Origin: Haliea sp.
GTDB lineage: Bacteria > Pseudomonadota > Gammaproteobacteria > Pseudomonadales > Halieaceae
Assembly (NCBI GenBank): GCA_024642245.1
Contig: JAHEBM010000011.1
Coordinates: 1 to 64,000 of the forward strand
DNA: 64,000 nt
Direction of reading: 5' to 3'
Within the stretch, counting starts at the first letter, position 1. Each line of letters begins with the position of its first letter. Below, piece by piece: positions 1 through 64,000 of this stretch. The translations under genes were made by a program, and so were the position numbers. The notes under the pieces were generated by a model, which ran no database searches, was not told where the DNA came from, and saw nothing but the letters and a program-made list of their open reading frames with translations.

Positions 1-1158
1 TCAGAAGGACCGCGGCAGGTCCAGCTCCTGGTTGGCGATGAACGACAGGATCAGGTTGGTGGAAACCGGTGCCACCTGGTACAGGCGGGTTTCGCGAAAC
101 TTGCGCTCCACGTCGTACTCGGCGGCAAATCCGTAGCCGCCATGGGTCTGCACGCAGGTGTCCGCAGCGGCCCAGGCAGCCTCTGAGGCAAGCAGCTTCG
201 CCATATTCGCCTGGGCCCCCGCCGGCCGGCCTGCATCGTAGAGGTTCGCAGCCTCTTGCACCATCAAGGCCGCCGCCTCGGTCTGTATATGGGCCCGGGC
301 AATGGGAAACTGCACACCCTGGTTCTGGCCGATAGGGCGACCGAACACCTCCCGCTCCCGCGCGTAGCCGGCAGACTTTGCGGTAAACCAGCGAGCGTCC
401 CCGATGCACTCGGCGGCGATCAGGATGCGCTCGGCGTTCATGCCGTCCAGGATACACCTGAAACCCTGGCCCTCGGCCCCGATCAGGTTGGCTACCGGCA
501 CCCGCAGTTCGTCGAAAAACAGTTCCGTGGTGGCGTGGTTCATCATCGTGTCTATGGGTTTGATACTGAGTCCGTTGCCGATGGCATCACGCAAGTCCAC
601 CAGCAGCACCGACATGCCGTCGGTGTGCTTGCCGGACTCGTCCCGGGGTGAGGTGCGCACCAGCAGCACCATCAGGTCGGAGTGCTCGGTGCGGGAAATA
701 AACACCTTCTGGCCGTTCACCACGTAGTCGTCGCCATCGCGTACCGCGGTGGTGCGAATACGCGAGGTGTCGGTACCGCTGCCCGGTTCAGTGACACCGA
801 AGGCCTGCAGTCGCAGGGAACCCTCGGCGATGGCCGGCAGGTAGCGTCGCTTCTGCTGCTCACTGCCATGGCGCAGCAAGGTACCCATGACGTACATCTG
901 GGCGTGACAGGCACCCCCGTTGCCACCGCTGCGGTGGATCTCCTCGAGCACGGCGCAGGCCGCACCCAGGGGCAGCCCACTGCCGCCATAGGCTTCGGGG
1001 ATCAGGATCGACAGGTACCCCGCCCCGGTCAGGGCGCGGACAAACTCGGTAGGGTACTGGCGATTACCGTCGAGCCGGCGCCAGTAGTCGCCACCAAAGC
1101 CGGCGCACAACTTTGCGACCGCGGCGCGAATATCCGGGAAACTTTGCTCTAGCGCCAT
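1..1158 (-). CDS. acyl-CoA dehydrogenase
   Basis: FAD-dependent enzyme of 385 residues that introduces an alpha-beta double bond into an acyl-CoA; the chain preference cannot be read. Visible are a helical N-terminal domain, the flavin/substrate motif GVTEPGSGTD at residues 121-130 and the C-terminal signature around HGGYG. The common C-terminal catalytic motif YEGT is replaced by QVAPVST. Glu243 in NAERI lies where isovaleryl-CoA and long-chain dehydrogenases carry their base, so it is the likely catalytic residue (inference). I start at the ATG at 1158; an in-frame ATG at 1248 would intrude 56 bases into the SDR gene and add non-family sequence. It follows the SDR gene by 34 bases, probably in one operon. 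Its stop codon is the first three bases of the window. Confidence 0.9.
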   Translation of the reverse strand: MALEQSFPDIRAAVAKLCAGFGGDYWRRLDGNRQYPTEFVRALTGAGYLSILIPEAYGGSGLPLGAACAVLEEIHRSGGNGGACHAQMYVMGTLLRHGSEQQKRRYLPAIAEGSLRLQAFGVTEPGSGTDTSRIRTTAVRDGDDYVVNGQKVFISRTEHSDLMVLLVRTSPRDESGKHTDGMSVLLVDLRDAIGNGLSIKPIDTMMNHATTELFFDELRVPVANLIGAEGQGFRCILDGMNAERILIAAECIGDARWFTAKSAGYAREREVFGRPIGQNQGVQFPIARAHIQTEAAALMVQEAANLYDAGRPAGAQANMAKLLASEAAWAAADTCVQTHGGYGFAAEYDVERKFRETRLYQVAPVSTNLILSFIANQELDLPRSF

Positions 1159-1192
1159 GCCGGCGAGCCACCAGGGGATATCGATTGCCGCA

Positions 1193-1954
1193 CTACAGGA
1201 ACCACGAGCCCCCATCCACCATATGAGTCTGGCCGGTGACGAAGGCACTGTTGTCCGAGGCGAGGTAGATGATCGTGCCGGTGAGATCGGCGGTTTCCAG
1301 GTTGCGCGGGATCACCTGGCCGGCCGCTATCACCTTCTTGGCCTTCTCCAGCTTTTCCCCGAAAAAATCCGCAGTGCCCTCAGTCATGACCGCAGAGGGC
1401 GCCACCGCGTTTACCCGGATGCCGTCCGCGCCCAGTTCGCGGGCCATGCCCCGCGTCATGCCGATCACCGCGGCCTTGGAGGCCACGTAATCCAGGCCGT
1501 AGGGCAGGCCATAAACAGCCGCCAGGGACGAGATATTGATAATGGAACCGCCTCCACCGTCACGCATCGGCTGTACCACGGCTTTACAGCTCTGCCATAG
1601 CCCCTTGACGTTGATGTTCATCACCGCGTCCCACTGGGCCTCGTCGAGCTTTTCAAAGCGGGCGCCCTTGAGGCCGGCGTAAAGAGCCGCGTTGTTTACC
1701 AGCACGTCGATACGGCCGAAGACCTGCACGGCCTGCCGGGCCATCGCGGTGCAGCTGTCCATGCTGGAAATATCCGTCACCGCCCCTGCGGCCCGACCGC
1801 CCGCGGCGGTGATTGCCGCGACCGTGTCGTCACAGGAGTTGATATCACACGCCAGGATGGCGGCACCTTCCAATGCCATGGCCTGTGCATAGGCACGGCC
1901 CAACCCGCGCGCGGCGCCGGTGACAATAGCGACCTTCCCTTCAAGCTGTGGCAT
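1193..1954 (-). CDS. SDR family NAD(P)-dependent oxidoreductase
   Basis: Classical short-chain dehydrogenase of 253 residues, a cytosolic alcohol/ketone oxidoreductase. The glycine-rich cofactor motif TGAARGLG is at residues 12-19, Asp37 ends beta-2 (suggesting NAD rather than NADP), NNA is at 87-89, and the catalytic set is Ser142/143, Tyr156 and Lys160 in YVASK. It closes with the usual VTGQTHMVDGG segment. It lies between a quinone-reductase-like gene and an acyl-CoA dehydrogenase on the same strand, so a role in oxidising a hydroxyacyl or alcohol intermediate of the same catabolic route is plausible but not shown. The substrate is unknown; 3-oxoacyl reductase-type activity is the main alternative. 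Confidence 0.9.
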   Translation of the reverse strand: MPQLEGKVAIVTGAARGLGRAYAQAMALEGAAILACDINSCDDTVAAITAAGGRAAGAVTDISSMDSCTAMARQAVQVFGRIDVLVNNAALYAGLKGARFEKLDEAQWDAVMNINVKGLWQSCKAVVQPMRDGGGGSIINISSLAAVYGLPYGLDYVASKAAVIGMTRGMARELGADGIRVNAVAPSAVMTEGTADFFGEKLEKAKKVIAAGQVIPRNLETADLTGTIIYLASDNSAFVTGQTHMVDGGSWFL

Positions 1955-2036
1955 GTTGGTTTATCCCCGGTTTTTTTCAGCCGCTAAGTTAGCATAAGCG
2001 GCGCGGGGCTGAAACGCCGCACGCCGCGGTGCACGG

Positions 2037-3068
2037 CTAGCTTTCAAAGCCGGGCGAGCGCAGCAGGACCTTGCCGAAATTTTTCCGGTCCTGCAGGTAG
2101 TGGTGGGCCGCCGCGGCCTCTGCAAAGGGAAATATCTGGTCCACCACCGGCGCCAGTGTTCCCTCTCCCAGCAGGCGCACAATTTCAACCATGTCCGGCG
2201 CAAGGCGACCGAACTCGTCGAACAAACGCCCCATGTTTGTACCGAACACACCGCGGTTATTGTTCAGCAGGGACAGGGGATGAAACCAGGGCGTGGTCGC
2301 CAACTCCCGCAGCAGCGCCAGCGGGTTCATGCGCTCACCCTGCACGCTGCCCGCCATGCCAAACATAAACAGCCTGCCCAGCGGCGCGAGGCTGCGATAA
2401 CTGCGGCGGAAGGAGCTACCGCCCTGCGGGTCCAGTATCACGTCAACGCCACGTCCGCCCGTGTAGCGTTTAACCTCCCGTGCAAAATCCTGCTTGCGAT
2501 AGTCAATGCAATGGGCATAACCGAGTTCTTTCAGGCGCGCATGTTTACCGGCACTGGCAGTTCCGATGGCAATCGCACCGCGCCACCGGCAAATCTGCAG
2601 GGCAGCTATTCCCACACCGCCACCGGCGGAGTGCACCAGCACCGTCTCCCCCTCGCGTAAAGCGCCCAGACGCACCAGCATGGTCCATGCGGTGGCATAA
2701 TTCACCGGCACGGCGGCGGCGGCTTCCAGCGAGACAGACTCGGGCACCTTGTGTGCCCATGCGCTATCCACCACCACCGTATCGCTGTAACCGCCAAAGC
2801 GTGTAAAGGACAATACCCGGTCCCCCTGGCTGAACCCCGAGACACCGCTGCCCACCTGGTCCACGACCCCCGACACCTCATAGCCCACCACGCAGGGGAT
2901 CGGCGGTGCATCCGGGTACTGGCCCATCCTGGCCTGGATATCGGCAAAGTTGATTCCCGCGAAGGCGACCCGAATACGCAGTTGACCGGCACCGGCAGTG
3001 GGATCAGCTCCCTCGCGCAGCTGCAGGGTCTGGGGCCCGCCCTTGCCCGTTATCCAGACTTGTTTCAT
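2037..3068 (-). CDS. zinc-free MDR family quinone oxidoreductase-like protein
   Basis: Medium-chain dehydrogenase/reductase of 343 residues, resembling the NADPH:quinone oxidoreductase and VAT-1 branch. The N-terminal GroES-like domain has GINFADIQARMGQYP and VVGYEVSGVV; the cofactor-binding loop AGGGVG is at 148-153. The catalytic-zinc ligands of alcohol dehydrogenases are absent, as expected for zeta-crystallin-type reductases. Its ATG overlaps the stop codon of a 40-codon reading frame just upstream (ATGA arrangement), so translation of the two is probably coupled. Probable partner of the SDR and acyl-CoA dehydrogenase genes downstream; the true electron acceptor is unknown. Confidence 0.85.
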   Translation of the reverse strand: MKQVWITGKGGPQTLQLREGADPTAGAGQLRIRVAFAGINFADIQARMGQYPDAPPIPCVVGYEVSGVVDQVGSGVSGFSQGDRVLSFTRFGGYSDTVVVDSAWAHKVPESVSLEAAAAVPVNYATAWTMLVRLGALREGETVLVHSAGGGVGIAALQICRWRGAIAIGTASAGKHARLKELGYAHCIDYRKQDFAREVKRYTGGRGVDVILDPQGGSSFRRSYRSLAPLGRLFMFGMAGSVQGERMNPLALLRELATTPWFHPLSLLNNNRGVFGTNMGRLFDEFGRLAPDMVEIVRLLGEGTLAPVVDQIFPFAEAAAAHHYLQDRKNFGKVLLRSPGFES

Positions 3069-3187
3069 GCTTTACCCCCGGCCCACCGGTGCAGGCGCAG
3101 CCGCGGTGTCAGCGGGTGGTAATGTGGGGCAAAGGGGAAATCGGGCAGCTTGTCGAAGCAAGCATCAGGGGTGCGCATGACTTTCAT
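3065..3187 (-). pseudogene. 40-residue dehalogenase-like N-terminal fragment
   Basis: Short reading frame of 40 codons ahead of the quinone-reductase-like gene. It begins MKVMRTPDACFDKLPDFPF and continues APHY, which matches the opening of haloalkane dehalogenases of the DhlA type (RTPD..F..L..FPF.P.Y). After about residue 24 the similarity stops and the frame ends without any alpha/beta-hydrolase core. The ATG has a GGAG Shine-Dalgarno eight bases upstream, and the TGA overlaps the next gene's ATG, so it is probably still translated. I read it as the remnant of a deleted dehalogenase, possibly kept as a leader that couples translation. It could also be a genuine small peptide gene. Confidence 0.55.
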
Positions 3188-3332
3188 TGGGACTACTCCA
3201 TAGTAACTGGGCGACGCCTGGACCAGCTTATCATCTTCACCATACTGCCCGCAGCCAGCCGAAAACTACATCGGGTGGTATTGTCCCGAAAGCCCAAGCT
3301 GGTACCATGCCTGCCAACGGAGAGAACAGCTT

Positions 3333-3632
3333 ATGTATTACGCCATTTTATGCGATGACGTCGAAAACAGCCTGCAGAAACGCCAGGGCGCCCGCCCGGC
3401 CCACCTGGCCCGCTTGCAGGACCTCGCCGACCAGGGCCGCCTGCTGGCGGCAGGTCCGCACCCTGCGCTGGATACCGCTGACCCGGGCGAGGCGGGGTTT
3501 ACCGGCAGCCTGATCATCGCGGAATTCGACAGCCTGGAAGCCGCTACCGCCTGGGCGGACTCGGACCCCTACGTGGATGCCGGCGTATTCAAACGCGTCA
3601 CCGTCAAACCCTACAAACTGGTGCTGCCCTGA
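3333..3632 (+). CDS. YciI family protein
   Basis: Small soluble protein of 99 residues with the YciI-like ferredoxin-fold pattern: a MYYAILCDD first strand, the helix [18 protein letters not shown] followed by AGP, then [23 protein letters not shown] and KPYKLVLP at the end. YciI proteins are dimeric and thought to be enzymes; one relative acts in chloro-compound degradation, but the general function is unknown. A GGAGAG Shine-Dalgarno lies 8 bases before the ATG. It is the first gene of a plus-strand run with the SH3 protein, cyclophilin and pdxJ. Nothing here fixes its substrate. Confidence 0.85.
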
Positions 3633-3704
3633 ACTTAAATTCAGCAGGAAATGAGGTTACACTGGCCCCCCTTGATCAACCCTGTCACCGTTAAGGATTC
3701 CGTT

Positions 3705-4379
3705 TTGCGTACTGCCAAGCCGCTTCTTCTGGTTCTACTGTTTTTTGTCGCCTCCAGCCAGGCCCAGGACGTTCGCTATGTCAGCGACAAGCAATATGTC
3801 CCGCTGCGCGAGGGAGCCGGTAACGAGTTCCGCATTACCCACCGGGGGCTCCCCAGCGGCAGTCGCCTGACGGTCGCACGCCTGTCAGACGACGGCGGTT
3901 GGGCCGAAGTCGCCACCGACACCGGTGCCAGTGGCTGGATTGCTGTCCAGTACCTGATGCCCGACATGCCGGCACAGCTGCGACTGGATGCCGTAATGAA
4001 AAAAGCCCAGGAGTCTGGCGGACTGACCGAGGCCATGCAAGAGGAACTGGCCACCCTGCAGTCCGAACGCGATGGCATGCTGGCGAAACTGGAGGAAAAG
4101 GACTTGCAGCTGGGCTCGCTCACCGACGAACTGACCCAGCTCAAGCAGGTCTCCGGCAACGCCCTGCAACTCGACGAGGACAACCGCCGCCTGGTAGTGA
4201 ATGGCGAACAGCTGCGCTCCGAACTGGATATGCTCGAAGCCGAGAACCAGCGCCTGCACGACAAGGTCGACAGCGAGGATTTCATCAACGGGGCACTGGC
4301 AGTCCTGCTGGGCGTAATCATTACCCTGGTGGTACCCCGCCTGTGGCCAAAGCGCCGCAAGAGTTCCAGCTGGGCATAG
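3705..4379 (+). CDS. SH3-domain envelope protein with coiled coil and C-terminal membrane helix (YgiM/TIGR04211-like)
   Basis: Exported protein of 224 residues. An N-terminal signal sequence (KPLLLVLLFFVASSQAQ) precedes a bacterial SH3 domain (about residues 22-90, with LREGAGNEFR and GWIAVQYL), a roughly 90-residue coiled coil rich in leucine and glutamate, then a C-terminal transmembrane helix and a basic end. This is the order known from YgiM/HtrG-type proteins, which are anchored in the inner membrane with SH3 and coil in the periplasm. I choose a TTG start at 3705 because AAGGA lies 8 bases upstream and the signal peptide follows directly; the ATG at 3651 adds 18 residues unlike a signal peptide. 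The cyclophilin gene follows after 12 bases. Confidence 0.85.
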   Translation: MRTAKPLLLVLLFFVASSQAQDVRYVSDKQYVPLREGAGNEFRITHRGLPSGSRLTVARLSDDGGWAEVATDTGASGWIAVQYLMPDMPAQLRLDAVMKKAQESGGLTEAMQEELATLQSERDGMLAKLEEKDLQLGSLTDELTQLKQVSGNALQLDEDNRRLVVNGEQLRSELDMLEAENQRLHDKVDSEDFINGALAVLLGVIITLVVPRLWPKRRKSSSWA

Positions 4380-4391
4380 GAGAAACAAACC

Positions 4392-4964
4392 GTGTTAAAA
4401 AACCTGCTTTTCTGCCTTACGATCCTGGTAGCACCCCTGGCGCTGGCCGATGACACCGCCCTGCCCAACCCACAGGTGGTTATCAAGACCAGCGAGGGGG
4501 ACATTACGCTGCGCCTGTTTCGTGACAAGGCCCCGCTCACGGTGGATAACTTCCTGGCCTACGTCGACGCGGGCTTCTACAACGGTACCGTGTTTCACCG
4601 CGTGATACCCAATTTCATGATACAGGGCGGCGGCTTCCTTGCGGATATGACGGAGAAGGCCACGGGAGACGCGGTGGCCAATGAATCGAAAAACAAGCTG
4701 CACAATACCCGCGGCACCATCGCCATGGCCCGCCTCAACGACCCGGATTCCGCCACCGCCCAGTTCTTTATCAACCAGCGCAATAACCTGCAGCTGGACT
4801 GGGCTCCCGGGAAGGAGGGCTATACCGTGTTCGGCGAGGTGATACTGGGCATGAATATCGTGGACTTCATCGCCACTGCACCCACCGGCAAGGTAGCCAG
4901 TTTCAGCGACGTCCCCTTGCAGCCGATCATCATCAAGGAGGTCGTGCGCGCCAAGCCCCTATGA
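4392..4964 (+). CDS. periplasmic cyclophilin-type peptidyl-prolyl isomerase
   Basis: Cyclophilin of 190 residues that isomerises prolyl peptide bonds. The signal peptide [15 protein letters not shown] places it in the periplasm. The fold follows: [37 protein letters not shown] (the catalytic arginine is in FHR) and [10 protein letters not shown]. The domain is the compact bacterial PpiA/PpiB size. It starts with GTG, preceded by AGGAG 9 bases upstream. The stop overlaps the pdxJ start as ATGA, so the two are translationally coupled although their functions are unrelated. Confidence 0.92.
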
Positions 4965-5722
4965 TCGCGCTTAGCGTCAACCTCAATAAAATCGCCCTGA
5001 TACGCAATTCCCGGGACACCACCAATCCCAGTGTCACGGAACACGCCCGCATGTGCATCGCGGCGGGCGCCGACGGCATCACCGTGCATCCACGTCCTGA
5101 CCAGCGCCATATCCGCGCCGCCGACTGCTTTGACCTCGCGGCCATGCTGCAAGTGGAATTCAATATCGAGGGCAACCCGATGGCGGGCCCGCGCCGCAGC
5201 GAGCGAGCAGGCGTCGGTGACTATCCCGGATTTATGTCGCTGGTACGGGAGATTCGACCGGCCCAGTGCACCCTGGTACCGGACGGCGACGGCCAACTGA
5301 CCTCCGACCACGGCTTCGACCTGAAACGCGATGCCGATACGGTAGCGCCGCTGGTGGCCGAATTGCGGGCGCTGGGCATCCGCACCAGCCTGTTTATGGA
5401 CCCGGAGCCGGAACAGATTCGCCTCGCGGCGCAGGTCGGTGCTGATCGTATCGAGCTGTATACCGAGTCCTACGCCCGGGCCTTCGCCAGCGGCGAGAAT
5501 CTCGAAGCGGTATTGGGGCAGTTTATAGCGGCAGCTGAAACCGCCGCAGAAGAAGGCCTGGGGCTGAACGCGGGCCATGACCTGGACCTGCACAACCTGC
5601 CCCGCTTTGCCACGATACCCGGCTTACTCGAGGTGTCTATCGGCCACGCCCTGACGGTGGATGCGATTCGCATGGGCCTGGCCAACGCGGTTATTGCTTA
5701 CCAGCAGGCCCTGGGGAAATAA
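4961..5722 (+). CDS. pdxJ: pyridoxine 5'-phosphate synthase
   Basis: TIM-barrel enzyme of 253 residues that condenses 3-amino-2-oxopropyl phosphate with deoxyxylulose 5-phosphate to form pyridoxine 5'-phosphate, the last ring-forming step of vitamin B6 synthesis. Recognisable are [12 protein letters not shown] at the first strand, [13 protein letters not shown] with the active-site histidine and arginine, EFNIEG and a [13 protein letters not shown] end segment. The active-site spelling HPRPD and [13 protein letters not shown] is, from memory, more like Bacteroidetes-type PdxJ than the E. coli type (HLREDRRHI). It is coupled to a cyclophilin gene rather than sitting in the usual era-recO-pdxJ-acpS cluster. 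Confidence 0.93.
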
Positions 5723-5747
5723 GCGCCGCGTCCATTCCTTGCCTTGT

Positions 5748-6137
5748 TCAGTCAGCAACAAGTCGCTCGCGCAAACCATCCGGTATACGCGACGGTGATT
5801 TCGAGTCGGGATCCATGTGAACCAGCACCGCGGTGCCGCGCACGGTGAGCTTGCCGCCCTGTGACATCTCGCAGGTGATCGTCAGGGAACTGTTGCCAGC
5901 GGTCGCGCCGGTGACGGTGGCGATGACATCGCTGCCGTAAAATGTCTCGGCGATAAAATCAATTTTCAGCGACGCCAGTATCCAGCTGTTTGCCGAGGCC
6001 GAACCGGCCTCGCTGAGTGACTCGACAAAGGTGATGCGCGCAACTTCAAACCAGGCGGCAATGGAGGCGTTATTGATATGCCCCAGCGCGTCGGTCTCGT
6101 AAAAACGGGGCGTGATGGTAACGGAATGCTGGGGCAA
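5748..6137 (-). CDS. acyl-CoA thioesterase (4-hydroxybenzoyl-CoA thioesterase fold)
   Basis: Hot-dog-fold thioesterase of 129 residues. The active-site region FYETDALGHINNASIAAWFE carries the Asp and HINN pattern of the YbgC/FadM family, which hydrolyses acyl-CoA thioesters. I start at a TTG at 6137 because GAAGGAG lies seven bases upstream and the family begins a few residues before the first beta strand. The only in-frame ATG, at 6260, would add 41 residues with no family resemblance and no ribosome site. It points towards pdxJ and shares the minus strand with the glycine-zipper gene 64 bases upstream. Substrate chain length is not readable. Confidence 0.85.
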   Translation of the reverse strand: MPQHSVTITPRFYETDALGHINNASIAAWFEVARITFVESLSEAGSASANSWILASLKIDFIAETFYGSDVIATVTGATAGNSSLTITCEMSQGGKLTVRGTAVLVHMDPDSKSPSRIPDGLRERLVAD

Positions 6138-6201
6138 AACTCGCTCCTTCAATGTGAGGTGAATGCCAGGCGGGCCTTGGCCCGCCCATTGCCTGCAGGC
6201 G

Positions 6202-6762
6202 TCAACCCTGCGGGGAGCCGGCCGCGGCCGGAACTGTCCTCGACAATACCAGCTGGCCATCGCGCACGGGTATCATCGCACCGGGATCGTACTCCATGCG
6301 CACCTGGCCAGTTTCCTTGCCGAGGCGGTATTGCACGTCATAGGCAATCGTGCGCTGGCTGATGTCGTTCACAGTCTTGCAGCGACGCTCGGTCGCCTGG
6401 TAGGTATCGCTCTCCTGCATCTTGCCCTGGATCTGGTTGCCGGCGACGCCGCCCACGACAGCTCCGGCGATTTTCGCACCGGTGTTCTTGCCATGACCAC
6501 CGATCGCATCACCGGCCAGGCCGCCCGCAACCGCGCCGATCGCGGTGCCGGCAATTTTGTGTTCGTCCTTGACCGGCTGCTTGCGGGTCACCACCACGTC
6601 CTTGCATTCCTCCCGCGGCGTTTTGATACTTTCAGTGACCGGTGTTACCGACAGCACCTCGGCAAACTCCGGCCCCGATAACATCTTGTAGCCGGCGAAA
6701 CCGCCCGCAGCGGTCGCTACCGCAACGCCCAGCACAACACCGGTAAGCATGGATTTATTCAT
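6202..6762 (-). CDS. glycine-zipper 2TM domain envelope protein
   Basis: Protein of 186 residues with an N-terminal membrane or signal segment (MLTGVVLGVAVATAAGGFAG, not followed by a lipobox), a spacer, and a glycine-zipper hairpin at about residues 70-112 with repeats such as GAVAGGLAGDAIGG and GAVVGGVAGNQ. A C-terminal part follows with conserved-looking cysteine, QRTIAYDVQYRLG and VRMEYDPG. Proteins with this layout sit in the bacterial envelope and are often of unknown role. The start has AGGGAG 7 bases upstream. The neighbours (thioesterase, OAD operon) do not suggest a function. Confidence 0.85.
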   Translation of the reverse strand: MNKSMLTGVVLGVAVATAAGGFAGYKMLSGPEFAEVLSVTPVTESIKTPREECKDVVVTRKQPVKDEHKIAGTAIGAVAGGLAGDAIGGHGKNTGAKIAGAVVGGVAGNQIQGKMQESDTYQATERRCKTVNDISQRTIAYDVQYRLGKETGQVRMEYDPGAMIPVRDGQLVLSRTVPAAAGSPQG

Positions 6763-6937
6763 AACATGTCTCCCTGGAAGAAATTACATCACCTGCGGGG
6801 TATATGCAGGCACCCTTTCTGACACTGCCCACAGGGCAAAGTTTCTTAGCCAGATTATCGCCGGGCCAGCCCAACTCAACCACCGTATGGGGGAAAAATT
6901 ACCGCTATCGGGAGGGAATAAAGTCCGGCAACTACGG

Positions 6938-8245
6938 TCAGGGTGACCCCACGAGGCTGATCATTACACCCGCAGCCACCGCCGAGCCTATGACACCCGC
7001 GACATTGGGGCCCATGGCGTGCATCAGCAGGAAATTATGCGGGTCCGCCTCCAGGCCCAACTTGTTGCTCACCCGCGCCGCCATGGGCACCGCGGAAACG
7101 CCGGCGGAGCCAATCAGCGGATTGAGGGGCGCACCACCCAGCCGGTTCATCAGTTTGGCGATAAGCACACCCGAAGCGGTGCCGATAGCAAAAGCGATAA
7201 TACCCAGGCCGAGGATGCCCAGGGTATTGATATCGAGAAACTTGTCCGCCACCAGCTTGGAGCCGACCGACAGCCCCAGGAAGATGGTGGTGATATTGAT
7301 CAGGGCGTTCTGGGCGGTAAAACTCAGGCGCTCTACTACACCGCACTCCCTCATCAGGTTACCGAAGCAGAACATGCCCAGCAGGGGCGCCGCCGCGGGC
7401 AACAAAAGCGCCACCAGGATCAGCAACACCAGGGGAAAGGCAATTTTTTCCCGGCGGGATACCTGTCGCAGCTGCACCATCACAATGCGCCGCTCGGCTT
7501 CCGTGGTAAGGGCGCGCATGATGGGCGGCTGGATGAGCGGCACCAGTGCCATGTAGGAGTAAGCCGCCACAGCGATGGCGCCCAGCAGGTCCGGGGCCAG
7601 CATACTGGCTACATAGATCGCGGTAGGCCCGTCGGCACCCCCGATAATGCCGATGGCCGCGGCGTCGCTGATGCTGAAATCCATGAGGCCGATACTGCTC
7701 AGGCCAACGGCGCCGAGCACGGTGGCGAAGATGCCGAACTGGGCCGCTGCACCCAGGAACAGGGTTTTGGGATTGGCCAGCAGGGGGCCGAAATCGGTCA
7801 TGGCACCGACTCCCATAAAAATGACCAACGGTGCCGCGCCGCTGGCAATGGCCACCGAGTAAAAATTGTAGAGCATGCCATTGCTGAAGCTGGCATGCTC
7901 CGCCAGCTGCTGCACCGCCATCTGCACCGGCACGCTGGCACTGTAATAGGCCGCCAGCAGTTCCTTCGGGTTATCGGCCAGGGCAAGCCCGAGCACGCGG
8001 GCAAACTCACCCAAAAGCTGAGGATCACCGGCATACAGCGCGTTTTCCAGCGCGGAGTGCGCCATACCCGCACCGGGGATATTGGCCAGTATCCCACCGA
8101 AGCCTATCGGCACCAGCAGCAGCGGTTCAAACCCCTTGCGAATGGCCAGGAACAGCAACAACAGCCCGATCAGGATCATGAACGCCTGACCGGCCTGGAT
8201 CTGGGCCAGTCCCGAGGAGCCCCACAGCAGCAGGAGATTCTGCAT
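6938..8245 (-). CDS. oadB: sodium-pumping oxaloacetate decarboxylase, beta subunit
   Basis: Integral membrane subunit of 435 residues. It takes the carboxyl from carboxybiotin on the alpha subunit, releases CO2 and drives Na+ outward. About nine or more hydrophobic helices are visible, together with [10 protein letters not shown] near the N-terminus and [13 protein letters not shown], which holds the essential aspartate of the family. Length is normal. It is the last gene of oadGAB, 6 bases after oadA. It could serve a related biotin-dependent decarboxylase, but the companion alpha subunit has the oxaloacetate/pyruvate-carboxylase carboxyltransferase. Confidence 0.95.
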
Positions 8246-8251
8246 ATCCGC

Positions 8252-10066
8252 TCAGGCCACGCTGATCAAAGGGGCGCCGACTGCGACCTTGTCGCCCACT
8301 TTCACCATGACCTCGGCCACGGTGCCTGCCCGCTGGGCCCGCACCTCGGTCTCCATCTTCATGGCTTCGAGCACCACGATGACATCACCCGCCTCCACCT
8401 CGTCCCCCACAATCACATTGACGTGGAAGATATTGCCCGCCAGCGGCGCCGCCAGTGAATGCGCCGCGGCGGCGGGTGCAACCGGCGCGGCCGGGGCGGA
8501 AGCCACAGGGCTGATACCGGATACATCCCCGCCTGCGGCCACCTCCACCAGGTAACTCTGGCCGTTGACCTTTACGGTATACACTCCGGGCTGTCCGGCG
8601 GGCGGTGGGGCGGCGGCTGCCGGTGCCGGCACGGCGCTCGCGGTCGGCACCGGCTCAAAGGCCGAGGCATCGCCACGGTTTTCCAGGAACTTCAGGCCAA
8701 TCTGCGGAAACAGGGCATAGGTCAGGACATCATCGATCTCGCCGTCACCGGAGGTGAGGACAATGGATTTTTCCAGCGCCAGGGCGCGCAACTCTTCCGT
8801 GAGCGTATCCAGCTCGGGCACCAGCAGGTCAGCCGGGCGGCAGGTAATTGCCGGCTTGCCCTCCAGCACCTTCAACTGCAACTCGGCATTGACCGGTGCC
8901 GGGGTAGCGCCGTACTCACCCTTGAGTACGCCGGCGGTCTCGCGGGAAATCGATTTGTAACGCTCCCCGGTCAGTACATTGATCACGGCCTGGGTACCCA
9001 CGATCTGGGAGGTGGGCGTCACCAGGGGGATAAACCCGAGGTCTTCTCGCACCCGCGGAATTTCCGCCAGCACCTCGTCCATCCGGTCGGCCGCGCCCTG
9101 CTCTTTCAGCTGGCTTTCCATGTTGGTGAGCATGCCGCCTGGCACCTGGGCTACCAGGATGCGGGCATCCACGCCGCGCAGTGAGCCCTCGAATGCCGCG
9201 TATTTCTTGCGCACTTCACGGAAGTAGGCGGCGATCTCAGCCAGCTTCACGATGTCCAGGCCGGTCTGTCGCCCGGTGCCCTCGAGCATCGCCACCACCG
9301 CCTCGGTGGGCGAGTGACCGTACGTCATGGACATGGAGGAGATAGAGGTATCCACGTTGTCGATACCCGCCTCAACGCATTTGAGGATGGTGGCCGTCGA
9401 CAGGCCGGTGGTCGCGTGGCACTGCATGTGGATCGGAATCGCGCAGGCCGCCTTCAGGCGGGTGACGAGTTCATAGCCGACATAGGGGTGCAGCAATCCC
9501 GCCATGTCCTTGATGGCGATGGAATCGGCGCCGGTGTCCTCGATGCGCTTGCCCATTTCCACCCAGGTCTCGATGGTGTGGACCGGGCTCAGGGTATAGG
9601 AAATGGTGCCCTGGGCGTGCCTGCCCACCGCCTTCACCGCCCTGAGGGCAACATCGAGGTTGCGCATATCATTCATGGCGTCGAACACCCGGAACACATC
9701 CACGCCGTTATGGGCGGCGCGCTCCACGAACTTTGCCACCACGTCATCGGCATAGTGGCGGTAGCCCAGGATATTCTGTCCCCTGAACAGCATCTGCTGG
9801 GGCGTGTTGGGCATGGCTTTTTTCAATTCGCGGATACGCTCCCAGGGATCCTCACCGAGGTAGCGGATACAGGCATCAAAGGTCGCCCCGCCCCAGGTTT
9901 CCAATGACCAGAATCCGACCTCGTCCAGCTTGGCGGCGATGGGCAGCATGTCGTCCAGGCGCATACGGGTTGCCAGCAGGGACTGGTGGGCGTCGCGCAA
10001 AACCACATCGGTGATACCCAGCGGGCGATTGTTCTGGTCCATGTCGGTAGCGTCTCTTGTGTTCAT
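8252..10066 (-). CDS. oadA: oxaloacetate decarboxylase, alpha subunit (carboxyltransferase plus biotin carrier)
   Basis: Soluble subunit of 604 residues that transfers the carboxyl of oxaloacetate to its own biotin, giving pyruvate. The N-terminal carboxyltransferase barrel shows [18 protein letters not shown] and [10 protein letters not shown] with metal-binding residues; a PYC/OADA domain follows, then a flexible alanine/proline linker (about 480-530) and the biotinyl domain with EAMKMETEV, where Lys570 is the biotin site. Full length. ATG at 10066 is used; an internal ATG at 10042 is possible. It lies between oadG and oadB and forms a membrane-bound Na+ pump with them. Confidence 0.95.
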
Positions 10067-10087
10067 TGAAACCGCGAGTGCAGCGGC

Positions 10088-10345
10088 CTATTTATTGGTG
10101 TCGCGGTGCTGGTGAATGGCGGCGGTGATCACGGCGACAATCCCGGGATCGAGCTCCCCGGAGGCGGCCCTGGCGGGGTTTTTGACTCGCGCCGTCACCG
10201 GCGGCGGCTCCGGCTGTGGAAAATACCGGGTGATAAGCCCGGACATACCCGTGGTGGCGACGACCAGCAGGCCCAGGAACACGCACACGGTGCCCATGCC
10301 GTACAGCATGAGTTCCACTCCCTGCGCAACAATATCACCCTGCAT
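10088..10345 (-). CDS. oadG: oxaloacetate decarboxylase, gamma subunit
   Basis: Small membrane subunit of 85 residues that anchors the alpha subunit to the beta subunit. One N-terminal transmembrane helix (LMLYGMGTVCVFLGLLVVAT) is followed by a proline-rich stretch and a short C-terminal helix (DPGIVAVITAAIHQHR), the typical OadG layout. I start at the ATG at 10345, with AGGTGA upstream and the family's short pre-helix sequence; an upstream ATG at 10423 would add 26 residues of non-family sequence. First gene of the oadGAB operon, 21 bases before oadA. Confidence 0.9.
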   Translation of the reverse strand: MQGDIVAQGVELMLYGMGTVCVFLGLLVVATTGMSGLITRYFPQPEPPPVTARVKNPARAASGELDPGIVAVITAAIHQHRDTNK

Positions 10346-10442
10346 GTCGTCACCTGCTGATTTTCCCGCACAGCCGCGGGCATAACGGCGTCCATGATAA
10401 AACACTAGCCCATGAGGCGCCATGCCGGGACTTGGCTCGCCG

Positions 10443-10471
10443 TGGTGATAGCGCCCGGGGCTGTATATAAT
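10443..10471 (+). promoter_or_regulatory. probable sigma-70 promoter for dusC
   Basis: A perfect TATAAT -10 at 10466-10471 with a weak -35 TGGTGA at 10443-10448 and a 17-base spacer. Transcription would begin near 10478, about 26 bases before the dusC ATG. It sits in the 158-base gap between the divergent oadG and dusC genes. Confidence 0.5.
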
Positions 10472-10503
10472 CGGCCGCCATTTCGAAACTTCTACCTTAT
10501 CCC

Positions 10504-11490
10504 ATGCGACTGATGCTCGCCCCGATGGAGGGCGTAATCGACCACACCATGCGCGAGCTGCTCACTTCCCTGGGCGGTGTGGACCGCTGCGTCACCGAGT
10601 TCGTGCGGGTCACCGACAGGCTGCTGCCGCCAAAGGTATTCCATCGACTGTGCCCCGAACTGGCCAGCGGGGGCAGGACATCCTCCGGCGTTCCCGTATA
10701 CCTGCAATTGCTCGGGGGCCAGGCCAGTGTACTGGCTGAAAACGCCGCCCGCGCAGCGGAACTGGGCGCCCCGGGTATCGACCTCAATTTCGGCTGCCCG
10801 GCGAAAACCGTGAACCGCTCCGACGGCGGTTCCGTCATCCTGCGCGAGCCTGGGCGGGTGCACGCCATCACCGCCGCCGTGCGCGCCGCTGTACCGGCAC
10901 ACATACCCGTGACAGTGAAGACGCGACTCGGCTACGAAGACCAGAGCCTGTTCCTGGATATCGTCCGGGGCATCGACGCCGCGGGGGTGGACGAGCTCAC
11001 CGTGCACGCACGCACCAAGCGACACGGCTACCGGCCACCGGCCTACTGGGAGGAGATTGCCCGGGCCAGGGAAGTCACCCGCCTGCCGCTTATCGCCAAC
11101 GGCGAGATCTGGAACCCGGCCGACGCCATGCGCTGCCGCGAGATCACCGGCTGCAATGACCTGATGCTGGGTCGCGGCGCCCTGTGCCGGCCCGACCTGC
11201 CGCGACTGGTAGCGGGCGCCGCCACCGGCGACCACCCCGCGCCGCTGCGCTGGGAGCAGGTTCTGCCGCTGTTATCGCATTTTTTTGAACTGAACCTGGC
11301 GCACTACGACGCGTGCTTCGCACCCAACCCCCTGAAGCAGTGGCTCGTCTACCTGCGGGCCCACTATTTCCCCGCTGCGCTTTTGTTCGAGCAGGTGAAA
11401 CGCCTGCGGCAGCCGCGCGAGATACAACTGGCGCTACGGGCTGCTATTGCTGACGCGCGGCGCCCGGCACACTCCCCCGCGACAGCCTGA
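10504..11490 (+). CDS. dusC: tRNA-dihydrouridine(16) synthase
   Basis: FMN enzyme of 328 residues that reduces uridine in the D-loop of tRNA using NADPH. It begins MRLMLAPMEGVIDHTMRELL, has YLQLLGGQ, and the active-site loop NFGCPAKTVNRSDGG with Cys98 as the catalytic acid, then VTVKTRLGY, VHARTKRHGY and LPLIANGEIW. The DusC branch is chosen because of the APMEGV start and the position of the catalytic cysteine; DusA/DusB are less likely. Its stop is 6 bases from the stop of the convergent ThDP enzyme gene, with no terminator visible between. Confidence 0.92.
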   Translation: MRLMLAPMEGVIDHTMRELLTSLGGVDRCVTEFVRVTDRLLPPKVFHRLCPELASGGRTSSGVPVYLQLLGGQASVLAENAARAAELGAPGIDLNFGCPAKTVNRSDGGSVILREPGRVHAITAAVRAAVPAHIPVTVKTRLGYEDQSLFLDIVRGIDAAGVDELTVHARTKRHGYRPPAYWEEIARAREVTRLPLIANGEIWNPADAMRCREITGCNDLMLGRGALCRPDLPRLVAGAATGDHPAPLRWEQVLPLLSHFFELNLAHYDACFAPNPLKQWLVYLRAHYFPAALLFEQVKRLRQPREIQLALRAAIADARRPAHSPATA

Positions 11491-11496
11491 CACCCG

Positions 11497-13056
11497 CTAG
11501 AAAATGGGTGGGACAATCGCGTCTATCAGGCGTGGGCCCTTGCCATTGATGGCAGCCGCGAACTGCTCGTTGAACTCCTGCGCCGTGGTTGCGCGCGATG
11601 CCTGCACACCCATGCCCGTGGCCAGTGCCACGAAATCAATCCCGGGGCTGCCGATGTCGAGGACGCTGGCGGCGTTGGGCCCGGGCTTGCCGCCGCGAGC
11701 ACCGGTGCGGGCAAACTCCATCTCCAGCACGCTGTACTTCTGGTTATTGAAAATGACGACTGTTATGTCCAGGTGCTCGCGGGCCATGGTCCACAACGAC
11801 TGGATGGTGTACATGGCGCTGCCATCGCCTTCCACACAGACAACCTTGCGGTCCGGGCAGGCTATCGCCGCCCCAACCGATGCGGGCAGGCCCCAGCCGA
11901 TGCTGCCGCCGGTGAGGTTGAGCCAGTCGTGGGGCTGGGCGGTGGCGGTTGCCGGGTACAGCGCAAAACTGGAGGTGATGGACTCGTCCACGACGATGGC
12001 GTTTTCGGGCAGGTAGTGCGCAACCGCCGTTGCCGCCTTGCTGACATCGAGCGGCCCCGAGGCCAGGTCGGGGATTGCCAAGGGCTGCACTTGCGGTTCC
12101 ACGTCCACCGCGTTGAGCGATTCCAGCAGGTCTTCCAGCGCCTGGTCGATATCATCGTTGGGGCCGGCCAATACGAACTGCTGGCAGCCGGGTGGCGCGA
12201 TGGCACTGGGCACATTCGGGTAGGCAAAAAACGAAACCGGAGCCGGCGCTCCCACCAGAATCAGGTGCTCGACCTCCTTGATATGGTCGATAGCCATTTC
12301 CGCCAGGTAGGGCAGGCGATCGATCACCGCGCTGCCGGCACCGCGGGCAACACGTCCGGGAAAGGTCTCGGTGCATACCCGCACGCCGGCTGCATTGCCG
12401 ATACGGCTCAACATCAGGCCACGCTGACTATCCACTTCCCGGCCGCCGATCATGATCATGCAGTTGCCACCGGACTTGAGCAGTTCAAGCGCCTCGTTAA
12501 CCCGTTCCGCAGGCACGGCGGCGGGCGGCGCTATCGTGACGGCAGCTTCCGGCCCATTGGGGTTGTCGCCCCAGGACACGTCGGCAGGCAGCATCAAGGT
12601 GGCGACCTGGCCAATGCCGGCCTGGCGCACGGCTTCGGCCGCATCGCGTGCAATATCCGCAGGCGCTTTGGAGGTGTGTACCCAGTGGGAGACAGGACCG
12701 GCGATCCCCTCGATATCGGCCGTCAGGGGCGCATCGTACTGAAGGTGGTAGGTGGCGTGGTCACCGACAATATTCACCATGGGCACATGGCCCTTTTTGG
12801 CATTGTGAACATTGGCCAGGGCGTTGCCCAGGCCCGGCCCAAGGTGCAGCAGGGTGGATGCCGGCCTGCGCGCCATCGCGGCATAACCGCCGGCCGCACC
12901 GCTGAGCACCCCCTCGAACAGGCACAACACACAGCGCATGCCCTCTACCTCATCCAGTGCCGCGACAAAATGCATCTCGGAGGTACCGGGATTGGTAAAA
13001 CAAACCTCGATCCCGTTGTTGACCAGGGTAGTGAGCAGGCTTTCAGCGCCGTTCAT
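11497..13056 (-). CDS. thiamine-diphosphate-dependent enzyme (acetolactate synthase-like)
   Basis: ThDP enzyme of 519 residues with the three-domain decarboxylase layout. The N-terminal domain has CFTNPGTSEMHF and LFEG, whose glutamate activates the cofactor; the C-terminal domain has the ThDP/Mg motif starting GDGSAMYTIQSLW and ending VVIFNNQKYS. It is of the type often labelled acetolactate synthase large subunit, yet there is no small regulatory subunit gene beside it and it is shorter than IlvB/IlvI. A benzoylformate or related 2-oxoacid decarboxylase role is equally open. The ATG at 13056 has GGAG 8 bases upstream; the ATG at 13062 is only 2 bases from that site. Confidence 0.85.
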   Translation of the reverse strand: MNGAESLLTTLVNNGIEVCFTNPGTSEMHFVAALDEVEGMRCVLCLFEGVLSGAAGGYAAMARRPASTLLHLGPGLGNALANVHNAKKGHVPMVNIVGDHATYHLQYDAPLTADIEGIAGPVSHWVHTSKAPADIARDAAEAVRQAGIGQVATLMLPADVSWGDNPNGPEAAVTIAPPAAVPAERVNEALELLKSGGNCMIMIGGREVDSQRGLMLSRIGNAAGVRVCTETFPGRVARGAGSAVIDRLPYLAEMAIDHIKEVEHLILVGAPAPVSFFAYPNVPSAIAPPGCQQFVLAGPNDDIDQALEDLLESLNAVDVEPQVQPLAIPDLASGPLDVSKAATAVAHYLPENAIVVDESITSSFALYPATATAQPHDWLNLTGGSIGWGLPASVGAAIACPDRKVVCVEGDGSAMYTIQSLWTMAREHLDITVVIFNNQKYSVLEMEFARTGARGGKPGPNAASVLDIGSPGIDFVALATGMGVQASRATTAQEFNEQFAAAINGKGPRLIDAIVPPIF

Positions 13057-13197
13057 GGGCATTACTCCAGTTGGTGGACGGGGTCAGTCCCGACCTGATG
13101 GAAAGGGTATTGTGTATCCAGCTTGCAAGCATAGAACAAATCGGTGCAAATGGCGGCCCACCTGTGCAACTCGCCCTGGCCCGCGTGCAGATGCACC

Positions 13198-14808
13198 CTA
13201 TACCGGGTCGACCCGGGGTACCGAATTGAGCAGTGCCCGGGTATAGGGATGCTGGGGGTCCGTGAGAATCTGCTGCGCGCTGCCCTGCTCCACCAGCTTG
13301 CCCGCCTGCATCACACCGACGTGGTGGGCCAGGCTCGGCACGATCGACAGATCGTGCGTAATGAACAGGTAGGACACCCCGAATTCCCGCTGCAATTCCT
13401 GCAGCAGTCCCAGCACCTCCGCCCGAATGGAGACATCCAGCGCACTGGTGGGTTCATCGCAGATAATCAGTTCCGGTTCTACCGCAAGCGCCCGGGCGAT
13501 CGCGATACGCTGCAATTGGCCCCCGGAAAATTCGTGGGGATAGCGCTGGCTGTAGTCCCGGCGCAGCTGTACCCGGTCGAGCAGCTGGCCGATACGCTCC
13601 TCCCGCTCCCGTGCCGACAGGCCCATACCAAGACTGACCATACCCTCGGCGATAATCTCGCCCACCGTGAGGCGCGGGTTCATGGACGAAAACGGATTCT
13701 GGAAGATCACCTGGATCAATTTACGGTAGGGCAACATGGCGCTGCGCGGCAGCGAGCCAATGGACTCGCCCCTGAAACGCACCTGGCCGCCACTGATCTC
13801 TTCCAGGTTGAGAATGGCGCGACCGAGCGTTGACTTGCCACTGCCGGACTCGCCCACCAGGGCATAGGTTTCACCCCGGCCAATCGCCAGGGAAACACCG
13901 TCCACGGCGCGGGTGTAATCCACCACCCGCTGCAGCACACCCTTGCGGATAGGGAAATAGACCTTGACGTCATCCAGTTGCAGCAGGGGCTCTTCCACGG
14001 CCACGCTCTGGAACCGGGTGAGGTCGGGCAGCGCGTCGATGAGACGCCGGCTGTACTCCTGCTTCGGGTCGTGGAAAAACTCGTCCACACCCTCGCGCTC
14101 GATGATCTCGCCGCGGTACATCACACCGACCTCGTCAGCGGTATTGCGCACCACGCCCATGTCGTGAGTAATCAGCAGCACGGCCAGCTGCCGGGTGTGC
14201 GTCAGCTCGCGGATCAGCTTCAGCACCTGCTCCTGTATGGTGACATCCAGGGCAGTGGTGGGCTCGTCGGCAATCAGGATATCGGGCTCGCAGGCCAGCG
14301 CCATGGCGATCATGATGCGCTGCTGCTGCCCCCCGGACAGCTGGTGAGGGTAGAAACTGAAACGGTCGTCGGGGTCCGGGATGCCCACCTCTGAAAATAA
14401 TTGCACTACCCGCTGGCGCAGGCTGTCACCGCGCAAGGGCGTGTGCAGGCGCAGGGTTTCCGCCACCTGCTGGCCCACCGTCTGCACGGGGTTAAGCGCG
14501 CTCATGGCGTTCTGGAAAATCATTGCCACCCGCCGCCCGCGCACCTCCTGCATCTTGGCCTCGGGCAGGTCGAACAGGTCCTGCTCGCCCACCAGTACCG
14601 AGCCCTCGGTAATATGCAGTGCATCGGGCAACAGGCGCATGGCCGCCAGAGACGTGACCGACTTGCCACTGCCCGACTCTCCCACCAGGGCGAATATCTT
14701 GCCCGCGCGCAATTCCAGGCTGACGCCCTTGAGGATCTCCTCACCTGTTTCGGCCAGTCTTACCTTCAGGTTGCGCACATGCATACGGATGTCGTTTGCC
14801 TGGCTCAT
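13198..14808 (-). CDS. oligopeptide ABC transporter, fused double ATP-binding protein (YejF-like)
   Basis: Cytoplasmic ATPase of 536 residues with two complete ABC domains in one chain. Each has a Walker A ([11 protein letters not shown] and [11 protein letters not shown]), a signature (LSGGQQQR and FSGGQLQR) and a Walker B ([12 protein letters not shown] and [12 protein letters not shown]). This fusion of OppD- and OppF-like halves is typical of YejF. Start is the ATG at 14808, which overlaps the stop of the preceding permease as ATGA; a longer frame reaching 14925 would lie inside that permease gene. Last gene of a four-gene operon for peptide uptake. Confidence 0.93.
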
Positions 14809-16190
14809 GCCCCCGACCTCCCGGTGCTGCTGCGGGGGTCGAAGGCGTCCCGCACCAGGTCTGAAAACAGGTTGGCTGCCAGTACCAGTATGAACATGAA
14901 GAAAAACGCCCCGGTCAGGGTCCACCAGACCGCCGGCTCACGCGACAGCTCCTCGCGGGCACCGTTGATCATATTGCCCCAGCTGCCCATCGAGGGGTCG
15001 ATACCCACGCCGATGTAGGACAGCACCGCCTCTGCCAGCACCAGGGAGCTGAAATCCAGCACAAAGGTGATCAGGATGATGTGGACCACGTTGGGCAGGA
15101 TATGCCGGCCCAGAATCCGGCTGTGGCTGACACCGAACGCGTGCGCCGCCTGCACATAGCCGAGTTGGCTGATCTTGAGCGTCTCAGCCCTGATAAGGCG
15201 GCACAGGCTGGACCAACTGGTGAGTCCCAGGATAAAACACAGGGCAATAAAACGGGCGTCCGCTTTTTCCAGTCCCACCGAGAAGTAGTCGGGATTGAGA
15301 TCGATATACACCTGGAACAACAGCACCGAGGCCGCGATCAGCAGGATGCCGGGGATCGAGCTGAGGGTGGTGTACAGGTACTGCACCACGTCATCTACCC
15401 AGCCCTTGAAGTAACCCGCCATGACACCGAGGGTAACAGCGATAGGCAGCATCACCAGCGTGGACAGGGTACCGAGCAATACGCCGGTACGAATGCCCTT
15501 GAGACTCTGGAAGGCCACGTCAGTACCACCCTGGTCGGTGCCCAGCACGTGGTAGTAGTGACTGATGTACACCAGCCAGACCATGAAGCAGATGACCGCC
15601 GTCTGCACCGCCCACGACGCGTACCAGGGATAGGCGCTGCCGCGCAGCAAAAACCACTGTACGCCCACCAGCAGGGAGGCGCCCGCCAGGCCCCAGGCCA
15701 GGGCGATCGCCGTGCGCCACAGCAGGTCGGACCACTTGTGGTCAGGGCTCGCCAGATGCCGCCCGGCGTGCTCGAGGTACTCGAAATCGCGCACCACGTT
15801 GCCCTGCGCGTCAGTCATATTGCTCTTTTCAAAAGATTTCAGGGCAAAGGGTGCGGAGTAGGTACGTTCAAAGCGATCGCCCATGCCGTCGAGCATTACA
15901 TCAAGGACACTGGTGACCTTGTTATCGTAAAACACCTCGGTGGTGTCAACGCCGTCCGGGCTGGGAAGCGCCTTGCGAAAATGCAGGGAGTCCAGCAGGG
16001 CCATACCCACATACACCATGATGACGGTGCAGGTGATCATACCCAGGCGCGAGGAGAACACCTCGCCCCAGCGTTCCCGGGTCTGCGGGTCATTGCGCAA
16101 GCGGTAAAAGAACAGGGTGAGCGCGATGAACAGCATGAATATCAGCGCATCGGACCACAGCAGTACCGGCTTCAAACCGAAGTCACCCAT
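14805..16190 (-). CDS. oligopeptide ABC transporter permease with extended N-terminal membrane region
   Basis: Inner-membrane permease of 461 residues. The C-terminal half is a normal DppC/OppC/YejE permease core: GTDQGGTDVAFQSLKGIRTG, six helices, and the coupling loop around VQAAHAFGVSHSRILGRHILPN. The first about 215 residues are unusual: helices at roughly 11-29 and 48-66, a hydrophilic stretch of about 90 residues (67-156), then helices at about 157-182 and 188-213. E. coli YejE is about 340 residues long, so this adds about 120. It overlaps the upstream permease by one base (TGATG) and the ATPase by four. Confidence 0.92.
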   Translation of the reverse strand: MGDFGLKPVLLWSDALIFMLFIALTLFFYRLRNDPQTRERWGEVFSSRLGMITCTVIMVYVGMALLDSLHFRKALPSPDGVDTTEVFYDNKVTSVLDVMLDGMGDRFERTYSAPFALKSFEKSNMTDAQGNVVRDFEYLEHAGRHLASPDHKWSDLLWRTAIALAWGLAGASLLVGVQWFLLRGSAYPWYASWAVQTAVICFMVWLVYISHYYHVLGTDQGGTDVAFQSLKGIRTGVLLGTLSTLVMLPIAVTLGVMAGYFKGWVDDVVQYLYTTLSSIPGILLIAASVLLFQVYIDLNPDYFSVGLEKADARFIALCFILGLTSWSSLCRLIRAETLKISQLGYVQAAHAFGVSHSRILGRHILPNVVHIILITFVLDFSSLVLAEAVLSYIGVGIDPSMGSWGNMINGAREELSREPAVWWTLTGAFFFMFILVLAANLFSDLVRDAFDPRSSTGRSGA

Positions 16191-17167
16191 CAGCTGAGCC
16201 GCACCCTGGGATCAGCCCAGGTATAGGAAATGTCCGTGAGGATAAGGCCTAGGATGTAAAGAATCGAACCGATGAAAACCATGCTGCGCACAATCGCGAA
16301 ATCCTGCGAGCGTATGGCGTCCAGCATATAACTACCCAGCCCGGGAATACCGAAAAAGGACTCGATCAGCAGGCTGCCCATAAACAGCGAGGGAATCAGT
16401 ACCACGATACCGGTGAGAATGGGAATGAGCGCATTGGGAAGGATATGCCGGAACAAAATACTGATTTCGCTCGCACCCTTTGCCCGGGCGGTGCGCACGT
16501 AATCCTGGCCCGCTTCCTCCAGGAACAGCGTACGGTACCAGCGGGCCCCGGAACCGATTCCCGATACCACGCTCACCAGCACCGGCAGAATCAGGAACTT
16601 CCACGGCTGGAAATCCGGGTCGAATCCGGAGATCGGCACCAGCATCCACTGCTTGGCCACCAGGTACTGGCCGCCGATGATATAGAACAGGTAGGAAATG
16701 GACATCAGGGACACGAAGACGAAGACGGCCCAGCGATCCAGCGCGGTGGCGCGAAACATGACCACCATCAGTGCCACGCAGATATTGACGCATATACCCA
16801 CGGCGAAACTGGGAAGCGCCACCGCCAGGCTGGGCCACATACGGGTGGATACGTCCGTGGTGATATCGCGACCACTCTCGGAGCGACCGAAATCAAATGC
16901 AAACAGCTTGAGTGACTTGGCAAAGAAAATGGTGTCAGTCAGTGCACCCAGGCCGCTGCTGCCGTCATTGAGGAACAGGGGTTTGTCGTAACCGTTTTTC
17001 TGTTTCCAGTTCGCAATGGCCGCCGGCGTCACGTACTTTTCACCCAGCTGGGACCTGGCCATGTCATCCGGGGAGTTCACCACGAAAAACAGGGTGAAGG
17101 TGAGCAGGTTCACCCCGATGAGAATGGGAATGGCGTACAGCAGCCTGCGGATAATATAGGCAAACAT
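16190..17167 (-). CDS. oligopeptide ABC transporter permease (DppB/YejB type)
   Basis: Inner-membrane permease of 325 residues. It opens MFAYIIRRLLYAIPILIGVNLL, the standard first helix of DppB-type permeases, and carries the binding-protein-dependent transport segment with coupling helix YVRTARAKGASEISILFRHILPNA. The loop between helices 1 and 2 (about 30-120) is periplasmic and contains the YDKPLF segment found in the family. Its ATG overlaps the stop of the substrate-binding protein gene by one base (TAATG) and its stop overlaps the next permease by one base, so the operon is tightly coupled. Confidence 0.93.
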   Translation of the reverse strand: MFAYIIRRLLYAIPILIGVNLLTFTLFFVVNSPDDMARSQLGEKYVTPAAIANWKQKNGYDKPLFLNDGSSGLGALTDTIFFAKSLKLFAFDFGRSESGRDITTDVSTRMWPSLAVALPSFAVGICVNICVALMVVMFRATALDRWAVFVFVSLMSISYLFYIIGGQYLVAKQWMLVPISGFDPDFQPWKFLILPVLVSVVSGIGSGARWYRTLFLEEAGQDYVRTARAKGASEISILFRHILPNALIPILTGIVVLIPSLFMGSLLIESFFGIPGLGSYMLDAIRSQDFAIVRSMVFIGSILYILGLILTDISYTWADPRVRLS

Positions 17168-19374
17168 TATAAGTCCCCTGCCTTGCGGGCCGTCGCTTTC
17201 TGGCGACGCCGGTAAGCGATAATCCCCGGCGCCAGCAAGCCGATCACCACCAGGGCACCGGCATACAGTGGCCAGGTCACGGGTTGGTTCCAGGCTTTTT
17301 GTTTCAGTTCCCGTTCTTCGGCGTCGATCCCGGTGTACATCAGGGTGGCCTTGGAGACGCCGTGGCGTTTGTTGTTATACACCCAGCTGTTGTTCAGGTA
17401 GATATCCTTGGGATAGTAGGCGAAAAGCCACACGGCATCCTTGCGGTACTCCTCCACAGCCAGCGCCACCAGCTTGTCCCGTTCGGGCCCAGGGGCCAGC
17501 ACGCGGATCTTGCGAAACGCGTCATCATACACATCGCTGGCGTAGTTGCTGTTGTTGGCGCCGTCGCATTTGCAGTCCAGCGGGCTCTCCGGGCCGTACA
17601 ACAGAAACAGGAAATTTTCCGGATCGGGATAGTCCGCGAGCCAGCCGTGGGAGAATACCTGGGTATTACCGGTCAGCAGTTTTTCCCGGGTGCGATTCCA
17701 GTCCGCCGGGCGGTATTCCACCTGGACCCCGATTTCGCCGAACACCCGGTCCATCCAGTTCATCATAGTGTTGCTGATGGCCTGGGACTGCACGTCGATG
17801 AAGATTTTCAGCGGTTCACCGGTGCGCGCATCCCGGCCACCGGGATAGCCGGCCTCCGCCAGCAACTGGCGGGCATAATCCAGGGACTTGCGCTTCGGCT
17901 CCCCGTCCACCCAGTCGTACACATAGGGGTTGATGCCCGCCTCGCCCTCGAGGAAGCCGGGGATGCCCGGTGGAATCGGCGTGTGCGACGCGATGCCGTT
18001 ACCCTTGTAAAAAATATTCAGGTATTCCTCGGTATTGAAGGCAATCTGCAGGGCCTGGCGCAGCTTGCGCCTGTCCTCGGTATAGCCACCAATAACGGGG
18101 TCGCGCATATTGAAGCCGTAGTAGTAGATGGCGGGCTTCACATCCGGTGACATGCTGATGTTATGGTCTTCCAGTTCCGTCGACATCTCCACCCCGTCGG
18201 GGCCGACCACGAAGGCCTGGTCGTATACACCATTGGTATTTCCGTGCACCTCGCCGGAGCGATCGTAATAGCCCTGCAGGAACTTGGTCCACAGCGGCAG
18301 CACTTCTTTCTCCAGACGGAACACGGCGCGATCAATAAAGGGAATCCTCTTGCCCGCATCATCCAACAGCCCCGCTTCCCGGTCGCCGGGCTCGCCCTCC
18401 GAGGGATAGAACTCCTCACGGAAGTTGGGATTACGCTCCAGCACGATTTCGCTGTTGGGGTCATTTTTCACCATCATGAACGGGCCGGAACCGACCGGCC
18501 ACCAGTCGAGGGTGAGGTTGCGCTGCGCAAAACCGGGATTGTGGTAGAAGCGGTCGACCTCCGGGGCGATGGGCGAGAAGAAATGCATGGCCAGCCAGTA
18601 GAGGAACTGGGGGTAGCGACCCTTGATGGTAATGGTGAAGGTGCGCTCATCCAGCACCGCAAGCCCGGCCATCGGGTAGTCATCCAGGTTCAGCCAGTCG
18701 GTGCGTGGCAGCGTGCCCAACTGCTCGGAAAACTCCGTCATCCCGACGATGTAGTGGGACATGAAGCCCAGCATGGGTGAGCCGATTGCCGGGTTGGCCA
18801 GGCGTTTGATGGCGTAGACAAAATCGTTGGCACGTACTGGCCTGCTGCCGGTTTCCGGAAAGTCCGGTATCTGCTGGTACCGACTTCCCTCGTCGGCGGT
18901 GGCAAACAGGTAGCGGGGTTTGCCGGCCGCGTCCAGGGCAAAGGCGGGGTGGGGCTGGTAGCGCTCATTGGGCCGCACGTGCAGGGTGTAACGGCTGAAT
19001 GCCAGGGCCTCATCGTCCTCGGCCACCTCGTTACCCTGCTCATCCAGGAAAACCAGTTCGGGAAAAGCCGCTATGGACAGCGGTATCAGCTCGTAGGGGC
19101 GCTTGAGAAAGTGGTAGCCCATCGGGGGCTCATAAATCTGGTCGATGAACAGGCTTTCATCCGAGGCATAGGAGGTTGCCGGGTCCAGGTGCTTGGGCGG
19201 CAATGGGCTCATCACCGACTGGTAGGTCAGCAAATTATCATCGTACTGTGGGTTGGGATCGTTCCAGGGCGGCCCACCGCAGCCCGCCAACAGGCTGCCC
19301 AGCAAGACCAGTACCCCGGAGAGGGCGGCAGCAGACATTCTTATTTTTATAAAATCTATTTTCCCTTTTGGCAC
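17167..19374 (-). CDS. oligopeptide ABC transporter substrate-binding lipoprotein with C-terminal membrane helix
   Basis: Solute-binding protein of 735 residues from the SBP_bac_5 peptide/nickel family, the periplasmic receptor of the ABC transporter. The signal peptide ends in the lipobox LLAGC, so the mature protein is a lipoprotein. The binding domain includes FVYAIKRLANPAIGSPM and GPFMMVKNDPNSEIVLERNPNF. At the C-terminus a hydrophobic helix (WPLYAGALVVIGLLAPGIIA) and a basic tail (YRRRQKATARK) form a second membrane anchor, not part of standard family members. I start at a GTG at 19374 with CAGGAG 10 bases upstream; an ATG at 19338 without a good ribosome site is the alternative. First gene of the operon. 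Confidence 0.92.
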   Translation of the reverse strand: MPKGKIDFIKIRMSAAALSGVLVLLGSLLAGCGGPPWNDPNPQYDDNLLTYQSVMSPLPPKHLDPATSYASDESLFIDQIYEPPMGYHFLKRPYELIPLSIAAFPELVFLDEQGNEVAEDDEALAFSRYTLHVRPNERYQPHPAFALDAAGKPRYLFATADEGSRYQQIPDFPETGSRPVRANDFVYAIKRLANPAIGSPMLGFMSHYIVGMTEFSEQLGTLPRTDWLNLDDYPMAGLAVLDERTFTITIKGRYPQFLYWLAMHFFSPIAPEVDRFYHNPGFAQRNLTLDWWPVGSGPFMMVKNDPNSEIVLERNPNFREEFYPSEGEPGDREAGLLDDAGKRIPFIDRAVFRLEKEVLPLWTKFLQGYYDRSGEVHGNTNGVYDQAFVVGPDGVEMSTELEDHNISMSPDVKPAIYYYGFNMRDPVIGGYTEDRRKLRQALQIAFNTEEYLNIFYKGNGIASHTPIPPGIPGFLEGEAGINPYVYDWVDGEPKRKSLDYARQLLAEAGYPGGRDARTGEPLKIFIDVQSQAISNTMMNWMDRVFGEIGVQVEYRPADWNRTREKLLTGNTQVFSHGWLADYPDPENFLFLLYGPESPLDCKCDGANNSNYASDVYDDAFRKIRVLAPGPERDKLVALAVEEYRKDAVWLFAYYPKDIYLNNSWVYNNKRHGVSKATLMYTGIDAEERELKQKAWNQPVTWPLYAGALVVIGLLAPGIIAYRRRQKATARKAGDL

Positions 19375-19482
19375 AGTGCCAGAGCTCCTGTTGCGAGCGC
19401 GCAAGGATACATTGCACTCCCTGCCAGAACCAGTACCACATTGGTGTTATCTGCGCAGCCGGAGGTAAATTGCGGCAACACG

Positions 19483-19511
19483 TGCCCCGAGGCCGGGTAT
19501 ATCCCTATAAT
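19483..19511 (+). promoter_or_regulatory. possible promoter for the POT transporter gene
   Basis: A perfect TATAAT at 19506-19511 lies 37 bases before the ATG at 19549; the best -35 at a 17-base spacing is the poor TGCCCC at 19483-19488. The overlapping ATAATA also gives a TATTAT on the other strand, in the gap shared with the divergent ABC operon. Confidence 0.35.
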
Positions 19512-19548
19512 AGGCCGCTGGCACTCCCTCAGGCGGTACGACACTACT

Positions 19549-21105
19549 ATGGCGACAGTCAGCATCAACTCCCCCGACCCGGGCAGCGATACGGGCTTTT
19601 TCGGCCATCCACGCGGCCTGCTGGTCTGCTTCACCACCGAGATGTGGGAGCGTTTTTCCTTTTACGGCATGAAATACCTGCTGTTGCTGTACCTCACCAA
19701 ATACCACCTGTTCAGCGATAGCGCCGGTCTCGAGGTCCTGGGCAGTTACGCCGCGCTGGTTTACGCCATGCCGGTGATCGGTGGGCTGCTGGCGGACCGC
19801 TACCTGGGTATGCGCAAGGCGGTGGTTTTTGGCGGCATCCTGCTGGTGCTGGGGCATCTGGGCATGGCCCTGGAGGGCGAACAGGCCCGCAGCGAGGGCG
19901 GGGGGATCCTGCGGGACGAGGGCGCACTGCAGGTCTTTTACCTGTCACTGGCACTGATTGTCATCGGGGTGGGCTTCCTCAAACCGAATATCTCCACCAT
20001 TGTCGGCCGGCTCTACAGCCAGGATGACCCGCGCCGGGACGCCGGGTTCACCCTCTTCTACATGGGCATCAACCTCGGCGCGTTCACCGCCACCCTGCTG
20101 TGCGGCTACCTGGGAGAGACCTTCGGCTGGCGCTACGGTTTCGGGCTTGCCGGTATCGGGATGCTGGTGGGCCTGGCCACATTCCTGTATGGACAGCGCC
20201 ACCTGCAGGGCCAGGCAGAACCCCACGACCCCGCTTTACTGCAGGAAAAGTCGCTACTGGGGATCAGCAAGGAATTTACCATTTACCTGTGCGGCCTGCT
20301 GGCGGTGGGCGCCGCCTGGCAGATGCTGCAATTCCACGGGGCGGTAGGCAGCCTGCTCCACATAATGTCGGTAGTGGTGCTGCTGGGCCTGGGCTGGTTT
20401 ATCGCGGCGCGGTGCACCCCGGTGGAGCGCAGCCGCATGATCGTGCTGGTGATCCTCACCATGTCCACGGTGGTATTCTGGGCCCTGTTCGAGCAAAGCG
20501 CCGCGTCCATGACCCTGTTCGCGGACCGGGTGATGGACCGCAATATTCTCGGTTTCGAACTTACGGCCTCCCAGTTCGGCGCCATGAACGCGTTTTTCAT
20601 CTTCCTGTTTGCCCCGGTTTTTGCCTGGCTCTGGACCTACCTGGGGCGTCGCGGACTGGAGCCGTCCACCCCCGTCAAGTTCGCCCTGGGCATCGCCCAG
20701 GCCGGACTGGGTTTCGGCGCACTGGTCATCGGCGCCGCGAGCCCGCTCGAGACGGGCCTGGTGGCCGCTTACTGGATGGTGCTGGCCTATTTGCTGCACA
20801 CCACTGGCGAACTTTGCCTCTCGCCCGTAGGGCTCTCGGCCGTCACCAAGCTGGCTGTGCCCAGCGTGGTAGGTGTAATGATGGGCTCCTGGTTCCTGGC
20901 CACGGCCTACTCGGAGTTCGTCGCAGTCCAGCTCGCGAAGCTGGCGGCGATCGATACGGTTGACGGCGCTGTGGCCGATATCGCCTCCGCGCTGTCGGGA
21001 TACACCCAGCTGTTCACTGACCTGTGCTACACCGGTATGGGCGTCGCCGCCCTGCTCATGTTGCTCTCCCCGGTCCTGAAAAAAATGATGCACGGTATTC
21101 ACTGA
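19549..21105 (+). CDS. POT/PTR family proton-coupled peptide transporter
   Basis: Membrane protein of 518 residues with about 13-14 helices that imports di- and tripeptides with protons. The proton-coupling motif reads EMWERFSFYG at 31-40 (family ExxERFxYYG), and the PTR2 signature is FTLFYMGINLGAFTATLLCGYLG. The ATG at 19549 is chosen because the protein then starts with the short tail and GLLVCFTTEMWERF helix expected of the family; the longer open frame upstream lies opposite the ABC substrate-binding gene. It is divergent from the peptide ABC operon, making a peptide-uptake locus. Nine bases separate it from the next gene. Confidence 0.93.
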   Translation: MATVSINSPDPGSDTGFFGHPRGLLVCFTTEMWERFSFYGMKYLLLLYLTKYHLFSDSAGLEVLGSYAALVYAMPVIGGLLADRYLGMRKAVVFGGILLVLGHLGMALEGEQARSEGGGILRDEGALQVFYLSLALIVIGVGFLKPNISTIVGRLYSQDDPRRDAGFTLFYMGINLGAFTATLLCGYLGETFGWRYGFGLAGIGMLVGLATFLYGQRHLQGQAEPHDPALLQEKSLLGISKEFTIYLCGLLAVGAAWQMLQFHGAVGSLLHIMSVVVLLGLGWFIAARCTPVERSRMIVLVILTMSTVVFWALFEQSAASMTLFADRVMDRNILGFELTASQFGAMNAFFIFLFAPVFAWLWTYLGRRGLEPSTPVKFALGIAQAGLGFGALVIGAASPLETGLVAAYWMVLAYLLHTTGELCLSPVGLSAVTKLAVPSVVGVMMGSWFLATAYSEFVAVQLAKLAAIDTVDGAVADIASALSGYTQLFTDLCYTGMGVAALLMLLSPVLKKMMHGIH

Positions 21106-21113
21106 GGAAAAAG

Positions 21114-22346
21114 ATGATGAAAAAGCGCGAATTCGACCTGGTTGTCTGGGGCGCGAGCGGCTTCACCGGCCACCTGGTCACCGAATACCTGGCCCGGACC
21201 TACGGCACCGGTGGGGACTTGCGCTGGGCAATTGCCGGGCGCAATCGGGAAAAACTCGAGCAGGTGCGGGAGGAGTGCCTGCCCCGCAGCAGGAGAAAGG
21301 AACTGGCGGTACTGATCGCAGACAGCACCGACCCGAAGAGTATCGCGAAACTCGCAGCACAGACCCGGGTGGTGTGCAGCACCGTGGGCCCCTATGCCAA
21401 ATACGGCACCCCCCTGGTGGCCGCCTGCGCCGCTGAGGGTGTGGATTACTGCGACCTGACCGGGGAAGTGCAATGGATGGCCAGGGTCATTCCCGACTAC
21501 CAGGGCACGGCCGAGGCCTCGGGAGCCCGTATTGTGCACACCTGCGGATTCGACTCCATTCCTTTCGACATCGGCACCTGGTACCTGCAACAGGCGATGA
21601 TGAAACGACACGGTGTTTACGCCAGCCATGTAAAGACGCGCGTTGGGCACACACGCGGCGGTGCCAGCGGCGGCACGATTGCCAGCATGCTCAACATGCT
21701 CGACGAAATGAAACACGACCCGTCGATACGCGAGGTGGTGGAGGACCCCTACGCCCTCAACCCCCTCGGCGCGGCCGCAGGGCCGGATGGCCCCGATCAG
21801 GGCAACGCCCGTTTCGACCCGGATTTCGGCCAGTGGACCTCGCCCTTCGTCATGGCCGCGATAAATACCCGGGTGGTGCGCCGCAGCCACGCCCTGCTGG
21901 GCTTCCCCTGGGGCAAAGGCTTTCGCTACGACGAGGCGGTACTGAATCGCTCCCGCGCAATGGCTACCGTCAACGCTGTCGGCACGGGCGCCGGCATGAT
22001 GGCCCTGGCCCTGGGACCCGCGCGCAAGCTGGCCGCACAGGTACTGCCCGCTCCGGGAGATGGACCCTCGCGTCGCCAGCGGGAAAACGGCAGCTGGGAA
22101 GTCTTTTTCCATGGCGTGCACCCCACTGACAGGACCCTGGACCTGCGCCTGAAAGTGACCGGTGACATGGACCCCGGCTACGGCTCCACCTCGAAAATGC
22201 TGGGCGAGGCGGCAGTCTGCCTGGCCCTGGATGAACCGGCGACCGGGGGCGGGTTCTGGACACCGGCCACAGCCCTGGGGGGCCAGCTGCAGCAGCGTCT
22301 TGCAAACAACGCGGGGCTTGAGTTCGAGTTCGTCGATCCAGCCTAG
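21114..22346 (+). CDS. saccharopine dehydrogenase-like oxidoreductase (trans-acting enoyl reductase type)
   Basis: Protein of 410 residues with an N-terminal Rossmann fold beginning FDLVVWGASGFTGHLV, then CSTVGPYAKYGTPLV and VDYCDLTGE, as in saccharopine dehydrogenase-like proteins related to mycobacterial trans-acting enoyl reductases. A true lysine-metabolism role is unlikely: the sequence resembles the lipid-linked branch and neither neighbour is a lysine gene. The probable role is reduction of an acyl or lipid intermediate with NAD(P)H. ATG at 21114 (a second ATG follows immediately) with TGAGGA upstream; it directly follows the POT gene. Confidence 0.85.
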   Translation: MMKKREFDLVVWGASGFTGHLVTEYLARTYGTGGDLRWAIAGRNREKLEQVREECLPRSRRKELAVLIADSTDPKSIAKLAAQTRVVCSTVGPYAKYGTPLVAACAAEGVDYCDLTGEVQWMARVIPDYQGTAEASGARIVHTCGFDSIPFDIGTWYLQQAMMKRHGVYASHVKTRVGHTRGGASGGTIASMLNMLDEMKHDPSIREVVEDPYALNPLGAAAGPDGPDQGNARFDPDFGQWTSPFVMAAINTRVVRRSHALLGFPWGKGFRYDEAVLNRSRAMATVNAVGTGAGMMALALGPARKLAAQVLPAPGDGPSRRQRENGSWEVFFHGVHPTDRTLDLRLKVTGDMDPGYGSTSKMLGEAAVCLALDEPATGGGFWTPATALGGQLQQRLANNAGLEFEFVDPA

Positions 22347-22423
22347 GTACAATGGAAAATGACCGCGGAAACCCGTACATTCACGTAGAACAATAATCGT
22401 CAGCAGGGGCAGCAAAAGCTGGA

Positions 22424-25400
22424 GTGAACAGGTTTAACCTCACGTTCAGGGGCGAAATTCTTGAGGGCCACGATCCGGCGCAGGTGCAAACCCGCCTGGC
22501 ACAACTCCTGTCGATCGATGACCCGGCCCTGCTGAAACGGTGTTTTTCCGGTGACCCTGTGGTGCTGCGACGAAACCTGGAGCGCAAGGAAGCGGCAGCA
22601 TTGTATGCCCGGCTCAGGCAGCTGGGCATTCTTGCGGAACTGGTGAAAATAGGCGAACGGGGCGATCTGCACGCGGGTGAAGCCGTTGCGCCCCCGGGGA
22701 CCACCACCGGGGCAGGTACAACAGCACCGCCCGACAGCACTGCGCAGGCACCAGCACCAGTAGAGCCTGTCATCGCCGAAGCTCCGGGGGAACCAGCCGC
22801 AAACCCGGCTGAAACCGGGCAGAGCTGGGCGGCGGGTTCGCGCGCGAAGAACAGCGGGATCGACAAAGGCCCGGCGCAGGTAAGCAGCGAACAGGCACAG
22901 GAGGCGATACGGCGTGCGGACCTGGCAGCGGAGAAAGATCTGCTGGCGCAAAATGCGGCCGGGCTGAAAGCGCGGGAAAAAGCGCTGAAAAAAGCGCTTC
23001 GGTCCAAGCGCAAGGAAGAGGCAAAACGCAACAGGGCCAGCGAACGCGCGCGGGAAAAGACCCTCGCCCGGGAGGCGAATCACAAGGCCAGGCTGGAGGC
23101 GGCCAGGCTCAAGGCCGAAGTGGCGGAAGCGAAACGCGAGGCCGAGGCCCAGGCCCTGGAGAGCAAGGCACAACAGGAACGCGAGCAGGCAGAAGAGGCT
23201 GCCAGGCGAGAGGCCAAACTGGCGCTGGCTCGCGCGGAGGAAGCGGCCAGGGTAGCCGCGGCCCAGGCTGAACGCGAGCACCGGGAGGCACTGGAGCGGG
23301 AGCGCAGGGAAGCCGAGCGGGAGGAGCGGGACCGGCGTGAACAGGCTCGCCTGGCAGAACAGCAGCGCGTGGCCGCCGAGAAGGCGGCACAGCGGGAACG
23401 GGAAAAGCGCAGTGCCGAAGAAGCAACCGCCAGGCGGCAGGCAGCGGCAGCCCGGCGCAAACGCGAGCAGGCCGAGGCCAGCGTCCGCCGCAAGGCGGAG
23501 GAGGCCCGCAAGAAAGCCCGGGAGCTGGCCCGCCAGAAGGCGCAGGAAGAGGAGCAAGTGGCCCAGCGCCGGGCCATGGAAGAGCAGGCAATCCAGCGCG
23601 CCGCCATCGAACTGGCGCACAGTCCGACGCGCAAACCGCTGGGCGCCAGGGTCAGGACCCGGATGGAAATGCCGTCGAAGAAGCGCAGTTCCAGCGAGGA
23701 ACCGGGACAGCCGCGGCGCAAACGCCAGCCCGGTGCGCCCAATCTCTATAGCTTGCGCCCCTTCCGCAATACCCCGGAAATCCGCTCGCGGGCCGGGCAA
23801 TCACGGCGCAGCGCACGGCGGGCTTTCAACGCGGCGGCAATTGCGACCCTCGCCGCCATTGCGCTGGCCGCACGCGTGGCGACCCTGCCCACTACCGCTC
23901 CCATCAGTGGCGCTACCGCGCTTGCGGTCGCCCCCCAGGAGCGTCTCCTGCTGCTCGCGGGCGATCAACTGCTGCTCCACGACCGGGCTGGCGTCAGCGT
24001 CTCCAGCCAAAGCCTGGCAAGCTTCGGCGTGCTCAGCCTGCAATCGCCACTGGCTTTCGATGGCGACGGCAAACTCCTGGCTCCGGGCCAGCTTGCCACG
24101 ACGCAATCCGGTGCCGCCCAACTGCTGCGCTGTGACCTCGTGGAATCCGCCTGCGAGACCGTCTCCGAGACCCTTGCCGGTACCACGATCTCCGCGCTCG
24201 CGGTTCACCCCCTGGACGGCACCGTGTTTATCGCCGACAGCAGCACCGGCGAATTGCTCAAGGTGACCGCCGACGGCGTCCTCGTAGCCAGGGCCGCAGT
24301 CGACGTGCCCGAGCGTCCCGTACTTCGACTGGATTCCGGTCTACTGTTGATGAACAGCGCCCAGGGACCGGGCATCAGCGTATTCCGTTACGAGGACACG
24401 GCCTTCGGACAGCACCTGGACGAGATACTGTTACTGCCTGGTACGGCTGATGCCGCCGAATTCACGGGCGTACGGGATTTCATCTACAGCGGACAACACT
24501 GGTGGGTCGCACTGGACAGGACCGGGGATGGTGGTACCGGGCTGTATCGATTTGACGGGCAATGGCAGTTCGTCGACAGCCCGATCCTTGCAGCGCAAAC
24601 CCGGCCGTTACAACTGGTCGCCTGGGGATCCCGTATCCTGGTGGCAGACCCCGCGCAGATACCCATCGGGCGCTTCAACAGCGCAGGCGAGGCGGAAGCG
24701 CCCCTGGTCTCGAGCGCCCTGGTCGAGCTCGCCGGCGAACGCGCGCACTGGGCCAACCTGGCGCTGCTGGCCTGGCGCCTGGCCCTGGCGCTGTGTGTGC
24801 TGGCCGCGTTCACCGGTGTCGGCCTGGGCGCACTGCACCGGCTGCGCAGCCTGGTTTATACCTCATGCCATGAGCGCGGCGCCGCACCGGTGGACGAAGT
24901 GGCCGATGATATCGCATGGATCGACCTGGCCCCCGACCGCCTCGCCAGCCTCGGCAGGACTGCCGTCGCCTATGCGGTACTGGCAACAGGTCTGGTACTG
25001 GGCGCGATTGGGCTGGGTGCCTCCAGCCTGCAACTGTCAGCGCTGCTGCTGTTTCTGCTGGGTCCGGCCGCAGCCCTGCTTGTGCTGCAGCGCAGCGACC
25101 CGGGCCACATTGGTATCTGCGCGGACCAGTTGCTGCTGGTTGACCACGACGGTATATACCACCTCGGGGCCGGCAGCCGGATTCACCACCGGGGCCCTTT
25201 CCTGATGATCGATGACGTGACGGTCTTTACCGGGACAAAGTTGTTGCCCGCTTTTTCCCCGGGCCAGGTCGGGGAGCAGCTGGCACCGATGGCCGCCGGA
25301 GGTGTACGGGTGGATCGCAGGATAGTCACGGTCAAGCTCCTGCAAGGTCGTCACCCCCTCGCGCTGGGCGCGCTCGCCATCCTCGCCGCCTGTGCCGGGA

Positions 25401-25435
25401 CTGTCGCACTGCTTTCGCTGCAGGGTATTTTCTAG
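22424..25435 (+). CDS. 1003-residue membrane protein: N-terminal small domain, long coiled coil, beta-rich periplasmic part, five helices
   Basis: Function unknown. Residues 1-78 form a compact domain (FRGEILEGHDPAQVQTRL, FSGDPVVL) that I have seen at the front of varied gammaproteobacterial membrane proteins (from memory). A Pro/Ala linker (85-150) leads to about 245 residues of Glu/Arg/Ala/Lys helix (155-400), then a basic linker. Helix one is near 466-484; residues 495-760 are strand-rich with short repeats (ALAVHPLDGTVFIADSSTGELLKV) resembling a beta-propeller such as NHL/PQQ-like. Further helices lie near 778-802, 846-866, 869-888 and 979-1000. By the positive-inside rule the coil is cytoplasmic and the propeller periplasmic. 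Start is GTG at 22424 with a poor ribosome site. TolA-like similarity is compositional only. Confidence 0.85.
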   Translation: MNRFNLTFRGEILEGHDPAQVQTRLAQLLSIDDPALLKRCFSGDPVVLRRNLERKEAAALYARLRQLGILAELVKIGERGDLHAGEAVAPPGTTTGAGTTAPPDSTAQAPAPVEPVIAEAPGEPAANPAETGQSWAAGSRAKNSGIDKGPAQVSSEQAQEAIRRADLAAEKDLLAQNAAGLKAREKALKKALRSKRKEEAKRNRASERAREKTLAREANHKARLEAARLKAEVAEAKREAEAQALESKAQQEREQAEEAARREAKLALARAEEAARVAAAQAEREHREALERERREAEREERDRREQARLAEQQRVAAEKAAQREREKRSAEEATARRQAAAARRKREQAEASVRRKAEEARKKARELARQKAQEEEQVAQRRAMEEQAIQRAAIELAHSPTRKPLGARVRTRMEMPSKKRSSSEEPGQPRRKRQPGAPNLYSLRPFRNTPEIRSRAGQSRRSARRAFNAAAIATLAAIALAARVATLPTTAPISGATALAVAPQERLLLLAGDQLLLHDRAGVSVSSQSLASFGVLSLQSPLAFDGDGKLLAPGQLATTQSGAAQLLRCDLVESACETVSETLAGTTISALAVHPLDGTVFIADSSTGELLKVTADGVLVARAAVDVPERPVLRLDSGLLLMNSAQGPGISVFRYEDTAFGQHLDEILLLPGTADAAEFTGVRDFIYSGQHWWVALDRTGDGGTGLYRFDGQWQFVDSPILAAQTRPLQLVAWGSRILVADPAQIPIGRFNSAGEAEAPLVSSALVELAGERAHWANLALLAWRLALALCVLAAFTGVGLGALHRLRSLVYTSCHERGAAPVDEVADDIAWIDLAPDRLASLGRTAVAYAVLATGLVLGAIGLGASSLQLSALLLFLLGPAAALLVLQRSDPGHIGICADQLLLVDHDGIYHLGAGSRIHHRGPFLMIDDVTVFTGTKLLPAFSPGQVGEQLAPMAAGGVRVDRRIVTVKLLQGRHPLALGALAILAACAGTVALLSLQGIF

Positions 25436-25529
25436 GGTCGTTGCGGGACGGGGCGACAGGCCTTCCCTGTATTCGATATACTGTCGCGCATAACAGCAGC
25501 GATCACACTAACCCCGGACGACGGTTTCA

Positions 25530-26321
25530 ATGACCAGCACCCCAACAGACCAGTCGAGCCCGCCCCCGGCATTGAAGGTCGCGCTGTTTATCACCTGCCT
25601 GGCCGACCTGTTTCGCCCCTCTGTAGCCTTCGCCAGCATCAAACTGCTGGAACAGGCCGGTTGCGAGGTGACCATCCCGCTGAAGCAGACCTGCTGCGGC
25701 CAGCCGGCCTACAACACGGGCGACTTTGAATCCTCCGCCCCGCTGGCGCGACAGCTGATACAACAGTTTGAGTACGCCGATTACGTGGTAGTGCCATCAG
25801 GTTCCTGCGCCGGCATGATCTGTCACCATTACCCCCGGCTGCTCGCCGGCGAGTGGCGCGAGCGCGCCCTGCAACTGGCGGCGAAAACCTTCGAGCTCAC
25901 CACCTTCCTGAACGATATCGCCCGCATCAGGCGCGGCGACCGGCCCGCGGTGGCGCTGCCCACCGTGACCTACCACGACAGCTGCGCCGGCCTGCGTGAG
26001 CTGGGCGTAAAAGCCCAGCCACGCGCCCTGCTCAAAGAACTGTGCGACAGGGAGGTCAGCGAACTCCAGCAGTCCGAGGTCTGCTGCGGGTTCGGCGGTA
26101 CCTTCTGCGCCAAGATGCCGGAAATATCCGGCAAGATGGTCGGCGACAAACTGGCCAACGCGGTAGCCACCAAGGCCCGGATCCTCGCCGGGGGCGACCT
26201 GGGATGCCTGCTCAATATCGCCGGTCGGGCAAAACGCAGCGGCGAGGACATAGAGGTCCGCCACATCGCCGAACTGCTGGTCGGTGACCTCGACAGCCCC
26301 GCCATCGGGCAGGGCAAGTAG
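25530..26321 (+). CDS. lutA: lactate utilisation protein A, Fe-S oxidoreductase subunit
   Basis: Protein of 263 residues of the CCG family. Two cysteine-rich CCG motifs are present, LKQTCCGQPAYN and EVCCGFGGTF, as in the heterodisulfide-reductase/GlpC C-terminal domain that binds Fe-S clusters. LutA (E. coli YkgE) works with LutB and LutC to oxidise L-lactate to pyruvate in the cytoplasm. It begins about 20 residues before the first strand VALFITCLADLF. A TATACT hexamer at 25477-25482 could be its -10, but no -35 is clear. It is followed after one base by lutB. No lactate permease gene is in the window. Confidence 0.93.
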   Translation: MTSTPTDQSSPPPALKVALFITCLADLFRPSVAFASIKLLEQAGCEVTIPLKQTCCGQPAYNTGDFESSAPLARQLIQQFEYADYVVVPSGSCAGMICHHYPRLLAGEWRERALQLAAKTFELTTFLNDIARIRRGDRPAVALPTVTYHDSCAGLRELGVKAQPRALLKELCDREVSELQQSEVCCGFGGTFCAKMPEISGKMVGDKLANAVATKARILAGGDLGCLLNIAGRAKRSGEDIEVRHIAELLVGDLDSPAIGQGK

Positions 26322-26322
26322 A

Positions 26323-27993
26323 TTGAAACAGACCAGCCACACTTTCCTGGACAATGCCCACACGGCACTGCAGGACCGCGACAAGGCCGCGCGCCGCGAC
26401 TTCATGGCGCTGTTCACGCCGCTGATACGCAACGCGGCCATGGACGATTTCGGGCACTTCGAGGAACTGCGCCAGCATGTGAAGGAAGTGAGGCAACACA
26501 CCCTCGATAACCTGGATCACTATCTCACCCGCTTCGAGCGGGAAGCACTGCACAACGGCAACCATGTGCATTTCGCCACCGACGCCGACCAGCTCAACAG
26601 CATCGTGCTGGACATCTGCCAACAGCACAGCGCCCGGCGCATCGCCAAGGGTAAATCGATGGTGACCGAAGAGACCGGTCTCAACGACTACCTCAAAAGG
26701 GCCGGCCTGCGGGTGATGGAGACCGACCTGGGTGAGTACATCATTCAACAGGCCGGCGAGACCCCCAGCCACATCGTCGGGCCGGCACTGCATAAATCCG
26801 CCGCCGAGATCCGGGAGTTGTTCCTGGCGAAGCACGATCTGGGTGAACGCGAGCTTGCCGAAACCTCCGACATGGTGGGCGAGGCGCGCAAGGTCCTGCG
26901 TGAGCATTTCCTCAAGGCGGAAGTCGGTGTAATCGGGGCCAATGCGCTGATTGCCGAGAACGGCTACAGCATGTTGGTCACCAACGAGGGCAACGGCGAC
27001 CTGTGCGCCAACCTGCCGAATGTGCTGATTGTCTGCACCACGATTGACCGGGTGGTGCCCCGGGCCCGGGACGCCACCGCCATGCTGCGGTTGCTGGTGC
27101 GCTCTGCCACCGGGCAGCCCCAGACCTGCTACACCAGTTTTTATTCCGGTCCCCGGCGGGAACAGGACAGCGATGGCCCCCTGGAGACCCACTTCGTGTT
27201 GCTGGACAACCGGCGCACCGAGATACTGGCCAGTGATTACCGCGAGATGCTGCAGTGCATCCGCTGCGGAGCCTGTCTCAACCACTGCCCGATCTATGCC
27301 GCGACCGGGGGTCATGCCTACGGCTGGGTGTACCCCGGCCCGATGGGCTCGATCCTGACCCCGTTGCTGACATCACTGGAGCAAAGCAATGCCCTGCCCA
27401 ACGCCTGTACCAGTTGCGGGCGCTGCGCTGAAGTCTGCCCTGCCGACATCCCCCTGCCCGACCTGCTGCGGGACCTGCGTCACGACGAGAACCGGCAGAA
27501 GTTGTCGTCCTCCCGCTGGCGCCTGGGCATGCGGCTGCACGCATGGCTGGCCCGACACCCGGGTCTGTACCACGCCTGCACCGGAATAGGCATCGCGGCC
27601 CTGCACCTGCTGGGACAGCGCAAGGGCAGCTTTACCCAGCTGCCGATGGCGTCGGGCTGGACCAGTGAGCGCGACTTTCCGGCGCCCCAGGGTAAAACCT
27701 TCATGCACCAGTACGCGGCATTGCAGCGCGCCGACAAGGCCCGTGAAGACAAGAGCGCAGCGGTGGCGAAACCGCCCAGGCGACGGGCACGTCCCGGGTC
27801 GGGCAAGGCCAGCGGGGAACGCCAGGAGCCGGGCCTGCGGGCCGACTGGCCGCTGAAGCCGGACCCGCGCAGGCCGGGCAAAACCCGGCCCGGTACCGCC
27901 GGCGGCAAAGGGACCGGCAAGGGTAAACCCGGGGCGCATCCCGGCGGCCCCCGCGGCAAAAAACCCCGGTCGAGGCAAAGCGATGACCGATAG
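26323..27993 (+). CDS. lutB: lactate utilisation protein B with long basic C-terminal tail
   Basis: Iron-sulfur protein of 556 residues. The core matches LutB/YkgF: VTEETGLNDYLKRAG, ETDLGEYIIQ, GPRREQD, and two ferredoxin-type clusters, CIRCGACLNHCP and CTSCGRCAEVCP. I start at a TTG at 26323, one base after lutA, because LKQTSHTFLDNA lines up with the YkgF start; a GTG at 26284 would overlap lutA by 38 bases. Odd feature: residues 472-556 form a tail of Arg, Lys, Gly and Pro absent from YkgF, ending next to the lutC start. The last 11 bases overlap lutC. Confidence 0.92.
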   Translation: MKQTSHTFLDNAHTALQDRDKAARRDFMALFTPLIRNAAMDDFGHFEELRQHVKEVRQHTLDNLDHYLTRFEREALHNGNHVHFATDADQLNSIVLDICQQHSARRIAKGKSMVTEETGLNDYLKRAGLRVMETDLGEYIIQQAGETPSHIVGPALHKSAAEIRELFLAKHDLGERELAETSDMVGEARKVLREHFLKAEVGVIGANALIAENGYSMLVTNEGNGDLCANLPNVLIVCTTIDRVVPRARDATAMLRLLVRSATGQPQTCYTSFYSGPRREQDSDGPLETHFVLLDNRRTEILASDYREMLQCIRCGACLNHCPIYAATGGHAYGWVYPGPMGSILTPLLTSLEQSNALPNACTSCGRCAEVCPADIPLPDLLRDLRHDENRQKLSSSRWRLGMRLHAWLARHPGLYHACTGIGIAALHLLGQRKGSFTQLPMASGWTSERDFPAPQGKTFMHQYAALQRADKAREDKSAAVAKPPRRRARPGSGKASGERQEPGLRADWPLKPDPRRPGKTRPGTAGGKGTGKGKPGAHPGGPRGKKPRSRQSDDR

Positions 27994-28681
27994 TTCACGC
28001 TCCCGGGTTTTTGCCAATGTCCGCCAGGCCTGTCGTGGTGCCGGCGAGGATACCATCGCTCAGGAGTTGGAGGCGCTGGGCACTGCACCCACGGCAGACC
28101 TGCCGGCAGCGGATATCCACACCGCCTTCCTGGCCAATGTCCTTAAAAACCAGGGCAGCGTGGACTGTGTCGCTAATCGCTCCGGCGCCGTTAAGGCACT
28201 GGCTGACTACCTGTACCGGCACTTTCGCAGCCACCGCCTGGTGGCCGGTAACGATCCGCACCTGGCGGCCATGCCCTGGCGCGAGGCCGGCGTGTTGCCG
28301 CGTTTCGGCAGCGTGGAGCCGGGTGAACCGGTCGCACTGAGCTACGCCCTGCTGGGCGTGGCGGAAATCGGCGGCATCGTCACCCTGACGGGCAAGGCGA
28401 ACCCGGCGGCGAACAACCTCCTGAGTGAACACCATATCGTACTGGTCGAGAGCACCCGGCTGGTGCGTGACATGGAGGCAGCATGGGAATGCATCGAGCG
28501 GGAATCAGCAAAAACGGGGCGAAGCAGGGGCGTCAACTTTATCGCCGGCCCGTCGAGCACGGCGGACATCGAGGGCAAGCTGGTATACGGTGCCCACGGA
28601 CCGCGTAACTGGCACGTCATCCTGATGGGCGACGTGCCAGCCAATGCACTGGAAGAGGCCCACGCGCTCGCGGGCCGGTGA
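27983..28681 (+). CDS. lutC: lactate utilisation protein C (LUD domain)
   Basis: LUD-domain protein of 232 residues, third component of the LutABC L-lactate oxidising complex. Typical features are VALSYALLGVAEIGGIVTLTG and HHIVLVESTRLVRDM, with GPSSTADIEGKLVYGAHGP near the C-terminus, the phosphosugar-isomerase-like fold of the family. Normal length. Its ATG overlaps the last 11 bases of lutB, so it is translationally coupled. Convergent with the SYLF gene 15 bases downstream, with no hairpin between them. Confidence 0.93.
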   Translation: MTDSSRSRVFANVRQACRGAGEDTIAQELEALGTAPTADLPAADIHTAFLANVLKNQGSVDCVANRSGAVKALADYLYRHFRSHRLVAGNDPHLAAMPWREAGVLPRFGSVEPGEPVALSYALLGVAEIGGIVTLTGKANPAANNLLSEHHIVLVESTRLVRDMEAAWECIERESAKTGRSRGVNFIAGPSSTADIEGKLVYGAHGPRNWHVILMGDVPANALEEAHALAGR

Positions 28682-28696
28682 AGTACAGGCGCTGCG

Positions 28697-29293
28697 CTAC
28701 TGGCCGATGGCGCCCAGCGGAGTGTATTTGAATTTCTGGCCGCCCAGCACCGCCTCAAACATCAGCCCTCCCTTGGCAATGGTGAATACCGCCAGGCCGC
28801 GCCGGTAACCGCCGTGCGCCGTGGTTGCATCGTTGCGGCCGCCGCTGGCTCCCGCAGACAGGCCACCGGTCGTGCTTGCATCCGCCGAAACACCCGCGGT
28901 AATCGCCACGGCAGTGGCCTGGGCGCTGAACTCAAAATTGCCTGAGGTGAATTCCTGGTAAGCGGTCTGGTTCTGGAAGAAGATGATCTGGCTGAACGCC
29001 TGGCCACCCAGCTGCCAGCCCGCCGTGAGCTGGGTCATCGACGCATTGCCCACGTATTGCCCGGCGGCATAGACCCGTCCCTCACCATAGGCTCCACCGA
29101 CGATAAAACCCGCCTTGCCTATGGTGGGGAAAACGGCATAGCCGTAAGCGCTGTCGAAATACCTGCCGCTCTCCCCGGCGTTCCTGAACGAATTGACCGT
29201 GGCACTGTAGTCATCGGCCTGGGCCGGGACACCGGCCAGCAACAGCAGGGACAGGAGGGGCAGGATAAAACCGGCCTTGAGTAGTCTTTGCAT
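28697..29293 (-). CDS. SYLF (YSC84-like) domain secreted protein
   Basis: Exported protein of 198 residues: signal peptide MQRLLKAGFILPLLSLLLLAGVPAQA, then a SYLF lipid-binding domain with YGYAVFPTIGKAGFIVGGAYGEG, VGNASMTQLTAGWQLGGQAFSQIIFF and, at the end, GLAVFTIAKGGLMFEA. SYLF domains bind lipids in eukaryotes; the bacterial role is unknown. I start at the ATG at 29293 because the signal peptide begins there; a longer frame adds 32 residues. A candidate promoter and a perfect palindrome lie just upstream. It is separated from ppc by 103 bases and probably has its own transcript. Confidence 0.88.
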   Translation of the reverse strand: MQRLLKAGFILPLLSLLLLAGVPAQADDYSATVNSFRNAGESGRYFDSAYGYAVFPTIGKAGFIVGGAYGEGRVYAAGQYVGNASMTQLTAGWQLGGQAFSQIIFFQNQTAYQEFTSGNFEFSAQATAVAITAGVSADASTTGGLSAGASGGRNDATTAHGGYRRGLAVFTIAKGGLMFEAVLGGQKFKYTPLGAIGQ

Positions 29294-29344
29294 AACAAAA
29301 CACCTTGCTTGTGGGAGTGGGTGGTTATTCGTGATCGCGGCCGG

Positions 29345-29358
29345 CTGTACCGGTACAG
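29345..29358. repeat. 14-base perfect palindrome, operator candidate
   Basis: CTGTACCGGTACAG reads the same on both strands. It lies immediately 3' of the predicted -10 of the SYLF gene, that is over the transcription start, and 51 bases before the ATG. This is a classic repressor position; the regulator is unknown. Confidence 0.4.
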
Positions 29359-29360
29359 GT

Positions 29361-29389
29361 ATTCTGAGTTGGGTGGCGGTGAGGGTCAA
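29361..29389 (-). promoter_or_regulatory. probable promoter for the SYLF gene
   Basis: On the minus strand TTGACC (29389-29384) and CAGAAT (29366-29361) are separated by 17 bases. The palindrome at 29345-29358 follows the -10 directly. It sits between the ppc stop and the SYLF start. Confidence 0.45.
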
Positions 29390-29396
29390 GCCATTG

Positions 29397-32024
29397 TCAG
29401 CCGGTGTTGCGCATTCCTGCGGCCACCCCGGCGATAGTCACCATGATCGCCCGCTCCAGCACCGGGTCCGCCGCTTCCCGGTTGCGCTGCAACAGCTCCG
29501 CCTGCAGCATATTCAGGGGCTCGGTATAGATATTGCGCAGGCGCAGGGATTCGCGAATCCACGGTTCACCCGCCAGCAATTGCGCCGTGCCGCCAATTTC
29601 CAGCACGGTGGCCGTATCGCTGCGCAGCTGCACCCGCAGCGCCTGACCAATACGCCGCAACCCGGCTGGTACCAGGCGCTCGTCATAATAGGCGGAGATA
29701 TCCGCGTCGGTCTTGGCAAACACCATTTCCAGCATGGCCAGGCGCGTGGCAAAGAAGGGCCAGACTGCCGACATCTCGCGCAGCATCTGCCCCTGTCCCC
29801 GATCCAGGGCGCGCTGCAGCGCGGCACCCGCGCCCAGCCAGGCGGGCAGGATGAGGCGGTTCTGGGACCAGGCGAAAATCCAGGGAATTGCGCGCAGGCT
29901 CTCGATGCCCCCACTGCCCGCCCGCCGCGCGGGCCTGGAGCCCAGCGGCAACTTGCCCAGTTCCTGCTCCGGGGTAGCGTGGCGGAAATAGGCCACGAAA
30001 TCCGGTTCCTCGCGCACCACGGCCCGATAAGCATCGCAGGACTCGCTGGCGAGCGTGGACATGAGTTCCCGCCAGGCCTGCCGCGGTGCCGGCGGCGTGA
30101 GCAGGTTGGCCCGGCAGATAGCGCCGGTATAGAGCGCCAGCGTCTTGACGGCCATGGAGGTCCAGCCCAGCTTGGCGCGAATCATCTCGCCCTGCTCCGT
30201 TACCCGCAGGCCATTTTGCAGGGATCCCGGGGGCTGGGACAGCAGGGCTTCGCGCGCGGGTGCCCCACCGCGGCCGATCGTGCCGCCGCGGCCGTGAAAC
30301 AGGGTCAGGCGGGTATCGAAATCACTGCACACCTGCAGTAATTCTTCCTGGGCCCGGTACTGGGCCCAGGCGGCGGCCAGCACACCGGCATCCTTGGCGG
30401 AATCCGAGTAGCCTATCATCACCATCATGCGGCCCTGAATATGGGTCCGGTACCAACTCTCCTGCAACAGGGCGTCGACCACCTCCCGCGCCCGGGACAG
30501 GTCATCCAGGGTTTCGAACAGTGGCGCCACCGGCAGGTTGTGACTGCAGCCCGCTTCTTTCAGCAGCAGGTGGACCGCCAGCACATCGGACGCCTGCCGC
30601 GCCATGGAGATCACGTAGGCACCCAGGGCCTCGGCGGGCTGGCTGGCGACCACTGCACAGGTATCCAGCACCTCGCGCACGGGATCTGACGGTTGCCAGC
30701 GGGGCGGCACCAGGGGGCGCCGACTGGCCAGCTCCCGCAACAGGAAGCCACGCCGGGTCGGTTCGTCCCAGAGGGCATAATCGCCCAGGCCCAGGTAAGT
30801 GGTCAGCTCCGACAGCGCCTGGGTGTGGCGGGCGCTGTCCTGGCGCACGTCATGGCGCACCAGGTGCACGCCAAAGCAACGCACCCGGCGCAACAGGTCC
30901 AGCAGGGCCCCGTCAGCGATGATCTGCATACCGCAATCGGCCAGCGACTGGTAGCAGGTGTACAAGGGCTGCCATAACTGCCGGGTGCTGTGCAGTACCT
31001 CACCTTCCGGAACCGGCTCTCCCTCCAGCTCAGCCTCGATCGCGGCCCGGGTATGGCGTAGCAGGTCGCGCAGCTGGCGTAACACCACCCGGTAAGGCTC
31101 GTGGGCACCGCCTGCCAGGCGGCCCAGCTCCTCACTGCAGCGGGTCATGGACAACTCTTCCACCAGGTGAACGACGTCGGCAAGGTATAAATCGGCAGCC
31201 TGCCAGCGACTCAGCAGCATGACCCGGGCGGTGACGGGGGCCGTGACATTGGGATTGCCATCCCGGTCACCCCCCATCCAGGACACGAAGGACACCGGCG
31301 AAACGTCAAGGGGCAAGTGCTCACCGCAGCTGTCGTGCAGGGCACGGTCCAGCCGCCGCAGGAACTCAGGCACTGCCCGCCACAGGGAATCCTCCACCAC
31401 GGCGAAGCCCCACTTGGCCTCGTCCACCGGCGTGGGGCGTTCCAGGCGAAAATCGTCACCGAACCAGATTTGCGCGATCAGTTCCCTGAGCCGGATATGC
31501 AGCCGCTCGCGCTCGCGCCCGGTCAGGCCCTGCAACTCGAGCTGGGCCAGGCAGCGTCCGATCTCGCCGTGCTTGTGGATCAGGGTGCGGCGGGTGATCT
31601 CGGTGGGATGGGCCGTGAGCACCAGCTCGATGCGCAACTCGCGCACGGCCGCGATCACCGCCTCCCTGGCAACCCCCTCCTGCAGCAGCTCGTCCAGCCC
31701 GGTGGCCAGGCTGCGCGAGGCGGAGAGCAGCGGGTCAGCTTCACGCGACACGTTGTGGTGCTGGTCAGCTATGTTGGCGAGGTTGAGAAACTGGCTGAAA
31801 GCCCGGGCCACCGGCACCAGCTGCTCCTTGTCCAGCTGGTGCAACAGGGCCTGCAGCTCGGCGCGCGCCCCCGCCGACCCCTCGCGAGCGCTCTTGGACA
31901 GACCCCGGATCTGCTCAATCAGGTCGAGGAAAGGCTGTCCCTGTGCCGCGGCGATCGTCTCTCCCAGCAGCCGGCCGAGAGAGCTGACATTGCCGCGCAG
32001 GGAAGCGTAAGCCGGTTCGTCCAA
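29397..32024 (-). CDS. ppc: phosphoenolpyruvate carboxylase
   Basis: Cytosolic enzyme of 875 residues that adds bicarbonate to PEP to give oxaloacetate, replenishing the citric acid cycle. Key motifs: [15 protein letters not shown] with the catalytic histidine, [14 protein letters not shown], and the glycine-rich loop [14 protein letters not shown]. Length is close to the 883 residues of E. coli. Start is a TTG at 32024; the N-terminus it gives, [21 protein letters not shown], aligns with E. coli [20 protein letters not shown]. It follows gap by 9 bases, so it is in one operon with two GAPDH-type genes. Confidence 0.96.
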
Positions 32025-32033
32025 ACCCCCGCC

Positions 32034-33032
32034 TCAGGCCTGGCCCAGCCGGGCCAGCAGATCGCACACGCGGCAGGAATAGCCCCACTCGTTGTCGTAC
32101 CAGTTGAGCACTCGCAGGTAGCGCCCGGCGGTCACCCCGGTGAACCCCGCATCGTAAATGGACGAGTGGGAATTGCCGATAATGTCCGAAGATACAATGG
32201 GCCGGTCGCTGAACTGCAGGATACCCCGCAGGTGATCCGATTCTGACGCCGCGCGCACCGCCGCATGCACGTCGGCCACGCTCACTTTTTTCCCCAGCTT
32301 GCAGAACAGGTCCACCACCGAACCGTCCGGGACCGGCACCCGGGCGGCGATGCCGTGCAGCCTGCCCTGCAATTGCGGCAGTACTTCCCCCACGGCCTTG
32401 GCCGCACCGGTAGAGGTGGGAATGATATTTTCCGCAGCGGCCCGGCTGCGACGCCAGTCCGAGTGCGGTACGTCCGCCAGGCGCTGGTCGTTGGTATAGG
32501 CGTGCACCGTGTTGATGATGCCCTCCTCTATGCCAAACGCCTTGTCCAGCACACTGGCCATGGGAGCCAGGCAGTTAGTGGTACAGCTGGCATTGGAGAT
32601 GATCCTGTGCTCCGGCTTCAGGCCCTCGTCGTTTACGCCCAGCACCACGGTGTAATCCACCGGGTCCTTGGACGGCACCGTCAGCACCACGTGCCTGGCC
32701 CCGGCGGCCAGGTGCTGCTCGAGTTGCTCGCGCTTGCGGAAAACGCCAGTGGCCTCCACCACCACGTCAACACCCAGCCCAGCCCAGGGTATATCTGCCG
32801 GGCTGCGTTCACTGAGCAATTTTACCCGGCTCTTGGCCGTCACAAGGTGACCGTCCTCCAGCTTGAGTGCCTTGCCAAAGGGGCCCATCACCGTATCGTA
32901 ATCCAGCAGGTAGCGCAGGGCGTCGTAATCGAACAGGTCATTGACGGCGACAACATCGATACCCTCGACATTCTCCAGGATGCGAAACACCGAGCGGCCG
33001 ATGCGGCCAAAACCATTGATTCCAATTTTCAT
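32034..33032 (-). CDS. gap: type I glyceraldehyde-3-phosphate dehydrogenase
   Basis: Complete GAPDH of 332 residues, interconverting glyceraldehyde 3-phosphate and 1,3-bisphosphoglycerate. NAD site GINGFGRIGR at 4-13 with Asp32 in VNDL; catalytic Cys150 in SNASCTTN; His177 in HAYTNDQ; TSTGAAKAV; NWYDNEWGYS near the end. The HAYTNDQ...DVPHSD segment resembles GapB/Gap2-type enzymes, often gluconeogenic with mixed NAD(P) use (inference). Its ATG overlaps the stop of the upstream paralogue by one base (TAATG), and ppc follows after 9 bases. Confidence 0.95.
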   Translation of the reverse strand: MKIGINGFGRIGRSVFRILENVEGIDVVAVNDLFDYDALRYLLDYDTVMGPFGKALKLEDGHLVTAKSRVKLLSERSPADIPWAGLGVDVVVEATGVFRKREQLEQHLAAGARHVVLTVPSKDPVDYTVVLGVNDEGLKPEHRIISNASCTTNCLAPMASVLDKAFGIEEGIINTVHAYTNDQRLADVPHSDWRRSRAAAENIIPTSTGAAKAVGEVLPQLQGRLHGIAARVPVPDGSVVDLFCKLGKKVSVADVHAAVRAASESDHLRGILQFSDRPIVSSDIIGNSHSSIYDAGFTGVTAGRYLRVLNWYDNEWGYSCRVCDLLARLGQA

Positions 33033-34054
33033 TACGCTGCCTCCTGCTGCAGGTCCAGCTGCCGGTAAATCCGCACCACATCCAGCAGACGAGCCGCATG
33101 ACCAAGGTTCTCGTACCAGCTCAGGGTCTTGATAATGTTATCGCCCGCCTTGATCGTGCCCTTGGTATCGAACAGCAGCGATAGCGGATTGCCAATAACG
33201 TCCGATGACACAATGGGATCCTCGACAACCCCGACGATACCCGCAAGGCCCGCCGCGCCTGCGCGCATGGCCTGGTTGATGTCCTCGATCCCCACCTTGG
33301 GATCAGCCAGGACCAGGTTCACATCCAGCAGGCAGCCCTCGTGGATGGGTACGTTGAGCGCAGACGTGAGGAATTTGCCCTCGAACGCGGGCAGGATCTG
33401 GCCCAGCCAATCCCCGGCCTCATGACTGTTGGGAATAATATTTTCTGCGGCAGAGCGGCTGCGCCGTATATCGCTGCCAGCATAGTCCTGCAAGGCCTGG
33501 TCGGAGGTATAGGAGTGGATGCTGCTCATGCTGCCGCACTCTATCTCAAAGGTCTGGGACAACACGTGTAACAGCAGGCACAGGGCGGTCGTGGTCGCCG
33601 AACCGGCGGATATCATGCAGTCGGTAGCCTCGGCCTGGGCGCTGTTGATACCCGGGATGACGATGCGGTCAATGCCATCGGCCGGCAGCGTACGCAGCAA
33701 TACCCTGGGGGCGCCATTGCCCAGGTGATCCTGCATGTGGCGAGTCTCCCGGAACTTGCCGGTGGAGTCGATCACCATGTCCACGCCAAAGATATCCCAG
33801 GGCATCTCGGCCGGTTGGTCGATCTGCATCAGGCGCGAGCGGAATCGGGGATTCACCAGGAAATTGCCCTGCAACTCGTGCCGCTGGGGCTCCTTTACCT
33901 CCGCACACAGCAGATAGTGCAATATCTCCGGCTTGCCGATATCGGCCACCGCCACCACCTCGACATCGTCACTGCGGGACGCAAGTTCATAAATCTGGCG
34001 GCCGGTCTGGCCGAAGCCCATGATACCCACCCGGATGGGCTTGCCTTTTGACAT
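33032..34054 (-). CDS. GAPDH-like protein lacking the catalytic cysteine
   Basis: Protein of 340 residues clearly homologous to GAPDH along its whole length: VGIMGFGQTGRQIYEL (nucleotide-binding loop), PGINSAQAEATDCMISAGS, HSYTSDQALQDYAGSD with His180 kept, ENIIPNS, DPIVSSDVIGNP, LSWYENLG. The catalytic motif SCTTN is replaced by SATTT, with Ala153 (codon at 33596-33598) where the cysteine belongs, so phosphorylating dehydrogenase chemistry is not expected. Not a decaying copy: the frame is intact, it has AAGGAG before its ATG and is coupled to gap by TAATG. A regulatory partner, a heterotetramer subunit or a new activity are open; none is shown. Confidence 0.88.
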   Translation of the reverse strand: MSKGKPIRVGIMGFGQTGRQIYELASRSDDVEVVAVADIGKPEILHYLLCAEVKEPQRHELQGNFLVNPRFRSRLMQIDQPAEMPWDIFGVDMVIDSTGKFRETRHMQDHLGNGAPRVLLRTLPADGIDRIVIPGINSAQAEATDCMISAGSATTTALCLLLHVLSQTFEIECGSMSSIHSYTSDQALQDYAGSDIRRSRSAAENIIPNSHEAGDWLGQILPAFEGKFLTSALNVPIHEGCLLDVNLVLADPKVGIEDINQAMRAGAAGLAGIVGVVEDPIVSSDVIGNPLSLLFDTKGTIKAGDNIIKTLSWYENLGHAARLLDVVRIYRQLDLQQEAA

Positions 34055-34270
34055 AAAAAATCTCCTTGCCTGGTAAAGTGCTTGTGCATTGCCTACATTT
34101 CAGGCGGCATGGCCACGACAACCCACAACCGGAAGCCCAACCCCCTGACACCGGCATTGTCGCCCCGATCGGTCGCTGGCAGCCATGATCCACCGCAACA
34201 AATTCTGCCTAACAGTATAGTCCCCGATCCGGCCCATTGGTTTCATGTGCAGCGCCGGGCGCGACAAGGA

Positions 34271-35095
34271 TCACGCCGCCAGGCTCCGGTAGAGCATACG
34301 GACCGCCACGATCATCAGGAATACCCCGAATGCCAGGCTCAGCTGGCGCCTGCCCAGGCGGTGGGCGATCCGCACGCCCAGCGGTGCCGTTAACACGGTC
34401 ACCGGCGCAATCAATGCCAGGCCGATGACGTTGACGTAGCCGAGACTGCCCGGCGGCAGCCGCGTATCACCCCAGCCTGCGACGATGTAACCCAGTGCGC
34501 CGGGCAGGCTGATAAGGAACCCGAACAGGGCCGCCGTCCCCACCGCCCGGTGGATAGGCTGGCTCATCAGGGTCAGCACCGGCACGCTGAGGGTACCGCC
34601 GCCAATGCCCATCATGCTGGAAAGGCCGCCAATGCCCAGGGGCGCTATGGGGGTAGCCAGGCCCCGGGGAATATCCCGTGACAGCTGCAGGTTTTCCAGC
34701 GGCAGTATCATCTTGAGCGCCACCAACAGCGCCACGACACCGAACACGGTGGAGAGCACAGCGCCATCCGCCCCGGCCGCCAGCAGCGTACCGATTACCG
34801 AGCCGGCAAATATCCAGGGAGCCCATAAGCGCGCGAGCTCACGATCGACAGCGCCCCGGGCATGGTGGGCGCGGGTGGAGGATACGGACGTGGGGATAAT
34901 GGTCGCCAGCGAAGTGGCCACCGCGACATGCATGCGGACAGCGGGATCGACGCCGTAGATACCCAGCGTGGTATCCAGCACCGGGACTATGACTATGCCA
35001 CCACCAACACCCAGCAAGCCGGCCAGCACACCCCCGACAGCGCCCGTCAACAGCATGGCGATGGCCAGGGGCAGCAGCTCGTGGATAAATTCCAT
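34271..35095 (-). CDS. TauE/SafE family sulfite/organosulfonate exporter-like permease
   Basis: Membrane protein of 274 residues with about eight helices in two related halves. Each half opens with the family's glycine-rich segment: GLLGVGGGIVIVPVL near the N-terminus and GIGGLSSMMGIGGGTLSVPVL in the middle. Members move anions such as sulfite, sulfonates or sulfoacetate; the substrate cannot be read. AGGAG stands 9 bases before the ATG. It is transcribed towards the GAPDH-like gene but 216 bases away, a gap where a minus-strand TATACT (34219-34214) could serve the GAPDH operon. Confidence 0.9.
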   Translation of the reverse strand: MEFIHELLPLAIAMLLTGAVGGVLAGLLGVGGGIVIVPVLDTTLGIYGVDPAVRMHVAVATSLATIIPTSVSSTRAHHARGAVDRELARLWAPWIFAGSVIGTLLAAGADGAVLSTVFGVVALLVALKMILPLENLQLSRDIPRGLATPIAPLGIGGLSSMMGIGGGTLSVPVLTLMSQPIHRAVGTAALFGFLISLPGALGYIVAGWGDTRLPPGSLGYVNVIGLALIAPVTVLTAPLGVRIAHRLGRRQLSLAFGVFLMIVAVRMLYRSLAA

Positions 35096-35349
35096 CTATC
35101 GTGTCTCCTGCCCGGTAACGGGGCCTGGGGGGATGGGGGACTGGCTTGCCAGCCAATGAAATGACCTGGCCGGCCGCTTGTCCACTACTTTCCACCTCCG
35201 GTCGCATTGATCTGCCGCTGGCTACCCAGGCGGGCCTGTAAGGTGGCGCAAACGGGTACCCAGAAAGGGTAAATCCAGGCCCCGCGGGCCGCTGGTTAAA
35301 GCCCGGGCATACTGGTACGATATCCGGCCCATTCCATGTCAGGGCAGTG

Positions 35350-35880
35350 ATGGCTATGTTTGATCGTCACAAGAACAAAGCGGCGCCGCCAAAAGCTCCC
35401 GAGCCCGTTATTGCCGAGCCGGCCGCCGCCCCACCCCCTCCCCCAGTTTCCACCAGAACCGCCAGGAGTGTCGCTATGATTGGACCGAGCATTAGAATCA
35501 AGGGTGAAGTGTCGGGCGATGAAGACCTGTTGATACAGGGTCGGGTCGAGGGCACGATCGTACTGAGGAACCACGAGGTGGTTGTTGGCGAGTCCGGCCA
35601 GGTCTCCGCCGACATACTGGCCAAGACCATCAGGATCGACGGCAAGGTCACCGGCGACATCACCGGCACCGAGAACGTGGTGATATCCAAGCTGGGCAAC
35701 GTGCGGGGCAATATTATTTCGCCGCGGGTACTGCTCGAGGATGGCGCCATGTTCAAAGGCAGCATCGATATGGACCCGGGCGATAGCGCGGCCAAATCCG
35801 CGCCCCAGGCGGCCCGGGAGCCAACCGCCTTTCCCTCCCAGGAAAACAAGGCGCCCAGGCTCGACCTGAAAAGCGGTTAA
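35350..35880 (+). CDS. bactofilin
   Basis: Polymer-forming cytoskeletal protein of 176 residues. An N-terminal proline/alanine-rich tail precedes the right-handed beta-helix bactofilin domain, here about residues 40-135, with repeating six-residue turns such as IRIKGEVSGDEDLLIQGRVEG and GDITGTENVVISKLGNVRG. A polar C-terminal tail follows. Bactofilins form filaments at the inner face of the membrane and position wall or appendage enzymes; no such enzyme gene lies beside it. Starts at 35347 (GTG) and 35356 (ATG) are also possible. An extended -10-like TGGTACGAT lies at 35313-35321. Confidence 0.92.
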   Translation: MAMFDRHKNKAAPPKAPEPVIAEPAAAPPPPPVSTRTARSVAMIGPSIRIKGEVSGDEDLLIQGRVEGTIVLRNHEVVVGESGQVSADILAKTIRIDGKVTGDITGTENVVISKLGNVRGNIISPRVLLEDGAMFKGSIDMDPGDSAAKSAPQAAREPTAFPSQENKAPRLDLKSG

Positions 35881-35884
35881 GTCC

Positions 35885-36505
35885 ATTTCCCTGCCGCTGC
35901 GGGCGGGGCCTGTCAGCCCCGCCATTACCTCGTGCCAGCCGTCCGCGCTGCTGCCCTTCCTGTTCCAACACATCGACGAGGGCAGGCGGCTCACGGTACT
36001 GAATATCGGTTCCGCCCTGCCCGAGACTGTCGAATTCTTCTCGCGCTACCGCTGTAAACTCCACTTCATCGACCTGTTTGCCGAGTTGCCGGCGCTCACC
36101 GCCAGCGAAGATTCAATGGCCTCACTGCAACAGGCCTTTGCCGAGCTGGCCCAGATTCCCGCGGACACCCGCTTTGATCTCTGCCTGTTCTGGGACCTGT
36201 TCAACTTCCTTGACCCGGAGGCCGTATCAGCCCTGTTGAAAGCACTGCGCCCCCACCTTTTCACTGGCACCCGCGGCCATGGATTTGCAGTGCACAACCT
36301 CAGGACACCCCAGTGCGGGAAAGTGTACGGCATCAGTGAAATGGACAGGATCAGCAGCCGGCCGAGGGCGGCAAACCTGCCCGGCTACAAGCCCTACAAC
36401 CAGGGCCAGCTGGAAAAAGCGCTGGACTGTTTCAGTGTAAGCAGGGCCGTGCTGCTGGCCGACAGCCGCCTGGAGCTGCTGTTAAGCGCGAACCTGCCCG
36501 AATAG
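35885..36505 (+). CDS. methyltransferase-like protein, start codon not canonical
   Basis: A plus-strand frame open from 35870 to 36505 encodes VLNIGSALPETVEFFSRYRCKLHFIDLFAEL, then FDLCLFWDLFNFLDPEAVSALL, the pattern of a SAM-dependent methyltransferase Rossmann fold (GxG-like loop, acidic residue, DxxxFxDP). No ATG or GTG occurs upstream of this fold, and the first TTG (36086) would remove its first two strands. Candidate starts are AUU at 35885 (4 bases after the bactofilin stop), CUG at 35891 or 35897, and AUU at 35924. I give 35885 as a bound, not a certainty. Coupling to bactofilin or a sequencing slip would also explain it. Substrate unknown. Confidence 0.6.
   Translation: MSLPLRAGPVSPAITSCQPSALLPFLFQHIDEGRRLTVLNIGSALPETVEFFSRYRCKLHFIDLFAELPALTASEDSMASLQQAFAELAQIPADTRFDLCLFWDLFNFLDPEAVSALLKALRPHLFTGTRGHGFAVHNLRTPQCGKVYGISEMDRISSRPRAANLPGYKPYNQGQLEKALDCFSVSRAVLLADSRLELLLSANLPE
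35902..35923 (+). repeat. perfect 8-bp hairpin between bactofilin and the methyltransferase-like fold
   Basis: GGCGGGGC, loop CTGTCA, GCCCCGCC. No T-run follows, so it is not an ordinary terminator. It ends directly at an in-frame ATT at 35924, one of the possible start codons. Confidence 0.5.
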
Positions 36506-36528
36506 CGAAGCCCCGCCGGGGCCCGACC

Positions 36529-36894
36529 TCAATAGCGGAAGTTCGCCTCTATCCTGATACCGCAGGGATCCTTGCAAAACACCTGCGACAGATTGAACTG
36601 GGACAGGTGGTTAACCGAGTAGGGAACACCCATTTTATCGAGGCGCTGCGTGTAGGCCTCCAGGCCGGTGACCTCGAAAGCCACGTGATCCAGGTAGTAG
36701 GGCTCTGCCGCCGGATAATGGCTGTCGCTTTCTATCAGGTGAACTATGGCGCGACCCTCACCGTACAACCAGAATCCCGGAATGCCGAAATCGGGACGCG
36801 GCCCTACCTCAAGCTGCAGCGCGTTACAGTAGAAGTCCCGGACGTCCTCCAGCAGTGCCATCGGTGCGGCGATATTGATATGGTCAATTTTCAT
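36529..36894 (-). CDS. VOC/glyoxalase family protein
   Basis: Vicinal-oxygen-chelate protein of 121 residues: [27 protein letters not shown] opens the first beta-alpha-beta-beta-beta module, and [20 protein letters not shown] the second; [11 protein letters not shown] ends it. Metal-ligand candidates are His5, His70 and Glu118. Enzymes of this fold include glyoxalase, fosfomycin-resistance and dioxygenase types; the substrate is unknown. I start at the ATG at 36894, preceded by AAGGA; a longer frame to 37281 runs antisense into folE and is not family sequence. Divergent from folE. Confidence 0.85.
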
Positions 36895-37045
36895 AACATC
36901 CTTGCCGGACGGATACTCGCCCGCGGGGAAATACAGACAGCAGGATAGCACCCACCCAGCGGTGTCGCTAAAAAAAATCCGCCCGCCATCAATCCACTCC
37001 ACCGCCGACGGCGTAACTACTACCAACAATCGAGTGGAGACGATC

Positions 37046-37726
37046 ATGGACGCTTGTATCGCTGAAAAGATGCTGACCTTCCCAACCAACTGGTCACCGG
37101 AAGCGCTGTTGGTGCGAGACGCGCTGGTCACGCGCGGGCTGGAAACACCCATGCTGCCCAACGGCCTCAGCCGCGACGAAAAATACCGCAGGATCACCGC
37201 GGCATTCACCGACATCACCCGCACACTGGGCCTGGACCTGACGGACGACAGTTTATGCGAGACGCCCCATCGCATTGCCAAGATGTACGTCGATGAAATT
37301 TTTTCGGGCCTGGATTACGGCAAGTTCCCGAAAATCACGGCAATCGAAAACAAGATGCAGGTTGAAGAAATGGTGCAGGTCGACAGCATCGATCTGGTAA
37401 GCACCTGTGAGCACCACTTCGTGACCATCGATGGCAGCGCCAGGGTGGCCTATATCCCGGGCAACAAGATCATCGGCCTGTCCAAGATCAACAGAATTGT
37501 CCGGTTCTTCGCCCAGCGCCCACAGGTACAGGAGCGCCTGACCCAGCAGATCCTGGTGGCGCTGCAGACCCTGCTGGATACCGACGACGTGGCGGTGACC
37601 ATCAACGCAGTACACTACTGCGTAAAATCCCGTGGCGTCATGGATACCAATTCCACCACCCGTACCACGGCCCTGGGCGGTGTTTTCAAAACCAACCCGA
37701 GTACCCGGGCGGAATTTATCCGCTAA
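37046..37726 (+). CDS. folE: GTP cyclohydrolase I
   Basis: Homodecameric cytosolic enzyme of 226 residues, converting GTP to dihydroneopterin triphosphate, the first step of folate synthesis. The core is almost E. coli-like: [27 protein letters not shown] with a zinc-binding cysteine, [25 protein letters not shown] and [10 protein letters not shown]. The ATG at 37046 has GGAG 7 bases upstream; MLTFPTNW, 8 codons in, is an alternative. Two hairpins follow it, the second a strong terminator. Confidence 0.96.
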
Positions 37727-37739
37727 CGACCTTCCAGGA

Positions 37740-37792
37740 CCTGGCAGCGAGTGCCAGGCATTTTTACACCCGGCTCGTCCGGGTGTTTTTTT
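37740..37792 (+). terminator. tandem rho-independent terminators after folE
   Basis: First hairpin CCTGGCA/TGCCAGG (37740-37758, loop GCGAG) followed by CATTTTT. Second hairpin ACACCCGG/CCGGGTGT (37766-37786, loop CTCGT) running straight into a seven-T tract. The second is the best terminator in the window. Confidence 0.85.
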
Positions 37793-37891
37793 GTCGCCGT
37801 TTATTGATCAACCTCAATCCCCACCCCCCCCTGCTCCGCTACGATGGCGGCACTCGTTCGGGTGACAAAAACGCAGCAGGGGGATGCCGTG

Positions 37892-39535
37892 ATGGCGGGG
37901 CAGGAGGAACAGGCTTTTCCGCGTGGGGTAAAACTGCTGCACGACCCCGTGCGCAACAAGGGCACCGCATTCACCGACGCCGAGCGCGACCTGATGGGTT
38001 TGCGCGGCCTGCTGCCGCCGAGGATCTGTTCGCCCGCCGAGCAGGAAGAGCGGGTGATGGGCAACCTGCGCGCCAAGGAGTCCGACCTGGAACGGTATAT
38101 TGCGCTGATTTCCCTGCAGGACCGCAATGAGACCCTTTTCTACCGGGTGGTTATCAACCACATCGAAGAAATCATGCCCCTGATATACACCCCCACTGTC
38201 GGCAAAGCCTGCCAGCAGTTCAGCCACATCTACCGGCGCCCCCGCGGCCTTTACATTACCCTGCAGGATCGCGGCCGGGTGAGGGAGATCCTGGAACACT
38301 GGCCGCACCGGGACCCGCGTGTCATCGTGGTAACCGATGGTGAGCGTATCCTGGGCCTGGGGGACCTGGGTGCCGCCGGCATGGGCATCCCTATCGGTAA
38401 ACTGTCCCTGTACACGGCCTGCGCCGGCATCCAGCCCACCCAGTGCCTGCCGATCACGCTCGATGTGGGCACCAATAATGAATCCTTCCTGAACGACCCG
38501 CTGTATCTCGGCCTGGAGCGCCGGCGCGAACGCGGGCCGGCTTATGACGAACTGGTGGATGAATTTATCGGCGCGGTTCAGGACAGTTTTCCCAACGCCC
38601 TGGTGCAGCTTGAAGACTTCGGCAACCAGAACGCCTTCCGGCTGCTGGCGCAGTACCGTGACCAGGTGTGCCTGTTTGATGACGACATCCAGGGTACCGG
38701 CGCGGTTGGGCTCGCCGGCCTGCTGGGGGCGCTGCGTATCAGCGGCGGCGAACTGGCAGACCAACGGGTGTTATTCTACGGCGCCGGCCAGGCAGCCATC
38801 GGAATCGGCAACACCATTGTCGCCGCGCTGCTGGAACAGGGTGTTTCACCGGAGCAGGCCCACGCCAGCTGCTGGTTTTTCGACAGCCAGGGACTGCTGG
38901 TGGACGGGCGGGAGCAGATCCCGGGGCAGAAACAGCCATTTGCCCATCAGCACGACCCGATCGAGGATTTTGCCGAGGCGGTGCGGGTACTCAAGCCCAC
39001 GGCAATCATGGGCTGTGCCGGCCGCCCGGGGGTTTTTAGCGAGGAAGTGGTCAGGACCCTGTCCGGGCTGCACGAACGCCCAATTATTTTCGCCCTGTCC
39101 AATCCCACCGCCAATGCGGAATGTTCCGCCGTGCAGGCCTACCAGTGGAGTGATGGCAGGGCGATCTTCGCCAGTGGCAGCCCCTTTGCGCCGGTACCCG
39201 TGGGCAACAAGACCCTGGTCCCGGGCCAGGGCAACAACGCCTATATCTTCCCCGGCGTGGGTCTGGGCGCCGTTGCCAGCCGCACTACACGGGTAAGCGA
39301 CGAGATGTTCCTCGCTGCGGCCCGGGTGCTGGCAGCGCAGGTGAGCGACGAGGACCTCGCCATCGGCCGGGTGTATCCCAGCCTGTCCCGCATCCGCGAG
39401 GTGTCCGCACTCATCGCTGCAGAGGTCGCCGGCATCGCGTACCGCCGGGGTCTCGCCCGGGAACCGGAACCCGATGACATCCTCGCTCATGTACAATCCC
39501 AGATGTTCCAAGCCATCTACCCCCACTACGCGTGA
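37892..39535 (+). CDS. maeA: NAD-dependent malic enzyme (oxaloacetate-decarboxylating)
   Basis: Malic enzyme of 547 residues producing pyruvate, CO2 and NADH from malate. Motifs: IYTPTVGKACQQFSHIYRRP, the metal-site signature FDDDIQGTGAV, the nucleotide loop GAGQAAIGIGNTI, and FALSNPTANAE. It is of the long type similar to E. coli SfcA (565 residues). I start at the ATG at 37892, with GGGGGA upstream; another ATG at 37844 lacks a ribosome site. It is the first gene after the folE terminators. With ppc and oadGAB it closes a pyruvate-oxaloacetate-malate node. Confidence 0.94.
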   Translation: MAGQEEQAFPRGVKLLHDPVRNKGTAFTDAERDLMGLRGLLPPRICSPAEQEERVMGNLRAKESDLERYIALISLQDRNETLFYRVVINHIEEIMPLIYTPTVGKACQQFSHIYRRPRGLYITLQDRGRVREILEHWPHRDPRVIVVTDGERILGLGDLGAAGMGIPIGKLSLYTACAGIQPTQCLPITLDVGTNNESFLNDPLYLGLERRRERGPAYDELVDEFIGAVQDSFPNALVQLEDFGNQNAFRLLAQYRDQVCLFDDDIQGTGAVGLAGLLGALRISGGELADQRVLFYGAGQAAIGIGNTIVAALLEQGVSPEQAHASCWFFDSQGLLVDGREQIPGQKQPFAHQHDPIEDFAEAVRVLKPTAIMGCAGRPGVFSEEVVRTLSGLHERPIIFALSNPTANAECSAVQAYQWSDGRAIFASGSPFAPVPVGNKTLVPGQGNNAYIFPGVGLGAVASRTTRVSDEMFLAAARVLAAQVSDEDLAIGRVYPSLSRIREVSALIAAEVAGIAYRRGLAREPEPDDILAHVQSQMFQAIYPHYA

Positions 39536-39547
39536 GCGACTGAATCA

Positions 39548-42262
39548 ATGGACAAGACAGCCTGGTACAACCAGTCGGGGAAGGAACTGCTCCAGTCCTT
39601 GCAAAGCAGCAACTCCGGGCTCACCGATGCAGTGGCAAGCGCACGGCTGGAACAGTACGGGCCCAACGAGATCGCGTTCAGGAAAACACCGGCGTGGGTG
39701 CGCTTCCTGCGCCAGTTCAATGATCCCATGGTCATTATCCTGTTGGTCACCGCCGTGGTTACCGGCACTCTCACGGCGCTGGGCAGCCATATGCTGCCCG
39801 ATACCATCGTGATTGCCAGCGTGGTGATACTCAATTCAGTGCTCGGCTTCGTACAGGAGGGGAAAGCAGAAGGAGCCCTGGAGGCACTGCGCAACATGAT
39901 GGTGCAGGAGTGCCTGGTGCTGCGGGACCGGGACGAGCGGCGCATCCCGGCCAGGGAACTGGTGCCCGGCGACATCGTGGTGCTGGAGGGCGGCGACAAG
40001 ATTCCCGCGGATGTCCGTTTCATAGAAGTCAGCAACAGCCATGTGGACGAATCTTCCCTGACCGGCGAGTCGGTACCCGTGCAAAAACTCACCGCCCCTA
40101 TCGAGGGCAGCAACCTGGTGCCGGGCGACCAGAGAAATATGGGCTTCTCCGGGACTTACCTGACCCAGGGCACAGCCCGGGCAATCGTGGTGGAAACCGG
40201 TCGCAACACGGTTTTCGGCCAGATTGCCGACATGGTCAAGGCGGCCGACGCCACCCTCACACCGCTGCAACGCAAGATGAAGGAGTTCGTCCAGACCCTG
40301 ATTATCGCGATCCTGGCCGTCGGTGCATTCAACTTCGGCTACGGCGTCTACCTCGGCTACGACACGGCGTACAGCTTCCTGGGGGCCGTATCCCTGGTGG
40401 TCGCTGCCATTCCGGAAATGCTGCCGGCACTGGTCACCTCCATCCTGGCGCTGTCCGGGGTAGTGATGGCAAGCCGCAAGGCGCTGATACGCAAGCTGCC
40501 CGCAGCGGAAACGCTGGGGGCGACATCGGTCATCTGCTCGGATAAAACCGGCACGCTCACCGAAAACCGCATGACGGTCACCCGGTCCTACGCCGGCGGG
40601 AGAGTGTATGAGATAAGCGGTACCGGCTACGATATCGACGGACAGTTCGTCTACGATGGCCGGCCGGTTCCCCCTGGCAACCAGCCCGCCTTGCTGCAAT
40701 TGCTCAATTGCGGATTTTACTGCAACAACGCCCATCTCAGTGGTCATGGCGGCACGGGTGACCCCACGGAACTGGCACTGAGAATTTCCGGGGCCAAAGC
40801 CGAACTGGTGGTTGACGGGGTGCAGAGGCTGGTGGAAATCCCCTTTGACTCCTCCACCAAATACATGGCGGTACTGGTGGAAACCGAAGGCAAGCGACTG
40901 ATTCTCGCCAAGGGTGCGCCGGAAGTTATTGTACAGATGTGCACCAGCGAACCGGACGCCGCCGGCAGCGGCGGGGAATTCGACGCGCAGGGCGCGCTGC
41001 ACACAGCGAAGCTCTTCGCCCGGGATGCCCTGCGCACCCTGGGATTCGCCGTGAAAGAGCTGCCCTCGAATCACAGCGGGCTCTGTCATGAAGACCTGCA
41101 AGGTATGTGCTTCGCCGGGCTGCAGGGCATGATCGACCCACCCAAGCACTCTGCCATAGAAGCGATTGCCCAGTGCAAGGAAGCCGGGATACGCACAGTC
41201 ATGATCACCGGCGATCACCCTGACACCGCACAGGCGGTGGCACGTCAACTCGGTATCGATGCAGCGCGGGTGCTCACAGGTGCCGAACTCAGCGAGCTCG
41301 ACGACGACGCGCTGCGTGAAATTTCCGAACAGGTTTCCGTGTTTGCCCGGGTGGCACCGGAACACAAGCGGTCGATTGCCCAGGCCCTGCAGGCCAACGG
41401 CCACGTGGTAGCGATGACCGGCGACGGGGTGAACGATGCCCCCGCCCTGAAAATCGCCGACATTGGCATCGCCATGGGTATCAGTGGCACCGAGGTGGCC
41501 AAGGAAGCGTCCGACATGGTGCTGGCGGACGACAACTTCGCCACTATCGTTGCCGCGGTCGAAGAGGGCCGCCACGCCTGGAACAACCTGCAAAAGGCCA
41601 TCCTCTACACGCTGCCAACCAACGCCGCCCAGGCGCTGCTCATTATGGGGGCCATACTGCTGGCCGCCTCGATACCGGTATTTTCCGCCCGGTTTGTGCT
41701 GGAACCCGTACAGATCCTGTGGATCAACCTGCTCGACTCGGTGCTGTTGACCATGCCGCTGATGATGGAGCCCAAGGAACAAGGGCTGCTGCGCGCACCG
41801 CCGCGGGAGCCCGATGCGCATATCATCAACGCCCTGTTCATGCAGCGTGTCGTGGTGATGGGCTTCGCCATCGCGACTCCGGGATTCCTGCTGTACTACT
41901 ACTTCGGCGCGGCGGCGGTGTCCAACGGTGTTATCGTCGATGAGCTGTTGCTGACCCAGGCCCAGACCGCAGCGTTCTGGGGTATCCTGCTGGCCCACTT
42001 CGGCTATGTGATCTCCGCCCGGTCGATCCAGGGCTCGGTATTTTCACTCAACCCGTTTTCGAATCTCTGGCTGCTGGGCGGGATTGGCCTGAGCATTCTC
42101 ATCCGCTTCATTCCCACCCTTGTTCCCGAGGCTTCGAGCCTGTTTCGCACGGCGCCCTTTCCGTTGGACTGGTGGCCGCTGATCCTGCTGTGTTTCCTGC
42201 CGAGTTTCCTCGCAATCGAGGGTGACAAGGCGCTGCGTAAACTGTTGCGGCGCCGCGCCTGA
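39548..42262 (+). CDS. cation-transporting P-type ATPase (P2-like, PEMLP variant)
   Basis: Membrane pump of 904 residues with the full P-type plan: actuator domain ([10 protein letters not shown]), phosphorylation site DKTGTLT with Asp332, ATP-binding domain, hinge [11 protein letters not shown], and about ten helices. The general form is that of calcium/cation P2A pumps, but the fourth-helix motif, normally PEGLP, is PEMLP at 289-293, as in MgtA-type magnesium pumps. Helix six has [13 protein letters not shown] in place of the usual NLVTDGLPA. Ca2+, Mg2+, Mn2+ or Na+ are all possible substrates. It starts 12 bases after the malic enzyme stop, likely co-transcribed. Confidence 0.9.
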
Positions 42263-42344
42263 TCAGGCGCCTGCTGCCTATGTTATAGTCACCCGCTCCT
42301 GGACAGCTGCCAACCTGTCTGCCATTCACGCGGAGGAAAGACGC

Positions 42345-43847
42345 TTGCGCAAACTATTGATCGGGGTCGCTGCCGTGGTGGGCCTGCTCGCCTGCATCCC
42401 ACTGGCCTTGCTGGCCACCGGTACCATTGACAGCAGCAGTCTGCGCATGATCCTGAACGTCATGGCCGGCCTCGACGGTCCGCCTCCTAACGCAGCGGCT
42501 ATTGAGCAGCGTTTCAAGCTGCCACAGGGATTCAGCCTGCAACTTTACGCCAGCGATCTGCCGAAGGCCCGTTTCATGCGTTTTACCGCCGGCGGCGACC
42601 TGCTGCTCAGCCGCCCCCATTCGGGCGATATCATGCTGTTGCGCCGGGACGCGGACGGTGACGGACACCCGGATGCGGTTGAAACGGTGATCGACGGCCT
42701 GAAACGCCCGCTCGGTATAGACCTCTTCGGGGGATACCTGTACATCGCCGAGTCCAACCGGATCGGGCGGGCCACCTTTGACAGCGCCACAGGCAAACTC
42801 ACCGGTGACTACGTGCCGCTGGTAGAGGGCTTTACCGACAACGGCACTCACTGGAGCAAGACCCTGCGTTTCGGCCCGGACGGCCAGCTGTACCTGGCCC
42901 AGGGCACTACCTGCAATGTCTGTGTCGAGGAGGACGCAAGGCGCAATACCCTGATGCGCTTCCGGCCCGATGGCAGCGCAGGCAAAATTATCGCCACCGG
43001 TTTGCGCAACAGCGTCGGCTTCGACTGGGCTCCCTGGAGCGGCGAACTGTATGCCACCGACAATGGCCGGGACCTGCTCGGGGATGACTTCCCGCCCTGT
43101 GAACTGAACCGTATCGAGGAGGGCCGCTTCTACGGCTGGCCTTATTATAACGGTGACAATGTCCCCGACCCCGATATGGGCCCCGACCCACTGGCCGCCG
43201 AGCGCGAGCCGACCGCGCCTGCCCACGGATTTCGCGCACACAACGCGCCGCTGGGCATGACGTTCGTCGACACAAGCGGCTGGCCTCCCGGCTATGAACA
43301 CGCGGCCCTGGTTGCCCTGCACGGCTCCTGGAACCGGAGCACACCGGACGGCTACAAGGTGGTGTCGCTCCATTGGACCGACAAGGGCATCGAGGAGCGG
43401 GACTTTCTCACCGGCTTCAACCAGGATGGCGATATCCGCGGGCGACCGGTGGACGTCGCGCAGGGACCGGATGGTGCCATCTACATCTCCGATGACTACG
43501 CCGGCGCGATCTACCGGGTCACTTACGGCGCCAGGGACACGGCGTGGTCGCCACCGGCCTCGACCCCGGCGGCGAGTCGCCTGGATCCCACCCCGCCGGA
43601 CTGGCTGGCGGGGGCAGACCTCCCCGCCATGGCCGAACGCGGCGCAGCGCTCTATGGCTTCCACGGCTGTCGCAGCTGCCATGAAGAGGGCGAGAACCCC
43701 AAACTGCTGACCAGGCTGCAGGATCGCCTCGGTTACAATGCGGTCATTGATGTCCTCAAGGCACCCCAGTCCCCCATGCCTGTTTTTCCCCTGGACGAGG
43801 CGCAGCAGCGGGAGCTGGCCGTGTTCCTGCTCAACCGGCCGGACTGA
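42345..43847 (+). CDS. membrane-anchored sugar dehydrogenase (sorbosone/PQQ type) fused to cytochrome c
   Basis: Exported protein of 500 residues. An N-terminal hydrophobic segment (KLLIGVAAVVGLLACIPLALLA) anchors it; a six-bladed propeller of the soluble glucose/sorbosone dehydrogenase family follows, with FMRFTAGGDLLLSRPHSGDI, LRNSVGFDWAPWSGELYATDNGRD and ALHGSWNRS. The C-terminus is a small class I cytochrome c with the heme motif CRSCH at 442-446 and axial Met478 in SPMP. So oxidation of a sugar or aldehyde by PQQ could pass electrons directly to the heme. Start is TTG at 42345 with GGAGG 8 bases upstream; an ATG at 42222 would overlap the ATPase gene. Substrate unknown. Confidence 0.9.
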   Translation: MRKLLIGVAAVVGLLACIPLALLATGTIDSSSLRMILNVMAGLDGPPPNAAAIEQRFKLPQGFSLQLYASDLPKARFMRFTAGGDLLLSRPHSGDIMLLRRDADGDGHPDAVETVIDGLKRPLGIDLFGGYLYIAESNRIGRATFDSATGKLTGDYVPLVEGFTDNGTHWSKTLRFGPDGQLYLAQGTTCNVCVEEDARRNTLMRFRPDGSAGKIIATGLRNSVGFDWAPWSGELYATDNGRDLLGDDFPPCELNRIEEGRFYGWPYYNGDNVPDPDMGPDPLAAEREPTAPAHGFRAHNAPLGMTFVDTSGWPPGYEHAALVALHGSWNRSTPDGYKVVSLHWTDKGIEERDFLTGFNQDGDIRGRPVDVAQGPDGAIYISDDYAGAIYRVTYGARDTAWSPPASTPAASRLDPTPPDWLAGADLPAMAERGAALYGFHGCRSCHEEGENPKLLTRLQDRLGYNAVIDVLKAPQSPMPVFPLDEAQQRELAVFLLNRPD

Positions 43848-43853
43848 TCGCCA

Positions 43854-44426
43854 ATGCTGCAGCAGCTGCCCAATGCCCTGACCATCTCGCGCCTGTTACT
43901 GGCCGGGCCCCTGGGCTTTTTTATCCTGCAACACCACTACGAGTGGGCCCTGTTGACAGGCCTGGTGGCGGGGATAAGCGATGCGCTGGATGGATTCGCG
44001 GCCCGTCGCCTGAATGCACAGTCCCGGCTGGGTGCGGCGCTGGACCCCATCGCCGACAAGGTGCTCATTACCGTCTCCTTCGTCACCTTTGCCCATACCG
44101 GACTGATCCCCTGGTACCTGGCCTATGCCGTCATCGCCAGGGATGTAGTGATCGTCCTGGGAGCCGCGTGCTACCAGTGGCGGTTCGGCGATTTCGAATT
44201 TTCCGCGACCCGGCTGAGCAAGGCGAACATGTTTGTGCAGATCTGTTTCTGCGTGCTGGTGCTGGCGGCACAGGTCAGCAACGGCATCCCGCAGCTGGCG
44301 ATCATCCTGGGCTCCGCCGCGGTATTGTTTATCGCCGGTGCAAGCGGCTTTGACTACGTCATGAAGTGGTCTGCCAGGGCCGTGCAGCAAAGCCGTGCAA
44401 ACGCCCGTAGCGACCGCGACAAGTAA
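43854..44426 (+). CDS. CDP-alcohol phosphatidyltransferase family protein
   Basis: Membrane enzyme of 190 residues with about six helices. It carries the complete CDP-alcohol transferase motif: Asp43, Asp46-Gly47, Ala50-Arg51, Gly60, Asp64, Asp68 (SDALDGFAARR...GAALDPIAD). Such enzymes join a CDP-diacylglycerol to an alcohol; PgsA-like phosphatidylglycerophosphate synthase or eukaryote-type cardiolipin synthase are the likeliest. It follows the sugar dehydrogenase by 6 bases and precedes an EEP-family hydrolase and an acyltransferase, which supports a role in phospholipid synthesis. Confidence 0.9.
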   Translation: MLQQLPNALTISRLLLAGPLGFFILQHHYEWALLTGLVAGISDALDGFAARRLNAQSRLGAALDPIADKVLITVSFVTFAHTGLIPWYLAYAVIARDVVIVLGAACYQWRFGDFEFSATRLSKANMFVQICFCVLVLAAQVSNGIPQLAIILGSAAVLFIAGASGFDYVMKWSARAVQQSRANARSDRDK

Positions 44427-44443
44427 TCCGACAAGAGAGACCC

Positions 44444-45199
44444 GTGAGCAGTAAAATCCACGTCCTGACTTACAACATCCACAAGGGATATTGCACCGGC
44501 AATCGTCGCTTCGTGCTGGATTCCATGCGCGACCGCATTGCCGAGTCCGGCGCGGACGTGGTTTTCCTGCAGGAAATTCACGGCAATGCCATCAAGAGCG
44601 ACGCCAAGCGCCGCCGCTTCTCCTACCCGGACCAGCCACACTTCGAGTACCTGGCGGACCAGAGCTGGCCGCATTATGCCTATGGCCGCAATTCCATCTA
44701 CCGCAAGGGCGACCATGGCAACGCCATTCTCAGCATGTATCCGTTTGCCAGCTGGGAAAATATCGATGTCTCTATATTCAAGCGCTCAAGCCGCAGTATC
44801 CTGCACGGCATCATCGAGATACCCGGCCGCTCCATCCGGCTGCACACGCTGTGTGTACACCTGGGCCTGCTCGAACAGGAACGTCGCGGGCAATTCCGGG
44901 CTCTCACCGAACGCATCGACCAGCATGTACCCCACGACGAGCCGATGATCATCGCAGGGGATTTCAATGACTGGCGCCAGCGTGCGGAACGGCACCTGCA
45001 CCAGGATCTCGGCCTTGAGGAACTGTTCGTGCAGATGCAGGGTCGCCATGCCCGCACCTTCCCCGTATGGGCGCCCATGCTTTCGATGGATCGCATATAC
45101 TACCGGGGTTTGCGACCGCACTCCTGCCAGCGCCTGAGCAGCGGCCCCTGGCGGGACCTGTCCGATCACGCCGCACTGTTTGGAGTGTTCAGTTTATGA
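44444..45199 (+). CDS. endonuclease/exonuclease/phosphatase family hydrolase
   Basis: Hydrolase of 251 residues with the EEP fold: VLTYNIHKGY at the start (Asn metal ligand), VVFLQEIHG with the catalytic glutamate, HTLCVHLGLLEQERRGQ, IIAGDFNDW and, at the end, LSDHAALFGVF with the catalytic histidine pair. Members cleave phosphodiesters in DNA, lipids or coenzymes. No signal peptide is visible, so it is cytosolic. The context (CDP-alcohol transferase before, acyltransferase after) hints at a phospholipid or nucleotide-lipid substrate. Start is GTG at 44444; its stop overlaps the acyltransferase start as ATGA. Confidence 0.9.
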   Translation: MSSKIHVLTYNIHKGYCTGNRRFVLDSMRDRIAESGADVVFLQEIHGNAIKSDAKRRRFSYPDQPHFEYLADQSWPHYAYGRNSIYRKGDHGNAILSMYPFASWENIDVSIFKRSSRSILHGIIEIPGRSIRLHTLCVHLGLLEQERRGQFRALTERIDQHVPHDEPMIIAGDFNDWRQRAERHLHQDLGLEELFVQMQGRHARTFPVWAPMLSMDRIYYRGLRPHSCQRLSSGPWRDLSDHAALFGVFSL

Positions 45200-47028
45200 T
45201 GACGGGTAATGGCGCCGGGGAAATGTTCCAGGATCCCGCTTTTCTCGAGGAGTTGCGCAAGGCCGCACAGGCCAGCGGCAAAACCCCGGAAAAGGCGCAG
45301 GAATATGCCCGTAAATGCCTGCATGAAATAGAGGCCACGCCAAAGGATTCCTGGTTTCGACCGGCGGTGAAACTCGCCCGTTTCATCTACACCCGCAGCT
45401 ACGAGCGCGAACTGGACATCAATCGGGAAGCGCTGGAAGAGTTGCGTGAACTGTCGAAGGACCACCTGCTGTTATTCCTGTGGTCACATAAATCCCATAT
45501 GGACAGTTTTGTTTTCCTGCTTTCGCTTTACGAAAATAATTTCCGCCCGCTGCCGCTTATCTTCGCCGGGATCAATATGAACTTTCTCGGCTTCGGCAGC
45601 CTGGCGCGCCGCGTGGGTGCGATATTCCTGCGACGCACCTTCCATGAGGACCCTATCTACAAACTTGTGTTTCGCACGTATATCGATTACCTGATTCGCA
45701 ATAAGCTGCCCCTGTCCTGGTCCATCGAAGGCACCCGTTCCCGCACCGGAAAGCTGTCACCACCCAAGCTCGGTATCCTGAACTGGGTGGTGGAGTCCTG
45801 CGAGAAGGAACAGGTCGAAAAGGTGCTGCTGGTCCCGGTGTCCATCGCCTTCGACAGGATTGCCGAAATCGACGACTACGTCTCGATCCAGCGCGGGGAG
45901 CCCAAGCGCAAGGAATCCCTTGGCTGGTTTTTCAATTATATATTCGGCATGCAACAACCTTACGGCAAGGTGTACGTGCGCTTCGCCAAGCCGCTTGCGC
46001 TGGGCGAGGCTACCACCCTTTCCCAGGACATGAGTAGCGGCGAGGCGCAGGATCGCAGCATCGTGACCCGGATGGGCTTCGAGGTCTGCTCTCGCATAGA
46101 GCAGATCACACCGATCAAATCGGCAGATGTGCTGGCCATGGTCCTGCTGGGTGCCAACGGGCGTGCACTGACTGCAGCGGAAATCCATGCCCAGGCGGGG
46201 GATATCGCAGCCCTGGTAAAGGCACGGGGATTGCCGGCCGCATCGGGATTCAGCCTGGCGGACGAGGAACAGGTGAGCGGGGCCGTGCTGGCATTGCAGG
46301 GCTCCGGCCTGGTCAGGTGCTTTGACAAGGCCAATACCCCGGTCTACTACATTCCCCGCGGCAAGCGGCTGGCAGCTGCCTATTACCGCAACACCATCAC
46401 CCATTACTTCCTCAGTGCCGCCCTGGCGGAGATCGGGCTGGCAAGCTGCGCCCTGGGCATCGATGCACCCGGCGCCCAGCTGCTGGAGCGCAATGTGCTG
46501 AGCCTGCGGGACCTGTACAAATTCGAGTTCTTCTACAAACCGACCGGGGAGTTCCTGCGGGAAGTACAGCTGGAAGCAGAGGAGCGTTACCCGAACTGGA
46601 CCAGCGGCGATAACTCCCTGCAGAAATTACTGCGTGAACAGCCACCGCGCTTCGGCCATGCCATACTGCGCTCCATCACCGAGTCATACCTCATCATGGC
46701 TGTGGCCCTGCTGGAGTTGGGCGAGCAGCCCGTGCATGACCAAAAGAAGTTTATCGCCCGCCTGATGGCACAGGGCCAACAGATGTTGCTGCGTCGCACG
46801 ATCAGCTGCGAGTCATCCGTTTCCCAGGACCTGTTTGCCACCGGCCTGCGGCTGGCCCAGCACCTGCACCTGCTGGGCCCGAATGCCACGCTGCTGCCAG
46901 CCAGGGAAGCTTTTGCCGAGCGGGTGGTGACAGCGCTGTCGTCCATCAACCTGTTGCAGCGCTCCTACGATGCAGCCTGGTTCTCCCAGCTGTCCGCCGG
47001 CAAGGTGTCAAACCTGCTGGGGCCCTGA
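45196..47028 (+). CDS. plsB: glycerol-3-phosphate/dihydroxyacetone-phosphate acyltransferase (short PlsB type)
   Basis: Acyltransferase of 610 residues that places a fatty acyl group on the sn-1 position of a glycerol-phosphate-type acceptor at the membrane. Block I is HKSHMD with His98 and Asp103; further blocks are INMNFLGFGSLARRVGAIFLRR, SIEGTRSRTGK and VLLVPVSIAFDR. E. coli PlsB has about 807 residues; this protein lacks roughly the first 200, and in size and some wording resembles eukaryotic GNPAT (dihydroxyacetone-phosphate acyltransferase). ATG at 45196 overlaps the EEP stop; a second ATG follows. The acceptor cannot be settled by eye. Confidence 0.9.
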   Translation: MMTGNGAGEMFQDPAFLEELRKAAQASGKTPEKAQEYARKCLHEIEATPKDSWFRPAVKLARFIYTRSYERELDINREALEELRELSKDHLLLFLWSHKSHMDSFVFLLSLYENNFRPLPLIFAGINMNFLGFGSLARRVGAIFLRRTFHEDPIYKLVFRTYIDYLIRNKLPLSWSIEGTRSRTGKLSPPKLGILNWVVESCEKEQVEKVLLVPVSIAFDRIAEIDDYVSIQRGEPKRKESLGWFFNYIFGMQQPYGKVYVRFAKPLALGEATTLSQDMSSGEAQDRSIVTRMGFEVCSRIEQITPIKSADVLAMVLLGANGRALTAAEIHAQAGDIAALVKARGLPAASGFSLADEEQVSGAVLALQGSGLVRCFDKANTPVYYIPRGKRLAAAYYRNTITHYFLSAALAEIGLASCALGIDAPGAQLLERNVLSLRDLYKFEFFYKPTGEFLREVQLEAEERYPNWTSGDNSLQKLLREQPPRFGHAILRSITESYLIMAVALLELGEQPVHDQKKFIARLMAQGQQMLLRRTISCESSVSQDLFATGLRLAQHLHLLGPNATLLPAREAFAERVVTALSSINLLQRSYDAAWFSQLSAGKVSNLLGP

Positions 47029-47126
47029 AGGCGCGATGACATCACATACCGCAATACCCGGCTTGCCGCCCGCCGGCATAGTCGATATCGTGCATCACTG
47101 AACCTGATCAGGCCGGAACCCCAATA

Positions 47127-48935
47127 ATGCAGCTAACCGAAGTCGCCAGCGCCCTGTCGGAAGTTCCCTCGATACTGGGACTGGCCCGCGAAATAAAACC
47201 GCGTCCCATGAGTACCCGCGACTGCTTCGCAGCCCGGGTCGAGGCAACGGCCAGTAAATACCCGGAAAATACCGCGGTTATTTTCGAGGGCCAACAGCTC
47301 AGCTGGCGCGAGCTGAACGAGCACGCCAATCGCTACGTCGGCGCGCTGCGGGGATTGGGCCTGAAGCACGGCGATACCGTCAGCGTCATGATGGAAAACC
47401 GCATCGAGTACCTGGCCACGATCATCGCCCTGAACAAGCTCGGCGCTACCGGCGCGCTGATCAATACCAACCTTACTGGCGGACCGCTCGTACACTGCAT
47501 GAGCATCACCGATTCCCGCATGTGCATTTTTGGCGAGGAGTTGCTGGATACGATTGCCGGTATACGCAGTGACCCCGCCCTGGCAGGGGTAACTAACTAC
47601 CTTTTCGTACCGGACACCCTCGCGCTGGACTGTCCCCTCTGGGCGATAGACCTCGCTGAGGAGGCCGCGGATGAAGACCACAAAAACCCACCGGAAACTG
47701 GTCGGGTGACACTGGGCGACATCGCCCTGTACATATTCACCTCCGGCACCACCGGCCTGCCCAAAGCGGCGGTGTTGTCGAATCGGCGGTACCTGCTATC
47801 GGCCAGCGCGTCACACAAGGCCGGGCTCAAGTGCGATGTCGATGACTGCATCTATCTCTGCCTGCCCCTGTACCATGGAACGGGACTGTTCCTCGGGGTG
47901 GGCGCCTCGTTCTGCAGCGGCGCGTCGATGTTTATCCGTCGCCGGTTTTCTGCGAGCAATTTTTTGAGTGAGGTGCGCGAGCACGGTGCTACCTGCTTTA
48001 TCTATATCGGCGAGTTGTGCCGCTACCTGCTCAACACGCCAGCCCAGGCGGACGATTACAAGAACCCGCTGTACACCATGATGGGTAACGGCCTGCGACC
48101 GGATATCTGGCACGAATTCAAGGAACGCTTCGGCATCACCCGGGTCTCCGAGTTTTACGGCTCCAGCGAAGGCAACGTGGCATTTTTCAACCTGTTCAAC
48201 AAGGACTGTACCGTAGGCGCCACCACGCTGCCGGTTGCATTGGTAAAATACGATATCGACTCCGACGAAATCGTGCGGGACAGGAAGGGGCACTGCACCA
48301 GGGTCGCCGACGGCGAACCGGGCCTGCTGCTGGGCAAGATCACGCCGATGACCGCGTTTGAGGGCTATACCAGCAAGGAGGCCACGCAGCAGAAAATCCT
48401 GCGTAATGTATTTCGCCGGGGGGACTCCTGGTTCAACACCGGGGACCTGATGAAAACCGTGGACGTGGGCTTCGCCCTGGGCCTGGCCCATTACCAGTTC
48501 GTCGATCGGGTAGGCGACACCTTCCGCTGGAAATCCGAGAATGTGTCCACCAACGAAGTGGGCGAAATTATCAACGGCCATGCGCAAATAGCCTTTTGCA
48601 ATGTCTACGGTGTGGAAATACCGAAGGCGGACGGTCGCGCCGGTATGGCCGCGCTGGCACTGGCGGACGGGGTAAGGCAACTCGACCTGGCCAGTTTTTC
48701 AGCACACGTTTGCAGCCAGCTGCCCGGCTACGCCCGCCCCGTGTTCCTGCGAATACAGCGGGAGCTCGATACGACCGGCACATTCAAGCTGGTCAAGGGT
48801 GAGCTGCGCAGCCAGGCCTACGACCTGAAACAGGTGAAAGACGCGCTTTATGTGATGAAGCCCGGTTCCAGCGTATACGAAAAGCTGGAACCGGCTTTTG
48901 CGGCAAAGATTCGCGCCGGCAAGGCGGGTTACTAG
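47127..48935 (+). CDS. long-chain/very-long-chain acyl-CoA synthetase, FATP type
   Basis: AMP-forming ligase of 602 residues that activates fatty acids to acyl-CoA. The ATP/AMP motif is YIFTSGTTGLPKAAVLSN; further signatures are EFYGSSEGNVAFFNLF, GDSWFNTGDLM and FVDRVGDTFRWKSENVST, the wording typical of fatty-acid transport protein (FATP/FadD6) ligases. Full length. It lies 98 bases after the acyltransferase, on the same strand, so the acyl-CoA produced may feed that enzyme. A weak hairpin with one mismatch (48965-48996) overlaps the convergent rhlE end; it has no T-run. Confidence 0.93.
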   Translation: MQLTEVASALSEVPSILGLAREIKPRPMSTRDCFAARVEATASKYPENTAVIFEGQQLSWRELNEHANRYVGALRGLGLKHGDTVSVMMENRIEYLATIIALNKLGATGALINTNLTGGPLVHCMSITDSRMCIFGEELLDTIAGIRSDPALAGVTNYLFVPDTLALDCPLWAIDLAEEAADEDHKNPPETGRVTLGDIALYIFTSGTTGLPKAAVLSNRRYLLSASASHKAGLKCDVDDCIYLCLPLYHGTGLFLGVGASFCSGASMFIRRRFSASNFLSEVREHGATCFIYIGELCRYLLNTPAQADDYKNPLYTMMGNGLRPDIWHEFKERFGITRVSEFYGSSEGNVAFFNLFNKDCTVGATTLPVALVKYDIDSDEIVRDRKGHCTRVADGEPGLLLGKITPMTAFEGYTSKEATQQKILRNVFRRGDSWFNTGDLMKTVDVGFALGLAHYQFVDRVGDTFRWKSENVSTNEVGEIINGHAQIAFCNVYGVEIPKADGRAGMAALALADGVRQLDLASFSAHVCSQLPGYARPVFLRIQRELDTTGTFKLVKGELRSQAYDLKQVKDALYVMKPGSSVYEKLEPAFAAKIRAGKAGY

Positions 48936-48977
48936 TGTAGTGCTGGCTAAACCTGGCAATAATCGGGCAGGAATCCC

Positions 48978-50300
48978 CTAGCGGGTATTCCCGCCCAGGG
49001 CCGGGCGCGAACGTCCGGCCGGTCGCCTCCGCCGCTGCTCGGGCCGCTTGTGTCCATCGCTGCCACTGCCGCGCGACGTGTTGCGGCCGTCGCCCCCCGT
49101 CCTGGAAGACTGTTTCGCCTGGCCATGAATCTGCGGCTTGCGCAGTGGCGCGCTGGGCGGCACCTCATGACCCGGCTCGAATCCATCGACGTATTCCCGG
49201 GGCAGGTGTCGCTGGATGACCTGCTCGATGGCGTTCAACTGTTTTATTTCATCCGCACTGACCAGTGAGTAGGCCCTGCCCGCCGCTCCGGCACGCCCGG
49301 TGCGGCCTATCCGGTGGACATAGTCCTCGGGTACGTTGGGCAGGTCGAAGTTCACGACCTGCGGCAACTGGGCAATATCCAGGCCCCTGGCCGCGATATC
49401 GGTGGCTACCAGGACCCGGATTTTTCCTGCCTTGAACCCGGCCAGGGCCCTGGTGCGGGCCGCCTGGCTCTTATTGCCGTGTATGGCTGCCGCATTGATC
49501 CCGGCATTCTCCAGTTGCTGGGCCAGTTTATTGGCGCCGTGCTTGGTCCGGCTGAACACCAGTACCTGCTGCCAGTCATTTTCCCTGACCAGCTGCTGCA
49601 ACACGGCTGACTTGTCTTTTTTATCCACCGGATAGACCCACTGTTCCACCCGCTCCGCGGTTGTGTTGCGAGGCGATACTTCCACCGCAACCGGGTCGTG
49701 CAGGATACTCCTGGTGAGTTGCCTGATTTCGCTGGCGAAGGTGGCGGAAAAAAGCAGGTTCTGGCGCCTGGCGGGCAGCAGCTTCAGGATACGACGTATA
49801 TCGTGGATGAAGCCCATATCCAGCATGCGATCGGCCTCGTCCAGCACCAGGATTTCCAGTGCATTAAAATTCACCTCGCCCTGCTGGTGCAGGTCAAGCA
49901 GGCGTCCCGGCGTGGCGACAAGTATATCCAGTCCCCTGCGCAGGGCGGTGATCTGTGGATTGATCTTGACGCCACCAAATACCACCGCGGATTTCAGCGG
50001 CAGGTGCTTGCCGTACGTCATCACGCTGTCGCCTACCTGTGCGGCCAGTTCACGCGTGGGAGTAATGATCAGCGCGCGCAGGCGGTGCGGATGCGCCGCG
50101 GCTGAAACACCCAGCAACTGCAGAATGGGTAGCACGAATCCCGCGGTCTTGCCCGTGCCGGTCTGGGCGGCGGCCATAATATCCCGTCCGGAAAGTACTG
50201 CAGGAATAGCCTCAACCTGGATTGGGGTAGGCACCGTATAGCCTTTTTCGCTTACTGCACGCAGCAGGGGCGCGGCCAGGCCGAGCTCATCAAATGTCAT
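48978..50300 (-). CDS. rhlE: DEAD-box ATP-dependent RNA helicase
   Basis: RNA helicase of 440 residues with all core motifs: [10 protein letters not shown] (Q motif), [51 protein letters not shown] and [10 protein letters not shown]. The C-terminal about 70 residues are a basic, Arg/Ser/Gly-rich tail ([18 protein letters not shown]), usual in RhlE, which acts in ribosome assembly and RNA turnover, often at low temperature. It starts [21 protein letters not shown], the standard RhlE opening. The 190 bases before it, up to the fatty acyl reductase stop, hold a minus-strand TATCAT and a small hairpin without T-run. Confidence 0.95.
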
Positions 50301-50490
50301 GGTCAGTGCCTGTTATTGTCGGGGTCAAAGCTTGCTTCTGCTGGCATTTACGCAGAGGCGCCAAAGCGCGAAATGATAACAGGCTCGTAGCGCGAACACG
50401 ACGCCATGCCATGCGCTCGAACATACACACCCGACGGGAACCCTTGCGAAACGCCGCTGGCACAGGGCCACCGGCGTTCCGGTGAAGGCG

Positions 50491-52473
50491 CTACAGGTGT
50501 GTGCCCCGCAGGAGGTAGGCCAGCGCCATAGTCTCGCCGCTGGGCGCCTCGTCGCTCTGCTTGCCTCGCGCCTTGGCGGATGAGGGAAACAGCTGGAAGC
50601 CGCGGGCCAGCAGGCTGTCATTGAGCTTGGGCGCAACCGCGTAGCTCATCTCCATGGTCTGCCCAAGGAAGGTCTTGATGCGCTTTGTTTTGTGCATTGC
50701 AGCGTCAATGACCAGGCTGGAGGCCTTGTCCACTGACCAGGTGGGCGCGTAGTTGTAGATCTTGGTAGGCGCGATCATCGGCGTACGTACCAGCGGCATA
50801 TAGATCGTCGATATCTCGACGTTGTCCTGCTTCACTTCCGAGGAGAGGCTGCGTGAAAATGCGTCGAGCGCGGACTTGCTGGCAACATAGGCGGCAAAGC
50901 GCGGTGCGTTGACCAGGCAGCCGATGCTGGAAATGTTGATGATCTGGCCGCTCTTGTTGGCCACCATGGACGGCAGCACTCCGTTGATCAGGCGCACGCA
51001 GCCGAAGTAATTGAGCTGCATGGTTCGCTCGTAATCGTGGAAACGGTCCAGCGACTCCATCACCGCGCGGCGGATCGAGCGGCCGGCGTTGTTGACCAGA
51101 ATGTCTAGCCGACCAAAATCCTGCACCACCTTTTTGGCAAGCCGGTCGATATCCTCCAGTTCGCTGAGATCGCAGGAATAGGCATAGGCCTCACCACCCT
51201 GTTTGCGAATAATCTCAACCTGCTCCTCCAGCTTGGACAGGGTGCGGGCGACCAGGATCACCACGGCGCCATTGGCTGCGAACTTCCGCGCTGACTCGAG
51301 GCCGATACCGCTGGACGCCCCGGTGACCATGACCACCTTGCCCGCAAGCTTTGCCTTGCCGCCGCGAACCGCTTCCGGAAAGTCCAGGTGTGACTCCCAG
51401 TATGACCACAGCGCCGGCGCATAATCCTTGAGCTTGGGACAACTGATCCCCGTACCCTTGAGGGCATCGCGTGCCTGCTTGTCGTCGAAGGAGACCTTGC
51501 TGGTAAGGTAGCCAAGGGCGGCCGGCGGGATTCCCGTGGCCTTTGCCATTTCCCTGGCCGCAACCTTCAAGGGCAGCATTTTTGCAGTTTGCCTGAGGCC
51601 CTGGTTAACCAGTTTCGGCATCCTGGGCAGCTCGAATTGCTTGGCGAAACCCGGACCGTGCGCCGCATCGAAGAAAATTTCCATGATCTTCCCGGTGGTG
51701 TCCTGAGGCGCTTGCAACAACTGGAAGGCCTTGCCGTCCAGCCCGGGTTTGTGGGCGATCGCCACGGTGGCGTCGGCAACGTAGTCCACCGGCACGATCG
51801 GAATCTTGCCGCCCTCGATTCCCAGCAATGGCAACCACTTCGGTACCGTGTCGACGATCGCCTTGATGGCGGGAAACAGGTAATAAGGGCCATCGATCTT
51901 GTCCATCTCACCGGTCACACTGGAACCCACCACGGCCCCGGGGCGATAGACCCGCCAGGGCACCTTGCACTCCTCACGGACAATGCGCTCTGACTCCAAC
52001 TTGGTGCGGTAATAGGGATGCGAGGTGTCCTGGCCCTCGTCGAACATGGACTCCTTGAAGATGCCCTTGAAGTGCCCACCGGCGATAGCGATGGAACTCA
52101 TATGCTGTAAAGCCACCTTGCCACCCAGGACGTTGGCGAAGTTCACCACGTTGCGGGTGCCCTCGTTATTGACCCGGTCGCCGGTCTCGTCATCCATATT
52201 CAGGTCATAGACCGCAGCGAGGTGGTATACGTGGTCGATCTTACCCTTGAGCTTGGCCAAATTGGCCTTGGAGACCAGTCCCGGCGTCGTGATATCGCCC
52301 CACATGGGCAGCAGCCTGGCGGGGTCTGCTCCCAGGGAATCGCGCAGGCTCTCGAATTTGGCTTTTGATTCCTTGCGCACCAGGACATAGACCCTGGACC
52401 TGGGGCGTTTCAACAGCCGCTCCACCACGAATCGGCCGATAAACCCGGTACCGCCAGTCACAAAATAATTCAT
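50491..52473 (-). CDS. two-domain fatty acyl-CoA/ACP reductase (alcohol-forming type)
   Basis: Protein of 660 residues with two reductase domains. The first (1-about 365) is an extended SDR of the NAD_binding_4/male-sterility type: GGTGFIG at 7-13 and Tyr154/Lys158 in YYRTK. The second (about 375-660) is a classical SDR: TGASSGIG at 384-391, NNAG, Tyr529/Lys533 in YVASK. Size and domain order match the roughly 660-residue Marinobacter fatty acyl-CoA reductase, which makes fatty alcohols by two successive reductions. Start ATG at 52473 has AGGTGAGGTG upstream. Monocistronic by layout; possible uses are wax esters or ether lipids. Confidence 0.9.
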   Translation of the reverse strand: MNYFVTGGTGFIGRFVVERLLKRPRSRVYVLVRKESKAKFESLRDSLGADPARLLPMWGDITTPGLVSKANLAKLKGKIDHVYHLAAVYDLNMDDETGDRVNNEGTRNVVNFANVLGGKVALQHMSSIAIAGGHFKGIFKESMFDEGQDTSHPYYRTKLESERIVREECKVPWRVYRPGAVVGSSVTGEMDKIDGPYYLFPAIKAIVDTVPKWLPLLGIEGGKIPIVPVDYVADATVAIAHKPGLDGKAFQLLQAPQDTTGKIMEIFFDAAHGPGFAKQFELPRMPKLVNQGLRQTAKMLPLKVAAREMAKATGIPPAALGYLTSKVSFDDKQARDALKGTGISCPKLKDYAPALWSYWESHLDFPEAVRGGKAKLAGKVVMVTGASSGIGLESARKFAANGAVVILVARTLSKLEEQVEIIRKQGGEAYAYSCDLSELEDIDRLAKKVVQDFGRLDILVNNAGRSIRRAVMESLDRFHDYERTMQLNYFGCVRLINGVLPSMVANKSGQIINISSIGCLVNAPRFAAYVASKSALDAFSRSLSSEVKQDNVEISTIYMPLVRTPMIAPTKIYNYAPTWSVDKASSLVIDAAMHKTKRIKTFLGQTMEMSYAVAPKLNDSLLARGFQLFPSSAKARGKQSDEAPSGETMALAYLLRGTHL

Positions 52474-52799
52474 TGGATCACCTCACCTGTGTATTTGTTT
52501 GAGCCTTCAGTGTAGCCCAATTTGACAGGCACAAAGTGTACGGCAATTTGCGCCGGGTTAAAGGGCGGATGGGGCCAATTAATTGGCATATTCCCCCAGC
52601 AGCTTACCGGCCCCATGCGCGCGTAAAACCCGGCTAATTCGTCCTGGACTTCGTGAACATGCGCCACTGCCTGCTATAACGCACCTGGCTCACCACGACT
52701 GACGATCGGCTCGATAAGAGGTATGCTTAAGCCCCGCGCCCGGACCCCCAGAACCCGGGCTGAACGGAACTGACACCGCCACCGATGGAGGAGCGCACA
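52474..52799. other. 326-base divergent intergenic region
   Basis: Lies between the fatty acyl reductase (minus) and the lipoprotein gene (plus). I see no credible gene; a 65-codon minus-strand frame here has no family or ribosome-site support. It contains a minus-strand TACACT that could be a -10 for the reductase, a plus-strand TTGACA at 52522-52527 without a matching -10, and a 14-base palindrome listed separately. Confidence 0.6.
52574..52587. repeat. 14-base perfect palindrome upstream of the fatty acyl reductase
   Basis: GCCAATTAATTGGC, fully symmetric, AT-rich core in a GC-rich setting, about 100 bases before the reductase ATG. Possible binding site of a dimeric regulator; no regulator gene is adjacent. 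Confidence 0.35.
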
Positions 52800-53390
52800 A
52801 TGTCCACTCACCCTTTACGCTATGCCGCGATAGCCGTTGTACTCACCGGCTGCGCCAATATGAGCACCGACCCGGGGACCGGCTCTGTCCGAAACTCCCT
52901 GATCTCGGTGACCTACGGCACCGTGCAGAGTGTGCAGCAGGTGCAGATGAAGCCCAACTATGCCGCGGGTTCCCTCATCGGTGGCGCGCTGGGTCTGCTC
53001 GCTACCAGCCGCCATTCCTCCAGCAGCCAGGTTCTGGGGACTGCCGCCGGCGCCGGGCTGGGCGCCCTGATTTCGAAAGACACCGCAGGCACCGCCAACC
53101 AGTACACGGTAAACCTGGTGAACGGCAACATCATCTCGGTGATCACCGACCAGAACCAGATCCACGTCGGCGACTGCGTCTCGATAGAGCAGGGCGAGCA
53201 CACCAATATCCGCAGGGTCTCGGCTTCTTTTTGCAACACCCCATCGTCGAGCCCGGCTTATCCCGAGATGAATTCGTCCGTGCAAAAGATTTCAGCCGAA
53301 TGCGCCGAGGCGAAGCAGCAGCTCCTGCAAGCGAAAACCGAGGAGGAAACCAACATCGCCTACAAAAAAATGCAGGCCCTGTGTGATTGA
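52800..53390 (+). CDS. SlyB-like glycine-zipper outer-membrane lipoprotein
   Basis: Lipoprotein of 196 residues. The signal peptide ends in VVLTGC, with Cys18 the lipidated residue. A glycine-zipper stretch (AAGSLIGGALGLLA and LGTAAGAGLGALI) follows, then a beta-rich SlyB/Pcp-type domain (QYTVNLVNGNIISVITDQN, VGDCVSIEQGE) and a C-terminal helical extension of about 40 residues rich in Lys, Glu and Ala that SlyB (about 155 residues) does not have. I start at ATG 52800 with GGAGGAG upstream, rather than 52785. Convergent with the M1 peptidase gene; no terminator seen in the 38-base gap. Confidence 0.87.
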   Translation: MSTHPLRYAAIAVVLTGCANMSTDPGTGSVRNSLISVTYGTVQSVQQVQMKPNYAAGSLIGGALGLLATSRHSSSSQVLGTAAGAGLGALISKDTAGTANQYTVNLVNGNIISVITDQNQIHVGDCVSIEQGEHTNIRRVSASFCNTPSSSPAYPEMNSSVQKISAECAEAKQQLLQAKTEEETNIAYKKMQALCD

Positions 53391-53428
53391 TAGCAAGCCA
53401 AGGCGCCAGGACAGGATCGCGCCGGCGG

Positions 53429-56026
53429 CTACCGGGACTCGTCGACAGCCGGGGGCTGCTGCCCCTGCGCGGCGCGGATGGCGGACCCCCTGAACACCCT
53501 GTCTGCCGCCTGCAGGATTTTCATGCGCAGCTGGGGGTTATAGTCCGGCCGGGCGGCCAGAAAATCACGCACGGTTTGCGCGACGACAGTACTGGTGTGG
53601 TTGCCCAGCGTGGCGCGCAGCCAGCTGCTGGGAAAGAATATATCGCCTGTCACCTGGATTTCCTGCAACAGCGACAGGCTGGGCAGGACGTACTTCGCGG
53701 ACTGCCCCAGGCGGGATGGGTGGTGCAGATTGCCCACGGCCTCGACCACCCACCTTTCGGTGTTGCGCTTGTCCACATTCTTCAGCGATTCAAAAAAGCG
53801 GTCGCGCACCGCCTCGTCAGGCGAGAGGGACGGCGCGATAAATTCGAGCCTGCGACGACTGTCAGGATTGGTCGTATTCGCCAGTTGGCTTGCGAGAATC
53901 CCGTCACTTTTTCCCGGCAGGCGAATGGCCAGGGTTTGCGCCAGCACGATCCGGTCATCCTCCTCCAGCTGCAGCTTGTCCAAGGCCAGGGTACCGGCCC
54001 AGATGTCGTAGACCTGGCCCAGCCGGGCCGGCGAGTCTGCCAGGTTGGCGAAATACCTGAAAACCAGCTTGGTGCTGCTGCTGTCAGGCTGTGCCAGGGT
54101 TGCGGCCCAAAGCGAATCCTCCACTACCGTGGCCAGCGCCATTCGCATGGGATCGGCCAGCAGGCCCCGGTAGATGTACTGCAGCTGTCCCAGCGCCAGC
54201 TCCAGCAACAGGGGATCCTGCTCGCGTTCTGTAATGTCCAGCAGCAGGCCGAGATAAGCCACGACATCGGCAGCGGGATTGGCCAGCAGCTGCTCGTAGT
54301 TGGCCACGAGGGCAGACCCCTTTTCCACCGGCTGCAGGCGATCCCAGGCCTGCAGGATAGCCATGTTTGCGGGAAACAGGCCGTAGCCCCGGCCGTCGGC
54401 GTTGAACAGGCGCAGTGCCAGCGGGCCATCTGTTGCCGGGGCAGGAATCGGGGTGGCGGCGCCAGCGGTGGTCATTGTCACGCGCGTATCACGCTCGCTG
54501 CCCAGCTCGAGCATGTCGAACTGCTGGGGCCAGATTCGCCCCAGGCCGGCGGGATCGCCCTGCACCAACGCCTCGCCACCAACAGCGGCGGCACCAGGCG
54601 GCGAAGCCAGGCGAAACTCCGGCCTCCCGGGCGTATTTACCCAGACCTCACTCCAGGTGGCCAGGTCCACTGCAGTCAGCGCATCCAGTATGCCGATCAG
54701 GTCGGGCCAGGTGGCATTGCCGTGGGAAAAGCGCCGTAAATATTCCGCCAGTCCCTCGCGCAGTTTGTCCGGACCGACGATCAGTTCCAGCTGGCGCATC
54801 ATGATAGGCGCCTTGTCATAGATGATATCGCCGTACAACTGTCCCGCCTGGTCGAGATTGGCCAGGGGCTGGCGAATCGGGTTGGCTCCCTCCGAGCGAT
54901 CGACCGAATAGGCGCCGGGATAGTGATTCACCAGGAAGTTGAGCGCGTGATCCACCTGGGGAAACCCCGGGTTCACGATCTTGTCCGCCATGAAATTGGC
55001 GAATACTTCCTTGGTCCATACATCATCGAACCAGCGCATGGTGACCAGGTCGCCAAACCACATATGGGCGGTTTCATGGGCGATCAAATGCGCCCGCTCC
55101 AGGCGGTCGGTGAGCGTCGGTTCCTCGTCCAGCAGGAGTGCGGACGCGACATACTGGATGGCCCCGACGTGTTCCATGCCACCGTAGGGGTGGCCGGGGA
55201 TCAGCACAAAATCAAATTTCTGGAAGGGGTAGTCGATACCGGTGTAATCCTCGAGCCAGGCCAGTGCATCACCGTGTAACTTGAATATGGCGTCGACATT
55301 GCGTGCCACTTTCGCCGTGTCAGTCTCCCGGTGCAGCATGGTCATGGGGCGCCCGTTCACCTCACGGGTGATCGCCTGGAACTCACCCGCGACAAACGAG
55401 AACAGGTAGGAACTGATCGGGTCGGTGGTCGCAAACCGGTACTCGGTGCGTCCCTCCAGCGTGACCGCGGAATCAAGCGGTGCATTGGCGAGGGCCCGCC
55501 AGGCAGCGGGGACCACAAGGGTGAGCTCGAACCTCGCCTTCAGGTCCGGCTGGTCAAACAGGGGAAACACCGTGCGCGCCCGATCCGGAACCAGCAATGT
55601 ATAGAGAAACTCGGGATTGCGGTTAAGCGCGCCGTCGCCCGCGATAAAATCGACGGCGACCTCATTGCGCCCCGGGTGCAGCGCGGCGGCGGGCAGCACA
55701 ATATGCTCGTTCACGCAGTCACAGGCGGTGACCACGCCGTTGATCCGCAGGGACCTGACCGCGCTTTCACCCTGCCGGAAATCCAGTTGCAGGGGCGACT
55801 TGTCATCGGCGAGGTCAAAGGCGATTACCGCGCCCCCCACAACCGGCTCCTGCTCCGGGCGGGGAATCTCAAAACGCAGCCGGTAATGGATATTGCTGAG
55901 CGCGGCAGAACGCTGCATGGCAAGCGCCAGGGCTACCCCGGGTTCCGGTTCAACAGGCGGCTTACTGCAGGCCGCCGCCATCAAAGCCATCGCCGCCGTT
56001 CCCACCCACTTCGCCAAGCTGGCCAT
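53429..56026 (-). CDS. M1 family metallopeptidase, membrane lipoprotein
   Basis: Zinc aminopeptidase-like protein of 865 residues. The signal peptide ends in LMAAAC, so Cys20 should be lipidated and the enzyme faces the periplasm. The zinc site is HETAH (317-321) with Glu340 18 residues on; catalytic Glu318. The exopeptidase motif that reads GAMEN in PepN is GGMEH at 282-286 here. The C-terminal half is a helical ERAP-like domain. Start ATG at 56026 has GGGGAGG 5 bases upstream; the frame can be extended to 56080 without a signal peptide. A minus-strand TATAGT near 56060 may be its -10. PepN itself is cytosolic and lacks the lipid anchor. Confidence 0.9.
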   Translation of the reverse strand: MASLAKWVGTAAMALMAAACSKPPVEPEPGVALALAMQRSAALSNIHYRLRFEIPRPEQEPVVGGAVIAFDLADDKSPLQLDFRQGESAVRSLRINGVVTACDCVNEHIVLPAAALHPGRNEVAVDFIAGDGALNRNPEFLYTLLVPDRARTVFPLFDQPDLKARFELTLVVPAAWRALANAPLDSAVTLEGRTEYRFATTDPISSYLFSFVAGEFQAITREVNGRPMTMLHRETDTAKVARNVDAIFKLHGDALAWLEDYTGIDYPFQKFDFVLIPGHPYGGMEHVGAIQYVASALLLDEEPTLTDRLERAHLIAHETAHMWFGDLVTMRWFDDVWTKEVFANFMADKIVNPGFPQVDHALNFLVNHYPGAYSVDRSEGANPIRQPLANLDQAGQLYGDIIYDKAPIMMRQLELIVGPDKLREGLAEYLRRFSHGNATWPDLIGILDALTAVDLATWSEVWVNTPGRPEFRLASPPGAAAVGGEALVQGDPAGLGRIWPQQFDMLELGSERDTRVTMTTAGAATPIPAPATDGPLALRLFNADGRGYGLFPANMAILQAWDRLQPVEKGSALVANYEQLLANPAADVVAYLGLLLDITEREQDPLLLELALGQLQYIYRGLLADPMRMALATVVEDSLWAATLAQPDSSSTKLVFRYFANLADSPARLGQVYDIWAGTLALDKLQLEEDDRIVLAQTLAIRLPGKSDGILASQLANTTNPDSRRRLEFIAPSLSPDEAVRDRFFESLKNVDKRNTERWVVEAVGNLHHPSRLGQSAKYVLPSLSLLQEIQVTGDIFFPSSWLRATLGNHTSTVVAQTVRDFLAARPDYNPQLRMKILQAADRVFRGSAIRAAQGQQPPAVDESR

Positions 56027-56141
56027 CCAGACCTCCCCGCTCACCTGCGCTGCGCCACTATAGCGCAAAATCTCCGGCAACCGCGGGACGGACCGGCGCG
56101 GCTTTAAACTGGCTACTTCTCTGCTTACTGCATCACCGGTA

Positions 56142-57545
56142 CTAGCCGTTTATCAGGAAGTGCACATAGATACTGGCGAAATAGCCAAGAGCTATCGCCG
56201 GCGTCCACTTCAGGTGGCCAAAAAACGTGTAATGTCCCCGGGCCTGGCCCATCAGGGCGACACCGGCCGCTGAACCGATGGACAACAGGCTGCCGCCCAC
56301 CCCGGCTGTGAGCGTCACCAACAGCCATTGCAGTTCAGGCATTTCCGGGTTCATGGTCAGCACGGCGAACATCACCGGGATGTTGTCCACTACCGAGGAC
56401 ATCAGCCCAACCAGCACGTTCGCGGTAGTGGCCCCGAGCTCACCGTAAATATAGGCCGAGGCCATACTGAGATAGCCGATAAAACCCAGCCCCCCAACCG
56501 CCATGATCACGCCATAAAAAAAGAACAGCGTATCCCACTCGGCCTTGGCGATATTATCGAACACATCGAAGCTCGGCGCATGCCCGCTTCCCGGGGGCAT
56601 GTCCATACTGCTGACCGTCGCCGTGGAATGTGTCTTCCTGCGCAGGTAAAAACCGTAGAACTTCAGGTACGCCAGGCCCAGCATCATGCCGAATACCGGC
56701 GGTAAATGCAGGAAGTTGTGAAAACTCACCGCAGTGACGATGGTCAGGAAAAACAGGCCAACTATCGTCATACCCCCATGCTTGATAACCCTGCCACCGG
56801 CGCTCTCCCCGGCGCCGGGCTTACCCGCAGGCAAGGCCAGGTGCATGAGCAGGGCGGGCACGACAAAGTTGACCAGCGACGGCAGGAACAACTTGAAGAA
56901 GGTCCAGAACTGCAGCATGCCCTTCTGCCAGACCATCAGTGTGGTGATATCGCCGAAGGGACTGAAAGCGCCGCCCGCGTTGGCGCCCACCACGATATTG
57001 ATGCAGCCCAGCGCGATAAACTGTGGCTTCTCTCTCCCCACCGCAAGAATCACGGCACACATGATAAGCGCCGTCGTGAGGTTATCCGCCACCGGCGAGA
57101 TAATGAATGCCAGGCCTCCCGTTATCCAGAACAGGGAACGATAGCTGTAACCCCGGGCCACCAGCCAGTTGCGCAATTCGTCGAACACACCCCGTTCTAT
57201 CATCGCGTTGATATAGGTCATCGCCACCAGCAGGAAGAAAAATAGCTCGGTGTACTCCAGAAAGTCGTGGCGGATCGACTGCTCTGCAACGTGGGTGAGG
57301 CCATGGGAATTGTAGGCAAGCGCGATGAGAATCCAGATGATGCCGGCGGCCAACAGCACCGGCTTTGATTTCCTCAGGTGGATCTTCTCCTCCAGGATGA
57401 CCAGGAAATAGGCCAGGGAAAAAATCACGATGGCGGCATAGCCAACCCAACTTGCTGTCAGGTCCAGGGTCTTGGCGGCGGGATCAGAGGCCAGGGCTGC
57501 TGTGGAGGCCAGCAGGCCGGTCATCAGGGCAAGAAATCGAAACAT
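56142..57545 (-). CDS. nhaD: Na+/H+ antiporter, NhaD family
   Basis: Membrane protein of 467 residues with about 12 helices plus an N-terminal cleavable-looking segment (FLALMTGLLASTAALA). Family features: RHDFLEYTELFFFLLVAMTYINAM, SPVADNLTTALIMCAV, GANAGGAFSPFGDITTLMVWQKG and SVVDNIPVMFAVLTM. NhaD exchanges Na+ or Li+ for H+ in marine and halophilic bacteria. AGGAGG precedes the ATG. Divergent from the CvfB-like gene. Together with the OAD pump it could complete a sodium cycle. Confidence 0.94.
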   Translation of the reverse strand: MFRFLALMTGLLASTAALASDPAAKTLDLTASWVGYAAIVIFSLAYFLVILEEKIHLRKSKPVLLAAGIIWILIALAYNSHGLTHVAEQSIRHDFLEYTELFFFLLVAMTYINAMIERGVFDELRNWLVARGYSYRSLFWITGGLAFIISPVADNLTTALIMCAVILAVGREKPQFIALGCINIVVGANAGGAFSPFGDITTLMVWQKGMLQFWTFFKLFLPSLVNFVVPALLMHLALPAGKPGAGESAGGRVIKHGGMTIVGLFFLTIVTAVSFHNFLHLPPVFGMMLGLAYLKFYGFYLRRKTHSTATVSSMDMPPGSGHAPSFDVFDNIAKAEWDTLFFFYGVIMAVGGLGFIGYLSMASAYIYGELGATTANVLVGLMSSVVDNIPVMFAVLTMNPEMPELQWLLVTLTAGVGGSLLSIGSAAGVALMGQARGHYTFFGHLKWTPAIALGYFASIYVHFLING

Positions 57546-57713
57546 CCGGACTTTCCTCCTAGGGACTATTTTGGCGAAGGCGCCGATTGTACCCGTATTG
57601 CGCAGGATTATATTGTATTAGATCAAGCAATTTCCCCGCGGCAAACTTGCCGGCGTGCAATGTGCTATTTGCCGTACAATGGACACCTGCCCGTACTTCA
57701 AATCGGAACCCCT

Positions 57714-58553
57714 ATGATCGACCCAGGCCGCGTCAACTCCCTGCTGGTGATGGAAACCAGGGCCAACGGGCTCTTGCTCGATGCCGGCCAGGGCAAAACC
57801 CTGCTGCTGCCGATCGAACAGGTGCATCGCGACTACCGTGCCGGCGAGTGTATCGACGTTTTTGTCTACCCCGACGCCAATGGCCGCTCCACAGCCACCA
57901 TCACCCTCCCCCTGGCCCAGGTCGGCGAGGTGGCCTGGCTGGAGATCGCCCAGGTCAACCAGCTTGGCGCGTTTGCCCACTGGGGCCTGCCCAAGGACCT
58001 CTTCATACCCTTCGCCGAACAGCACCACCCCCTGCGCAAGGGTATGCACGCGCTGGTGCGGGTATACCTCGACAACCAGGGCAGGCTGGCCGGTTCCACC
58101 CGAATCGATCGCTGGGTGAAAGACAATGCCACGGGCCTGAAAGTCGGGCAGGAAGTTACGCTGTTGATCGCGGAGCAGACCGAGCTCGGCTTCAAGGCCA
58201 TCATCAATCATCGCAGCTGGGGGCTTCTTTACGGCAACGAGTTGTTCCGCAGCCTGCACAGGGGACAGCGGATCGCCGGGTATATCAAGCACATTCGCCA
58301 GGACGACAAAATTGACCTCTCCCTGGAAAAACCAGGATTCAGCAAGGACAGGATTGAGACCCTGGCCCAGCAGATCATCGACAAACTCGAAGCCGGTGGC
58401 GGCGAACTTGCCCTGACCGATAAAAGCCCGCCGGAGGCAATTTATGCTACCTTTGGCGTCAGCAAGAAAGTATTCAAGCAGAGCCTTGGGGCCCTGTACA
58501 AGCAACGGCGTATCACACTGCACGCCGACGGCATCAAGCTGGTCCGAAACTGA
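57714..58553 (+). CDS. CvfB/YitL-like S1-domain RNA-binding protein
   Basis: Soluble protein of 279 residues composed of successive S1/OB-like domains (for example GEVAWLEIAQVNQLGAFAHWGLPKDLFIPFAEQ and QRIAGYIKHIRQDDKIDLSLEKPG) and a C-terminal winged helix (SPPEAIYATFGVSKKVFKQSLGALYKQRRI). This is the CvfB layout, a protein that binds RNA and affects virulence gene expression in staphylococci; the role in gammaproteobacteria is unclear. ATG at 57714; a longer frame to 57378 lies opposite nhaD. A TACAAT at 57675-57680 may be its -10. Confidence 0.9.
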   Translation: MIDPGRVNSLLVMETRANGLLLDAGQGKTLLLPIEQVHRDYRAGECIDVFVYPDANGRSTATITLPLAQVGEVAWLEIAQVNQLGAFAHWGLPKDLFIPFAEQHHPLRKGMHALVRVYLDNQGRLAGSTRIDRWVKDNATGLKVGQEVTLLIAEQTELGFKAIINHRSWGLLYGNELFRSLHRGQRIAGYIKHIRQDDKIDLSLEKPGFSKDRIETLAQQIIDKLEAGGGELALTDKSPPEAIYATFGVSKKVFKQSLGALYKQRRITLHADGIKLVRN

Positions 58554-58579
58554 CAAGCGAAACAGCGAGGTCATCTATT

Positions 58580-59215
58580 GTGTTAACCGTACACCACCTG
58601 AACAACTCCCGCTCCCAGCGGATACTGTGGCTGCTGGAAGAACTGGGACTGGATTACAAGATAAAGCGCTACCAGCGGGACGCAGTGACAAACCTGGCAC
58701 CACCGGAACTGGAAGCCATTCACCCCCTGGGAAAATCCCCGGTAATCACCGATGGTGACAACACCGTTATAGAGTCAGGCGCCATAATCGATTACGTCCT
58801 GCGCCGTCATGGCAACGGACGGCTCATGCCGGCGCCCGGCAGTGTTGAACACGAGCAATACCTGCAGTGGCTGCACTACGCCGAAGGCAGTGCCATGCTA
58901 CCCCTGATGCTGCGGATGTATACCGGACGGCTTCCCGATGGCGGGGCCGCCCTGCAGCCGCGCATAAACGACGAGTTGAACCGGCACCTGGGTTACCTGG
59001 ACCGTTCACTGGCAGCTGTCGATTGGTTCGTGGGCAATACGTTTTCAGGTGCCGACATACAGCTGTCCTTCGTGGCGGAACTGGCGCCCCTGCTGCACCC
59101 GGCCGGCAGCTTTGCCAACCTGGCGGCGTTTCGCGAGCGCCTGCAGTCCCGACCCGCCTACAGAAAGGCAGTGGAAAAAGGCGGCAAATACGATTTCGGG
59201 CCCGCGGCCCGATAA
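58580..59215 (+). CDS. glutathione S-transferase
   Basis: Cytosolic GST of 211 residues. The N-terminal thioredoxin-like domain runs LTVHHLNNSRSQRILWLLEELGLDYKI to GKSPVITDGDNTVIESGAIIDYVL, with Ser12 or Ser10 as likely glutathione-activating residue and ES at the conserved glutamate-serine pair; the helical C-terminal domain contains NTFSGADIQLSFV. It conjugates glutathione to electrophiles or acts as a peroxidase. Start is GTG at 58580 with GAGG 9 bases upstream. It follows the CvfB-like gene after 26 bases. Confidence 0.92.
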   Translation: MLTVHHLNNSRSQRILWLLEELGLDYKIKRYQRDAVTNLAPPELEAIHPLGKSPVITDGDNTVIESGAIIDYVLRRHGNGRLMPAPGSVEHEQYLQWLHYAEGSAMLPLMLRMYTGRLPDGGAALQPRINDELNRHLGYLDRSLAAVDWFVGNTFSGADIQLSFVAELAPLLHPAGSFANLAAFRERLQSRPAYRKAVEKGGKYDFGPAAR

Positions 59216-59248
59216 AGAGGTACCCAGGGTCAAAACAAGGAGGCTACC

Positions 59249-59506
59249 GTGTTTCGTCGCTTACTCCCCATCGCCATTATGATCGCTGCCGGCTACTGGT
59301 ACTGGTCCGGTCCCTACCAGGAGCAACGCCACCCGGCGGACGAGAAGAAGCTGGAAAACGCTATCGAGGATATGCGCCAGTGTATCCGCGGCATGAACTA
59401 CAAGTCGGGGGCCACGGGCGAAAACGTGGGTGACCCTGAAGCGATCTGCGCCGAGCGCCATCACCTGTACCTGTATGAGGGAGAATGGCGCAGCACCGGC
59501 GAGTAA
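59249..59506 (+). CDS. small single-helix membrane protein, unknown function
   Basis: Protein of 85 residues with an N-terminal membrane helix (LLPIAIMIAAGYWYWSG) followed by a hydrophilic part containing two cysteines (Cys49 in RQCIRG and Cys71 in EAICAERH) that could form a disulfide in the periplasm. No family recognised. It starts at GTG 59249 with a full AAGGAGG 5 bases upstream, the best ribosome site in the neighbourhood, so it is very likely expressed. Convergent with the nitroreductase-type gene. Confidence 0.75.
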   Translation: MFRRLLPIAIMIAAGYWYWSGPYQEQRHPADEKKLENAIEDMRQCIRGMNYKSGATGENVGDPEAICAERHHLYLYEGEWRSTGE

Positions 59507-59522
59507 AACCGGCACCATCGCG

Positions 59523-59948
59523 CTATTTCTTTGGTATTAACACCGCGAGAGCCCATCCCGGTGGGGCGTATTGCGCAAATGCATCGGTCAGTTTGCCAAG
59601 CACTGGCGGCAGGGATTTGGGCCGACGATATTGTTTCCCGGGCGCCACCACGAATGCGCGCGCCTCATGCCTCCTGCCACCGCGAAAAAAATGTGTCCGC
59701 GGGTGCTTCTGCAGGTTTTTCACCCAGAAAGAGCGCTCACCCCGAACAGTGCTGACAAAAACATAGTTTCCCAGGCGCATGGCCAGCAGGGGCGTCCTTC
59801 GTAACTGGCCAGTCTTGAAGCCAACACTTTCCAGCACAATCAAACCCGCTGGCGCAATGCGGGGCGAACCCACTCCCTTGCGCACCGCCGGCTCCACCAC
59901 TGCGTTGAGCTTGCGAAAAAACTCCCGCTCCAACTTGCCTGAATTCAC
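59523..59948 (-). CDS. deazaflavin/flavin-dependent nitroreductase-type protein
   Basis: Split-barrel flavin-binding protein of 141 residues, of the deazaflavin (F420)-dependent nitroreductase family: LIVLESVGFKTGQLRRTPLLAMRLGNYVFVST and FWVKNLQKHPRTHF are its core signature. Members reduce quinones or nitro compounds, most with F420 in actinobacteria; the cofactor here is unknown. I start at GTG 59948 with GGAG 8 bases upstream; a frame extending to 60098 would run through the upstream DUF1439-like gene. It follows that gene by 17 bases. Confidence 0.82.
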   Translation of the reverse strand: MNSGKLEREFFRKLNAVVEPAVRKGVGSPRIAPAGLIVLESVGFKTGQLRRTPLLAMRLGNYVFVSTVRGERSFWVKNLQKHPRTHFFRGGRRHEARAFVVAPGKQYRRPKSLPPVLGKLTDAFAQYAPPGWALAVLIPKK

Positions 59949-59965
59949 TCCGCCTGCTCCCCCTG

Positions 59966-60526
59966 CTATTGGTAGAAAACCTGGATAAAAATACTGCGCT
60001 TTTCGTAGGTCACATCCTGTATGCCGTCCTTGAAAGGCAGTATAAAGGGATGCGGCGGAACGTCTGCCCGGATGGGATCGCTTACCTGTGCCTTCCATGC
60101 TGCGAGCAGCTCGCTCTGCAATCGCCTGGTCACATCGCTGTCGCCATTGAAATCCAGCTTGTCTATCCTGGGCTGGAACAGCAGGATCTGCTTGGTCCCG
60201 CGGTCATACCCGACCTCCCCCGAGACCAGGGCTTGCCCCTCCTCACTGATGGCTATGCCCTTTTCCGGACGGTGTTCGTAGGCCTGGAAATGCACCTGCA
60301 GACCAATCCGCCTGTCGTCCAGGAAAACGACCACCGGGTCGGTCATGAACAGGTTTCCCGTACCCACCACCACTGATACAGGGAACAGGCTGCGGGCGAT
60401 ATTTGTCGATGTCTCGGCTGATACAGGCACCGTGGTGCCAAAACCGGCACTGGCGCGGGCTGTGACGAACAGTACTACTACCAGGGCCAGCCAAAGGCGG
60501 GGAACAGTCATACGCAAGGTTTTCAA
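59966..60526 (-). CDS. DUF1439-like exported protein
   Basis: Exported protein of 186 residues: signal peptide (VPRLWLALVVVLFVTARASA) without a lipobox, then a lipid-binding-tunnel-like domain with FPVSVVVGTGNLFMTDPVVVFLD, GLQVHFQAYE, ALVSGEVGYDRGTKQILLFQPRIDKLDF. This resembles YceB/DUF1439 proteins, but YceB is a lipoprotein while this one appears soluble in the periplasm. Start is TTG at 60526 with AGAGGTG upstream. Co-directional with the nitroreductase-type gene; the functional link is unclear. Confidence 0.75.
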   Translation of the reverse strand: MKTLRMTVPRLWLALVVVLFVTARASAGFGTTVPVSAETSTNIARSLFPVSVVVGTGNLFMTDPVVVFLDDRRIGLQVHFQAYEHRPEKGIAISEEGQALVSGEVGYDRGTKQILLFQPRIDKLDFNGDSDVTRRLQSELLAAWKAQVSDPIRADVPPHPFILPFKDGIQDVTYEKRSIFIQVFYQ

Positions 60527-60613
60527 TTGTCACCTCTAGGCATTAATACGCCGGAGCGCGCACCCAATGAACAAATATCCAACGGCTCCGACAAGCTTGT
60601 GGCTTTTTTCCAA

Positions 60614-60641
60614 TTCACCTGCACTCACTATAAGGCATAAT
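60614..60641 (+). promoter_or_regulatory. possible promoter for the MFS gene
   Basis: TTCACC at 60614-60619 and CATAAT at 60636-60641 with a 16-base spacer, in the 147-base gap between the divergent DUF1439-like and MFS genes. Start of transcription would be about 26 bases before the GTG. Confidence 0.35.
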
Positions 60642-60673
60642 GACGCATTTCCGAGCGCCACAGTCAAACAAGT

Positions 60674-62068
60674 GTGAAAAAGACTGAAACAAATCGCCGC
60701 AACAGCTGGCTGAGAGACACGCTTACGGTCTCCCGCAGGGAGGCCGTCGCCAGTTCCGCCATGACCGGTATCTGCGATAATTACCTGGGCGCCTTTGCCA
60801 TTTTTCTCAAGGCCAGCCTGCCTCAGATGGGTATGCTGGCAGCACTACCCCAGCTTGCCGGCGCCGCCTTCCAACTGCTCTCGGTCTGGTTGTGCTCCCA
60901 TTTCCACCGCCGCCACGCCATCGTCACCGGTGTAGCCCTGCAGGCGCTCGCCGTACTGGGTATGGCTCTTGTCGCACTGGTAAGACCCGCAAACAGTGTC
61001 GGTTGGCTGATTGGCTGCGCCGTGGTCTACCATTCCTGCTCCAACTTCGTGCAGCCGCAGTGGCGCAGCTGGATGGGCAGCCTGGTTCCGGCGCGCCGAC
61101 GCGGCGCCTTCTTTGCCGGGCGCACCCGGCTGACCATGATCACCAGCTTCGGGGTGTTCGCCTGCGGCGGCGCGCTGCTGGGGTGGTTCGACCAGTACGA
61201 ACTGGCCTGGCTGGGATTTTTCCTGCTCCTGCTGCTGGCCGCTGCGGGTCGCGGGATCTCGGCCCTACACCTCCATCGCATGCACGACCCAGACCAGCAC
61301 CACGTGCCCGGGGGAGCGTCTTTCGTGGACACATTGGGGCGGGTCCGCGAATCTTTTCACCACCGGGCGTTCCGGGAGTACAGCCTGTTCTTCGCCGCGA
61401 TGCAGGGCGCCGTGGCGATTTCCGGGCCGTTTTTCAGCGTGTATATGCTCAACAACCTCGGTTACAGCTACTGGCAATATACCGGCAACGTCGGGGTCTC
61501 CATTCTCACCCAGTTTTTCACCCTCTCCACCTGGGGCTACATCTGCGATCGCTGGGGTAACCGCCTGGTCATGGTGACCAGTTGCTGCATGCTGCCCGTA
61601 CTCCCGGCGCTGTGGTTATTCTCGGAAAATTATTACTATTTGCTCGGCGTGCAGGTGATGTCAGGGCTGGCGTGGGGTGGTTTCACCCTGAGCACCTCAA
61701 ATTACCTGTATGACCTCAGGCCGGCCCGTGCCGACTTTGCCAGCTATGCCGCCGTGCAATCCTCGGTGAGTGCCGTTGGCGTGTTCTGCGGCGCGCTGCT
61801 GGGCGGTTACCTCGCGAGCGCCCTGCCCCACCTGGTCGCGCTTCTGCCCGAAAGCTGGCAGCTGGAGCATTCCGTTGTGCTGATCTTTGCCACGTCCTCC
61901 TTGCTGCGGGTAGGCATTGCCGCCTGGTTTATACCGCGCTCGGTGGAGTTGCGCGTGCGTCACCGCCCGGACCTGCTGCAGGTGGTTTACCGGGTGGCGC
62001 GCTTTACCCCTGGCGCGGGCATTGTGCTCGACTGGTTGACCGTGACCAGGAAAAACAGCCGCCCCTGA
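60674..62068 (+). CDS. MFS transporter
   Basis: Major facilitator of 464 residues with 12 hydrophobic segments. Between helices 2 and 3 there is a short basic loop (FHRRHAIVT), and RGAFFAGRTRL fits the intracellular helix 4-5 loop. The N-terminal tail (residues 1-24) is polar and cytoplasmic. Substrate not readable; no regulator or biosynthetic gene is beside it. Start is GTG at 60674, with no strong ribosome site; the frame opens immediately upstream, so it may begin slightly later. Convergent with the cyclase gene. Confidence 0.85.
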   Translation: MKKTETNRRNSWLRDTLTVSRREAVASSAMTGICDNYLGAFAIFLKASLPQMGMLAALPQLAGAAFQLLSVWLCSHFHRRHAIVTGVALQALAVLGMALVALVRPANSVGWLIGCAVVYHSCSNFVQPQWRSWMGSLVPARRRGAFFAGRTRLTMITSFGVFACGGALLGWFDQYELAWLGFFLLLLLAAAGRGISALHLHRMHDPDQHHVPGGASFVDTLGRVRESFHHRAFREYSLFFAAMQGAVAISGPFFSVYMLNNLGYSYWQYTGNVGVSILTQFFTLSTWGYICDRWGNRLVMVTSCCMLPVLPALWLFSENYYYLLGVQVMSGLAWGGFTLSTSNYLYDLRPARADFASYAAVQSSVSAVGVFCGALLGGYLASALPHLVALLPESWQLEHSVVLIFATSSLLRVGIAAWFIPRSVELRVRHRPDLLQVVYRVARFTPGAGIVLDWLTVTRKNSRP

Positions 62069-62104
62069 CACGCTGCAACGGCACGCAACGCGTGCCGGTC
62101 CGCG

Positions 62105-63067
62105 CTACCACAGCGCAACGGGGTTGATGATCATCTGTACAGCGCCCCGGATCCTCGCCTGCCCCAGTACAAACATGAACTCGTGTACACCCTCAGCGGC
62201 GAGACGCCCGGTATTCATGGTCTCGAGAAGGTAGATGCCGTTGTTCTTGAGAAACTCTATGTGGCCGTAGAATGTCTTGTCACCGGCCACCGCAGGAATG
62301 GCATCCAGGCCCCAGGTGTCCGCACCCACCGCCATGGGGTTGAGGGATGCCAGGTACTGTGCCGCCTCATTGGTCAGGCCGGGCTCTCCGGCTGCCCAGG
62401 CCGCCGGCTGGGATTCCAGCATGCGGTCTGTCCAGCCCGTGTGAAACAGAACGACATCGCCCTGGCGAATTTCCAGCCCCTGGGCCTTTGCCGCTGACCT
62501 GATATCCGCCGGGGTGATACCCTTGCCGGCGGGCAGCGGATCAAGGCCAAAATACTTCACCATATCGAGCAATACGCCTCGCCCCACCAGCGGTGGCACA
62601 TTGTGGGTACCCAGCTTTTTCAGGCCACCGATATCGATGAAATCCGTTGCCTGGTTGCAATTGTAATAGGTACCCGCCTCGCCCATGTGGCCCAGGCCAT
62701 CCAACTGCGGCCCTATCCCGAACCACAGCTGGGCTATATCGTCGTTGTAAACGATGTCCCAGCCGAAATCCGGGCGCAGCGAGCGGCCATTGTGCTGTCC
62801 CGGTTGCACCACCTGCAGTTGGAGGTAACGTGGCGGGAAAGCAGGCGTGTTCTTGTCGATTACTATGCCAAGGGGATGGCTCTGGCCCTTCTTCACCAGT
62901 TTTACTGCCATCAGCACCTGCTCGGGCGATACGTAGTTGGCTGCCCCTATCTGGTCGTCCGGCCCCCATCTGGAGGTCTTGCACTGCTCGGCGGCTGCAG
63001 CCGGTGCGATAGCGAACAGGCCGATGGCCAGCGCTGTGCCGGCGACGGTGCGTAATAGTTCTCTCAT
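62105..63067 (-). CDS. secreted cyclase/kynurenine formamidase-like hydrolase
   Basis: Metal-dependent hydrolase-like protein of 320 residues from the cyclase family (COG1878 type). The signal peptide LLRTVAGTALAIGLFAIAPAAAA directs export. The metal-binding region reads IGPQLDGLGHMG and LKKLGTHNVPPLVGRGVLLDM, a variant of the HxGTHxD motif, followed by GDVVLFHTGWTDRM. Members hydrolyse amides or cyclise polyketides. ATG at 63067 with GGGGA 7 bases upstream; a frame reaching 63139 has no signal peptide at its start. Divergent from maiA, with an operator-like palindrome between them. Confidence 0.87.
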   Translation of the reverse strand: MRELLRTVAGTALAIGLFAIAPAAAAEQCKTSRWGPDDQIGAANYVSPEQVLMAVKLVKKGQSHPLGIVIDKNTPAFPPRYLQLQVVQPGQHNGRSLRPDFGWDIVYNDDIAQLWFGIGPQLDGLGHMGEAGTYYNCNQATDFIDIGGLKKLGTHNVPPLVGRGVLLDMVKYFGLDPLPAGKGITPADIRSAAKAQGLEIRQGDVVLFHTGWTDRMLESQPAAWAAGEPGLTNEAAQYLASLNPMAVGADTWGLDAIPAVAGDKTFYGHIEFLKNNGIYLLETMNTGRLAAEGVHEFMFVLGQARIRGAVQMIINPVALW

Positions 63068-63141
63068 GGTCTTTCCCCGTTTTTTGAAATCGTGTCGCGC
63101 GAGTACAAAGCCGCAGCCTCTACAATTGGTGTAGTGCAATT

Positions 63142-63156
63142 TTGCGTGATACGCAA
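63142..63156. repeat. 15-base operator-like palindrome between cyclase and maiA
   Basis: TTGCGT GAT ACGCAA: two perfect 6-base arms around a 3-base centre, 74 bases before the cyclase ATG and 91 before the maiA ATG. Position and symmetry suit one regulator controlling both divergent genes. Confidence 0.45.
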
Positions 63157-63247
63157 GATTCGGCGCCCGCTACCCGACAGCACCTTTGGCAAGTACATGC
63201 CCATCGTGTTGAAATAGCTCGTGCCAGCAATATCACCCGGAGGTCAT

Positions 63248-63880
63248 ATGAAGCTCTACTCCTACTACCGCTCCTCCGCCGCATACCGCGTGCGGATTGC
63301 GTTGAATCTCAAGGGCCTGCCCTATGACTACGCGGCTGTGAACCTGTTGCACAGTGAGCAGAAATCCGAGGCGTATACGAGCCGTAACCCCCAGGGCCTG
63401 GTGCCCGCGCTCGAACTGGACAACGGTGAGCTGCTCGCGCAGTCCATGGCTATCCTGGAATGGCTGGAGGAGACCTGCCCCCCACCCTCCTTGTTGCCGG
63501 CTGATCCCCTGCAACGCGCCAGGGTGCGCTCCATGGTCAACAACATCACCTGTGATATCCACCCGCTGAACAACCTTTCGGTCATGAATTACCTGCGATC
63601 GGAACTGGGTGCCGGCGACGACGATATCCACCGCTGGTACTGCAACTGGGTGGATCGCGGTTTCAAGGCGATCGAGCAGACCCTGGCCGGCTCCATGGGC
63701 GACTGCTGTTTCGGCGACCAGCCCACACTGGCGGATGTCTGCCTGGTACCGCAGGTGTACAACGCCTATCGTTTCAAGGTTCCCATGGAGCCCTACCCCA
63801 ATATCCGCCAGGTGGTGCAGCACTGTAACTCATTGCCGGCGTTCGCCAGCGCCGCACCGGAAGTCCAGCCGGATGCATGA
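63248..63880 (+). CDS. maiA: maleylacetoacetate isomerase (zeta-class GST)
   Basis: GST-fold enzyme of 210 residues. It begins MKLYSYYRSSAAYRVRIALNLKG, and the SSxxxR pattern (YRSSAAYR) marks the zeta-class active site; later come NPQGLVPALELDNGELLAQSMAI and CDIHPLNNLSVM. It isomerises maleylacetoacetate to fumarylacetoacetate with glutathione, the penultimate step of tyrosine/homogentisate breakdown. The rest of that pathway is not in the window, so related isomerisations (for example maleylpyruvate) remain possible. GGAGG stands close to the ATG at 63248. Confidence 0.9.
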   Translation: MKLYSYYRSSAAYRVRIALNLKGLPYDYAAVNLLHSEQKSEAYTSRNPQGLVPALELDNGELLAQSMAILEWLEETCPPPSLLPADPLQRARVRSMVNNITCDIHPLNNLSVMNYLRSELGAGDDDIHRWYCNWVDRGFKAIEQTLAGSMGDCCFGDQPTLADVCLVPQVYNAYRFKVPMEPYPNIRQVVQHCNSLPAFASAAPEVQPDA

Positions 63881-63885
63881 AAGCA

Positions 63886-63917
63886 GACCCGGCCCACCGG
63901 GCCGGTTCACTGGTTTT
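63886..63917 (+). terminator. probable terminator after maiA
   Basis: CCGGCCC (63889-63895), loop ACC, GGGCCGG (63899-63905), extended by two pairs around one mismatch, and followed 8 bases later by TTTT. Located 6 bases after the maiA stop. Confidence 0.5.
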
Positions 63918-63972
63918 ACCGCGCCGCTTTACGCTATCATCGCCGGCCGCACTCGATGGTGACAAGACAACG

Positions 63973-64000
63973 ATGAGCAAGAAAATGCTGGCCGAGTGGT
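63973..64000 (+). CDS. start of a gene cut by the window edge
   Basis: ATG followed by SKKMLAEW and then the end of the window. Nine codons do not allow identification. It lies 92 bases after maiA, beyond the probable terminator, and ACAAGACAACG upstream gives only a weak ribosome site. Confidence 0.45.

Follow-up and report, generated by a model that had tools for sequence, protein, structure and literature searches.

The 64,000-nucleotide stretch of Haliea sp. DNA analysed here (the window) encodes a conserved, uncharacterised protein of 1003 residues in which an N-terminal domain resembling the C-terminal domain of ribosomal protein bL12 (L7/L12) is carried, at the end of a long linker, by a predicted membrane-anchored NHL-type propeller with an invariant cysteine pair. 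We tentatively favour the view that this protein is an inner-membrane receptor or scaffold, whose propeller would bind in the periplasm while its leashed L12-like domain captures a cytoplasmic client. The N-domain and the propeller have known relatives; for the combination of modules, and for a small beta domain near the C-terminus, no known relative was found. Within the limited literature searched, no paper describes the whole architecture or L12-like domains in membrane proteins. The gene is organised as follows:

22424..25435, + strand: the whole gene (1003 residues, GTG start)
22430..22645, + strand: N-domain, like the L7/L12 C-terminal domain (residues 3-74; model and profile match)
22646..23737, + strand: linker (residues 75-438)
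22883..23623, + strand: Ala/Glu/Arg-rich segment by composition, possibly a single alpha-helix (residues 154-400)
23789..23884, + strand: membrane helix 1, its N side probably cytoplasmic (residues 456-487)
23918..24706, + strand: NHL-type propeller, read as six blades and probably periplasmic (residues 499-761, 24 strands)
24131..24154, + strand: Cys570 and Cys577, a pair across a beta hairpin (adjacent strands; alignment)
24713..24865, + strand: 51-residue helix made up of a stalk and membrane helix 2 (residues 764-814)
24938..25093, + strand: membrane helices 3 and 4 (residues 839-890)
25106..25228, + strand: small six-strand beta domain, probably cytoplasmic (residues 895-935; model)
25259..25345, + strand: pair of short helices that follows the beta domain (residues 946-974; model)
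25355..25429, + strand: membrane helix 5 (residues 978-1002)

The open frame of 1003 codons runs from the GTG at 22424. In 16 of the 27 motif-bearing relatives, as here, the first start codon in frame is placed exactly two residues ahead of the N-domain motif. Sequence and model together bear out the order of modules described in an earlier, sequence-only reading of this DNA (N-domain, charged segment, propeller, five membrane helices and small beta domain), and no family model covers the protein, which that reading could not match to any known system: Pfam and NCBIfam (E up to 1) and PHROGs (E up to 0.1) list none for the whole, and its parts exceed no cut-off in Pfam or NCBIfam. PDB sequence searches returned no reliable match, the best being a de novo protein at E 0.012, and a plasmid search gave no match. 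The family model nearest to the C-half (whose model residue numbers are 438 lower than those of the window protein) is ScyE, with E 0.11 and 12 bits against a cut-off of 80.

The C-half is common in the family Halieaceae. A first scan of genome contigs with a single protein gave no match; a single-query search found the C-half in 31 of 58 genomes, namely in 31 of the 37 from Halieaceae (the genome of the window included) and in none of the 21 from other families. A profile search raised the Halieaceae sample to 140 genomes and found the C-half in 72 of them and in 25 of the 28 genera, Haliea, Halioglobus, Seongchinamella, Pseudohalioglobus, Chromatocurvus and Parahaliea, all genera of this family, being among the carriers. 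The listed members of the three genera that gave no match (g4, g12 and g22) have genomes of 1.3-3.6 Mb, a range that leaves aside 48 genomes lacking a match that were not itemised. Profile searches at the level of the order and the class matched 15 of 244 genomes (six of them in other families) and 7 of 369 (six beyond the genome of the window), respectively. The 12 distant propeller loci, five of which are partial or split, keep the propeller and in most cases the later membrane helices and the small beta domain as well, without the N-domain and linker; the single N-domain hit at these loci is another protein (in L104). The Halieaceae alignment used below (A2) joins the window protein with 28 of its 30 relatives, L058 and L059 being left out because they are cut by contig ends, and the alignments made for structure prediction took in 20 of 21 and 18 of 21 loci.

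The genes upstream encode an oligopeptide symporter (TIGR00924) and a protein like saccharopine dehydrogenase (PF03435). On the downstream side comes a CCG-domain protein that its position marks as lutA; after it stand lutB, which scores exactly the cut-off of TIGR00273, and lutC, a LUD-domain protein, and beyond these a SYLF-like protein (below cut-off) and, on the other strand, ppc. These surroundings suggest an accessory of lactate use or of peptide uptake that acts with its neighbours, a role that we consider unlikely. In its favour, lutA lies within 160 bases on the same strand in 20 of the 28 loci with enough flank (it is 1.1 kb away in one and missing in seven), and in 20 of 30 loci the upstream flank contains the symporter at an identity of at least 74%, in one case at a distance of 7.5 kb. 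Furthermore, 24 of 36 Halieaceae genomes contain both the gene and lutB, while six contain only the gene, two only lutB and four neither, which amounts to a weak co-occurrence (Fisher p 0.04, relatedness ignored). The six carriers without a lutB match speak against this role, as does G008, which has lutB without the gene; the second lutB-only genome is G003, whose lutB starts at a contig end. The conserved block, moreover, extends to the SYLF-like gene in 17 of 30 loci and to ppc in 15, and the 12 distant loci, read as stretches of 6-14 kb, contain no match to any of the seven neighbour proteins tested.

Two elements preceding the gene and lutA, respectively, also bear on this question:

22353..22381, + strand: promoter-like element (TGGAA, an 18-base spacer and the -10 TACATT preceded by CCG)
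25477..25482, + strand: -10-like TATACT between the gene and lutA, identified by conservation

The first pattern occurs within 200 bases upstream of the gene in 10 of 29 loci, and just two of its 12 matches in the 1.09 million strand-bases of the loci fall elsewhere, a rarity that is only supportive since the pattern was drawn from the same loci and the comparison is biased. TATACT plus G or C is found within 100 bases of the stop codon in 18 of 29 loci versus 0.005 expected per 100 bases; both counts cover 29 of the 31 loci. Because a general σ70 scan (2 found, 1.8 expected) and a terminator scan (7 found, 7.3 expected) did not rise above chance, the promoter assignments are based on conservation. 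An operon with lutABC was dropped as the main reading in view of the 6 of 30 carriers that lack lutB and of the conserved -10 that lutABC has to itself. The gene is thus probably a unit of its own in a conserved neighbourhood, and the earlier statement that no partner gene is adjacent largely stands, with the qualification that lutABC is a frequent neighbour showing a weak co-occurrence.

The AlphaFold2 model of the C-half (21 sequences; pLDDT 90.7, pTM 0.67) predicts a folded domain at residues 495-760, where a propeller-like domain had been suspected, and its 24 strands are read as six four-stranded blades. The domain superimposes on the NHL domain of Mei-P26 (VIA Z 22.0, rmsd 3.0 over 244 residues), the PAL enzyme (3fvz, Z 20.7) and the plant ‘quenching protein’ 7djl (Z 19.5), which we take to be SOQ1, and Foldseek matches it to the NHL domain of Brat with E 1.3e-8. 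The Pfam NHL model PF01436 exceeds its cut-off in three of six distant relatives scanned (L102, L106 and L151) and falls just below it in two; it is over cut-off in neither the window protein nor the family listing for the 29 members of A2.

Cys570 and Cys577 are kept in 29 of 29 Halieaceae and in 10 of 10 distant sequences aligned, and they are the sole residues kept in all 39; the distant sequences represent 10 of the 12 loci, one of them by its first piece only, two partial ones being left out. Trp832 is found in 29 of 29 Halieaceae and in the 8 of 8 distant sequences that have a letter at this position. This pattern of conservation fits a periplasmic redox or disulfide sensor, in which the pair would open and close and the membrane part would report its state, and in SOQ1, whose presumed structure is among the fold matches above, the NHL propeller stands beside a thioredoxin-like domain (excerpt of PMC6107167). 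A cysteine pair on a hairpin may, however, simply staple the fold, and no thioredoxin-like domain was found here with Pfam, so that we regard such a sensor as rather improbable. Similarly doubtful is a membrane enzyme or transporter that uses the propeller as a platform for assembly or catalysis: the five spans are compatible with it, and NHL-type folds include enzymes such as PAL, but some members do without helices 3 and 4 and, besides the two cysteines, no residue is kept throughout the 39 aligned sequences.

The members that lack helices 3 and 4 (L051, L053 and L055) lack both, and in genera g10 and g27 the match to the C-half is interrupted at this site as well. As the loss of helix 3 is accompanied by that of helix 4, the small beta domain stays on the same side of the membrane. 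This domain has no Pfam match, and its best PDB sequence match has E 1.1. Lysine and arginine residues average 5.0 before helix 1 and 0.5 after it (29 sequences), and by the positive-inside rule this supports the predicted N-in topology that had been proposed from the window sequence. Considering (i) this charge distribution and (ii) the invariant cysteine pair, the propeller is likely to be periplasmic and the N-domain, linker and small beta domain cytoplasmic.

Of the 30 relatives, 27 have the N-domain motif; among those without it, two begin at a contig end and L048 has no such motif in frame. The model of the N-domain has a beta-alpha-alpha-beta-alpha-beta order (pLDDT 86) and resembles E. 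coli L7/L12 (1ctf, VIA Z 9.1), chain 6gb2_BL, presumably mitochondrial L12 (Z 9.5), and ClpS (9b1p, VIA Z 9.3). The tie between these Z scores means that L12 and ClpS cannot be told apart by fold. The best Foldseek matches are weak (PBP3 at the top with E 0.015, L12 with 0.018, ClpS with 0.024), and matches to penicillin-binding proteins, at Z of about 7, were likewise kept as weak.

Comparison of profiles separates the two candidates. Against 17 L12 sequences from relatives, the N-domain profile gives P 6.7e-6 over 68 columns, compared to 0.65-0.84 for five control pieces of the C-half and 0.69 for the N-domain against ClpS. The local profile score with L12 is 33.2 (P 1.8e-6, 44 columns); 150 column shuffles average 9.6 and do not exceed 19.3, and the reversed profile gives 8.7. 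The score with L12 persists without the Halieaceae rows (32.4) and with these rows alone (24.1, P 2.3e-4). ClpS, which the fold had suggested as a relative, was rejected because its score of 11.2 lies inside that of its shuffles (mean 9.8, maximum 15.8). The L12 and ClpS profiles used 17 of 18 and 16 of 17 loci, respectively; the wide N-domain profile (A7) consists of the window, 10 Halieaceae rows, L062 and 24 of 26 other loci. Individual sequences carry less of this signal: the Pfam L12 model PF00542 does not exceed its cut-off of 25.9 bits in the N-domain proteins (the best, L124, scores 19.5, and the window protein has no hit), and three of the seven further N-domain proteins scanned show weak hits to it, with E from 0.0013 to 0.18. 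Searched singly, N-domain sequences give weak matches to 17 Pfam families, each family being matched by one or two members: the window protein matches MinC_N with E 0.11, for example, and 1 of 28 members matches L12 with E 0.047.

As the sequence-only reading supposed, the N-domain is a shared module: it is found in 74 of the 115 genomes of the order sampled, which places a ribosomal-stalk-like domain outside the ribosome in all of these. Outside Halieaceae it also heads proteins with long low-complexity tails. For 25 of the 26 best-scoring loci read there, the encoded protein has no predicted membrane span and in most cases carries repeats such as DTSHLS; the remaining locus encodes a DUF898 membrane protein. 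Seven non-Halieaceae N-domain proteins were scanned, and apart from a DUF898 part they have no Pfam or NCBIfam match over cut-off. An RDD protein seen in the genome of the window was rejected as a partner of the N-domain, its best match beside the 26 other loci having E 1.5. Probably, a membrane propeller of earlier origin acquired a tethered L12-like domain in Halieaceae.

The KxVRxxTGLGLKEAK stretch through which L12 contacts GTPases is not kept in the N-domain alignment, and binding of translation GTPases is therefore not implied. We consider it very unlikely that the protein is a membrane-borne counterpart of the ribosomal stalk, in which the L12-like domain on its leash would draw a GTPase or a ribosome-linked factor to the inner membrane under the control of a periplasmic propeller sensor; were it one, its cytoplasmic leash, if helical, would be some tens of nanometres long.

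The linker is 364 residues long in the window protein and 25-552 residues in N-domain-bearing members, a range that leaves aside L034, L048 and L049, measured from the start of the frame; in 12 of the 27 relatives that have the N-domain it does not exceed 70 residues. Its chemistry is either charged-helical or Pro-rich, with runs of Glu-Pro, Lys-Pro or Ala-Pro in some relatives. In the window protein, residues 154-400 contain 27% Ala, 20% Glu and 18% Arg, and the longest stretch free of Pro and Gly measures 220 residues. Base-to-acid i+4 pairs number 24 in this stretch versus 13.3 in shuffles (z 4.1), and acid-to-base pairs 17 versus 13.6 (z 1.2). Thirteen linkers have a Pro/Gly-free stretch of at least 70 residues, and z exceeds 3 for base-to-acid pairs in nine of them and for acid-to-base pairs in six. 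Hydrophobic periodicity of 3.5 residues is absent from all 13 (z at most 0.5), and large hydrophobics account for 2-12% of their residues. Without such periodicity and with 10% large hydrophobics, the window segment is not coiled-coil-like. The Ala/Glu/Arg-rich segment described earlier as a charged coil exists, and its coil character does not hold, there being no heptads; nor is its length conserved. A single alpha-helix suits these linkers better than a coiled coil does, with a less clear case in the window protein, and by its sequence the linker is a spacer and not a coiled coil. As its lengths span more than twenty-fold, the natural variants could serve to examine the part that a leash plays in a receptor.

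In TolA and TonB, too, domain II is sometimes a charged helix and sometimes Pro-rich, and its length varies (excerpt of PMC12204202), so that the variability of the linker does not by itself exclude a device that transmits force or motion across the envelope, a role that is nonetheless highly improbable given a linker that is predicted to be cytoplasmic and is often no longer than 70 residues, a helix 1 without the SHLS motif (as given in that excerpt) and no motor protein in a scan of 18 of the 21 clusters of recurrent neighbours (one representative each, two of which gave no Pfam match). Of the signalling or force-coupling device suggested by the sequence-only reading, a signalling or receptor role is possible and the force-coupling rod is not favoured.

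Combining these findings, we return to the receptor or scaffold and propose, tentatively, that it works as follows. The membrane helices would hold the NHL-type propeller outside, with the small beta domain near the membrane, and the propeller would bind or scaffold a ligand or partner in the periplasm. Far out on its spacer, the L12-like domain would capture a soluble cytoplasmic client and bring it to the membrane, much as ribosomal L12 catches factors on a flexible arm. The leash would serve to extend reach and not to transmit force; this would account for the conservation of a leash as such despite changes in its length and chemistry. It speaks against this proposal that L048 has no N-domain in frame and that none was found on the 12 distant relatives, so that the core can act without the leash. 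The parallel with L12 concerns the mode of working and not what is bound.

The closest known systems each share a part of this arrangement. PknD, a bacterial receptor kinase, has a single membrane span. It resembles the window protein in joining an intracellular module to an extracellular six-bladed NHL propeller (excerpts of PMC6107167 and PMC3322341), and differs in that no kinase domain was found here (no Pfam hit at E up to 1) and in that four more spans and a small beta domain are present. SOQ1 of plants likewise has a domain on one side of the membrane, a membrane helix and a propeller on the other side (excerpt of PMC6107167), whereas neither its HAD nor its thioredoxin-like domain was found here with Pfam. 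For bL12, the likeness consists in the profile and predicted fold of a small domain and in its placement on a mobile tether, by which L12 holds EF-Tu ternary complexes near the ribosome (excerpt of PMC5770553); here, in contrast, this domain is the N-terminus of a membrane protein and is devoid of the L12 signature stretch. The TolA and TonB linkers are as exchangeable and as variable in length as described above, whereas the linker considered here precedes helix 1, is predicted to be cytoplasmic, and is accompanied neither by SHLS nor by a motor among the neighbour clusters scanned. Finally, INCENP, although eukaryotic and microtubule-binding, contains a charged single alpha-helix that has been proposed to act as a ‘flexible dog leash’ (excerpt of PMC4571873), akin to the leash proposed here.

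The L7/L12 C-terminal-domain-like N-domain recurs in the same genome, where another protein bearing it, 266 residues long and ending in a low-complexity tail, is encoded at locus L062 (913-1713, minus strand) in a frame that overlaps that of an RDD-like membrane protein at 417-989, the RDD assignment having been made by eye. Among the loci that carry the N-domain outside the family, L118-L142 encode one kind of protein (open frames of 159-303 residues) that starts with the L12-like N-domain and in most cases continues into repetitive sequence, for example 'DTSHLS' and 'APxG'. Five of these proteins were scanned, and none gave a Pfam or NCBIfam match above the cut-off.

Two of the 12 distant propeller loci display further features. 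At L103, the start of the propeller gene overlaps by a few bases the gene of a 597-residue protein (7435-9225, minus strand), which appears membrane-like by eye and has no Pfam match. At L107, in genome G205, the propeller protein is split between two open frames (5971-7480, minus strand), and a third fragment lies at 10794-10976 of the same stretch.

Upstream of the gene under study, a peptide-binding SBP_bac_5 protein (17167-19404, minus strand) is encoded divergently to an oligopeptide symporter gene and, judged by eye, likely carries a membrane helix at its C-terminal end. Downstream, a TATACT hexamer at 25477-25482 precedes lutA and is conserved in 18 of the 29 loci. LutB (26284-27993) matches TIGR00273 as far as residue 466 of 569, and its C-terminal tail, outside this match, is basic and of low complexity.
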